36,157 nucleotides of DNA. Source: a virus. Below are positions 1 to 36,157 of the stretch, one piece after another (the first letter of the stretch is position 1; the number at the start of each line of letters is the position of its first letter). The stretch covers positions 1 through 36,157 of IMG/VR virus record IMGVR_UViG_3300035704_000015; one strand, given 5' to 3'. The position numbers and the translations under genes were made by a program. The notes beneath the pieces are model-generated. The model ran no database searches, was not told where the DNA came from, and worked only from the letters and a program-made list of their open reading frames with translations.

Positions 1-186
1 TGGATTGGCCTGGAGCTAAAGCGATTGCCGAGCGTTTGAAAATGACTAATCCTTTAGCGAATATACAAGATAACTTACCTAAAGATTTAGATCCTAAAGC
101 GCAAGGTGTTATTGCACAATTAATGGGACAATTGCAACAAACTAAACAGCAATTACAACAGTTACAACAAGAAAAAGAAGCTAAAT
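1..186. repeat. Terminal direct repeat, left copy (genome closure point)
   Basis: Positions 1-186 match 35982-36157 except for one synonymous difference (a at 128, t at 36109) and a 10-base segment at 162-171 that is missing from the right copy. The repeat lies inside the portal reading frame. It is best read as the overlap of a circularly permuted genome or circular assembly. The left copy keeps the portal frame open, so it is the reliable version. Confidence 0.9.
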
Positions 187-452
187 TAACCGGAATTGAG
201 CAACGTGAAGCGGCAATCACTGATCGCGAAACGATGAAACAATTGGCTGAAACCCAACGTCTGCATATTAAAGAAGATCGTGCAGATGCTAGAAATACAA
301 TGGATGCGCATACTAAGATACTTGATACACATACTAGAATGCAAACATCTTGGGATGAGACAATGTTGGTTACGCAAGCTAATTTAGAAATAGATAAGAA
401 GAGAGCATCGCAACAAGGGATACCAAATACTGGCAATAGTACACCAAACTAA
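1..452 (+). CDS. Portal protein, C-terminal part (gene continues from the window end)
   Basis: This is the 3' end of the portal gene that starts at 34316. Positions 1-186 repeat 35982-36157, and the reading frame through both copies is the same, so on the circle the gene runs 34316-35981 then 1-452 and encodes about 705 residues, close to the 725 of P22 gp1. There is no start here: the first in-frame ATG (position 36) is internal. This part is rich in Gln, Leu, Lys and Glu and is predicted to be a long alpha helix (QLQQTKQQLQQLQQ near the middle). That fits the C-terminal barrel helix that projects into the capsid in P22-type portals. It ends in TAA, 10 bases before the next gene. Confidence 0.9.
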   Translation, partial: DWPGAKAIAERLKMTNPLANIQDNLPKDLDPKAQGVIAQLMGQLQQTKQQLQQLQQEKEAKLTGIEQREAAITDRETMKQLAETQRLHIKEDRADARNTMDAHTKILDTHTRMQTSWDETMLVTQANLEIDKKRASQQGIPNTGNSTPN

Positions 453-462
453 AAGGAAATAG

Positions 463-762
463 ATGCAAGTTGAATTATCTGTTGAGAATCTAGATATTCC
501 TGTTGGATTGATGTGGTCTCAAAAGTTAGATGGGATATTGGAGATGATATATCTCTCCGAGACTTTCGAACATATCCTATGTTGGGCATCAAATATTAAC
601 GGCATTAAAATTTACATTTGTAAGTATAGAAATATATGGAATAATGGAACATTATTAAATATTCATGAGATATTAGCACTAGAGAGAAAGGATGTTCGAC
701 AAAAGATATTAAAAGAATACCTTAAAACTACGCAAGTAAAAATGAATGAAATTATTGTTTAA
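463..762 (+). CDS. Hypothetical protein between portal and scaffold
   Basis: The gene encodes 99 residues and I do not recognise the family. The start is supported by an AAAAGGAAAT ribosome binding site just upstream, and the gene follows the portal stop by 10 bases, so it belongs to the late operon. The product is mixed alpha/beta in composition, has no signal peptide or membrane segment, and ends in a lysine-rich helix. P22 itself has no gene between portal and scaffold, so this is an insertion relative to that order. A morphogenetic accessory role is possible only by position. Confidence 0.7.
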   Translation: MQVELSVENLDIPVGLMWSQKLDGILEMIYLSETFEHILCWASNINGIKIYICKYRNIWNNGTLLNIHEILALERKDVRQKILKEYLKTTQVKMNEIIV

Positions 763-811
763 TTTTGAATTTCCTGGCATAGCCAGATATCGTTAAGGGA
801 ACGTAAAACTC

Positions 812-1660
812 ATGAGTGACCAAGAAAAAGCGGTCGAATCGATTGATGCACGTAAAGCATTTATGGATGGAATAATATCTCCGTCTAACCCTATAAATTC
901 TACTACCGCAGAGTTAGCGTTAGAAACTCCTGAAGTGAAAACTGATGAAAAAGTAGAAGATAAAGGAGAAGGTAAAGCTAAAAAGACGGCGCAAGAGCGA
1001 ATAATCGAACTAGCTCATCAGCGTAAAGAAGCTGAGCAGAGAGAAAGAGATGCTAGACTCGAAAATGAAGAATTGCGTTTACGTTTAAAAGCATTAGAAG
1101 CATCGGTTAGTCCTATTAACGTACCCAAAGAACCTAAAAAGTATGAATTTAGTAGTGAGGAAGAGTACATAAATGCTCTTACTGATTACAAAGTTGATCG
1201 TAGGATCTCGGAACGTGAAGAGTCTCAGAGACAAGCGAAACAAGCAGCTGAGATGCAGGAAATTGACAATGCCTATTTAAAGACTGTACAACTGGCACAA
1301 ACTAGATATGAAGACTTTCAAGATGTCGTATCTAAAGCGAGTCAAGAAATACCGCCTTTTATGGTAATGGCAATTAAAGAAAGTTCAGTTGGAGGAGATT
1401 TAACATATTACCTTGCGAGATTTCCGGGAGAAACCAAGAAGATTTTGGCTATGCGTCCGATACAAGCATTGAAATATATTACGCAACTTGAGCATGAACT
1501 ACTTGAACCGGTGGAACCTACTGAAAAAGCTAAGCCTTCAAATAAAAAAGCTCCGGAACCTATTACGCCTGTTCGTGGTATTAGCTTATCTGATATGTCT
1601 AGTCCAGCTAAGAATTTTGAAGAGTACAAAGCAAGAAGACAGAAGGAAAAGCGAAGGTAA
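812..1660 (+). CDS. Scaffolding protein (P22 gp8-like)
   Basis: The gene encodes 282 residues (P22 gp8 has 303). It lies between portal and coat, the invariant place for the scaffold in P22-type phages. The protein is highly charged and predicted mostly helical. Acidic and lysine-rich stretches fill the first 70 residues, followed by a long Glu/Arg heptad-like helix, and the C-terminus is strongly basic (YKARRQKEKRR). A basic C-terminal helix-turn-helix is the known coat-binding part of P22 scaffold. It would template procapsid assembly and then leave. A weak AAGGGAA precedes the ATG by about 12 bases. The family is assigned from position and composition rather than a recognised motif. Confidence 0.75.
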   Translation: MSDQEKAVESIDARKAFMDGIISPSNPINSTTAELALETPEVKTDEKVEDKGEGKAKKTAQERIIELAHQRKEAEQRERDARLENEELRLRLKALEASVSPINVPKEPKKYEFSSEEEYINALTDYKVDRRISEREESQRQAKQAAEMQEIDNAYLKTVQLAQTRYEDFQDVVSKASQEIPPFMVMAIKESSVGGDLTYYLARFPGETKKILAMRPIQALKYITQLEHELLEPVEPTEKAKPSNKKAPEPITPVRGISLSDMSSPAKNFEEYKARRQKEKRR

Positions 1661-1726
1661 TATAAGTAAAGAGCTTCATTCAACCCTATATCCTAAACAT
1701 GGAAATTATTTAATTGGAGCCACATC

Positions 1727-3043
1727 ATGAGTAATACTTTATTAACTATCGCTGATATCACGAATGAAAGTTTGATGATATTGGAAAATGAACTAACCTT
1801 ATCAGAAAAAATCAACAGAGAATATGACGAGCGCTTCGGTCTAGATGGCGCTAAAATTGGTTATACAGTTAATTTACGTAAACCAGCTCGTTTTACTGTC
1901 TCTGGTGGTCCTGCCTTAAACGTACAAGATTTTGTTGAAACCTCTGTTCCTGCAACTTTAACTAACCAAGCGCACGTAGATACACAATTTATCACTTCTG
2001 ATTTATTGTTGTCTATGGACATGTTTGCTAGTCGTGTTCTTCGTCCAAAGATTGCCGCATTAGCTAATAGCGTTGACTTCTCTGTAGCGCAACAGATGAT
2101 GATCGGTACATCTAATATTGCTGGAACTCCTGGGACCAATCTAACTACTTTAGCTCCATTCTTATTGGCTGGCGCTATTCTAGATACCGAAGGTACACCA
2201 AGAGATGGTGAGCGTTTTCTAGTCGCAGATCCATTTACTCAAGCTAGTATGGTTGGTTCATTAACTGGTTTGTTTAATCCACAAGTAGCTATTGGTGACC
2301 AGTATAAGAAGGGTTTGATGTCTCGTTCCACTGTTGGTTTTGATTGGTATATGGATCAAAATATCAATGCACAAACATGGGGAAATTGGGGCGGATCTCC
2401 TGTATATAGTTCATCTGTAGGTACTTCTACTGCATTATTGACAACAGGTTGGGCAGATAGTGGAACTTTAGGTATATCTGGTTTTACTAACTCTACTGCT
2501 ACAGTTAACGTAGGTGATACTTTCACAATGGCCAGTATTTTCATGGTCAATCCGCAAAGTCGTGCTACTTCATCTCAGTTACGTAGTTTTGTAGTTCGTC
2601 CTCCAGTAGGTAGCCCAGCATTCGGCACTTTCGTTCCAGTTACTGACGTATTTGGTAACGTTGTTGGTGGTACATATACATCAGATTCATCTGGACGTAT
2701 TCAATTAACTATCGCTGTTGCTGTAATTTCTTCAGGTCAATTCCAAAACGTTAGTGGTGCTCCAGTAAGTGGAACTACTGCTCTTACGCCAACTGGAACT
2801 ACTGGAGCCCATGGTCCACAAAACTTAGCATTCCACAAAGATGCGTTTACTTTAGTAAGTGCTGATTTACCTTTACCTGGCGGTGTTGATATGGCTGCAA
2901 GAGCCGCGCATAAAGATGTTGGTGTATCTATGCGTATAGTTAGGCAATACACTATTAATAATGATGCATTACCAACAAGGATTGATATTCTTTACGGGGT
3001 TGCTTCGTTGTATCGTGAATTGTCTTGCCGTATATCAGGTTAA
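1727..3043 (+). CDS. Major coat protein (P22 gp5-like)
   Basis: The gene encodes 438 residues, matching the 430 of P22 coat. The N-terminal half has the P22 coat pattern: an N-terminal helix, a segment with NLRKPARF and VETSVPATLTNQAHVDTQF, then a helix containing the ALANSVDFSVAQQMM stretch. The Gly/Thr/Ser-rich beta stretch around residues 220-350 sits where P22 coat has its insertion domain. It is the shell subunit of a T=7-type capsid with the HK97 fold. It lies directly after the scaffold, with a GGAG site before the ATG. A small structural gene and then a terminator at 3453 follow it, which would allow high, separately terminated coat expression. Confidence 0.9.
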   Translation: MSNTLLTIADITNESLMILENELTLSEKINREYDERFGLDGAKIGYTVNLRKPARFTVSGGPALNVQDFVETSVPATLTNQAHVDTQFITSDLLLSMDMFASRVLRPKIAALANSVDFSVAQQMMIGTSNIAGTPGTNLTTLAPFLLAGAILDTEGTPRDGERFLVADPFTQASMVGSLTGLFNPQVAIGDQYKKGLMSRSTVGFDWYMDQNINAQTWGNWGGSPVYSSSVGTSTALLTTGWADSGTLGISGFTNSTATVNVGDTFTMASIFMVNPQSRATSSQLRSFVVRPPVGSPAFGTFVPVTDVFGNVVGGTYTSDSSGRIQLTIAVAVISSGQFQNVSGAPVSGTTALTPTGTTGAHGPQNLAFHKDAFTLVSADLPLPGGVDMAARAAHKDVGVSMRIVRQYTINNDALPTRIDILYGVASLYRELSCRISG

Positions 3044-3067
3044 TCCAATAACGTAAAGGAATATATC

Positions 3068-3448
3068 ATGTCTATTACTACAAATAGTCCAGCAACAACG
3101 GTCCAGTCGCCTTTACAAAATGCGATTGGAAATGTGCAATCTCAATATTTAATCCAGGTAACTTTATCTCCTTCTTCTGTTCCTACAACAGGAGGCGGAG
3201 GTGAACAAAGTTTTACCATATCCGGAATTCAAGTTGGGGATTTTGTACAAGTGAGTAAACCTACTACTCAAGCGGGGTTGGGAATTGGAGGAGTTCGTAC
3301 AGCGGCTAATACAGTTTTTATTAACTTTACTAACGCTAGCGGTGCAGCTATAACTCCTACAGCTTCTCAAGTCTATACATTATTAGTAACACGTCCAATG
3401 GCGGCAGTGGTTTCAGATGGATATCCATCTAGCTTACCAACTCCATAA
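3068..3448 (+). CDS. Putative head decoration/structural protein
   Basis: The gene encodes 126 residues, rich in Thr, Ser, Gly and Val, with alternating beta-strand patterns and a glycine hinge (TTGGGGE). It starts 24 bases after the coat stop behind AAAGGAATATATC-ATG and is immediately followed by an intrinsic terminator. It is therefore co-transcribed with coat and likely made in quantity. I do not recognise a named family. A small all-beta protein right after the coat suggests a capsid decoration or head-associated protein, but this is inferred from position and composition. Confidence 0.6.
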   Translation: MSITTNSPATTVQSPLQNAIGNVQSQYLIQVTLSPSSVPTTGGGGEQSFTISGIQVGDFVQVSKPTTQAGLGIGGVRTAANTVFINFTNASGAAITPTASQVYTLLVTRPMAAVVSDGYPSSLPTP

Positions 3449-3452
3449 TATG

Positions 3453-3476
3453 ATCCCGCCGGTTGGCGGGATTTTT
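3453..3476 (+). terminator. Rho-independent terminator after coat unit
   Basis: An 8-bp perfect stem (ATCCCGCC / GGCGGGAT) with a GGTT loop is followed by five T residues at 3472-3476. It lies four bases after the stop of the gene ending at 3448 and upstream of the gene starting at 3502. It probably limits read-through from coat into the tail genes. Confidence 0.9.
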
Positions 3477-3501
3477 ACATACAATTTTAGATGGAGAAAT
3501 T

Positions 3502-4368
3502 ATGAGTTCAACGTTGAATTCGCCAGCTCGTGTTGTAACTAGTAATGTATTGGGCGCACCTCTTAATATTGATCAAACTACTTTTGCTAAATTACCTAAT
3601 CCAATTAATCTTGCCGGTCAAATATGGCAAGTAACAGATGTGGGAAACAATGGGAGTTTGTGGAGTTCTAACGGGGTAACCTGGACACCTGTAAATGGTG
3701 TTGTAAATCTATATAAGAATGTGTTCCCTTTTATAGTACCTTCTAGTGGAAGCGTGACAGTAACTACAGGTGCATTGGCATTAACTACGGCATTAGATCA
3801 AATATATCCGTCTTGCTATATGTATTTTCCTGCGGGTACTTGGACCGCATCAACTGCAGGTTGGTATTACGTAGTTATGACATCGACCACTGCAGGTACT
3901 GTATATAATACAGCATATACAACCGGTATTCCTGCAGCGCCAAGTACGTTATCTGTAATAACCACTGGTGCCGGAGCATATACTCAAACAGTTTTAACGT
4001 ATTTACCTGGTCAAATATTTACTATACCGGGCAATATAATAGGGGCAACGGGTAGATTAGTAAGTGAAGTTGTATGCTCTACGCCATCTACATCCGACGC
4101 TAAATATTTACAATTGAGCTTAGGTAGTACCGATTTTACATCTATAGGTTTATCTTCAGCTACGGTAGCTAATTTATTTGGTATTACTTCTAATCAAGGC
4201 GTAGCGAATAAGCAAACTACTTTTATATATGATGGAGTAAATAACGGATCAACTACGTTATCCACCGTAGATACGACTGTAGCGCAAACAGTTAAGATTT
4301 CATACTATTTAACTACAGATACGGACTGGTTAGCTTTCCAATGGCTTAATTTACAGGTAACACAATAA
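3502..4368 (+). CDS. Putative virion structural protein
   Basis: The gene encodes 288 residues. The frame is open further upstream to 3463, but that ATG lies inside the terminator hairpin. The ATG at 3502 has a good GGAGAAATT ribosome binding site and was chosen as the start. The protein is rich in Thr, Ser, Gly, Tyr and Val with a beta-sandwich-like pattern, no membrane segment and no catalytic motif. It sits between the coat unit and the gp4-like tail factor and shares its stop/start (TAATG) with the latter. A head-fibre or head-tail accessory protein is likely, but no family is recognised. Confidence 0.6.
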   Translation: MSSTLNSPARVVTSNVLGAPLNIDQTTFAKLPNPINLAGQIWQVTDVGNNGSLWSSNGVTWTPVNGVVNLYKNVFPFIVPSSGSVTVTTGALALTTALDQIYPSCYMYFPAGTWTASTAGWYYVVMTSTTAGTVYNTAYTTGIPAAPSTLSVITTGAGAYTQTVLTYLPGQIFTIPGNIIGATGRLVSEVVCSTPSTSDAKYLQLSLGSTDFTSIGLSSATVANLFGITSNQGVANKQTTFIYDGVNNGSTTLSTVDTTVAQTVKISYYLTTDTDWLAFQWLNLQVTQ

Positions 4369-5342
4369 TGGCATCCAATGATCCAACTACTAGAACTGCG
4401 CTTAATGTAATTATTGGCGCATTAAGGAAGACAGGACAATACGCTCCTGGGGAAACGCTTTCTGCGGCGGATCAAACAGATGCATTAGATGTGTTTAATG
4501 GACTATTAGATTCATTAAGTAATGATAATAAAGCTATTTTCTTCTCTAATGAAAATATTGTAACGTTAACAGCTAATCAATTGTCTTATACAGTTGGTAA
4601 TGAATATGCTGGAACATTTGTTGGAACCGTTACGAGTGGCTCCCCAACTATTACTGGTTTTACTCCACCACAAGTAGGTACTAATGGATCCGCGCAACAA
4701 CCATTTATCGTAGGCGCTACTTTAAAGGGTCCAGGAATACCAAATGGAACTACCGCAACCGCTATCGGATCAACAACAGTAACAATGAGTGCGAATGCGG
4801 TAGGAACTTTCACTAATCAAATATCTTTCACTGCCCCCGGACAAATAGTAGTGCAACGTCCTATGCGGATTACGCAAGCGTATTCTCGTATTACGACAAG
4901 TAGTAGCACAGTAGATTTTCCTTGTGAAATTAAAGATATTGCAGCATACGCAAGTATTGGACTAAAGAACCAACCTGGTCCATGGGCAAAATGGCTCTTT
5001 TATAATCCAACTTGGCCTAATGCCACAATATACTTTTGGCCCGTTCCTACTCAAACAGTTCAATTTCACTTTTGGACAGATATGCTTTTGCAATCTGTCA
5101 GCTTAGATACAGTTTTACAATTACCTCAAGGTTATTATAATTATTTACAATTTGCTTTAGCGGAATTGTTGTGCATTGATTATGGTAATCCTGTTCCAGC
5201 GGATATTATTAGACTAGCTAGAAGATATGAAGCGGCGATTAAGAGTAACAATTCTACAGTTGATAGAGAAATAGCTATTGATGCGGCTATTCAAACACGT
5301 AACGCTAATAATGCTGGATTTATTCTCACCGGAGGCTTTTAA
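4368..5342 (+). CDS. Tail accessory factor / DNA stabilisation protein (P22 gp4-like)
   Basis: The gene encodes 324 residues. The N-terminal 75 residues form the helical signature of the P22 gp4 family: ALRKTG, a GETLSAADQTDALDVFNGLLDS helix pattern, then beta strands. The C-terminal 160 residues resume helical sequence (LPQGYYNYLQFALAELL, then RLARRYEAAI). P22 gp4 has only 166 residues. Here residues about 81-157 form an extra Thr/Gly-rich beta domain with the typical VTSGSPTITG ... GPGIPNGTTATAIGS pattern. Gp4 binds the portal after packaging and starts the tail tube. The stop overlaps the next start (TAATG). Confidence 0.8.
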   Translation: MASNDPTTRTALNVIIGALRKTGQYAPGETLSAADQTDALDVFNGLLDSLSNDNKAIFFSNENIVTLTANQLSYTVGNEYAGTFVGTVTSGSPTITGFTPPQVGTNGSAQQPFIVGATLKGPGIPNGTTATAIGSTTVTMSANAVGTFTNQISFTAPGQIVVQRPMRITQAYSRITTSSSTVDFPCEIKDIAAYASIGLKNQPGPWAKWLFYNPTWPNATIYFWPVPTQTVQFHFWTDMLLQSVSLDTVLQLPQGYYNYLQFALAELLCIDYGNPVPADIIRLARRYEAAIKSNNSTVDREIAIDAAIQTRNANNAGFILTGGF

Positions 5343-6823
5343 TGAATTTTGATAGCTTTGTAGGAAGTGCGTACGCAGCTGCCGCTTCATATCAAGACGA
5401 TCAGAGGTCTATTAATTGGTATGTAGAATATGATAAGAATGATGGAGCTAAAGTACCAAAGGCACTATTAGGAGCGCCAGGGTTACAAGATCTAGGCCAA
5501 TCTGCCTTTACTGGTGAAGTTAGAGGCATGTATGTTACTAGCGAACCTAATTTAGCGATTGTTGTCGTAGGCGCTAGAGTTTTGTCCATGATTCCGTTGC
5601 CAAGTGCAATAGGACAGCGCCCTTCTTTCCAATACGCGGTATTGGGAGAATTAGATACATTTAAAGGGCCTGTTAGTATTCGAGATAACGCGTCCGCAAG
5701 AATTGTAACCATTGTAGATGGAGTGAGTTTATATACTTACAACATGAATACAAAAGATTTTGCTAAATCAGCGGATCCTGCTTTCTTAGGTTCTTCCCTG
5801 GTCACCGAAGTAGATGGCTGGTTTACTTTTAGTAAGCCAGAGACTCAAATATTCTATACCAGTCCATTGTATTGGAACGGTATATCTTCTTTTGATGGTA
5901 CTTATTTTGCATTAAAAGATAATGCACATGATGATACCGTTGCCATTATTGAATTAAATAGACAGATTTGGCTATTAGGCACTGAAACTACAGAAATTTG
6001 GTACAACGCTGGCGGACAATATTTTCCATGGGCGCGGCTACAAGGAACGCTTCAGCAAATTGGTTGTGCGGCCCCTTTCTCTGTAGTTAGATATTCTGGC
6101 GGCTTAATCTGGTTATCACAATCAGATCGCGGCAATAGTGATGTAGTTATGACTAGAGGATATGAGTATCAAGATATTACTAATCCTGCCATATCTTACA
6201 TATTGAATCAATACGCGTATGTAGGAGATGCCATTGGCTACGTCTACGATGAAGAAGGACATGAGTTCTATGTTCTCATATTACCTACTGCCAATGTCAC
6301 ATGGGTATTCGATTTAACAACTGGAGAATGGCATCAGCGTGCTAGCTTTGATCCTGTAACCGGACAGTTTAATAGACAACGAGCTAATTGCGTAATGAAT
6401 TTCCAAGGAATGATTATTGTTGGAGATTATGAAAACGGTAAGATATATTGGCAAAGTAGATCTTTATATACAGATGATACCTTTCCATTAGTCGCTGTTC
6501 GTAGAGCGCCACATCTGTGGGACACTGGAAACAGATCACGTATGCGCTATTCTCGATTGCAAATAGAGTTTAAGCCTGGTTCTGCAGCACAAACTGGCCA
6601 ATATACAGATCCACAAGCGATCCTATCTTGGTCTGATGATAGCGGACAAACATTTGGGAATGACCATTTCTCTTCCATTGGTAAGAGTGGCGAAACTAAG
6701 AATAGAGTAATGTGGAGGCGATTGGGAATAGCAAGAGATAGAGTATTTCAAGTTACTGTTTCTGATCCAGTTAATCGAGATATAACCGGCGCATCAATTA
6801 TGGGAGTGCCTTTTGTATGGTAA
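5342..6823 (+). CDS. Packaged-DNA stabilisation protein, tail hub (P22 gp10-like)
   Basis: The gene encodes 493 residues against 472 for P22 gp10. The N-terminus (FVGSAYAAAASYQDDQRSINWY, then LLGAPGL) and the repeated beta-propeller-like strands with YNAGGQYFPWARL are typical of this family, as is its place right after the gp4-like gene. It would form the hexameric ring below gp4 that seals the packaged head and carries the tailspikes. The start overlaps the previous stop by one base, and the stop overlaps the next start by seven bases (ATGGTAA), which suggests translational coupling. Confidence 0.85.
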   Translation: MNFDSFVGSAYAAAASYQDDQRSINWYVEYDKNDGAKVPKALLGAPGLQDLGQSAFTGEVRGMYVTSEPNLAIVVVGARVLSMIPLPSAIGQRPSFQYAVLGELDTFKGPVSIRDNASARIVTIVDGVSLYTYNMNTKDFAKSADPAFLGSSLVTEVDGWFTFSKPETQIFYTSPLYWNGISSFDGTYFALKDNAHDDTVAIIELNRQIWLLGTETTEIWYNAGGQYFPWARLQGTLQQIGCAAPFSVVRYSGGLIWLSQSDRGNSDVVMTRGYEYQDITNPAISYILNQYAYVGDAIGYVYDEEGHEFYVLILPTANVTWVFDLTTGEWHQRASFDPVTGQFNRQRANCVMNFQGMIIVGDYENGKIYWQSRSLYTDDTFPLVAVRRAPHLWDTGNRSRMRYSRLQIEFKPGSAAQTGQYTDPQAILSWSDDSGQTFGNDHFSSIGKSGETKNRVMWRRLGIARDRVFQVTVSDPVNRDITGASIMGVPFVW

Positions 6824-7572
6824 ATATTATAAAAGCTAATACTTCTGGTGGCGCTAATAATCTTGGTTTGCCCGTTCAGAGTACACCTTTAGTTGATGTC
6901 AAGACAGGATTAGTTACTTCACGCTGGTGGCCATTCTTTAATAATTTATATGATCGTGTTGGCGGCGTTGACGCACCGAGCAATTCTCAATTAAGTGAAG
7001 ACTTTACTAATTTAACTACTGCAGTTGCTATTTCAATAGATGGCGAAGATGGAGAGGATGGTCTTCCTGGCGACACAGGCCCAACCGGCCCTCCTGGATC
7101 ACCTGGCTCTGCGGGATTTTCAAGTATTGAAGAGGAAGACGCAGTAGATGTTCTTACAGAAGCATTAAGTTTGCAACAAGTAATACCTATTTTTAATTTT
7201 AATGTTGTTACAGCTACACAAGGTACGCCTCAAACGCTAACTACTGCAACCGCATTAGATATAATTTCCATAACATTAGAACAAGGACAATATGATGTAT
7301 TTGGATCTGTATATTTAATTCCTAATGTAACAACAACGGTAACTGCAGGAGGCGCTGGGATAAGTGATACTTCAGCTACTTTGCCAGTAATACCAGATTA
7401 CACATATTATGGATTTCCATTTCCAACTGGCGGGGAAACAGTATTCCCTGTCCCTACAATACAAGTTAATGTTCCTTTTGGCGGAGCTACAATGTATTTA
7501 GTTGCTAATTTTGCTTTTACTGGAGGTACCTGTGCAGTACAAGGTAAAATAACAGCTAGACGATACAATTAA
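6817..7572 (+). CDS. Collagen-like tail/head structural protein
   Basis: The gene encodes 251 residues. Residues 1-70 include the pattern LVTSRWWPFFNNLYDRVGG, seen in many phage virion proteins as an attachment segment. Residues 76-100 are eight uninterrupted Gly-X-Y triplets (GEDGEDGLPGDTGPTGPPG and on), a short collagen-like trimeric stalk. The rest is Thr/Val-rich beta sequence, likely a trimeric head domain. In P22 this slot holds the tail needle gp26, also a trimer, but I see no sequence similarity to gp26. A fibre or needle-like trimer is the best reading. It overlaps the gp10-like gene by seven bases. Confidence 0.65.
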   Translation: MVNIIKANTSGGANNLGLPVQSTPLVDVKTGLVTSRWWPFFNNLYDRVGGVDAPSNSQLSEDFTNLTTAVAISIDGEDGEDGLPGDTGPTGPPGSPGSAGFSSIEEEDAVDVLTEALSLQQVIPIFNFNVVTATQGTPQTLTTATALDIISITLEQGQYDVFGSVYLIPNVTTTVTAGGAGISDTSATLPVIPDYTYYGFPFPTGGETVFPVPTIQVNVPFGGATMYLVANFAFTGGTCAVQGKITARRYN

Positions 7573-7583
7573 AAGGAAACGAC

Positions 7584-7955
7584 ATGGCATCAAATAAAAT
7601 TATTCGATTTGGACCGGTAGCATTAACCAGTTCAGCTTCCAATATTATTAATCCTCCTACTCTCACCGGGGGAACTGGGTTAGCTGGAAGTAACACGGCT
7701 ACTTATGTGATAATACGACAAATTGTTTTACTTAATAAAACAGCTAGTCCTGCAACAATATCAATGTATTTAGGCGCTTCAGGTGCATCTGCAGCGGGTA
7801 CCGAGTTTTTAGTTAATGCTACATCGCTTCCAGCTAACACGATATTAACTTTTAATGGTTTATGGCGCTTAGATGCTACTGATTTTTTAACAGGTTTAGC
7901 GAATGCTAATACAACAATTACATTTGAAGCTGCAGGGGAAATAGGAGTAGCTTGA
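7584..7955 (+). CDS. Small beta-rich virion-associated protein
   Basis: The gene encodes 123 residues with alternating hydrophobic/Thr-Ser-Ala strands and no catalytic or membrane motif. A GTAAC/ATAC-rich middle region is followed by a strand with IRQIVLLNKT. It has an AAAAGGAAAC ribosome binding site and lies 11 bases after the collagen-like gene. Proteins of this size and look are common next to phage tail fibre genes, but the function is not established. A role as a fibre accessory or decoration protein is inferred. Confidence 0.6.
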   Translation: MASNKIIRFGPVALTSSASNIINPPTLTGGTGLAGSNTATYVIIRQIVLLNKTASPATISMYLGASGASAAGTEFLVNATSLPANTILTFNGLWRLDATDFLTGLANANTTITFEAAGEIGVA

Positions 7956-7956
7956 T

Positions 7957-8526
7957 ATGCAAAACTTTCAACAAATAGCCGCCAATGTTGATGTTTTACC
8001 TTTGTTGTTAGCTATTAAACTGAAACCAGAGTTGTGGAAAGAAGATACTTATTTACGAGATTATCCTCAAGGACCTTTTAACCAAATAGAATCAATTATG
8101 TTACGTTTTCCGGTTAAGGGTGTCTATGAAACGGAAGAAGAATTAAAGAATCATCTAAGTAAATATGATCAACATGAAAATATTGATTATCCAGCGTATA
8201 AGATATTGACAGAAGCGCGACCATTGGTGATGTCTTTGATGACCAGAGTTAATGGAGAGCGACTAGGAAGAGTAATGATTAATAAGATTACTCCAGGCGG
8301 AAAGATATTTCCACATTCTGATACTTTATCGCATGCGGAGTATTACAGTAGATTTCATATAGTTTTACAGAGTGCTCCAGGGGTTGTATTTAGAACTGGA
8401 AACGAACAAGTATATATGCCAACAGGAACATGTTGGTGGTTTAATAATAAAGAAGAACATGAAGTAATTAATAATTCTGCAGAAGATCGCATCCATATGA
8501 TTATAGATATACGGACATCTAGATGA
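7957..8526 (+). CDS. Aspartyl/asparaginyl beta-hydroxylase-like Fe(II)/2-oxoglutarate oxygenase
   Basis: The gene encodes 189 residues. The C-terminal 90 residues carry the double-stranded beta-helix signature of the Asp/Asn hydroxylase family: H120-x-D122 (PHSD), a second metal histidine at H168 (EEHEV), and R178 followed by HMIIDI as the 2-oxoglutarate-binding strand. Family members hydroxylate protein side chains using iron, oxygen and 2-oxoglutarate. The target here is unknown. It lies two genes after the collagen-like protein and overlaps the acetyltransferase by four bases (ATGA), so the two are probably co-translated in the late phase. All expected metal ligands are present, so it is likely active. 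Confidence 0.8.
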   Translation: MQNFQQIAANVDVLPLLLAIKLKPELWKEDTYLRDYPQGPFNQIESIMLRFPVKGVYETEEELKNHLSKYDQHENIDYPAYKILTEARPLVMSLMTRVNGERLGRVMINKITPGGKIFPHSDTLSHAEYYSRFHIVLQSAPGVVFRTGNEQVYMPTGTCWWFNNKEEHEVINNSAEDRIHMIIDIRTSR

Positions 8527-8978
8527 TTACTGTACATTTTGAGACATTGGCAGAACGATTAGAGGAAATAAAACCTTTATTACCTTTGCATTATAAAGAA
8601 TTAGCATTAAACCAAGATGATGTTCCATTAGATCCTCAATATGAGATCTATCTAGAAAGAGAAGCAAAAGGCGAATTACTTTTTACGGTTCTTCGGGAAC
8701 GTGGTGAAATGGTAGGCTACTTTTTAGGATTCATCGCACCAGGGTTGCATTACAAAACTTGTCTGACTTGTACAATGGATATCTTTTTTATTCGTGAGGA
8801 TAAAAGAAAACAAGGCGCTGGCATAATGTTATTTCAAGAAGTAGAAAAAGAATTAAAGAGACGTGGCGTACAAAGATGGTTTATGGGATCTAAAATGCAT
8901 AAAGATGCTAGTTATTTATTTGAGAAGATTGGCGCTATCCCTGTAGAAATGTATTATTCAAAATGGTTAGGAATATAA
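8523..8978 (+). CDS. GNAT-family N-acetyltransferase
   Basis: The gene encodes 151 residues of GNAT fold. The acetyl-CoA pyrophosphate-binding motif lies at residues 94-102 (KRKQGAGIM, the Q/R-x-x-G-x-G/A type) after the beta4 strand MDIFFI. The last part (YLFEKIGAIPVEMYYSKWL) matches the usual final strands. It would transfer an acetyl group from acetyl-CoA to an amine. The substrate is unknown and may be a host protein, a virion protein or a small molecule. It overlaps the hydroxylase-like gene by four bases, and its TAA is directly followed by the ATG of the next gene. Confidence 0.85.
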   Translation: MITVHFETLAERLEEIKPLLPLHYKELALNQDDVPLDPQYEIYLEREAKGELLFTVLRERGEMVGYFLGFIAPGLHYKTCLTCTMDIFFIREDKRKQGAGIMLFQEVEKELKRRGVQRWFMGSKMHKDASYLFEKIGAIPVEMYYSKWLGI

Positions 8979-9782
8979 ATGTTTAAATTAAGGGGTGACA
9001 GAAAGCATGACTTATTAGAAGAAGACGGCCATGGTAAGTTCATGTCTGTTGCCGCTGCTGTTGTCGGAGGCGGCATAGCTTCTGCCGCTATATCTTCTTC
9101 TGCATCATCATCTGCGTCAAATGCGCAATCAAATGCGGCGAAAGATGCAAATGCCACTCAACTTAGTATGTTTAATACTACTAGGCAGGGACTGGCACCT
9201 TATATGAATGTTGGAGCTGATCAAGCTAACCAATTGAGTCAATTAATAAATTCCGGGCAACTAGGTGGACAATTCACTAATGCTGATTTAAATGCTAACT
9301 TAGCTCCGAATTATCAATTTCAATTACAACAAGGGCAACAAGCTCTACAAAATTCTCAAGCTGCTCAAAATGGTGTCTTAGGAGGAGCTGCACAAAAGGA
9401 TATGCAGAATTTCGTACAGAATACTGCAGCGGGAGCTTATCAAAATGCTTATAATAACTGGTTGTCAACTCAAAGTTTAAATTATGGTCAAAGAATGGGC
9501 TTAGCTAGCCTAGGCCAAAATGCTGCAGCGATGGTTGGGAATAATGCAACAGCTACGGGACAAGGGATTGCGCAAAATACTATTGGTGCAGGTAATGCAC
9601 AAGCAGCCGGAATAATTGGTGGGGCTAATGCCTTATCTAGCGGCATAAATAATGCGGTAGGATATTATCAATTAAATAATCTGTTGGGTAATTCTGCATC
9701 TAATAATATTAATTCGGCATCATCTGGAAGTAGTAATTTTATGACTGGAGGCCCATTCGGGTTTGGTGGAGTGACAGGATAA
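8979..9782 (+). CDS. DNA ejection protein (P22 gp7-like)
   Basis: The gene encodes 267 residues. After a charged 21-residue N-terminus there is an Ala/Val/Gly/Ser-rich segment (AAAVVGGGIASAA) and then Gln/Asn/Ala-rich helices (FNTTRQGLAPYMNVGADQA). This is the pattern of the first of the three internal ejection proteins of P22-like phages. P22 gp7 (229 residues) loses a 20-residue N-terminal propeptide, and the extension here is similar in length. The next M (9042) would remove exactly that extension. The ATG at 8979 was kept because it follows the previous TAA directly and has AGGA upstream. Confidence 0.65.
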   Translation: MFKLRGDRKHDLLEEDGHGKFMSVAAAVVGGGIASAAISSSASSSASNAQSNAAKDANATQLSMFNTTRQGLAPYMNVGADQANQLSQLINSGQLGGQFTNADLNANLAPNYQFQLQQGQQALQNSQAAQNGVLGGAAQKDMQNFVQNTAAGAYQNAYNNWLSTQSLNYGQRMGLASLGQNAAAMVGNNATATGQGIAQNTIGAGNAQAAGIIGGANALSSGINNAVGYYQLNNLLGNSASNNINSASSGSSNFMTGGPFGFGGVTG

Positions 9783-9794
9783 GGGGAAATAAAA

Positions 9795-11282
9795 ATGCCA
9801 GTCGATACAAGCATGTATTCTACACTTGGTCAAAATAATAATGCTATGCAAACTTTGAGTGGCGTAGTGAATGCGGCCAGGGGAATACAAGATATACAGT
9901 CTCAAAAATTACAACAAGAATCTCAACGAAATCAGAATGTACAAACTGGCATTGATGCGCAAGAAATGCAAAGTTTGCAACCAGTATTAAGAAATGTACA
10001 AGAATATACCGATGCACGAGGCAATATAGATTTTAATAAATTTGTTCCAATGGTAATGCAGGCCGCTCCAAAGAATGGCGCATCCGTAATTCAGAATATG
10101 GCCACAGCACAACAACAAAGAACAGCGGCGCAAAATGCGATATCAGGACAATCGGCTAATGCTTTACAAAGAGCTTCTCAGGCAATATTTAGTATTGATC
10201 CGACTAAAGCTACTCCTGAAATGTTACAACAAACTGCAGAAGCACTTAATAAGAATTTTACAGATCCGCAAGCGCAAGATGCTACTACACAACTATTTAA
10301 CGCAGCGGCAAAAGTAGTAGCTGGAACAAAGCCAGAAGATCCATTAAGAGCTACAAATTTACAACATTTAGCCATGATGTATCAACCAATTGAATCACAA
10401 CAACAAATTGGTACACCTACGCCTGTTCAGTTAAATAATAATCAACAATCGTGGTTACAAAATATTAAGCCAGGTATTGCGGGATTGCCACAGAATCAAC
10501 CAATTCCAAATACAGCGGTACAACAACAATTGTCTCCTAGTACGCCAGTTATGGAAGGCAATACTCCGGGGTATTTAGGACCTCAAATGGGCGGAACTTC
10601 CCCAACCGGATCACAACAGAAAGCAGGTTTTGTAGCAGCGGGACTGCCAGTAGGAGCAGAAAATAATATCGCAGCTAATGTGAATACAATGAATAAGCAC
10701 TTTGAGAGCCTACAAGATTCTGCAGCGGGCAATCAATTAGCGCAAGGCTTAGTAGGGAATATTCAATCACTGGCTACCAAAGCGATTACTGGTACGGAAT
10801 CGGATAAATTAGCATATGCAAACGGCTTATTAGCAGCGTTACCGGGCAATGGACATTCTGATAATATAAAGACTGCAACAGATTTATTAGAGAAGAACAT
10901 GGCACAGTTGAATTTAAGTTCTCCAGCTAGTTCAGATGCAGCCAGGGTTTTAATTAGCGCTGCGAGGCCACATTCAACTATGTCTCCAGATGCTATTAAA
11001 GAAGCTAGTCAACAATTAGCAGCCCAAGTTCAAGCAAACGTAGCGATTAGAGATCATCTAGCTAGATATAAATATGCTAATGGTGGGCAAGGTGATGCCA
11101 CTGGATACCAACAAGAACGTCAAAATATTGAGAGTGTAGCGGATCCAAGAGCTTGGCAATATATGGATTTAGGTCCAGGTACTCCTGCAGCTAAAAGTTT
11201 TATTCAACATTTGTCTCCAAGTGATCGAGCGCAATTAGGAACTAAAATTCAAAAATTAGAACAATTAGGGATTTTAAAATGA
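9795..11282 (+). CDS. DNA ejection protein (P22 gp20-like)
   Basis: The gene encodes 495 residues (P22 gp20 has 471). The protein is extremely rich in Gln, Asn and Ala with predicted long helices, an N-terminal coiled-coil-like stretch (QDIQSQKLQQESQRNQ) and no enzyme motif. It is the middle gene of the ejection trio, has an AAGGGGAAAT ribosome binding site, and its stop overlaps the next start by four bases. Such proteins are packaged inside the head and help form the conduit that carries DNA across the cell envelope. The assignment rests on order, size and composition. Confidence 0.65.
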   Translation: MPVDTSMYSTLGQNNNAMQTLSGVVNAARGIQDIQSQKLQQESQRNQNVQTGIDAQEMQSLQPVLRNVQEYTDARGNIDFNKFVPMVMQAAPKNGASVIQNMATAQQQRTAAQNAISGQSANALQRASQAIFSIDPTKATPEMLQQTAEALNKNFTDPQAQDATTQLFNAAAKVVAGTKPEDPLRATNLQHLAMMYQPIESQQQIGTPTPVQLNNNQQSWLQNIKPGIAGLPQNQPIPNTAVQQQLSPSTPVMEGNTPGYLGPQMGGTSPTGSQQKAGFVAAGLPVGAENNIAANVNTMNKHFESLQDSAAGNQLAQGLVGNIQSLATKAITGTESDKLAYANGLLAALPGNGHSDNIKTATDLLEKNMAQLNLSSPASSDAARVLISAARPHSTMSPDAIKEASQQLAAQVQANVAIRDHLARYKYANGGQGDATGYQQERQNIESVADPRAWQYMDLGPGTPAAKSFIQHLSPSDRAQLGTKIQKLEQLGILK

Positions 11283-13456
11283 GCCTATTTGATCAATTTT
11301 CTGCAGATGCAGGTTTAAATTCTAATACGGCCAATAATGCGTTGCCTACTTATGGCACGCCAAGTAAATTATTAGATAATTTAGAGATGGTTGAAAGTAG
11401 CGGAAATCCGAATGCAGTTAATAGACAAACTGGGGCAACAGGCGCATATCAATTTCTACCAAGTACAGTAGCGCATTTAAAAAAGCAAGGAGTATCTTTT
11501 GATCCTACCAATCGAGATCAGTCTCGAATGGCTGCGGATTATTACATACAAAAATTAGTGAAGAACAATGGTGGCGATTATCAGAAAGCGATGGCTGCGT
11601 ATGGAGGATTTGTAAGTAAAGATCCTTCAGGTTACGTATCTAAAGTTTTAAAAGGTGTTGGTCAAGATTCTCCACCTTCTGCTCCTCCAGCTGAAGAACC
11701 TGCATTAGGTGGGGCAGCGCCTCCTGTTACAGATATAAATAATTCAGCTCCTCCAGAGAATCAACCTCTAACCGGATTAGCTGCTCAATTTGCACAAGAT
11801 GCGGAAAGTGCGCCTAGTGGTAGCGCCGGTCAGCCGAATGCTCCAGAAAACTCTAATACGCATAATTTTGTAGCCGGCGTAGAACATGGACTTACCTCAA
11901 CTGCCGCCAATGTAAAACAAGGCTTAGACATGGCCGCTACTTCATTAAGTAATGCGGCGTCTAATTCTCCTATTGGTAAAGCGATTAATTGGGTAAGTGA
12001 TAAATTAGGATTGCCTTCTGTATCACAAGCTTCTCAAGCCACCAATAAATATATTGCGGCCAATAATGCAGAAGCAGCTCCAGCATTAAATACTACCTCT
12101 GGAAAAATTGGAAATTTCGTTGGGCAGACTGCAGCATTAGCACCAACTGCTTTAATCCCTGGCGCGAATACATTAGCAGGCGCATCCGCTATAGGCGCTG
12201 GAGCAGGTTTATTAGGAACAGAGGGTGATATCCAACAACGTGCATCCGGAGCGCTAGGCGGTGCCTTAGGAGGCGCTGGCGGTGTCGTGGCGGGGAAAGC
12301 GCTATCTGCGGCAGGAACTAAATTAGGCGATTTAGCGAAGAATAGTAGTATGTTACAAGATGCTACCAATTCGGGTAAAAATGCCATGGTCTCTTTAGCG
12401 CAAAAGTATGGCATTAAATTAAATCCTCAAGATATGAATCCTTCGGCTATTAATAGTGTACTAGGAGGGGTATCTGGTAAAATACAAACCAATCAAGCAG
12501 CGTCTACAATAAATCAACCTGTTATTAATAATATCATTAAAAAGGATCTCGGCCTCCCAGATACGGCTCCTTTGAATATAGATTCACTTAATGCAATAAG
12601 ACAACAAGCTGGAAATGCATATAACACTATTAGAGATGCTGGAACGATAACTCCCGGAGACAAGTATAGTAATGCGCTTAATACCATCGCAAGTAATACA
12701 AATGGTCAAGCAAAGTCTTTTCCTGGACTAAAAAGTGATGATATCTCTAACGTTATTGGCACATTAAACCAAAAGAGTTTTGACGCTGGCGATGCAATCG
12801 ATGCGACTCGTTTCTTGAGAAATCTTTCAGATAAAGCGTATGCATCCGGAGATAAACAAGTAGGATCTGCATATAAGCAAGCGTCATCAGCTTTAGAAGA
12901 TGCTATTGGCGACCATTTAGCAGCCACTGGCAATACAGCGGCTTTGACTAACTTTCAGAATGCTAGACAAACGATTGCGAAAACATATTCAGTACAGAAA
13001 GCCATGAATCCTGCTACTGGAGATATTGATGCTGCTAAATTAGCATCACAATTTAATAAAGGAGCGCCTTTATCCGGAGGCATAAAAGATGTAGCGCAAT
13101 TGGGTAATGCTTTTCCAAAAGCGACACAATTATTAAAAACACCATATCAAGCACTAAGTCCATTAGACTATGGAATTGGCGCGATTAGTGCTGCAGCTGG
13201 AGCGGTAGGTAGCGGAGTTCCAGGGTTACTAAATGCCGCTACTGTATTTGGTAGGCCATTGATTAGATCTGCCTTGTTATCTACACCGTCACAAAAAGCA
13301 AATGCTTTTCTTGGTGGTAGCCATTATTTAAAAGATTTAACTAGTAATTATTTAGCCCCAACCATGGGAAGTCAAACATTAGCTGAATTAGCCAGAATGA
13401 CTGGTACCAATTACGGTAAAGAAGATTTATCTGACCGTGATGAAAAGAAAAAGTGA
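11279..13456 (+). CDS. DNA ejection protein with lytic transglycosylase domain (P22 gp16-like)
   Basis: The gene encodes 725 residues (P22 gp16 has 609). Residues about 30-120 are a lytic transglycosylase (SLT) domain. Catalytic Glu39 lies in MVESSGNPNAVN, followed by GAYQFLPST (55-63) and AYGG (107-110). It would open peptidoglycan locally during DNA entry. A proline/alanine linker follows, then long Ala/Gly-rich helices (residues about 290-350, GALGGALGGAGG) able to insert in or line a membrane channel, and a helical C-terminus. The last 46 bases overlap the start-distal end of an oppositely oriented membrane gene. Confidence 0.85.
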   Translation: MSLFDQFSADAGLNSNTANNALPTYGTPSKLLDNLEMVESSGNPNAVNRQTGATGAYQFLPSTVAHLKKQGVSFDPTNRDQSRMAADYYIQKLVKNNGGDYQKAMAAYGGFVSKDPSGYVSKVLKGVGQDSPPSAPPAEEPALGGAAPPVTDINNSAPPENQPLTGLAAQFAQDAESAPSGSAGQPNAPENSNTHNFVAGVEHGLTSTAANVKQGLDMAATSLSNAASNSPIGKAINWVSDKLGLPSVSQASQATNKYIAANNAEAAPALNTTSGKIGNFVGQTAALAPTALIPGANTLAGASAIGAGAGLLGTEGDIQQRASGALGGALGGAGGVVAGKALSAAGTKLGDLAKNSSMLQDATNSGKNAMVSLAQKYGIKLNPQDMNPSAINSVLGGVSGKIQTNQAASTINQPVINNIIKKDLGLPDTAPLNIDSLNAIRQQAGNAYNTIRDAGTITPGDKYSNALNTIASNTNGQAKSFPGLKSDDISNVIGTLNQKSFDAGDAIDATRFLRNLSDKAYASGDKQVGSAYKQASSALEDAIGDHLAATGNTAALTNFQNARQTIAKTYSVQKAMNPATGDIDAAKLASQFNKGAPLSGGIKDVAQLGNAFPKATQLLKTPYQALSPLDYGIGAISAAAGAVGSGVPGLLNAATVFGRPLIRSALLSTPSQKANAFLGGSHYLKDLTSNYLAPTMGSQTLAELARMTGTNYGKEDLSDRDEKKK

Positions 13457-13593
13457 ATAACGGGTGAAATAATTAGCCAACCTAATGATAATATTGCTAA
13501 AGCAATAATTGAAAAAGGAAACAAAAGTATAAATAGCCAAATACCAAATAACATAAGTAAGATAACGGCTATCATTGATATAAGAGCTAACAT
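13411..13593 (-). CDS. Small two-TM membrane protein in the P22 sieA/immI slot
   Basis: The gene encodes 60 residues, mostly Leu, Ile, Phe and Ala, forming two predicted membrane spans (about 2-25 and 29-48) and a short charged tail. It runs against all surrounding late genes. Its ATG has an excellent site, AAAAGGAGAAGA five bases upstream, so it is not a chance shadow. It overlaps the end of the ejection gene by 46 bases. In P22 the same interval, between gp16 and the tailspike, holds the reversed sieA exclusion gene and the immI genes. A superinfection-exclusion role is inferred from position and membrane nature only. Confidence 0.7.
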   Translation of the reverse strand: MLALISMIAVILLMLFGIWLFILLFPFSIIALAILSLGWLIISPVIHFFFSSRSDKSSLP

Positions 13594-13680
13594 ATTCTTC
13601 TCCTTTTAAATATGTGGTCTACCTTAAGTAGCATATAAGATGGCATCTAAAAGTCTATTAAAATATAAAGAAAGTGCGAT

Positions 13681-15450
13681 ATGGCTATAACACAACTTAG
13701 TCCGGCACCAGTGATACGTGTTTGGGATAACTCTGGTAATTTAGCTGTTGGCGGTTTAATCTATACATATATCGCCGGCACATCTACTCCTTCCGCTACG
13801 TATACCGATTCAACTGGAGGCACACCTAATACAAATCCTATTGTATTAAATAGTCGAGGTGAAGCATCTATTTGGATACCTCCAGTTAACGAATATAAAT
13901 TTGTAGCATATGATGCTTCTGGAAATCTTCTATGGTCACAAGATCATATCTCATTGGGCTCTTTACTGGCCGCCGATGTTGCTAATAGCGCACAAGTAGT
14001 TCCCACTATTGCTGCATTACGATCACTTTCTAAAAACAGTTTATCTAGCACCGCCCTTGTACTCGGTTACTACGCTATAGGTGATGGAGGAGGCGGAACT
14101 TATTATTATAATTCTGCCGATACATCTAGTGCTGATAATGGCGGTACTATCATTGTTGCTACGGATGGAGCGAGATGGTACTTAACTAATATTCAAGCGA
14201 TTACGTTTGAACAATTTGGTGCTGTTGGTGACGGTTCGACCGATGATACCACTGTTATTCAAAAATGTATCGATACTGTCGGTGGGATTTATCCGATTAG
14301 ACCACTATCTAGTAAAAATTATTCCATAAGCGATACGATCGAAATAGGAAATGGTTCAAATTCTGCGCCCAGTACCCAAAATGGTATCGCTATCATGGGA
14401 AGTGGAGCGGGGATAACTGAATCTGAATTTGCGGGTGGCGGATATAGTACAAGATTTACCTGGAATGGTGTAGCTAATGGATTAATGTTTAATATCCAAG
14501 GTCCTATATACGGCATAAATGTATCCGGAATTTCTTTTGATTGTAACCATTTAGCAGGCACAGCGGTCCAGTTTAACCACATATGCGATAGTGAATGGAC
14601 AAACGTATTAGCTTTTAATTATGTAAATGATGCTTATCAATGGTATGCATATACCACTCCAACTGGTTGCGTTGTTGGCTCTTCTGGTAACACTTTTACA
14701 AATGTCTCTTCAAAAGCGCCAGGAACAAATGGTAATGGTGCAGTTTTCGGATCTCCAGCTGGTAATGCTGGCGAGTTAGATGTTGCTCGTAATACCTGGA
14801 TCAATTGCGAATTTTGGAGAGATACTGCAAATACTGTTGGTTACGGTATGAAGTTCCAATTCATCGATAACTGTACTTTTATAGAATGCGCTTCTAGCCC
14901 CGGCGGCGGAGTTGGGTTAAGTATTTTCATAGAACCTCCAACTGGTACAGATATTAAAGGTTTTCCGGCAGCGATTACTTTTATTAATTGCCCCATATTA
15001 GGACCTCAAGGTGGTGCGGATGGTTCATGGGTAGCGGATGAAACTTTCTTCTTCTGGCCATTTCCAGTAGGTGATGGAGAATTATTGCCAACATGTCCTA
15101 TACCTGGACAAGTATTAGGTATTACTACTAAAGGGGAATATGTAGGCGGCCTTAGAATAGGTACCAATACTACTGCAATTAAAAAGCATCTATCTATTAC
15201 TGGAAATTTAACATTTACATCTATTGCTGCCAGTTTTACACAAGATCAAGCTATTAACGTGGCGGGATGTTTAGTTGGCGATACGGTAGTTGTAAACTGT
15301 TTCTCTATTCCGGCAGCAGGATTAGTTTTATCCGCATTCGTAGCAGCTGCGGATACAGTTAACGTGAGATGGGCCAATGTAACAGCGGGTGCGCTTACAC
15401 CATTATCTGGGGCGTCTAGCTCGTATAGGATCGATGTATGGCAACATTAA
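13681..15450 (+). CDS. Tailspike protein with beta-helix domain
   Basis: The gene encodes 589 residues. Residues 1-110 are a P22-type head-binding domain (SPAPVIRVWDNSGN, GGLIYTYIAGTSTP, VLNSRGEASIWIPP). A connector with IGDGGGGTYYYN at 133-144 follows. Then comes FEQFGAVGDGSTDDTTVIQK (176-195), the classical entry of the pectate-lyase-like right-handed beta-helix. The C-terminal third is beta-rich and would hold the trimer together. Such spikes bind and usually cleave or modify surface polysaccharide, so this gene sets host specificity. The catalytic residues are not identifiable by eye. Confidence 0.9.
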   Translation: MAITQLSPAPVIRVWDNSGNLAVGGLIYTYIAGTSTPSATYTDSTGGTPNTNPIVLNSRGEASIWIPPVNEYKFVAYDASGNLLWSQDHISLGSLLAADVANSAQVVPTIAALRSLSKNSLSSTALVLGYYAIGDGGGGTYYYNSADTSSADNGGTIIVATDGARWYLTNIQAITFEQFGAVGDGSTDDTTVIQKCIDTVGGIYPIRPLSSKNYSISDTIEIGNGSNSAPSTQNGIAIMGSGAGITESEFAGGGYSTRFTWNGVANGLMFNIQGPIYGINVSGISFDCNHLAGTAVQFNHICDSEWTNVLAFNYVNDAYQWYAYTTPTGCVVGSSGNTFTNVSSKAPGTNGNGAVFGSPAGNAGELDVARNTWINCEFWRDTANTVGYGMKFQFIDNCTFIECASSPGGGVGLSIFIEPPTGTDIKGFPAAITFINCPILGPQGGADGSWVADETFFFWPFPVGDGELLPTCPIPGQVLGITTKGEYVGGLRIGTNTTAIKKHLSITGNLTFTSIAASFTQDQAINVAGCLVGDTVVVNCFSIPAAGLVLSAFVAAADTVNVRWANVTAGALTPLSGASSSYRIDVWQH

Positions 15451-15487
15451 CATTATTTTATAGACATCGAATAAAAGAGAGTCTAAA

Positions 15488-15703
15488 ATGACAGAAGCCC
15501 AATTCTTAACAGCTTCTGGTGGATTGATTATCTTTCTACTCGGGACACTGTTAGGAGTTATTGGCTGGTTAGGTTCTCGAGTAATACATAGATTAGATGA
15601 ATTAGTTGATAGGGTAGATGAAGTAAAAGGTGATTTACAAAATAGAATGAATGGTATAGATACCAGATTAGTTAAAGTAGAAACAATCATACAGAGGTTA
15701 TAA
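15488..15703 (+). CDS. One-TM coiled-coil membrane protein, possible lysis/holin accessory
   Basis: The gene encodes 71 residues. Residues about 10-32 form one membrane span (GGLIIFLLGTLLGVIGWL), and 33-71 are a heptad-like charged helix (HRLDELVDRVDEVKGDL). This N-terminal-span plus coiled-coil layout is common for small proteins beside phage endolysins and resembles hemolysin XhlA-type proteins. It overlaps the endolysin start by one base (TAATG), so it is part of the lysis cassette. Confidence 0.7.
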   Translation: MTEAQFLTASGGLIIFLLGTLLGVIGWLGSRVIHRLDELVDRVDEVKGDLQNRMNGIDTRLVKVETIIQRL

Positions 15704-16146
15704 TGAATGATGATCTTCTTAAAAAAGAATTAATCCGTGATGAAGGCATTAGAAAAATGCCATATAGAGACACTACTGGACATCTAACTGTCGGCATCGG
15801 TTTCAATCTCAGTGCCAACCCCCTCCCAAATAGTTTTACTTTCCCCTTAGATGATGATGAAGTTGAAATACTGTATGAACGCAGTGTTAAAGAAGTTATT
15901 GGCGCATTGAATCTTTATTTGCCCTGGTGGACAAAGATGGATGAAGTTCGGCAGCGCGTTTTAGTTAATATGTGTTTCAATTTGGGCATATATAAATTAT
16001 TGAATTTTGTAACTACCCTCAAATATATGCGACTAGCGCAATACGATAAAGCTGCTCAAGCTATGGAAAATTCTGTGTGGTATACCCAAGTAAAAGGTAG
16101 AGCGGTTCGACTATGTGAAGCTATGCGAACCGGAGCTATGGAATGA
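15703..16146 (+). CDS. Endolysin, T4-type lysozyme (glycoside hydrolase 24)
   Basis: The gene encodes 147 residues. The catalytic triad is visible with the same spacing as T4 lysozyme (E11, D20, T26): E14 in RDEG, D23 in YRDTTG and T29 in HLTVGIGF. The C-terminus has RQRVLVNMCFNLG and the final VKGRAVRLCEAMRTG helix, both typical of the family. It cleaves the glycan strands of peptidoglycan. There is no signal sequence, so release depends on a holin. The stop overlaps the next gene by four bases (ATGA). Confidence 0.95.
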   Translation: MNDDLLKKELIRDEGIRKMPYRDTTGHLTVGIGFNLSANPLPNSFTFPLDDDEVEILYERSVKEVIGALNLYLPWWTKMDEVRQRVLVNMCFNLGIYKLLNFVTTLKYMRLAQYDKAAQAMENSVWYTQVKGRAVRLCEAMRTGAME

Positions 16147-16364
16147 TACTTGATAAGTATAAGGACCAAATAAAGTTATCTTTGCATTATCTTTTGGACC
16201 GTTTAGCAGAAAGAAGTACTTGGGAAGGAGTTGGTTTTTTAGTCGGTTTAACTGGATCACGTTTCGGACAAGGTCTAGATTGGGGATTAGCTGCCGGTAT
16301 CGGTGGAACAATCTCCGCAATGATTAAAGCATTTTTCCCAGATACAAAATTAGATCAAAAGTGA
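16143..16364 (+). CDS. Putative holin
   Basis: The gene encodes 73 residues with a charged N-terminal helix, then two weakly hydrophobic Gly-rich segments (WEGVGFLVGLTG and GLAAGIGGTISAMIKAFF) and a charged tail. This is common in small phage holin-type proteins that follow the lysozyme gene. It overlaps the endolysin by four bases and is followed by Rz. The other candidate for the pore-former is the gene at 15488. Which of the two sets lysis timing cannot be decided from sequence. Confidence 0.65.
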   Translation: MILDKYKDQIKLSLHYLLDRLAERSTWEGVGFLVGLTGSRFGQGLDWGLAAGIGGTISAMIKAFFPDTKLDQK

Positions 16365-16373
16365 AGGAATACC

Positions 16374-16841
16374 ATGTTTGCTCTTTTATCTCCTACTACA
16401 TGGAAAATAGGAATAGGTATTCTTTTACTGGCCGCAATAGCTTATGGTATTCATCATTTTTTAGGATATGAACAAAATATTGGATACGAAAAAGCAGTAG
16501 CGGAGTATACTCAAAAGCAATTAATTGCAGAACAAAAAGCGAGAGCTAAAGAACAAGCGTTAAATACACAAATAGTGGAGGCTCAAAATGCAGCAAATGA
16601 ACGGCAGCAACAATTGGATAAGGTTACTTCTTCTCTCGCCATTACTAATAAGCAGTTGCACGACACTACCAATACCCTCCGCAACCGTTTGTCCAAAAAT
16701 TCCCCCGCCACCAACATTAACACAGCCGATACCGCCCTCTCTGTATTCAGTGACTGCACAGACCGATATTCAGAGCTGGCAGAAACGGCTGATAAGTATA
16801 CCAACGAAATAAAGATGTTACAGGATGCATGGCCTAAATAA
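16374..16841 (+). CDS. Rz: Rz-type i-spanin
   Basis: The gene encodes 155 residues. An N-terminal membrane anchor (IGIGILLLAAIAYGIHHFL, about 12-30) is followed by a long Gln/Glu/Lys/Ala-rich coiled-coil periplasmic part. It anchors in the inner membrane and, with Rz1, fuses the two membranes at the last step of Gram-negative lysis. The Rz1 reading frame lies entirely inside it. The last eight bases overlap the convergent gene at 16834-17007, so the late and early transcripts collide here without an obvious terminator. Confidence 0.9.
   Translation: MFALLSPTTWKIGIGILLLAAIAYGIHHFLGYEQNIGYEKAVAEYTQKQLIAEQKARAKEQALNTQIVEAQNAANERQQQLDKVTSSLAITNKQLHDTTNTLRNRLSKNSPATNINTADTALSVFSDCTDRYSELAETADKYTNEIKMLQDAWPK
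16588..16812 (+). CDS. Rz1: Rz1-type o-spanin lipoprotein, nested in Rz
   Basis: The gene encodes 74 residues in a different frame wholly within Rz. The N-terminus has a hydrophobic signal (IRLLLLSPL) ending in a lipobox, LLISSC, with lipidated Cys24, followed by a proline-rich chain (PKIPPPPTLTQPIPP). Both features define Rz1 lipoproteins. A second Met at residue 4 could also be the start. It would sit in the inner leaflet of the outer membrane and bind Rz. Confidence 0.92.
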   Translation: MQQMNGSNNWIRLLLLSPLLISSCTTLPIPSATVCPKIPPPPTLTQPIPPSLYSVTAQTDIQSWQKRLISIPTK

Positions 16842-17007
16842 CCACATGCTCTGCTCTATCTAGTTTTTCAAGTAGTTCTTCTATTACCATTTTTAAGTTA
16901 CTCTCTGAATTCTCAGAAAGATGTTCAGTGTTTCTTTCTGCGGTTAAGAGTACAGTCTTAATGAATAAAATATCATTTTCATTCAATGTAAGGGTTATTT
17001 CTTTCAT
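16834..17007 (-). CDS. Small hypothetical protein, end of leftward operon
   Basis: The gene encodes 57 residues, beginning MKEITLTLNENDILFIK and ending in a Glu/Lys/Leu-rich helix. The start has a clear TAGGAG site seven bases upstream, so it is a real short gene. It is acidic, helical and soluble, and no family is recognised. It is the last gene of the leftward early operon, and its stop overlaps the end of the convergent Rz gene by eight bases. Confidence 0.75.
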   Translation of the reverse strand: MKEITLTLNENDILFIKTVLLTAERNTEHLSENSESNLKMVIEELLEKLDRAEHVVI

Positions 17008-17027
17008 TTTTACTCTCCTAAGTAATA

Positions 17028-17210
17028 TTAATCTTTTGCCTTGTTGGCGAAGTACCTCATCAATTCTTCTTGAAGAACTTCACGCAACCGCAATTCATGC
17101 TCTATACTTTGTCGATCTGCCTCCTCTTGCTCCAGTTTAAGTCGAATTATTTCAAAATCGGTATAGCTGGGAACTGCAAACATTTCATTAAACCATCTTT
17201 TAATATTCAT
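17028..17210 (-). CDS. Small hypothetical protein, charged helix
   Basis: The gene encodes 60 residues starting MNIKRWFNEMF, then a long Glu/Gln/Arg-rich helix with coiled-coil character (KLEQEEADRQSIEHELRLRE). The ATG at 17210 has AGAGAGA upstream. An upstream in-frame ATG at 17234 overlaps the preceding stop (ATGTTAA) and could be used by coupling, giving 68 residues. No family is recognised. Confidence 0.6.
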   Translation of the reverse strand: MNIKRWFNEMFAVPSYTDFEIIRLKLEQEEADRQSIEHELRLREVLQEELMRYFANKAKD

Positions 17211-17227
17211 GATTCTCTCTAGTTTGC

Positions 17228-17398
17228 TTAACATTCCCAGATAGACTTATCAGTTAAGCGTATGTGATTAGATTTTACTTTTACCGTGCCACGTCTTGTT
17301 TCAATGGTGCATAAATTGCGTTTTATTTCATGCCGAACTATCTTTCCGGATATCCACTGTCCTTTATATAGAGCAGAGCACGGTCTACCGATAATCAT
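17228..17398 (-). CDS. Small basic hypothetical protein
   Basis: The gene encodes 56 residues, starting MIIGRPCSALYKG and including SGKIVRHEIKRNLCTIETRRG. The ribosome binding site AAAAGGAGGTGATTT is the most complete Shine-Dalgarno in the window. The product is basic with beta-strand patterning (IVRHEIK, CTIETRRGTVKV), has three cysteines and no membrane span. No family is recognised. A small RNA- or DNA-binding or host-directed early protein is possible but not shown. Confidence 0.75.
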   Translation of the reverse strand: MIIGRPCSALYKGQWISGKIVRHEIKRNLCTIETRRGTVKVKSNHIRLTDKSIWEC

Positions 17399-17411
17399 AA
17401 ATCACCTCCTT

Positions 17412-17786
17412 TTAACTATCCTTTTCCTGTTTCAAACGAGAACCCACCAGCATTGCGTATTCTGCTAACTTTCTCCAATTGGTTATCGCTGTTTTAGTAT
17501 CCTCACAGCGAGTGGTACAAAGTAACATGTGGCATATAACACCTAATGCGTATATCTGTTCAGTTGTTTCTATAGAGATATGTTTATAATTTAAGATAAG
17601 ATCTTCTAACTCTTGTAACGCATCGTGGTAAGCTAGTTCTCCTTTCTGTAATTGTGAACACACTTCTTCTCTAACCATTCTTGCAAAAAATATTTCATCT
17701 TCTATTCTTTTAGCTTTTATTACCGATAACTCTTCGGCATCTTCTTTTATCTTTCTTTTGCTAAAGATGCGTTTCAAAAGATTCAT
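17412..17786 (-). CDS. Hypothetical protein, possible diverged DUF6378 relative
   Basis: The gene encodes 124 residues, helical, with a basic N-terminus (LLKRIFSKRKIKED). Its C-terminus (ALGVICHMLL ... TAITNWRKLAEYAMLVGSRL) follows the same layout as the neighbouring DUF6378 protein (ALEMICHKLG ... YIDNWTDIAGYATLVISLL). It lacks that protein's GRExSYG motif. It overlaps the upstream gene by four bases (ATGA-type). I infer an old duplication, but the function is unknown. Confidence 0.65.
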   Translation of the reverse strand: MNLLKRIFSKRKIKEDAEELSVIKAKRIEDEIFFARMVREEVCSQLQKGELAYHDALQELEDLILNYKHISIETTEQIYALGVICHMLLCTTRCEDTKTAITNWRKLAEYAMLVGSRLKQEKDS

Positions 17787-18169
17787 TGTTGTTCCTCTAA
17801 TAGACTTATGACTAATGTTGCATATCCAGCTATATCAGTCCAATTGTCTATATAGTTAGGGTCTCCATTAATAATGCGTCCTAGTTTGTGACAAATCATT
17901 TCTAATGCTTCTTTCTGGTACGCCGCAAGAGAATCTTTCTTAGCGTATCTAAAGAGTACGTTCTTTATTCCTTGAGAAATTTCTGCATGTCTATGGAATT
18001 TCCCGTATGAGGCTTCCCGCCCACGTAACATTGTTTTAATAGCCATTTTATCCTCTGTTCCGATGGGACTATTGGATTTTGTTTCATTTTTTGATTCATT
18101 ACTTACTATCTTAATTCCCGGAATACCGTAGAAATTAATATCATCATCTTCCGTTTTATTCACTGGCAT
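17783..18169 (-). CDS. DUF6378-family phage protein
   Basis: The gene encodes 128 residues. After a polar, probably disordered N-terminal 45 residues comes the family pattern: LRGREASYGKFHRHAEISQGIK, then QKEALEMICHKLGRIINGDP, then DNWTDIAGYATLV. The family is widespread in phages with unknown function, often among DNA-metabolism genes. Conserved H, D and E positions in helices resemble small all-alpha nucleotide pyrophosphohydrolases, but that link is only a guess. It overlaps the helicase gene by 14 bases. Confidence 0.8.
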   Translation of the reverse strand: MPVNKTEDDDINFYGIPGIKIVSNESKNETKSNSPIGTEDKMAIKTMLRGREASYGKFHRHAEISQGIKNVLFRYAKKDSLAAYQKEALEMICHKLGRIINGDPNYIDNWTDIAGYATLVISLLEEQQ

Positions 18170-19538
18170 TGTTTGCTCTCCTATATCGATTCATAGCGGT
18201 TAATAAAATTTCTTGCACTGATTTCTTTGTACTTAATCGATCCATCATATCTATATCAATAGTGTCTTTAGCTAGTAGATAATATAAAAATACAGGACGA
18301 TTAAGACCGGCTTGTTTTTGTCTAACCGGACCGATCCTTTCTATTACTTGTAAATGCTCTTCTAAATTCCAATTTAATGAGAAAAATACTAATATATTTG
18401 AACCATATTGCAGATTTAATCCATGACCCGCAGACTTCGGATGGATAAACAACAATGGGATTTGTCCATCATTCCATTCTTTGATATCCTTTTCTGCATT
18501 TACTAACGCTCTACCGTAGGGAAAGTATGCTAATAATCTATCCAAATCGCTTTTAAAATAATAAGTTACCAGTATGGGCATTCCATTAGCTTCTGAAATG
18601 ATGCTATCTAAAGCGATAAGTTTCTCATCATGTAGACTTTTCCAGGATTGATCTTCTAAGTAAATGGCGCCATTAGCGATCTGTGCGCATTTATTCATCT
18701 TAACGGCGACAGTAGATGCCTCTATTCCATTCTCTTCTAGTTCTATGTAGAAGTTCTTTTCCATTCTCTTATATTCTTTTAATGCAGAAAGTGGAAGAGG
18801 AAGTAATAATTTATTTACAATTGGAACATCTAAATCAAAATAATCTGAAGCATCAACGGTTAAACATACTGTTTTAATAAGTTCTTGGATTTCTTCCTGG
18901 GCACCTTTTATGGGCGTAACTGAGAATCTTGTTTTATCTTCTATAAACCATCTAGCTAGGAATTTAGAAAAGCTCTTCTCTAGTAGACAACCTTGATCAA
19001 TAAACCACATTTGGCCCCATAAATCCTTTAATCCATTTGGCGCAGGTGTTCCAGTTAATAGAATCATTCTTTTTATTTTGGTATGCGCAACTTTAGCTAA
19101 TGCTTTTGCTCTAGTAGATCCCTGGCGCAACCTAAAGCCTTTTAATCGCGTACTTTCATCAACGATTACGCATTTAAATGGCCAGTCACTTCCTAATTCA
19201 TCTACGAGCCATGGGAGGCTTTCAAAATTCGTAGTGACTATATTGGTATCGTTATTTAATAGCTTTTCTTTTTCTTTCTTCGTTCCACATAACTGGTTAC
19301 AAGTTAAATGCTCGGTATGCTTCCATTTCTTTATTTCATCGGGCCAGGTGGTGGTTGCTACACGCAATGGAGCGATAATTAATACCGGGAATATCTCTTC
19401 AATTAGCGACATAGCTGTTATAGCAGTTAATGTACTCACCGTTTTTCCGCTCCCCATGGAGGCGAATATTGCGGTACGAGAATTGGAATTAATCCAATCT
19501 ATAATCGCTGTTTGATATTCACGTGGTTCGAAATTCAT
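18156..19538 (-). CDS. SNF2-like superfamily 2 helicase/ATPase
   Basis: The gene encodes 460 residues. The motifs are in order: Q-like REYQTAIIDW (6-15), Walker A SMGSGKT (27-33), motif Ia PLRVATTTWPDE, motif II DES (127-129), motif III LTGTPAPN (161-168), and a late motif VI HLQVIERIGPVRQKQ near residue 415. This is the compact phage SNF2/DEAD ATPase that lacks extra domains. It would translocate on duplex DNA or remodel forks or recombination intermediates. The gene belongs to the leftward replication operon downstream of the VRR-NUC gene and starts behind GAAGGCAATATC-ATG. Confidence 0.92.
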   Translation of the reverse strand: MNFEPREYQTAIIDWINSNSRTAIFASMGSGKTVSTLTAITAMSLIEEIFPVLIIAPLRVATTTWPDEIKKWKHTEHLTCNQLCGTKKEKEKLLNNDTNIVTTNFESLPWLVDELGSDWPFKCVIVDESTRLKGFRLRQGSTRAKALAKVAHTKIKRMILLTGTPAPNGLKDLWGQMWFIDQGCLLEKSFSKFLARWFIEDKTRFSVTPIKGAQEEIQELIKTVCLTVDASDYFDLDVPIVNKLLLPLPLSALKEYKRMEKNFYIELEENGIEASTVAVKMNKCAQIANGAIYLEDQSWKSLHDEKLIALDSIISEANGMPILVTYYFKSDLDRLLAYFPYGRALVNAEKDIKEWNDGQIPLLFIHPKSAGHGLNLQYGSNILVFFSLNWNLEEHLQVIERIGPVRQKQAGLNRPVFLYYLLAKDTIDIDMMDRLSTKKSVQEILLTAMNRYRRANNASE

Positions 19539-19554
19539 GATATTGCCTTCTTAA

Positions 19555-19773
19555 CTATAATTTAATAAGATCCGCAAAATTATAAATATCTTTTACAATT
19601 CTTTCTCTACTATCAATACTTCCATCTTTCATGCCCCATTTATAGGCGGCTTCTAAAAGAATATGTTCTCTTGCTTTAGCGACATCTAATTTAATATATT
19701 TAGTTAGTGAACTGTTACCTTCATCTTTTAAATAAAAGATAGGATTGTTTAGTATTTCATTTGTATTTGGCAT
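19555..19773 (-). CDS. Hypothetical protein
   Basis: The gene encodes 72 residues, soluble and mostly helical, with EAAYKWGMKDGSIDSRERIVKDIYN near the C-terminus. No family is recognised. It sits 16 bases upstream of the helicase gene within the operon. No strong ribosome site is seen, so expression may depend on coupling. Confidence 0.55.
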   Translation of the reverse strand: MPNTNEILNNPIFYLKDEGNSSLTKYIKLDVAKAREHILLEAAYKWGMKDGSIDSRERIVKDIYNFADLIKL

Positions 19774-19782
19774 AGCACATTC

Positions 19783-19935
19783 TTAAAAAGTTTTTATAGC
19801 GAATAAAGAGATTAAAATTACCAAGGTACAGGCGCCCAGGATACAAACACCTTTATAGTTATTCATATTTTCTGCAGCTGGTATCGGTTTAGATATCGAT
19901 TCTTTTGTACGGATATCAATAATGTTGTTTTTCAT
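19783..19935 (-). CDS. Small tail-anchored membrane protein
   Basis: The gene encodes 50 residues starting MKNNIIDIRTKES. The C-terminal 22 residues form a membrane span (VCILGACTLVILISLFAI). The ATG at 19935 was chosen over one at 19968 because it lies right after the preceding gene's stop (TAAAATG) with AGGGG upstream. The longer form would overlap the upstream gene by 32 bases. No family is recognised. Confidence 0.55.
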   Translation of the reverse strand: MKNNIIDIRTKESISKPIPAAENMNNYKGVCILGACTLVILISLFAIKTF

Positions 19936-19936
19936 T

Positions 19937-20209
19937 TTAAGCGCCCCTATTAGTTTTATAACTGTCATGAGATATTAAATTGTTATGTTTAATATTTTTA
20001 CAAACTTCCCAATTATTATGATATTTTACAAAGCAAGCATTCTTCCATATCATCGTTTCATATCCCAAGCTCTTTAATTTATGTGCATATTTAACTGCCT
20101 TGTATTCACATAATTCATTAACAGAAATAAATATTAAATAGGCACCAAGAGATGAGATTACTAATACATACAACATTGTTAATAATATTTCAAAAAGACG
20201 GCTTTTCAT
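19937..20209 (-). CDS. Membrane protein of unknown function
   Basis: The gene encodes 90 residues with one N-terminal span (FEILLTMLYVLVISSLGAYLIFI) and a polar C-terminal part with two well-spaced cysteines (NACFVKY, WEVCKN). The cysteines could form a disulfide if exported. It is preceded by AAGAAAGAGTATC-ATG. No family is recognised. It lies between the VRR-NUC gene and another small membrane gene. Confidence 0.6.
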   Translation of the reverse strand: MKSRLFEILLTMLYVLVISSLGAYLIFISVNELCEYKAVKYAHKLKSLGYETMIWKNACFVKYHNNWEVCKNIKHNNLISHDSYKTNRGA

Positions 20210-20221
20210 GATACTCTTTCT

Positions 20222-20521
20222 TTAATACTTATAATTTGTTAAGGGTTGTTGTAAAACAAGATGTTGTAAAATAACATCAATGCCTTCTTTACTGTCCGTC
20301 CAAACTACTTCTGCGCCGTTATATATTCTTCGTACATGATCTCTATCTTGTGCAACCGTAGGCTTCTTCCCAGGCGCTTTTAATTCAACTAAGATCATTC
20401 TCTTATACGTTAGCAACCAATCTGGTCTAGCTCTCCCGCTAGTAGATTCGAATTTATCTGCTAAAACATCTAAAGCTTTACACTGTTTTATTAGATATTT
20501 TGTTAGATCTCTTTCGTGCAT
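20222..20521 (-). CDS. VRR-NUC domain nuclease
   Basis: The gene encodes 99 residues from the ATG at 20521. A TTG at 20539 would add six residues. The PD-(D/E)XK core of the VRR-NUC family is visible: RARPDW with D34, then the strand MILVELKAPGKKP with E46 and K48, and Q58 in VAQDRDH. The N-terminal helix MHERDLTKYLIKQCK is typical. It is probably a structure-specific or Holliday-junction nuclease paired with the SNF2-like helicase downstream, a common phage combination. A promoter and operator lie directly upstream. Confidence 0.88.
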   Translation of the reverse strand: MHERDLTKYLIKQCKALDVLADKFESTSGRARPDWLLTYKRMILVELKAPGKKPTVAQDRDHVRRIYNGAEVVWTDSKEGIDVILQHLVLQQPLTNYKY

Positions 20522-20545
20522 GTTCGCTACTTTCTTCAATGTTAT

Positions 20546-20565
20546 TTACAACTAAATAGTAGTAG
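20546..20565. promoter_or_regulatory. Operator copy C (20-bp imperfect palindrome)
   Basis: The sequence is TTACAACTAAATAGTAGTAG, matching the other three sites at 16 or more of the consensus positions (TTACTACCWWWTAGTAGTAA). It overlaps the -10 element of the leftward promoter at 20556-20584, so binding would block initiation for the VRR-NUC/helicase genes. Confidence 0.7.
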
Positions 20566-20584
20566 ATCAGTAAAAAATAGTCAA
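20556..20584 (-). promoter_or_regulatory. Leftward sigma70-type promoter for the VRR-NUC operon
   Basis: Read leftward, -35 TTGACT (20579-20584) and -10 TACTAT (20556-20561) are separated by 17 bases. The -35 overlaps the stop codon of the DNA polymerase gene. The first gene start is about 35 bases further on. Confidence 0.7.
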
Positions 20585-22650
20585 CCTTTTTGGTATCTAT
20601 TTGTTTCAAAACCCTTAGCGGCCAAAGGTAATCCAGCTGCCCATATTGGTACCTGAGACATTAGTTCACTAAGATGTTTTTGTGTAAATTCGGGGGAGTT
20701 AGGGACTTCAGCGATTATTTCATCATGCACAGTTAAGATTATCTCGTATCCCTTTTCTTCTGCATTGGTCATGCCAGCTGCCAATATATCCCTGGCAACA
20801 GCTTGAGTAATATTTTCTACCAGTTTTCCACCATAGGTAGTTAATCTTTCCCATTTTCTAGAGAATTGATTAACGCCCATATAAGATATTTTGTTATCTT
20901 CTATCTTTGGATGGGGATAGCATAGGTATCGACCAGAGGGTAGACTGATACGTAGCCAATCGCCATCTCTGCGTATCTTATGGTACCCACAAATCAAGGT
21001 ATGTCCTGGACGCTGTATCGCAGTAACGGTTGTTTTATTTATGGTGTCCCAATACTCTTGGATATGATTGTGTTCAATACGCCACAATCTTTTAAAGCTA
21101 TCGCAAACAAGGAATGCGCGATCGCTTAATCCATGCATAGGATTCTTCTTGCTTTTGTGCCAGATAAGGAAGTCATTAGAAGCGGTTAAAGTATCATTGG
21201 GAATGGTATGAAAAGCGCGCTTAGCTAATTCTTCTAAATCAATGCCGTATGCTTTTGCAAATGTTATCCAGGCGCCTACGCCCCCCTGGTAGCCAAAAGC
21301 TAATTCCATTACTTTTCCAATTTGTCTTTGGCTATCTTCAACTTGTTCTACTGGAATATCAAATGCTTTTGCATAAGTTAAGTTATATAAATCCGCGCCT
21401 TTACCTTTATCAAAATCGTTGAACGCCTTACATTTCCATTCTTCTCGCGATAACCACGCTAAAACACGGCCTTCTATATTAGATAAATCGGCTATCACCA
21501 ATTTATTATTTTCTTTTGCAGTAATTATTCCTCTTAATGCACTGGAACACACTTCGTCTATCGCGTAATTAGATATAAGTTCACATGCATCGTTCTTTAA
21601 TTCTGAGATAGCTTCTTCTAAGTATTTCCCTTTTATAGTTGGTCTTGGTAGATTCTGAGGTTGGAATAGTCTACCTGCCCATCTACCAGTTCTAGAAGCC
21701 CCACAAAATTGCAATAAGCCTCTTAATCTTCCATCTTTATTAATCCCATTAATAACTCTTTTGTATTTAGCTTTACTCGTTTTGGATGAGATTAATCGTA
21801 TTTCTAATAGTTCTAATAATTTCTCAGGATACTTATCGTGCCCTAACATACTTTTTACACGTGATGCGGTTAGATCTGGGAGGGTATCTCCATATTCATC
21901 TTCTATATATTTTATTAATACATCTCGTCTATTCGTAGTAGTTACTGCTCCATTTGTCATAATTGTCGTTTTTTCGTCACATTCTTTTTTAGACCTATCA
22001 CTGGCGCGGATAGCGGCATGACATAGATCAAGGTCAACATGGATGCCTCTATCATTTATCTTTTGGTCCAGTTGCCATAGATTGTGTTCTTTATCTTGCA
22101 TGTTCCATTTAGGGAGTAGTTTATATATCTCGCGCATAGCGACAATATCTCTCCCACCATATTCACAAAAGCGATCCCATTCCGCAGGATGTGTTTCCCT
22201 GGTAGCCCTAAAACATGATTCTTCTTGTTTCTTTGTTTTTCTTTGCTTTTGTAATTTACAAAATAGATTTATTAGTTTTTTACCTTCTTTATCTTTGGCT
22301 TTATCTTGAGATAAATTAAACAAGGTTCCTAATTGATCTAGGCCGCCAGGTAAGCTATGTGCTAAAGCGCAGACCATGGTATCGAATATCTGGGAAGTAG
22401 GTATCAGTATGCCAGTAGCGTACCGGATGACAGTTCTATCGAAATTACTATTGTGAATTACCTTCACATACCTATCATCTGTTAGCATAGGTATTAATTC
22501 TGTAGGTAAGCTATCCGATACATTTACTTCTCCGTCATCTAGCGCCCATTGCCACATAATTACTTCTGCATTTTCAGCATAATGATGGGTACCGTGCACT
22601 ATGGGAACTTCGCTATACGTTTCCGTATCTAGGTATAATAAAATTGGCAT
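20581..22650 (-). CDS. DNA polymerase, family A, with 3'-5' exonuclease domain
   Basis: The gene encodes 689 residues. Exonuclease motifs: DTE (8-10), NSNFDRT (67-73) and YGGRDIV (164-170). Polymerase motifs: A around D388 (ADLSNIEGR), B from R442 to G453 (RQIGKVMELAFGY), and C at H642-D643-E644 (TVHDEI). Motif A has SNIEGR in place of the bacterial SQIELR, as in many phage enzymes. No 5'-nuclease domain is present. It is the phage replicative polymerase. It starts behind AAAGGCATATC-ATG after a 183-base spacer and ends inside the next promoter. Confidence 0.96.
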   Translation of the reverse strand: MPILLYLDTETYSEVPIVHGTHHYAENAEVIMWQWALDDGEVNVSDSLPTELIPMLTDDRYVKVIHNSNFDRTVIRYATGILIPTSQIFDTMVCALAHSLPGGLDQLGTLFNLSQDKAKDKEGKKLINLFCKLQKQRKTKKQEESCFRATRETHPAEWDRFCEYGGRDIVAMREIYKLLPKWNMQDKEHNLWQLDQKINDRGIHVDLDLCHAAIRASDRSKKECDEKTTIMTNGAVTTTNRRDVLIKYIEDEYGDTLPDLTASRVKSMLGHDKYPEKLLELLEIRLISSKTSKAKYKRVINGINKDGRLRGLLQFCGASRTGRWAGRLFQPQNLPRPTIKGKYLEEAISELKNDACELISNYAIDEVCSSALRGIITAKENNKLVIADLSNIEGRVLAWLSREEWKCKAFNDFDKGKGADLYNLTYAKAFDIPVEQVEDSQRQIGKVMELAFGYQGGVGAWITFAKAYGIDLEELAKRAFHTIPNDTLTASNDFLIWHKSKKNPMHGLSDRAFLVCDSFKRLWRIEHNHIQEYWDTINKTTVTAIQRPGHTLICGYHKIRRDGDWLRISLPSGRYLCYPHPKIEDNKISYMGVNQFSRKWERLTTYGGKLVENITQAVARDILAAGMTNAEEKGYEIILTVHDEIIAEVPNSPEFTQKHLSELMSQVPIWAAGLPLAAKGFETNRYQKG

Positions 22651-22833
22651 GATATGCCTTTGAGAGGAATGAGAGTCTCTGTCTTTCCAGAGTGTCAGAG
22701 TGTCACTGATTAACGCGGTAGGAGACAGCCACTCTGCGGATGTTTTAATCTAACACAAAGTTAGACAATGAAATACCACCTTCCGCTGGGTAACCCACTT
22801 CATAAAATACCAGTTTTCAATAGGTGTGATAGG
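22651..22833. other. Structured spacer between polymerase and ssDNA-binding genes
   Basis: The 183 bases hold no convincing gene. They contain a tandem AGAGTGTC AGAGTGTC (22689-22704), arms CAGAGTG (22696-22702) and CACTCTG (22730-22736), a hairpin TCTAAC/GTTAGA (22749-22765) and the perfect palindrome TGGGTAACCCA (22787-22797). No T-run follows the hairpins, so terminators are not supported. A regulatory or leader RNA role is possible. Confidence 0.5.
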
Positions 22834-23370
22834 CTATAAATCATCTGCATCTGCGCCATCAGTGATCGGTTTGAAATCCTCTTCATCTACATAAGCTCCG
22901 ATCAGCATCCTATCTGCGTCAGCCCTAAACTGGACACCTAATAAACTGGCGCCAATGAATTTACCAAATTCTGGATTAGTAAATCCAAACACATTTATAA
23001 TTACATCTGCTCTACAACCGGGGTAGATAACTTCGTCTTCTTTAGTAAGTGGAGCGCCATCTCGTCCATGTACGGCGGGTCTAATTTTATTGTTCGCGTT
23101 AATATAAATTTTATCTTTATAATCTGGTTTATCTTCATGATCATCTCCTGAATGAATAACCAATTTATTTGCAGTTTTTAACGATTTCTTAATAGTCGGC
23201 CATTTATCTGCAAATGCTTCTCTTCCAGCTTGATCTATGGCGTCATTTAAGACTTGTTCGTTTCTTCCTCCTGGAGCAAAAAGTGCACGTACTCCATATT
23301 TTCCATACTTTTTATTAACTTCAAATAAATCTACAAATGCTAATCTAACGTCTGTTAAGCGTACTTTCAT
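22834..23370 (-). CDS. Single-stranded DNA-binding protein (DUF2815-like)
   Basis: The gene encodes 178 residues. The start MKVRLTDVRLAFVDLFEVNKKYGKYG, the middle YPGCRADVIINVFGF strand and the acidic, mostly disordered C-terminal tail (EEDF ... DGADADDL) fit the phage DUF2815/SSB-like group with an OB-fold core. The acidic tail is the usual contact for replication partners. It is next to the polymerase and starts behind CAGGAGAATATC-ATG. It would coat single strands at the fork and in recombination. Confidence 0.82.
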   Translation of the reverse strand: MKVRLTDVRLAFVDLFEVNKKYGKYGVRALFAPGGRNEQVLNDAIDQAGREAFADKWPTIKKSLKTANKLVIHSGDDHEDKPDYKDKIYINANNKIRPAVHGRDGAPLTKEDEVIYPGCRADVIINVFGFTNPEFGKFIGASLLGVQFRADADRMLIGAYVDEEDFKPITDGADADDL

Positions 23371-23443
23371 GATATTCTCCTGTGAGATATTTAACGATGT
23401 TTAAGGTTCATTGGTTTCTGGTTTAACAATTTCATGGTCTTTT

Positions 23444-23665
23444 TTAAAACTCTTCATCCTCCTTATGTAGTTGTTTAAATTTTGGTTTAACGCCCGTTAT
23501 TTTACCCCAGGCTAATCCATTAACAATCTTTCTAATATGTCTGTGCGATAATCCAACACACTCAGATATAGATTTCGTTGGTGCCCCTTCGTTAGATAAT
23601 TTTATAACCTCTAATGCTCTTCTCGCACCTTCTTCTTTTATTGCTTCTCTCGATATTTTATGCAT
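23444..23665 (-). CDS. Small helix-turn-helix DNA-binding protein
   Basis: The gene encodes 73 residues. Residues about 17-50 fit a helix-turn-helix (ALEVIKLSNEGAPTKSISEC, then VGLSHRHIRKIVNGLAWG), with the recognition helix HRHIRKIV. The ends are charged. It overlaps the upstream gene by eight bases, so the two are translationally linked. It may be a regulator or accessory to the neighbouring AP2-like protein. The family is not named with confidence. Confidence 0.65.
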   Translation of the reverse strand: MHKISREAIKEEGARRALEVIKLSNEGAPTKSISECVGLSHRHIRKIVNGLAWGKITGVKPKFKQLHKEDEEF

Positions 23666-24086
23666 CTTCTTCCCTAAAACCTGTTTGAATAAAAAAGTTA
23701 TATTTTGCGGATTCAGCCTCCTCTATTGAGAGAAATGGTCCAAAAGATATCTTTTCATCACATTCTTTTTTAGGGAAACGTACATGATAGTATCCACATA
23801 TGTAGTAAATATACTTACTTATTACATTCCTAACGGCAACCAGTTCTATGTTATTCTTGATCCAAATATCTCTCTCCTTTTTTGCTAAAGCTAACGTAGG
23901 AGTTGTTCCGATACTTCTTATAGTCTTGTCTTTTAATAGTATTCTTATTTCATATAAAGATTCAGTTTTTTTAACAATAAATCTGTCTTTTCGTTCTTTT
24001 CTTGTCGTATACCCCAGGTCTGCTATTTTTTTCTTTTTTGAAGGTGATTTGGTTAGCTCATTACACATCCAGTCAAAAGAGTTCAC
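23658..24086 (-). CDS. Basic protein with AP2-like repeats (putative DNA-binding)
   Basis: The gene encodes 142 residues. Two similar modules of three strands and a helix can be seen: YEIRILLKDKTIRSIGTTPT-LALAKKERDIW (about 45-75) and YHVRFPKKECDEKISFGPF-LSIEEAESAKYNF (about 99-133). The pattern, a strand with xVRF, a FGPF-type turn and then an EAExA helix, recalls AP2/ERF-like domains found in phage integrases and homing endonucleases. No nuclease motif is seen. The basic N-terminus (KSPSKKKK) supports nucleic-acid binding. The family call is tentative. Confidence 0.55.
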   Translation of the reverse strand: MNSFDWMCNELTKSPSKKKKIADLGYTTRKERKDRFIVKKTESLYEIRILLKDKTIRSIGTTPTLALAKKERDIWIKNNIELVAVRNVISKYIYYICGYYHVRFPKKECDEKISFGPFLSIEEAESAKYNFFIQTGFREEDA

Positions 24087-24097
24087 AATTATTCTCC

Positions 24098-24289
24098 TTA
24101 ATTGTAAAATAAATACATTGCTAATATTCCCATTAATACTACAAATACACCTGCCAAAAACTCCATATAATAAATATCTAATTGAAAATCAGCATCAGGA
24201 TCTGGAGCACTAACTACTAAAGAGTCCTGTATTAGATACGCACCTTCTCCAAAACTTATGATAGCCATGATCATGAATACGTAATGCAT
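24098..24289 (-). CDS. Small two-TM membrane protein
   Basis: The gene encodes 63 residues with an N-terminal span (YVFMIMAIISFGEGAYLI), a short acidic loop (DPDADF) and a C-terminal span (EFLAGVFVVLMGILAMYLFY). The start has AAGGAGATAATAT upstream. It sits three bases after the DUF2800 gene. Function unknown; such early membrane proteins often act on the host envelope. Confidence 0.65.
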   Translation of the reverse strand: MHYVFMIMAIISFGEGAYLIQDSLVVSAPDPDADFQLDIYYMEFLAGVFVVLMGILAMYLFYN

Positions 24290-24292
24290 ATA

Positions 24293-25531
24293 TTATCTCC
24301 TTGACAATCCCACTAACGCGTCTACAAATTCTTCTTCTATCGGATCAAATGTTAAAGCTTCGAAAATATTTGGTCTTTTGTCTGTTTTAGGTGCTATGAC
24401 TAATTTTCCTTGACTTCGTGTAGTTATTCCAGTAAAGTCTATTACTTCTAACCCTAATTCAACTACCTTCTTCTCCAGTTGAGTAGGATTAATTATTTTC
24501 TTCTCGTATATTGTATCTGCGCCATATAGCTCCTCTAAAATGTGAATCACTTTATCGTCTTCGACCCATTTAAGATTTCCTCTTCTCCCTCTGACCAGTT
24601 TCCAGCGATCATCTTTAAAATTGTTATCTAGTAATCTTTTTTCTACTTCTATTCTAACTGTTGAGCACCAATCTTCTATTAACTCTACCGCGGTAAGACA
24701 AGTCGCTAAATGATGATCGTCGCTTGTTTCCAGTTTCAATGTGGAATTTTTTACTTTTTCTAAGAATTCTTCTTTTTTATCCAAGTCGACGATATCATTA
24801 GTCACTGCAGTAAGTACGAAACCACGATTGTCCGGGCAATTTGCTTTATATTTGCAATACCTACATTGCTTATATCCCGGACTAGCATGGAGATTATCTA
24901 CACCCCCTTTCGCTGCTAAAATTCTAGTCGCTACTTCGCGAATCCTTCTAATTCTATCTTCTATTTCTGGTATAGATAATACCCATTCTTCTATATGATT
25001 GAGCCGAGGTTGACTTATTATAAATCTTACATTTTTAATGTCTCCTGTCAAATTGTATTTTTCTAACGCGGCTGCACCATATATTAATAATTGCTCATTT
25101 TCTGTAGCGGATATTAAACTCATGCCATATTTAAAATCAAGTACAACTAATTCTGTTACATTTACTATGACTATATCCGCTGTTCCAGTTGCTTCTACTT
25201 CTCCTGTAATGAAACTTATATCTAACTCTTCTTCAGAATATAAGTAACCATCTGGCTCCTTAAGGGATCTAATCAAATCTAAAGTCTGATTAACATAATT
25301 AGCCATTTCAGGTGTCCATATTTCCACTTTATCCCGCGGTACTGAAACATCTAATGCATCTTCATAACCATGAGTAAGACAATATTCTAATAGTTCATGT
25401 GCTGACGTTCCCTCCTCTGCAAAACTATTACTTGTTTCAGGCAGACCTTCTTCCCGCAGTGGTTTTATCTCACAAAGCATCCAGGAGGGTGAACCACTGG
25501 CAGATAAGAAGGCATGTTTTCTATTAGACAT
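24293..25531 (-). CDS. DUF2800 / RecB-like Fe-S nuclease
   Basis: The gene encodes 412 residues. PD-(D/E)XK elements are present: H45, D119 in TGTADIV and D132-x-K134 in LDFKYG. One cysteine near the N-terminus (C20 in WMLCE) and three after the nuclease core (C223, C226, C232 in QCRYCKYKANC) give the one-plus-three layout of Cas4/AddB-type iron-sulfur clusters. It is likely a 5'-3' exonuclease for phage recombination or DNA processing. It overlaps the upstream gene by eight bases. It has no ATPase part, and no separate annealase is recognised nearby. Confidence 0.88.
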   Translation of the reverse strand: MSNRKHAFLSASGSPSWMLCEIKPLREEGLPETSNSFAEEGTSAHELLEYCLTHGYEDALDVSVPRDKVEIWTPEMANYVNQTLDLIRSLKEPDGYLYSEEELDISFITGEVEATGTADIVIVNVTELVVLDFKYGMSLISATENEQLLIYGAAALEKYNLTGDIKNVRFIISQPRLNHIEEWVLSIPEIEDRIRRIREVATRILAAKGGVDNLHASPGYKQCRYCKYKANCPDNRGFVLTAVTNDIVDLDKKEEFLEKVKNSTLKLETSDDHHLATCLTAVELIEDWCSTVRIEVEKRLLDNNFKDDRWKLVRGRRGNLKWVEDDKVIHILEELYGADTIYEKKIINPTQLEKKVVELGLEVIDFTGITTRSQGKLVIAPKTDKRPNIFEALTFDPIEEEFVDALVGLSRR

Positions 25532-25922
25532 GGTCTAGCTCCAACAAGTCTAGATGATATTTCTTAAGTTTATCTTTTTCATTTACACCTTTTGTTGGAT
25601 CATCTTTATCAATCAATAAATCTTTAAACACTGACAATCCATATTTCGTATTCAACGCCTTTATCTCACTTCTATGTTTCAACGCTAACTTATTAATGAG
25701 TTCTTTAGTTTCTAAAAATAGATCTACATAATTAATAAATGGATCTGTATGTAACTTTTCTGGATTATGTACTATAGTATTTATTGGTTCTATATTCTGT
25801 TTGGTTGGTGTTTCAACTGGTAGTGGTTTATCTTTAATAACAGCTTCTGTTTGTTTCCTTAATAGTTCTGTAAGTACTTTAACAGCTTCTGTATTAGCAC
25901 GGATGGCGTCTTCTAGGCTCAT
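25524..25922 (-). CDS. Hypothetical protein upstream of the nuclease
   Basis: The gene encodes 132 residues. It starts MSLEDAIRANTEAVKVLTELLRK, an amphipathic helix pattern shared by many phage proteins encoded before recombination nucleases. Then come a Pro/Thr linker and a helical, Lys-rich second half (LNTKYGLSVFKDLLIDKDDP). It overlaps the nuclease gene by eight bases. An accessory role to the nuclease is inferred from coupling only. Confidence 0.65.
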   Translation of the reverse strand: MSLEDAIRANTEAVKVLTELLRKQTEAVIKDKPLPVETPTKQNIEPINTIVHNPEKLHTDPFINYVDLFLETKELINKLALKHRSEIKALNTKYGLSVFKDLLIDKDDPTKGVNEKDKLKKYHLDLLELDHV

Positions 25923-25959
25923 GTTAGTTTCCTTTATAAAAAGTGTTTAATTGATGATT

Positions 25960-26046
25960 TTAAAGTTCTCCAGTAAAAAACCACCACAATATAGAGCCCA
26001 TGCATAATACAACGCCTAACGTACAAACTGAGGATACTGCATCCAT
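25960..26046 (-). CDS. Very small single-TM protein (28 aa)
   Basis: The gene encodes 28 residues, MDAVSSVCTLGVVLCMG followed by SILWWFFTGEL, almost entirely one membrane span. It has a strong, well-spaced site CCAGGAGACAGAA-ATG, which is the main reason to call it. It fills an otherwise empty gap of the early operon. It has a size typical of small membrane effectors, but nothing more can be said. Confidence 0.6.
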   Translation of the reverse strand: MDAVSSVCTLGVVLCMGSILWWFFTGEL

Positions 26047-26088
26047 TTCTGTCTCCTGGTTATAACAACGGTTAATAAAAACAACTCT

Positions 26089-26280
26089 TTAAATCCAATT
26101 CCGCATTTCAAAATTCTTAACTTCAGAACTACTTGGTACAACTTCTCCAATACATTCGATATCTAGCTTTTTATCTATTGCCTTTGCTTTAACACTCTCA
26201 CACATAACTTCATTTGGGTACTTCGATAATGTTATTGCTGATTGGTTAAAGAAAAAGACAAGAACCCATATCGTTACCAT
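26089..26280 (-). CDS. Small protein with N-terminal membrane/signal segment
   Basis: The gene encodes 63 residues. The first 15 (VTIWVLVFFFNQSA) form a short hydrophobic segment and the rest is polar with two cysteines (VMCESVK, DIECIGE). It is preceded by ATGGAGCAGCT-ATG. It could be an exported or inner-membrane-anchored protein with one disulfide. No family is recognised. Confidence 0.6.
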   Translation of the reverse strand: MVTIWVLVFFFNQSAITLSKYPNEVMCESVKAKAIDKKLDIECIGEVVPSSSEVKNFEMRNWI

Positions 26281-26292
26281 AGCTGCTCCATG

Positions 26293-26448
26293 TTAGTAAT
26301 ACCGCGCTTCTGTTTTAACCTGCCACATATCATGTCTCTTCATTTTCAACTTGCTCTGGAAACCTTGTTCACTTAGTTGAGCGATATATTTTTCGGCATC
26401 TACCCTAGAAGGGAAATACTTATATTTGTATTCAGTAATCACTAACAT
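26293..26448 (-). CDS. Small hypothetical protein
   Basis: The gene encodes 51 residues from the ATG at 26448, which has AGGGAGAGCCCC upstream. The longer frame to 26496 overlaps the preceding gene and lacks a site. The sequence is alpha/beta (YKYKYFPSRVDAEKYIAQL, then a strand DMWQVKTEARYY), resembling a small ferredoxin-like or SPOR-like fold. Function unknown. Confidence 0.6.
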   Translation of the reverse strand: MLVITEYKYKYFPSRVDAEKYIAQLSEQGFQSKLKMKRHDMWQVKTEARYY

Positions 26449-26458
26449 GGGGCTCTCC

Positions 26459-26680
26459 CTAGTTATAATCAGCAAACATATTCTTAGCATCCTCAATACT
26501 CACCATCGCCTCATCTATTCCTAACCGGTGGCCCTCTAAAAATGCGCATCTAGCTATTTCATCTAATAAGGCAGGTAACCATAATGAATAGCCTTCTTCT
26601 GGATTTACTGCGGCCAGTAATGCCTTTAAATTATCTACATCAGAAGGCGCAATCAAATCTCTATACGATATAAGTGCCAT
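26459..26680 (-). CDS. Hypothetical acidic protein
   Basis: The gene encodes 73 residues, helical and acidic, including LWLPALLDEIARCAFLEGHRLGIDEA. The ribosome site is CCGGAGAGAAAAA-ATG. No family and no membrane segment are recognised. It is part of the small-gene cluster controlled from the promoter at 26937. Confidence 0.6.
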   Translation of the reverse strand: MALISYRDLIAPSDVDNLKALLAAVNPEEGYSLWLPALLDEIARCAFLEGHRLGIDEAMVSIEDAKNMFADYN

Positions 26681-26697
26681 TTTTTCTCTCCGGTTAA

Positions 26698-26892
26698 TTA
26701 ATGCAATAAAAGGTTCTTTAATTCCACAAAAGTAAATAATCCAGGCATACTAGATATGGAATAAGTTGGCGCGCTATTAAATGTAATATCGCTTTCACTT
26801 ATGTTTCTTCCAGTGGTCCAAGCGATTTGTTTCAAGTCGATGATCGAAACAACATCTAATTCTTTCTTATTTACTTTTCCGTGGCTTCTCAT
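26698..26892 (-). CDS. Hypothetical protein, first gene after operator B
   Basis: The gene encodes 64 residues with a basic N-terminus (MRSHGKVNKKEL) and a mixed alpha/beta remainder (VVSIIDLKQIAW). The start follows CGAGAATATC-ATG. It is the first gene downstream of the operator-bearing promoter at 26937-26964. Function unknown. Confidence 0.6.
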   Translation of the reverse strand: MRSHGKVNKKELDVVSIIDLKQIAWTTGRNISESDITFNSAPTYSISSMPGLFTFVELKNLLLH

Positions 26893-26926
26893 GATATTCT
26901 CGAATTTTTAATCTAATAAATTATTC

Positions 26927-27118
26927 TTATACCTTTATATTACTACCTTTTAGTAGTAAGTCAATCCGGTTTTTAACTTTATTTTTAACTATCTCTTTGT
27001 TGTAACTTTCACTAATACACTTCCTAATGCTCTCTTCGTACACGATAAATACTCTTTCGTCTGATTCGCCATTTTCAATCTCTGTATCTGGGTTAAAGAA
27101 ATAGTTTTTGATTTTCAT
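26927..27118 (-). CDS. Hypothetical protein whose 3' end contains an operator
   Basis: The gene encodes 63 residues, polar and helical, with a Lys-rich C-terminal part (KEIVKNKVKNRIDLLL). The site TAGGAGAACCAAA-ATG supports the start. Its last codons, encoding DLLLKGSN, are written in exactly the DNA palindrome used as operator B, so coding and control overlap. No family is recognised. Confidence 0.65.
   Translation of the reverse strand: MKIKNYFFNPDTEIENGESDERVFIVYEESIRKCISESYNKEIVKNKVKNRIDLLLKGSNIKV
26937..26964 (-). promoter_or_regulatory. Leftward promoter with operator B in the spacer
   Basis: Read leftward, -35 TTGACT (26959-26964) and -10 TAATAT (26937-26942) are 16 bases apart. The perfect palindrome TTACTACCTTTTAGTAGTAA (26940-26959) fills the spacer. 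Binding of a repressor dimer would directly exclude RNA polymerase. It lies in the end of one gene and serves the next cluster. Confidence 0.78.
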
Positions 27119-27144
27119 TTTGGTTCTCCTATAAAGTTTATGTA

Positions 27145-27858
27145 CTAAAACTTTGCGTTTTTTAATTGGACTTCTGTTACATCTGCGTTAGTTAAATTAG
27201 CTTTTTTCAAATTAGCCCCTTCTAAGTTAGCTCCTCTTAAATCAGCGCCTGTTAAATCAGCTTCTGTTAGATCCGCATTGACTAATAGGGAATATCGTAA
27301 ATTTGAATTAATTAAAGTGGCTCCTTTCAAATTAGCGTCTACTAAATTAGCTTCTATTAGATCTGCATCGATTATTAGGGAATATCGTATATTTGTATTA
27401 ACCAAAATGGCGCCTCTTAATTTAGCGTCTACTAATCTAACTCCTTCTAAGTTAGCCCCTGTTAATTTAGCGCCTTCTAAATTAGCTTCTGTTAGATCCG
27501 CATTGATTAGTAGGGAATGTTGTAGATTTGCATTAATTAAAACGGCTCCTCTTAATTTAGCGTCTATTAAATTAGCTTCTTCAAGGTGAGCCCCTGTTAA
27601 AATGGCTCCTTCTAGATTCGCATTGGCTAATATGGAGTACAGTAGATTTGCATTACTTAAATTAACTCCTCTCAAACTAGCGCCTACTAATCTAGCCCCC
27701 TCTAATTTGGCTCCATTTAAATCGGCGCCTTCCAAGTTAATTCTTTCTAAATTAATATTTTCTTTAACCGCTTTTTCTACCGTTTTAATTAATGAGTTAT
27801 TTTCTTCCTCATTAGTAAAAACAACCTTCTCATCTATATCTTTAAGTACTATCTTCAT
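27145..27858 (-). CDS. Pentapeptide-repeat protein
   Basis: The gene encodes 237 residues. Residues 40-234 are 39 uninterrupted A(D/N)LxG-type pentapeptides (for example [15 protein letters not shown]), giving a right-handed quadrilateral beta-helix of almost ten turns. A 39-residue non-repeat N-terminus precedes it. Aromatic/His-Ser variants (LLYSI, LQHSL, IRYSL, LRYSL) recur at intervals of 8, 9 and 6 units, evidence of internal duplication. Such helices can mimic B-DNA, as Qnr and MfpA do with gyrase, but most have unknown roles. It is the first gene behind the operator A promoter and has CGGAGATAAAT-ATG. Confidence 0.92.
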
Positions 27859-27882
27859 ATTTATCTCCGTTTGTGAGATTGC

Positions 27883-27912
27883 ATAGTACTACCTTTTAGT
27901 AGTAATAGTAAA
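27883..27912 (-). promoter_or_regulatory. Leftward promoter with operator A
   Basis: Read leftward, -35 TTTACT (27907-27912) and -10 TACTAT (27883-27888) are 18 bases apart. The operator GTACTACCTTTTAGTAGTAA occupies 27886-27905, in the same geometry as at 26937. It drives the pentapeptide-repeat gene that starts at 27858. Confidence 0.72.
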
Positions 27913-27921
27913 CAAATTTTT

Positions 27922-28284
27922 TTACCAACTACTTATTCTTTTCTGCTTTAGCTGTGGTTTTATTTCATCATTAATTCCTATTCTGTTATCTTCTTTTTTC
28001 GTATTTATGGTATAGGAATCGCACCCTTCATATTCCGAACACAGCGGAGTTACATAGTCATCCATCCATTCTGCTAGTATGGCCAGGTGACCTTCACCCC
28101 CATCTACAAGATAGAGTGGACTTATCTTTAAATCAGATCTTCCCGTATTTCTATATTGCGTTTCTAAATTTTCGATTAAATCGTCCCATAAAGAACTAAT
28201 ACCGAGTAAAGTTGATGCTCCTTTATGGTTCGCTATTAGGAATTCTCTTATGCCAGTTAATCCTTTTTGATTTATCTCACTCAT
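27922..28284 (-). CDS. Hypothetical protein in the repressor position
   Basis: The gene encodes 120 residues from the ATG at 28284 (AAGAGAAATATC upstream). A longer frame to 28347 lacks a site. It is divergent from the YdaS-like regulator, where lambdoid phages keep the repressor, but no helix-turn-helix or LexA-like protease part is visible. The central WDDLIENLETQYRN and LAILAEWMDDYV segments are acidic helices, and the C-terminus is basic (KPQLKQKR). Function unknown; an unusual regulator cannot be excluded. Confidence 0.6.
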   Translation of the reverse strand: MSEINQKGLTGIREFLIANHKGASTLLGISSLWDDLIENLETQYRNTGRSDLKISPLYLVDGGEGHLAILAEWMDDYVTPLCSEYEGCDSYTINTKKEDNRIGINDEIKPQLKQKRISSW

Positions 28285-28390
28285 GATATTTCTCTTACAG
28301 AGCGTTAATCGTGTTTGCACTTTATCAATAAAAAAAGGGGTTAGCAAAATATATTTTTTTATGCATTTCCAAAGCTTATAGTTTTTATTA

Positions 28391-28421
28391 ATTTTAAATT
28401 ACTACCAAATAGGTGTAATAT
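28391..28421. promoter_or_regulatory. Divergent promoter region with operator D
   Basis: The operator TTACTACCAAATAGGTGTAA lies at 28399-28418. Rightward, a -10 TAATAT (28416-28421) and weak -35 TTTAAA (28393-28398) are 17 bases apart and lead to the YdaS-like gene. Leftward, -35 TTACAC (28413-28418) and -10 TAAAAT (28391-28396) are 16 bases apart and lead to the gene at 28284. One bound dimer would control both directions. Confidence 0.6.
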
Positions 28422-28461
28422 CCACTATATGCTTATCTTTTCAAAATAAAAGGAGACTCGT

Positions 28462-28695
28462 ATGACATTGAAGCCCCTGGAAAAATCAGGAATAGATAAA
28501 GTAATTGATATCGTAGGTAGCCAGTCTGCGTTAGCAAGAGAACTTGGGGTTTTGCCACAAGCTGTTCAACGCTGGGTAAAAAGAGGCTTTGTCCCTATTA
28601 ATAGAGCAGCGCTCATTTCTAAGCTTTATAAAGTCCCAGTAAATTCTTTAATAAACCCGCGGTACATTCAAGCTATATCTAATGGAAAAAAGTGA
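28462..28695 (+). CDS. YdaS/Cro-like transcriptional regulator
   Basis: The gene encodes 77 residues. The helix-turn-helix is at about 20-47 (SQSALARELGVLPQAVQRWVKRG), with the typical YdaS tail FVPINRAALISKLYKVPV. The site is AAAAGGAGACTCGT-ATG. It is the only clear DNA-binding regulator near the operators and the likeliest binder of the TTACTACC-type palindromes, by autoregulation of its own promoter. This is inferred. It is followed by the primase-helicase after 31 bases. Confidence 0.85.
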   Translation: MTLKPLEKSGIDKVIDIVGSQSALARELGVLPQAVQRWVKRGFVPINRAALISKLYKVPVNSLINPRYIQAISNGKK

Positions 28696-28726
28696 TAATT
28701 TGACATCCTTATAAATCGGACTTAAA

Positions 28727-30703
28727 ATGAAAACGATCCACTCTCTTGAGATGATTAAGGCCCCTTCTTTTTTAAAATATCTTCCCATATGGTTAGTATG
28801 GAAATATTCCCCTTCTGAGACTTCCAAAAAATTATTAAAAATACCGTTCTATATTAATGGCGCTCCAAGGAAACATGATCATGGGAGTGAAAAAGATATT
28901 CAATTATTGACTGATTTTGAGAGTGCAAAATTATTTGCTATCTCTCATGGATTTAGCGGAATAGGAATAGCTCTTCTTCGGTGCTACAACTTCGCTGCAT
29001 TAGATTTTGATAATTGTATTTCAGAAGACGGCCAAATAAATCCAGAAGTAGAAGAATGCATATTAGGAACGTATAGTGAAATAAGTCCCTCCGGGAAAGG
29101 AATCAGAGCTTTTGTAACAGGCGATTTAGGTAACAGTAAAAGTCATGCCAATGAACAGCGATTTGGAATAGAGTTATATAGTTCCACCGGCTACGTCACT
29201 TTCACTGGCCACACAACTGAACTCTGTCAGTTAACTGACTCAGAAAATATCATCACAGCCCCCAACAACGCGTTATCTAAATTAATGGATGCGCGTTTCT
29301 CCTCCGAAAGAAATAGAGATAGTCTCTCCAGTTTAACTTCAACTTCCTTAGGGCTTGATGAAGATCAATTGCTGCATATTCTAACATATCAAAATCCAGA
29401 TGCCGGTTATTCAGAATGGCTATCTACTGGTATGGCGCTCCATCATGAAACTTCCGGCGCTGAAGAAGGTTTTCAACTTTGGGACGACTGGTCTCGTAAA
29501 AGTTCTAAATATAGTGGAGAAGAGTATAACCGTCATAAATGGAACTCGTTCCATGAAGATGATAAACACGGTATTACTATTAGATCCTTAATTAAGCATG
29601 CGAATTCTCAAGGGGCCAGTATTCATTCAGGAGAATTAACCAGAGATGATTTCTCTCCTATTACTCTTGTTGAAAATGATAAACCCATTGAGAAGCATAC
29701 TTCTTTCTTCCATATTCGATCTGCAGAAGAATTTGTACAGATTATTCGTCCAGTTTCTTGGCTCATTAAAGGATTCCTCCCAAAAGCGACATTAGGTATT
29801 CTATATGGTGAATCAGGTTCCGGTAAATCTTTTGCCGCTCTTGATATATGTGCTGCCATTAGTCGCCAGCAAGAATGGAACGGCATAAAACCACAAAAAT
29901 CTAAATTTCGTATCTTATATATAGTTGCTGAAGGTATTAATGGTTTTTCTCAACGTATTACCGCGTATTGCCAACAACATGACATTACGACCAAAGATCT
30001 TCCCATTGATATTATTAGTGACGTTCCTCCTAATTTAATGGATGGTGTCAGCGTTAACCATTTATTGATTGATATACAAGAGCGTGGGTTGTATGACTTA
30101 ATTGTCATGGATACCTTTGCCCAGGTTACTTCCGGTGCTAATGAAAATAGTGGTGAAGATATGGGTAAAGCGCTTGGGTATTGCAAAAAGATTGCGCTCT
30201 CTTCTAATGCCATGGTACTGCTCATTCATCATAGTGGAAAGGATACCTCCAAAGGAGTACGTGGTTGGTCTGGTGTCCATGCAGCTGCTGATGTGGTCAT
30301 AGAAGTCATGAGATATGACGTAGAAAGATGCATTAAGGTAATAAAACAAAAAGATGGTATCGATGGTATGGAATATGGCTTTAGTTTAATCCCTATCTAT
30401 TTAGGTACAGATGAAGATGGAGATGATGTGACCAGTTGTATTGTCGATTATCATCCCGTTGTTAAGTCCGCTAAAAAACCACAATTAAAATCGTTCCAGA
30501 AACTCGTTTTTGACGTCGTTATGGAGTTCACTCCAATGTCTTGGATCTCCATAAATAATGTCATTGATTTAACTATTGAGCGTATTCCTAAAGAAGAAGG
30601 GACGCGAGATATCCGTCGCCAGAATGTTAAAAGAGCAATAAATTCAGGGATTGGCGTGTTTTTAGAAGAAAATGAAAACGGAGAAATCCGTGGTATACAT
30701 TAA
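28727..30703 (+). CDS. Primase-helicase (primase N-terminus, RepA-like AAA ATPase)
   Basis: The gene encodes 658 residues. The N-terminal 185 residues are primase-like (ALDFDNC with D93/D95, then SPSGKGIRAFV 120-130). Residues about 205-300 fit a PriCT-type region (LTYQNPDAGYSEWLSTGMAL, WDDWSRKS). Residues about 345-560 are a RecA/RepA-like helicase with Walker A GESGSGKS (361-368), Walker B LIVMDTFAQV, and LIHHSGKD as the sensor motif. The C-terminus looks winged-helix-like. It would prime and unwind at the phage origin, and a remarkable dyad region follows directly. It is co-transcribed with the YdaS-like gene. Confidence 0.9.
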   Translation: MKTIHSLEMIKAPSFLKYLPIWLVWKYSPSETSKKLLKIPFYINGAPRKHDHGSEKDIQLLTDFESAKLFAISHGFSGIGIALLRCYNFAALDFDNCISEDGQINPEVEECILGTYSEISPSGKGIRAFVTGDLGNSKSHANEQRFGIELYSSTGYVTFTGHTTELCQLTDSENIITAPNNALSKLMDARFSSERNRDSLSSLTSTSLGLDEDQLLHILTYQNPDAGYSEWLSTGMALHHETSGAEEGFQLWDDWSRKSSKYSGEEYNRHKWNSFHEDDKHGITIRSLIKHANSQGASIHSGELTRDDFSPITLVENDKPIEKHTSFFHIRSAEEFVQIIRPVSWLIKGFLPKATLGILYGESGSGKSFAALDICAAISRQQEWNGIKPQKSKFRILYIVAEGINGFSQRITAYCQQHDITTKDLPIDIISDVPPNLMDGVSVNHLLIDIQERGLYDLIVMDTFAQVTSGANENSGEDMGKALGYCKKIALSSNAMVLLIHHSGKDTSKGVRGWSGVHAAADVVIEVMRYDVERCIKVIKQKDGIDGMEYGFSLIPIYLGTDEDGDDVTSCIVDYHPVVKSAKKPQLKSFQKLVFDVVMEFTPMSWISINNVIDLTIERIPKEEGTRDIRRQNVKRAINSGIGVFLEENENGEIRGIH

Positions 30704-30822
30704 TTCTTTGTAAAAACGTCAACATTCAAAAACTCACTTTTCGCACAAAAACGCACTTTTTACATCTTTCGTCAAAAATGCAAAGTTGCACTTTCCAAAA
30801 AATAAAGATAAACAACCATTTT

Positions 30823-30878
30823 AAACGCATCTTTCGCACTTTTTCGCACTTGTGCGTTTTTGTGCGAAAGATGCGTTT
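30823..30878. repeat. Inverted repeat 1 (17-bp arms with inner stem)
   Basis: The arms AAACGCATCTTTCGCAC (30823-30839) and GTGCGAAAGATGCGTTT (30862-30878) are perfect complements. Inside, TTTTT faces TTTTT, then CGCAC pairs with GTGCG around a TT loop. A near copy of its core (30828-30874) lies at 30938-30983. Confidence 0.95.
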
Positions 30879-30890
30879 TGGGGTAAATCC

Positions 30891-30936
30891 TGTACATATA
30901 TACAGTTTTTTACCAAAACCACTGTATATATGTACA
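30891..30936. repeat. Inverted repeat 2 (15-bp arms)
   Basis: TGTACATATATACAG (30891-30905) and CTGTATATATGTACA (30922-30936) are perfect complements with a 16-base loop. Each arm is itself almost palindromic. It lies at the centre of the larger dyad region. Confidence 0.95.
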
Positions 30937-30937
30937 A

Positions 30938-30983
30938 CATCTTTCGCACTTTTTCGCACTTGTGCATTTTTGTGCAAAGATGC
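30938..30983. repeat. Inverted repeat 3 (near copy of repeat 1)
   Basis: The core of repeat 1 is repeated with two changes: G to A at 30966 and loss of one G before the AAAGATG arm. The arms CATCTTTCGCAC (30938-30949) and GTGCAAAGATG (30972-30982) still pair with one bulge, and the inner stem keeps four of five pairs. Confidence 0.92.
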
Positions 30984-31009
30984 AAAAGCACCTCTTTGTG
31001 CAACTTTGA

Positions 31010-31035
31010 GGGTATATATGTATACATATATCCCC
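31010..31035. repeat. Inverted repeat 4 (26-bp palindrome)
   Basis: The centre ATATATGTATACATATAT (31014-31031) is a perfect 18-base palindrome, extended by GGG/CCC on both sides with one mismatch. As an AT-rich palindrome it could melt or extrude easily. Confidence 0.93.
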
Positions 31036-31122
31036 AAAGATGCAAAGTGATTGACGAAAAGTGTAGGTATAAAAAAGATAATATTTATTCTTTAGCAATT
31101 AAAAAATAGAAAGACCTGGAAA

Positions 31123-31293
31123 ATGAAAAAAGATATTAAAATCAAAACATTGTATGAAGTACAAATAACTGATTTTGAAGCTTTCTGGAAAAATGAAAAT
31201 AAACGAAAAAGAAATTGGTATGGAATCTTTATAAAATTTGGATCTTATTTTTTTATTGGGTATTTCGTTTTCTGTATTTTATTTTTTAAATGA
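31123..31293 (+). CDS. Small membrane protein
   Basis: The gene encodes 56 residues. The N-terminal 32 residues are charged (MKKDIKIKTLYEVQ, then NENKRKRNW) and the C-terminal 24 form an aromatic-rich membrane span (FGSYFFIGYFVFCILFF). It is the only good frame in this interval and has TGGAAA before the ATG, a weak site. It would be a tail-anchored inner-membrane protein. Function unknown. Confidence 0.6.
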   Translation: MKKDIKIKTLYEVQITDFEAFWKNENKRKRNWYGIFIKFGSYFFIGYFVFCILFFK

Positions 31294-31535
31294 ATAACTA
31301 CTGGAAACTTACTAAGGTGCCGCGAAAGTGTGTTTTATTTTAGTTTTCGGTTTTGTTTAAAATGATTAGGATTGGATTAGAACGAAATAGAGCTGTCTCA
31401 GAGGCTTTTAAAATGATAAGGGGCTACGCTGATATACCTTTAGTTTTAAAAGCCTTGTAGGTACCTTTAAAGCCTTTTAAACAGTGTTATATTTTTATTA
31501 ATTTACAACGATTTGAATGAATATTTAAAAAGATA
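31294..31535. other. Non-coding interval upstream of the late promoter
   Basis: I see no gene here. It contains a perfect 12-bp inverted repeat, AGGCTTTTAAAA (31402-31413) and TTTTAAAAGCCT (31444-31455), with a 30-base loop. A partial third copy of the arm (CTTTAAAGCC) lies near 31465-31474. No T-run follows, so a terminator is not supported. It may be a regulator-binding or RNA-structure element ahead of the promoter. Confidence 0.5.
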
Positions 31536-31564
31536 TTGACAACCTTTGGAACGAAAGATATGCT
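31536..31564 (+). promoter_or_regulatory. Strong rightward sigma70-type promoter for late genes
   Basis: TTGACA (31536-31541) and TATGCT (31559-31564) are separated by 17 bases. The -35 is perfect. Transcription would begin near 31571, about 117 bases before the first co-chaperonin start. It is the only strong promoter ahead of the long rightward morphogenesis block. Confidence 0.82.
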
Positions 31565-31600
31565 TTAAAAAAACGTAGGCTAGTTACCTACCCCCTGTAT

Positions 31601-31669
31601 TCGTATATGCCCATCGTATCTGTTAATCGCCAATCGTATTCGTACTTGTCAATCGTATTTGTAATCGTT
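31601..31669 (+). repeat. TCGTAT repeats in the late leader
   Basis: TCGTAT occurs at 31601, 31614, 31634 and 31653, the last three as ATCGTAT, with further AATCG copies between and after them. The spacing between ATCGTAT copies is 20 and 19 bases. The repeats lie between the promoter and the first late gene, so they would be in the leader RNA as well as in DNA. They could bind a late regulator or act as an RNA signal. Confidence 0.65.
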
Positions 31670-31687
31670 AAAAAAAAGGAGAAACCA

Positions 31688-31996
31688 GTGATACAACCAA
31701 TCCACGACCTAGTGTTCATCGAAAAGAAAACATATAAAAAATTAAATAGCGTAATCGAATTGCCCGAGAACTTTTTAACCACTGAACATTCAGGAATAAT
31801 CGTATCCATAGGCCCGGGAAAAACATATTCAAACGGAGAAATCATACCTCTTAGTGTTAACGTAGGGGATGAAGTAATATATTCACAACACGCCGGTCAA
31901 ACATTCAGACAAGATGGAAAAGAATATATTGCCATAAGAGAACACGATATTTATGCCATTATAGCTAGAGAAAATTATGATCCCGCTGCGGAATAA
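31688..31996 (+). CDS. GroES-like co-chaperonin 1
   Basis: The gene encodes 102 residues from GTG at 31688, which has AAAGGAGAAACCA upstream. The frame is open to 31607 but that part lies in the leader repeats. The Cpn10 layout is clear: IQPIHDLVFIEKK at the N-terminus, a mobile-loop region (about 15-33) with hydrophobic SVIEL, then SGIIVSIGPGKTYSNGEIIPLSVNVGDEVIY and the last strands REHDIYAIIA. E. coli GroES has the same order (RPLHDRVIV ... GEVKPLDVKVGDIVIF). It would cap GroEL to fold phage proteins such as the coat. It overlaps the second GroES-like gene by 20 bases. Confidence 0.88.
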   Translation: MIQPIHDLVFIEKKTYKKLNSVIELPENFLTTEHSGIIVSIGPGKTYSNGEIIPLSVNVGDEVIYSQHAGQTFRQDGKEYIAIREHDIYAIIARENYDPAAE

Positions 31997-32282
31997 TTTA
32001 ATCGTTAAAATAGATGATAGCATTCCGAATATCGGGGATATTTTTATATCTCCAGATATTTCAAAATGGAAGCATGCAGATATTCAGTTAGGAAATAGTG
32101 GTACCGTTATTAGAGTTGGAGAAGGTAATAGACATCCAAAAACAGCGGTATTGATGAAACCCCAATGCAGGATCGGGGATAGAGTTAGATTTTCAGAATT
32201 AAGTTATCCAACGTTTTCCGTAGACAATATTAAATATGTGATCATCAGTGATCAAGATGTTGTAGGCGTCGAAAGAGCTTAG
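31977..32282 (+). CDS. GroES-like co-chaperonin 2
   Basis: The gene encodes 101 residues with the same layout but diverged: IPLRNNLIVKIDD, a mobile-loop candidate NIGDIFISPDISKW (18-31), the strand SGTVIRVGEGNRH, then KPQCRIGDRVRFSEL and final strands IKYVIISDQDVVGVE. It overlaps gene 1 by 20 bases, so the two are co-translated. Low similarity to gene 1 suggests separate roles or a mixed ring rather than simple gene dosage. A T4 gp31-like function is inferred. Confidence 0.75.
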   Translation: MIPLRNNLIVKIDDSIPNIGDIFISPDISKWKHADIQLGNSGTVIRVGEGNRHPKTAVLMKPQCRIGDRVRFSELSYPTFSVDNIKYVIISDQDVVGVERA

Positions 32283-32328
32283 ATAACTGGTACATAAACA
32301 TAGTAAATTTGTATATAGGAGAATATTA

Positions 32329-32766
32329 ATGCCGGGAGGACGCCCAACATCGTATAAACCAGAGTATTGTGAGCAAGCTTACAAGATGTGTTTACTAGGG
32401 TACAAGGATGAAGAATTGGCGGATTTCTTTGAAGTTAATAGAGATACCATATATGAATGGAAGAAAGTTCATCCAGAGTTTTCCGAGGCCTTAAAAAATA
32501 GCAAGGAATTGGCTGACGGAAACGTCGCTCACAGATTATACAACAGAGCAATGGGATATGAAACAGAAGAAGTAGATGTTAGAGTAATTAATGGTGAAAT
32601 TGTTCAAACTGTTATTAAAAAGCAAATTCCACCAGATCCTACGTCTATGATATTTTGGTTAAAGAATCGCCAGCGTGGTAAATGGAGAGATAAAGTAGAC
32701 ACTGAACATACTGGAACTGTTGGTGTTGAAGAAATAAAACGTACGATAGTTGACCCTAAGACATAA
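32329..32766 (+). CDS. Terminase small subunit
   Basis: The gene encodes 145 residues. An N-terminal homeodomain-like helix-turn-helix (KPEYCEQAYKMCLLGYKDEE, then LADFFEVNRDTIYEWKKVHP) is followed by the family segment ALKNSKELADGNVAHRLYNRA and DPTSMIFWLKNRQRGKWRD. It recognises the packaging site and starts headful packaging with the large subunit. The site TAGGAGAATATTA-ATG supports the start. It lies two genes before the large subunit. Confidence 0.9.
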   Translation: MPGGRPTSYKPEYCEQAYKMCLLGYKDEELADFFEVNRDTIYEWKKVHPEFSEALKNSKELADGNVAHRLYNRAMGYETEEVDVRVINGEIVQTVIKKQIPPDPTSMIFWLKNRQRGKWRDKVDTEHTGTVGVEEIKRTIVDPKT

Positions 32767-32787
32767 TCATGTTAATAGGAGCTTTTT

Positions 32788-32913
32788 ATGACCGAACAGG
32801 ATCTTAAAAGAATAGCTAGCTTATCTGAAGTATTAGCTAAAAAGAACAATAAACCATCTCCTGGTTCAACAGACCATCCAAAAGTAAAACCCCCTAAACC
32901 TAAAAAGAAATAA
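32788..32913 (+). CDS. Small basic protein between terminase genes
   Basis: The gene encodes 41 residues, starting MTEQDLKRIASLSEVLAKK and ending in a Pro/Lys tail (KVKPPKPKKK). The site AGGAGCTTTTT-ATG and the direct junction TAA-ATG with the large terminase show it is a real coupled gene. The basic tail suggests DNA or protein binding. Function unknown. Confidence 0.7.
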   Translation: MTEQDLKRIASLSEVLAKKNNKPSPGSTDHPKVKPPKPKKK

Positions 32914-34146
32914 ATGGAACTCAATATTGAGACTCCACGTGTTTATCTTCCCCTATTACAACCTGCTAGATATAAAGGTGTATACGGAGGAAGGGGTTCA
33001 GGGAAATCACATTTCTTTGCTGAATTGATGATTGAAGCACATATCATGAATAAGACAGATTCAGTATGTGTTCGAGAACATCAAAAATCTTTACAACAAT
33101 CTGTAAAAAAACTTCTAGAAAATAAGATAGAGAAATTAAACGCTGGCGCTTATTTTGAAATACAAGATAAACGCATTCTGGCAGTTAATGGCGGCCTTAT
33201 TATTTTTGAAGGTATGCAAAATCATACCGCAGAATCTATTAAGTCATTAGAAGGCTACGATAGAGCATGGGTAGAAGAAGCGCAAACAATGAGTCAAAAA
33301 TCATTAGATATGCTTCGTCCTACTATTCGAAAGCCACGTTCAGAATTATGGTTCTCCTGGAATCCAAGAAATGATACGGATCCAGTAGATGTCTTATTAA
33401 GAAGTAGTTCCCCGCCTCCAAATAGTATCGTCATAGAAGCTAACTATGAACACAATCCATGGTTTCCGGATGTGTTGACACAAGAAATGGAATATGATAG
33501 ATCAAGAGATCCAGATAAATATGCACATGTATGGTTAGGCGAATACGTAAGAAACTCAGAAGCTAGAGTATTTAAAAACTGGAAGATAGAAGAATGTGAA
33601 CCGGATAATGCTTCCGTATTTCGTTTTGGCGCAGATTGGGGATTCTCTATTGATCCATCAGTATTACTTAGAGCATGGATAGATGGTAAAACATTATATG
33701 TAGATTATGAAGCATATATGGTAGGTTGCGAAATAGATAATTTACCTGAACTTTTTATGTCTGTTCCAGATGCGGAGAAATGGCCCATTGTTGCAGATAA
33801 TGCACGTCCAGAAACAATTAGTTACATGAGGCGTAATGGATTTCCAAAGATACTATCTGCCGTTAAAGGTCCTCGAAGTTTAGAAGAAGGTATTGAGTTT
33901 TTAAAATCCTATAATATAGTCGTCCACCCTAGATGTACGCATCTTATTGACGAACTTACTATATACTGTTATAAAAAAGATGCTCAAACGAATCAAATTA
34001 TTCCAATATTAGAAGATAAAGATAATCATTGTATAGATGCTTTGCGATATGCTTGTGAAGGTGTTAGAAGAGCACAGAAAACACAAAAATCTGTGCAACG
34101 AAAAATCATAGTTCCTCATGGAACATCAACTAGCTGGATGGGATAA
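32914..34146 (+). CDS. Terminase large subunit
   Basis: The gene encodes 410 residues. The ATPase motifs are Walker A GGRGSGKS (25-32), Walker B AWVEE (118-122) and the coupling segment WFSWNPRNDTDP. The nuclease (RNase H fold) acidic residues are D241 (FGADWGFSID), D295 (VADNARPE) and D375 (NHCIDALRY). It is the PBSX/Terminase_3 type. It cuts concatemers and pumps DNA into the head through the portal. Its start directly abuts the preceding stop. Confidence 0.95.
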   Translation: MELNIETPRVYLPLLQPARYKGVYGGRGSGKSHFFAELMIEAHIMNKTDSVCVREHQKSLQQSVKKLLENKIEKLNAGAYFEIQDKRILAVNGGLIIFEGMQNHTAESIKSLEGYDRAWVEEAQTMSQKSLDMLRPTIRKPRSELWFSWNPRNDTDPVDVLLRSSSPPPNSIVIEANYEHNPWFPDVLTQEMEYDRSRDPDKYAHVWLGEYVRNSEARVFKNWKIEECEPDNASVFRFGADWGFSIDPSVLLRAWIDGKTLYVDYEAYMVGCEIDNLPELFMSVPDAEKWPIVADNARPETISYMRRNGFPKILSAVKGPRSLEEGIEFLKSYNIVVHPRCTHLIDELTIYCYKKDAQTNQIIPILEDKDNHCIDALRYACEGVRRAQKTQKSVQRKIIVPHGTSTSWMG

Positions 34147-34148
34147 AA

Positions 34149-34316
34149 ATGCCATATACTCCAAAACAACATAGACTTTTTGAAGCCGCTGCACATAATT
34201 CTACAATCGCTAAGCAATTTGGTATCCCTATGAAGAAAGCAAAAGAGATGGCTTCCGAAGGGGTAAAAACTTCCGATAGAGCGAAAAAAGAAGTGAAGAA
34301 AATAAAGAGGAAATAA
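34149..34316 (+). CDS. Small basic protein between terminase and portal
   Basis: The gene encodes 55 residues, starting MPYTPKQHRLFEAAAHN and including IPMKKAKEMASEGVKTS, with a Lys-rich C-terminus. It recalls small phage proteins of the DUF3008 type (LFGAA ... KAKxMA pattern). Its TAA overlaps the portal ATG (TAATG), so it is translationally coupled. Function unknown; a packaging or head accessory is likely from position. Confidence 0.7.
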   Translation: MPYTPKQHRLFEAAAHNSTIAKQFGIPMKKAKEMASEGVKTSDRAKKEVKKIKRK

Positions 34317-36157
34317 TGGCATATGATTCGAAATCAAGAGCAAAAGGTAAGGGAGGGGTAAGTCCCGTTGCTGAAGAAGCTATTAAGCGCATGAATATTG
34401 CGATTGAAGCGGATTCAGGAAATCGATCGTCTATGTTAGAAGATTTGCGCTTTTCTCACGGAGAGCAATGGCCTGATGAAATTCGTATGCAACGTGAATT
34501 GGATCGTAGGCCATGTCAAACAATTAATAAAACTGATACTTTTGTTAGATCTGTAGTAAATAATATGCGACAACAACGACCGAGGATAAAAGTTTATCCG
34601 GTTGCTGATGGCGCAGATCAACAAATTGCTGCCGTCATTGAAGGTATATTTAGGCACATAGAAGTTCAGTCAAATGCGGATTTGGCATACGATACTGCAG
34701 CGGATAATCAAGTACGTATGGGATTAGGATATATCCGTGTTGCTACAAGATATTTAGATGAAAAGAGTTTTGATCAAGAGATATACATTGATAGAGTACG
34801 TAATCCTTTTAGTGTGTACTTTGATCCTTCTAGTACTCAGCCAGATGGATTAGATGCTGAATGGGTATTAATTGTAGATCGTATTCGAAGAGAAGAATTT
34901 AAGCGACTATATCCAGACGCAAGTGAAGTCGATTTCGTATCTGATGGCTATGGTGATGCATCCGGAGCATGGAGTACTAAAGAAGAAATCATGATCGCTG
35001 AATATTGGCGGTGTGAATATAAATCGGATATTCTTTTTAAATTAGCTGATGGCACGACTGTATTTAAATCCGATGCACCAGAAGGTAAAGGTGTTGGCGA
35101 TTTCGTAGGCGATTCAATTGTAATTGAGTCACGTGAATCAGTTAAACGTGTCATTAAATGGTCCAAAGTTACTGCGTCTCAAGAATTAGAAAAAAGAGAT
35201 TGGGGCGGTAGATATATTCCAGTGATTCCTGTATATGGCGCAGAGAATTACGATAATGGAATGATAGTTAGATACGGAATGGTGCGAAATCTAAAAGATC
35301 CGCAACGTATGTACAATTATTGGAGAACACAAGAAACTGAATTCATTGCCCTGGCACCCAAAGCGCCTTGGTTAGTTGCAGAAGGTCAAATTGAGAATCA
35401 TGAAGATCAATGGGCTACTGCGAATATTAAGAATCATAGTACTTTGACATGGAAACCCGTAATGGCGGAAGATGGTAGCATATTGCCGCCTCCTTCTCGT
35501 ATTGCTCCTGTACCAATTCCTGCGGGAAGCGTACAAGCTGCTATTGGTGCAAGTGAAGATTTAAAAGCTGTTGCTGGTATGTTTGATCCATCATTAGGTG
35601 CGCCAGGACAAGAGACAAGCGGCACTATGGTTTTGCAACGTCAAATGCAATCCGATATGAGTAATTATCATTTTTATGATAATTTAACACGGTCTATTCG
35701 TGCAATTGGTATAGTAATGTTAGACTTGCTAAAAGTATACTATACTGGTGAAAGAGTTATACGTATAATTGGGGCCGACGGAAATCCGGATACTGCAACA
35801 ATAAATCAAGAACAAGCTGGCGGCATTATTAATGATCTATCTGTAGGCAGGTATGATGTTGTAATGGAAACTGGTCCTGGATATGATACGCGTAGACAAG
35901 AATCAGCTGCGGCGATGTTAACAGCAATGCAACATATGCCACAATTAGGACAAGTTGCGGGAGATTTGATTATAGGACAAATGGATTGGCCTGGAGCTAA
36001 AGCGATTGCCGAGCGTTTGAAAATGACTAATCCTTTAGCGAATATACAAGATAACTTACCTAAAGATTTAGATCCTAAAGCGCAAGGTGTTATTGCACAA
36101 TTAATGGGTCAATTGCAACAAACTAAACAGCAATTACAACAGAAAAAGAAGCTAAAT
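34316..36157 (+). CDS. Portal protein (P22 gp1-like), N-terminal part
   Basis: The frame is open from the ATG at 34316 to the window end. The true end is at 452 on the circle, giving about 705 residues. P22-portal features are seen: an N-terminal helix with DSGNRSSMLEDLRFSHGEQW, then RRPCQTINKTDTFVRSVVNN and RQQRPRIKVYPV, and FSVYFDPSSTQPDGLDAEW. It is the dodecameric DNA gate and packaging-motor anchor. Within the terminal repeat, the 10-base gap at 36142/36143 shifts the frame for the last five codons, so that tip should not be trusted. Confidence 0.93.
   Translation, partial: MAYDSKSRAKGKGGVSPVAEEAIKRMNIAIEADSGNRSSMLEDLRFSHGEQWPDEIRMQRELDRRPCQTINKTDTFVRSVVNNMRQQRPRIKVYPVADGADQQIAAVIEGIFRHIEVQSNADLAYDTAADNQVRMGLGYIRVATRYLDEKSFDQEIYIDRVRNPFSVYFDPSSTQPDGLDAEWVLIVDRIRREEFKRLYPDASEVDFVSDGYGDASGAWSTKEEIMIAEYWRCEYKSDILFKLADGTTVFKSDAPEGKGVGDFVGDSIVIESRESVKRVIKWSKVTASQELEKRDWGGRYIPVIPVYGAENYDNGMIVRYGMVRNLKDPQRMYNYWRTQETEFIALAPKAPWLVAEGQIENHEDQWATANIKNHSTLTWKPVMAEDGSILPPPSRIAPVPIPAGSVQAAIGASEDLKAVAGMFDPSLGAPGQETSGTMVLQRQMQSDMSNYHFYDNLTRSIRAIGIVMLDLLKVYYTGERVIRIIGADGNPDTATINQEQAGGIINDLSVGRYDVVMETGPGYDTRRQESAAAMLTAMQHMPQLGQVAGDLIIGQMDWPGAKAIAERLKMTNPLANIQDNLPKDLDPKAQGVIAQLMGQLQQTKQQLQQKKKLN
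35982..36157. repeat. Terminal direct repeat, right copy
   Basis: This is the right copy of the repeat at 1-186. It differs by one synonymous base (36109) and lacks ten bases found at 162-171 of the left copy, between short ACAACAG/ACAACAAG repeats. Dropping it closes the genome at about 35,981 bp. Confidence 0.9.

Follow-up and report, generated by a model that had tools for sequence, protein, structure and literature searches.

What function is served by the dense nest of repeats that follows the primase-helicase gene in the virus IMGVR_UViG_3300035704_000015? The record is 36,157 bp long and was analyzed in its whole length, which is referred to here as the window. Its first bases are seen again at position 35,982, and the terminal overlap (1-176 versus 35982-36157) consists of 127 identical bases and then becomes noisy. 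The 176-base overlap therefore denotes a complete phage genome, circular or terminally redundant, whose circular unit measures about 35,981 bp. The final 50 bases of the window resemble assembly-end noise. P22-like portal and terminase genes are encoded, with the terminase 1.3 kb to the right of the nest, together with a leftward early block of SNF2-type helicase, family A DNA polymerase, Enc34-type ssDNA-binding protein and DUF2800 exonuclease. The nest occupies the gap between the stop codon of the primase-helicase gene (30703) and the next possible small ORF at 31123. Two overlapping ORFs between the nest and the terminase genes (31607-31996 and 31977-32282) both match the GroES/Cpn10 co-chaperonin family; a search for viral relatives of the GroES-like ORF found none. 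No DNA similarity to deposited phages was found around the nest.

The preliminary description had placed a nest of about 330 bp after the primase-helicase gene, and this was borne out, with the repeats located at 30733-31063. A total of 17 TGC(A/G) sites form the iteron array (30736-31045), distributed on both strands and many of them 8-10 bp apart; the first ten are at 30742, 30752, 30779, 30787, 30826, 30835, 30845, 30853, 30863 and 30872, and the other seven at 30945, 30955, 30963, 30973, 30981, 30999 and 31041. Hairpin A (30823-30878) possesses perfect 17-bp outer arms (17/17; 30823-30839 and 30862-30878), an inner CGCAC/GTGCG pair, unpaired TTTTT/TTTTT spacers and the centre CGCACTTGTGCG. 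Its half-sites form pairs, but pairing is impossible for the spacers, where TTTTT is opposite TTTTT, and thus repeated protein sites fit better than one designed stem. The duplication of the hairpin core, which had also been noticed, was confirmed as a 41-nt direct copy at 30938-30978 that is 95% identical to 30828-30868. Between the two copies of the iteron hairpin sit two AT-rich palindromes in inverted orientation, which constitute hairpin B (30890-30937; arms 30891-30911 and 30916-30936, 90%). Palindrome C (31010-31035) is 26 bp long and reads GGGTATATATGTATACATATATCCCC. The outer flanking arms, 30761-30775 (TACATCTTTCGTCAA) and 31051-31065 (TTGACGAAAAGTGTA), are centred at about 30913, and further flanking complementary pairs are found at 30729-30756/30852-30879 and 30877-30903/31012-31038. 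The earlier claim that the dyads share one centre holds for some of them, centred near 30.91 kb, whereas others centre between 30.80 and 30.96 kb; the nest is a repeat cluster and not one concentric structure.

Nothing else in the genome rivals this cluster. The minimum free energy of 30733-31063 is -116.4 kcal/mol on the plus strand and -137.0 kcal/mol on the minus strand, against -61.1 +/- 4.6 kcal/mol for dinucleotide shuffles (z -11.9 and -16.3), which makes it the strongest structure of the genome. Hairpin A is the strongest tight-loop hairpin of the whole 36-kb window, and the second strongest is also located inside the nest. The 17 TGC(A/G) sites compare with a mean of 3.1 per 310-bp window, and no other window reaches 17. 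The 8-mer repeat score is 94 for the nest versus 48 for the next best of 1,417 windows. When the 20-mer TTTCGCACTTTTTCGCACTT was compared to viral contigs, only two (L166 and L167) were matched. These two show the same tandem TTTTTCGCAC stretch, but the inverted arms are missing.

The cumulative GC skew of the circularised genome has its maximum at 16,623 and its minimum at 30,030, within a plateau that extends from 28.3 to 31.6 kb. This minimum is consistent with an origin close to the nest. It is confounded, however, by the direction of transcription, as gene orientation switches at about 28.5 kb, close to the minimum, and is weak evidence when taken alone.

The neighbouring gene (28727-30703, plus strand) encodes the presumed initiator, a protein of 658 aa, and ends about 30 bp before the nest. 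Primase, helicase and winged helix are all predicted on this one polypeptide. An AEP primase with PriCT_2 covers residues ~8-294 and matches the NrS-1 primase-polymerase (residues 8-294; PDB 7ola, E 6e-37), and a RecA-like helicase of RepA type covers residues ~304-586; AAA_25 and PriCT_2 were the only Pfam domains found in the protein. The AlphaFold2 model has a pLDDT of 89, and its helicase part resembles the RSF1010 RepA structures 1olo and 1g8y with a Z of 23 over 220-227 residues. The C-terminal residues 586-658 are confidently predicted to fold as a winged helix (H-H-H-b-b), with a pTM of 0.76 for the isolated domain. In the model, the putative recognition motif RD-I629-RRQN places I629 just before the third helix of this domain. 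Among the structure matches listed, the P4 alpha protein did not appear, and those of the winged helix are generic.

Directly after the stop codon, relatives of the primase-helicase with 23-48% identity have short repeats of both orientations in a compact array. The closest relative (L006, 48% identity) has its array in the same place. The repeat itself differs by lineage, with TGCCCCA, TGCAACA, TGCTTCA, TGTATTCA and TGTCTCC among its forms. For each locus we took the most repetitive 250-bp window and counted it if it fell from -60 to +450 bp of the end of the RepA-type gene; this was the case in 75 of 141 nonredundant loci, with 10.4 expected by chance. Roughly half of the homologous loci have no array within 450 bp of the gene, and in a few, such as L023 and L024, it has another location. 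Relatives of the terminase TerL (L086-L165) mostly lack a close homologue of this primase.

A hairpin with a variable stem and the centre CTTTAG or CTATAG is part of the array in 77 of the 193 nonredundant loci. Its median distance downstream of the gene is 108 bp, and its layout is iteron, iteron, C-rich, CTTTAG/CTATAG, G-rich, inverted iteron and inverted iteron. Loci with a hairpin so centred 50-210 bp 3' of the RepA-type gene are defined here as the CTWTAG-hairpin origin group. Of the downstream sites of CTTTAG, the commonest hexamer at these centres, 52 of 68 are centres of a hairpin, compared to 6 of 110 sites in other parts of these loci; for CTATAG the counts are 22 of 22 and 4 of 47. 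The reverse complement of CTTTAG, CTAAAG, centres a hairpin at 7 of 21 downstream sites (6 of 193 elsewhere), and thus CTTTAG is orientation-biased. In an alignment of 26 sequences the centre supplies the only invariant letters, namely C, T, T, A and G. Compensatory changes, on both sides, were found in eight of nine stem pairs, and pairing amounts to 81% compared to 59% after shuffling; since the sequences were selected for complementary arms, the argument is carried by the location and orientation controls.

The CTWTAG element is found in Roseobacter phages CRP-811, CRP-821 and CRP-831, Rhizobium phage 16-3 and the Polaromonas plasmid pPNAP03. Prophage-like loci also have it, in genomes sampled from the orders to which a Limnohabitans and a Novosphingobium genome belong. 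The three Roseobacter phages (L189, L494 and L493, respectively) are cultured, and their deposited annotation leaves the array unmarked. No such hairpin was found downstream of the RepA-type gene in Caulobacter phage GB2A, Roseobacter phage CRP-406 and Microcystis phage Mae-JY30. Two loci without an array beside the gene have the same hairpin elsewhere, at +1804 bp (L023) and -7875 bp (L024), and the element may therefore be able to move. The window has no CTWTAG hairpin and is therefore a variant and not a member of the CTWTAG-hairpin group. In the E. coli plasmid p1RM9154-C1 (L499) and a 17-kb Klebsiella plasmid (L500), AAGTGAGG and GTGCGGCA iteron arrays follow the RepA-type gene, with the inverted iterons flanking CCTGTATACA instead of CTWTAG. 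Palindrome C of the window also has TGTATACA, and the CCTGTATACA/TGTATACA centre perhaps represents a second hairpin class.

The letters of the repeats follow the protein. For iterons of the form TGN[b]GCA, the one form covered by this rule, base b follows residue X of the RD-X-R motif in 33 of 33 nonredundant cases: Gln or Asn goes with A, Arg with G, and Thr, Met or Leu with T. Gln and Asn with A, and Arg with G, are classical major-groove contacts. Among loci with three or more of these sites no further than 250 bp from the end of the gene, the rule held in all 23 used for training and in four of four examined after it had been written down. Arrays displaced up to ~600 bp further downstream, which were not used in forming it, fitted in six of six nonredundant cases, with zero mismatches in 70 loci overall. 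After clustering at 55% identity, 11 of 11 combinations fitted (permutation p 1.6e-4); the clusters in which a combination arose number two for T-to-T, four for Q-to-A and two for R-to-G. Of the 753 control windows, three contained sufficient sites for the comparison, and the rule fitted none of them. The best explanation of base N is residue X+4, one turn further on in the helix. This link is looser than that between X and b: Asn is found with A in nine of ten cases, and His with G or A. Some relatives are outside any simple code, including L052 and L071, where RDKR occurs with GGATCA. A Mantel test of iteron against C-terminal similarity gave a weak correlation (partial r 0.14, p 0.0015), and the residue-level rule is far sharper.

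The initiator of the window has Ile at X (I629) and Asn at X+4 (N633), and by the rule a hydrophobic X should go with T at b. All ten GCG in the nest follow T, while GCA follows T 14 times, C ten times and A once. Leaving out CGCA, which is TGCG read on the other strand, 24 of 25 instances of GC(A/G) have T in front, compared to 32% genome-wide. The window thus appears to agree with the rule, in a post hoc comparison in which the 5' TG is not kept and no iterons of the strict form TGN[b]GCA are present.

The start of the nest just after the primase-helicase stop codon and the skew minimum at 30,030, together with the conserved array position and the residue-base rule in the relatives, lead us to consider the nest as most probably the replication origin of a phage whose genome is circular or circularly permuted, an oriV-type initiator-binding region directly 3' of its own initiator gene. 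An origin had been favoured in the preliminary description, which named GC skew, folding, conservation and compensatory changes as ways to judge it. The two checks that it set for refuting an origin both spoke for it: the skew minimum is in favour within the limit given above, and the array architecture is kept next to the 3' end of the homologous gene in relatives, the closest one included. Both strands also fold 12-16 standard deviations below dinucleotide shuffles, and the changes on both sides of the stem were found in the relatives' CTWTAG hairpin. At the level of sequence, the locus displays what is expected of an iteron-type origin, namely a cluster of sites near helical spacing and an adjacent initiator gene with a predicted DNA-binding domain. 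A match between iteron sequence and initiator specificity is seen in the 33 relatives and, for the window, suggested post hoc only.

An unlikely alternative is a regulatory region, in which the winged helix, or LexA at palindromes like CTGT-N8-ACAG, would control downstream transcription. The two palindromes of hairpin B do resemble the LexA/SOS box (CTGT-N8-ACAG, CTGTATATATATACAG), with one mismatch at 30890-30905 and two at 30922-30937; 0.38 matches are expected in the whole window and both are located in the middle of the nest, and a winged-helix domain would be able to act as a repressor. Two such matches also arise in 6 of 100 shuffles, however, and 30600-31460 yielded no sigma-70-like promoter. 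The array is positioned 3' of the initiator gene, with which it stays in relatives despite differing downstream genes, and an operator needs neither so large an array nor a conserved CTWTAG hairpin. The palindromes themselves could be a melting region, SOS operators, or both.

The very strong predicted folding of both strands would also suit a structured small RNA, an attenuator or a terminator, but such a role is very unlikely. No Rfam family was matched in the window and no intrinsic terminator was found within the nest, and the strand that folds more strongly is antisense to the primase gene. The unpaired T-run spacers of hairpin A are as expected for spaced protein sites and not for a single RNA stem, and the repeat letters of relatives track a DNA-binding residue. 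A packaging (pac) or recombination/resolution site, to which the nearby portal and terminase genes and the terminal redundancy of the record lend some weight, is just as improbable, because the element tracks the RepA-type helicase gene and not the terminase, also in prophage-like loci and on plasmid pPNAP03, and no resolvase or recombinase was found in the subset of window ORFs searched. Least probable of all is a centromere-like partition or incompatibility cluster of a plasmid-prophage state. Iteron arrays of plasmids do serve also as centromeres and incompatibility determinants, but no ParA/ParB-type protein was found among the ORFs searched, and the repeat sequence is linked to the DNA-binding domain of the initiator itself, which makes this protein the likely ligand.

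For the nest as a replication origin, the computed anatomy, the conserved position and the residue-base rule of the relatives allow us to infer how binding, melting, helicase loading and priming may proceed. The C-terminal winged helix would put its recognition helix, with I629 and N633, into N-N-N-T-G-C-(A/G) sites. These sites are about one helical turn apart and in opposing orientations. Cooperative binding of initiators could lead to the loading of RepA-like helicase rings. The AT-rich palindromes between the iteron blocks would then open and expose hairpin DNA, on which the fused AEP primase may start primers. The exposed element would be the CTTTAG/CTATAG hairpin in most array-bearing relatives and a duplicated, larger palindromic version in the window. 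The invariant centre of the relatives' hairpin may be a site of helicase loading or a start of primers.

Several known systems resemble parts of this arrangement. In SaPI Rep/ori and SCCmec Cch2, the initiator helicase is described to have a C-terminal DNA-binding domain for short iterons, which are located immediately after the gene that encodes it (PMC7581432, citing Ubeda 2007). The window likewise has iterons directly downstream of the presumed initiator gene, and SaPI5 also fuses primase and helicase, whereas the helicases there are of DUF927 or D5/Primase_Cterm type and the one here is of RecA-like RepA type. No report of the CTWTAG hairpin or the residue-to-base rule was found for SaPI/SCCmec origins in open-access PMC. 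The stem-loop of pRN1 was shown to be necessary for replication (PMC4234260). As with the proposed origin of phage BIP-1/BPP-1, this stem-loop is conserved while its sequence varies and is found shortly after the gene, and the pRN1 initiator combines AEP primase(-polymerase), helicase and C-terminal winged helix, as predicted for the window protein. It differs in possessing an SF3 helicase, in contrast to the RepA/DnaB/KaiC-type RecA-like fold here, and in lacking iterons, whereas iteron arrays are found here and an invariant hairpin centre in the relatives.

At the oriV of RSF1010 (IncQ), an AEP-type primase acts at hairpin ssi sites and a separate initiator binds iterons (PMC4434180, PMC4234260), and RepA, RepB' and RepC are separate proteins (PMC4434180), whereas all three roles are predicted on one polypeptide here. 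The RepA-type hexameric helicase fold is predicted in common (Z 23), while the array here is directly 3' of the gene. RSF1010 iterons are longer than the ~7 bp found here. One ssi hairpin per strand serves for priming in RSF1010, a role that the hairpins present in the nest may have. The alpha protein of phage P4 is a primase-helicase whose C-terminal winged-helix origin-binding domain binds repeats (PMC4234260). The window protein resembles it in being a predicted primase-helicase with a C-terminal winged helix, repeat binding by this domain being known for P4 (ori, crr), but has an AEP primase where P4 has a Toprim (bacterial-type) one. The P4 origin is not known to be of this hairpin type. 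The architecture resembles the SaPI, pRN1, P4 and RSF1010 origins, but no compared system combines this helicase type, array, hairpin and rule.

We therefore consider it somewhat more probable than not, on comparative sequence grounds, that these loci represent a widespread and apparently undescribed family of origins in phages, prophages and some plasmids. A search of the open-access PMC literature, which proves no absence, found no published description of this element or combination. The family would be characterized by RepA-type winged-helix initiators, iterons directly 3' of their gene and an orientation-biased CTWTAG hairpin with an iteron-built stem. Two residues of the recognition helix, i and i+4, would determine its specificity by reading two adjacent bases. 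Both origin and specificity would then be predictable from the protein, and the window would be a divergent member in which duplicated palindromes replace the CTWTAG hairpin. For the majority of phages known only from sequence, no origin has been assigned. If the proposal is true, the position rule, the hairpin signature and the residue-to-base rule would allow origins to be called in hundreds of phages and prophages, and would predict which replicons are incompatible or cross-react.
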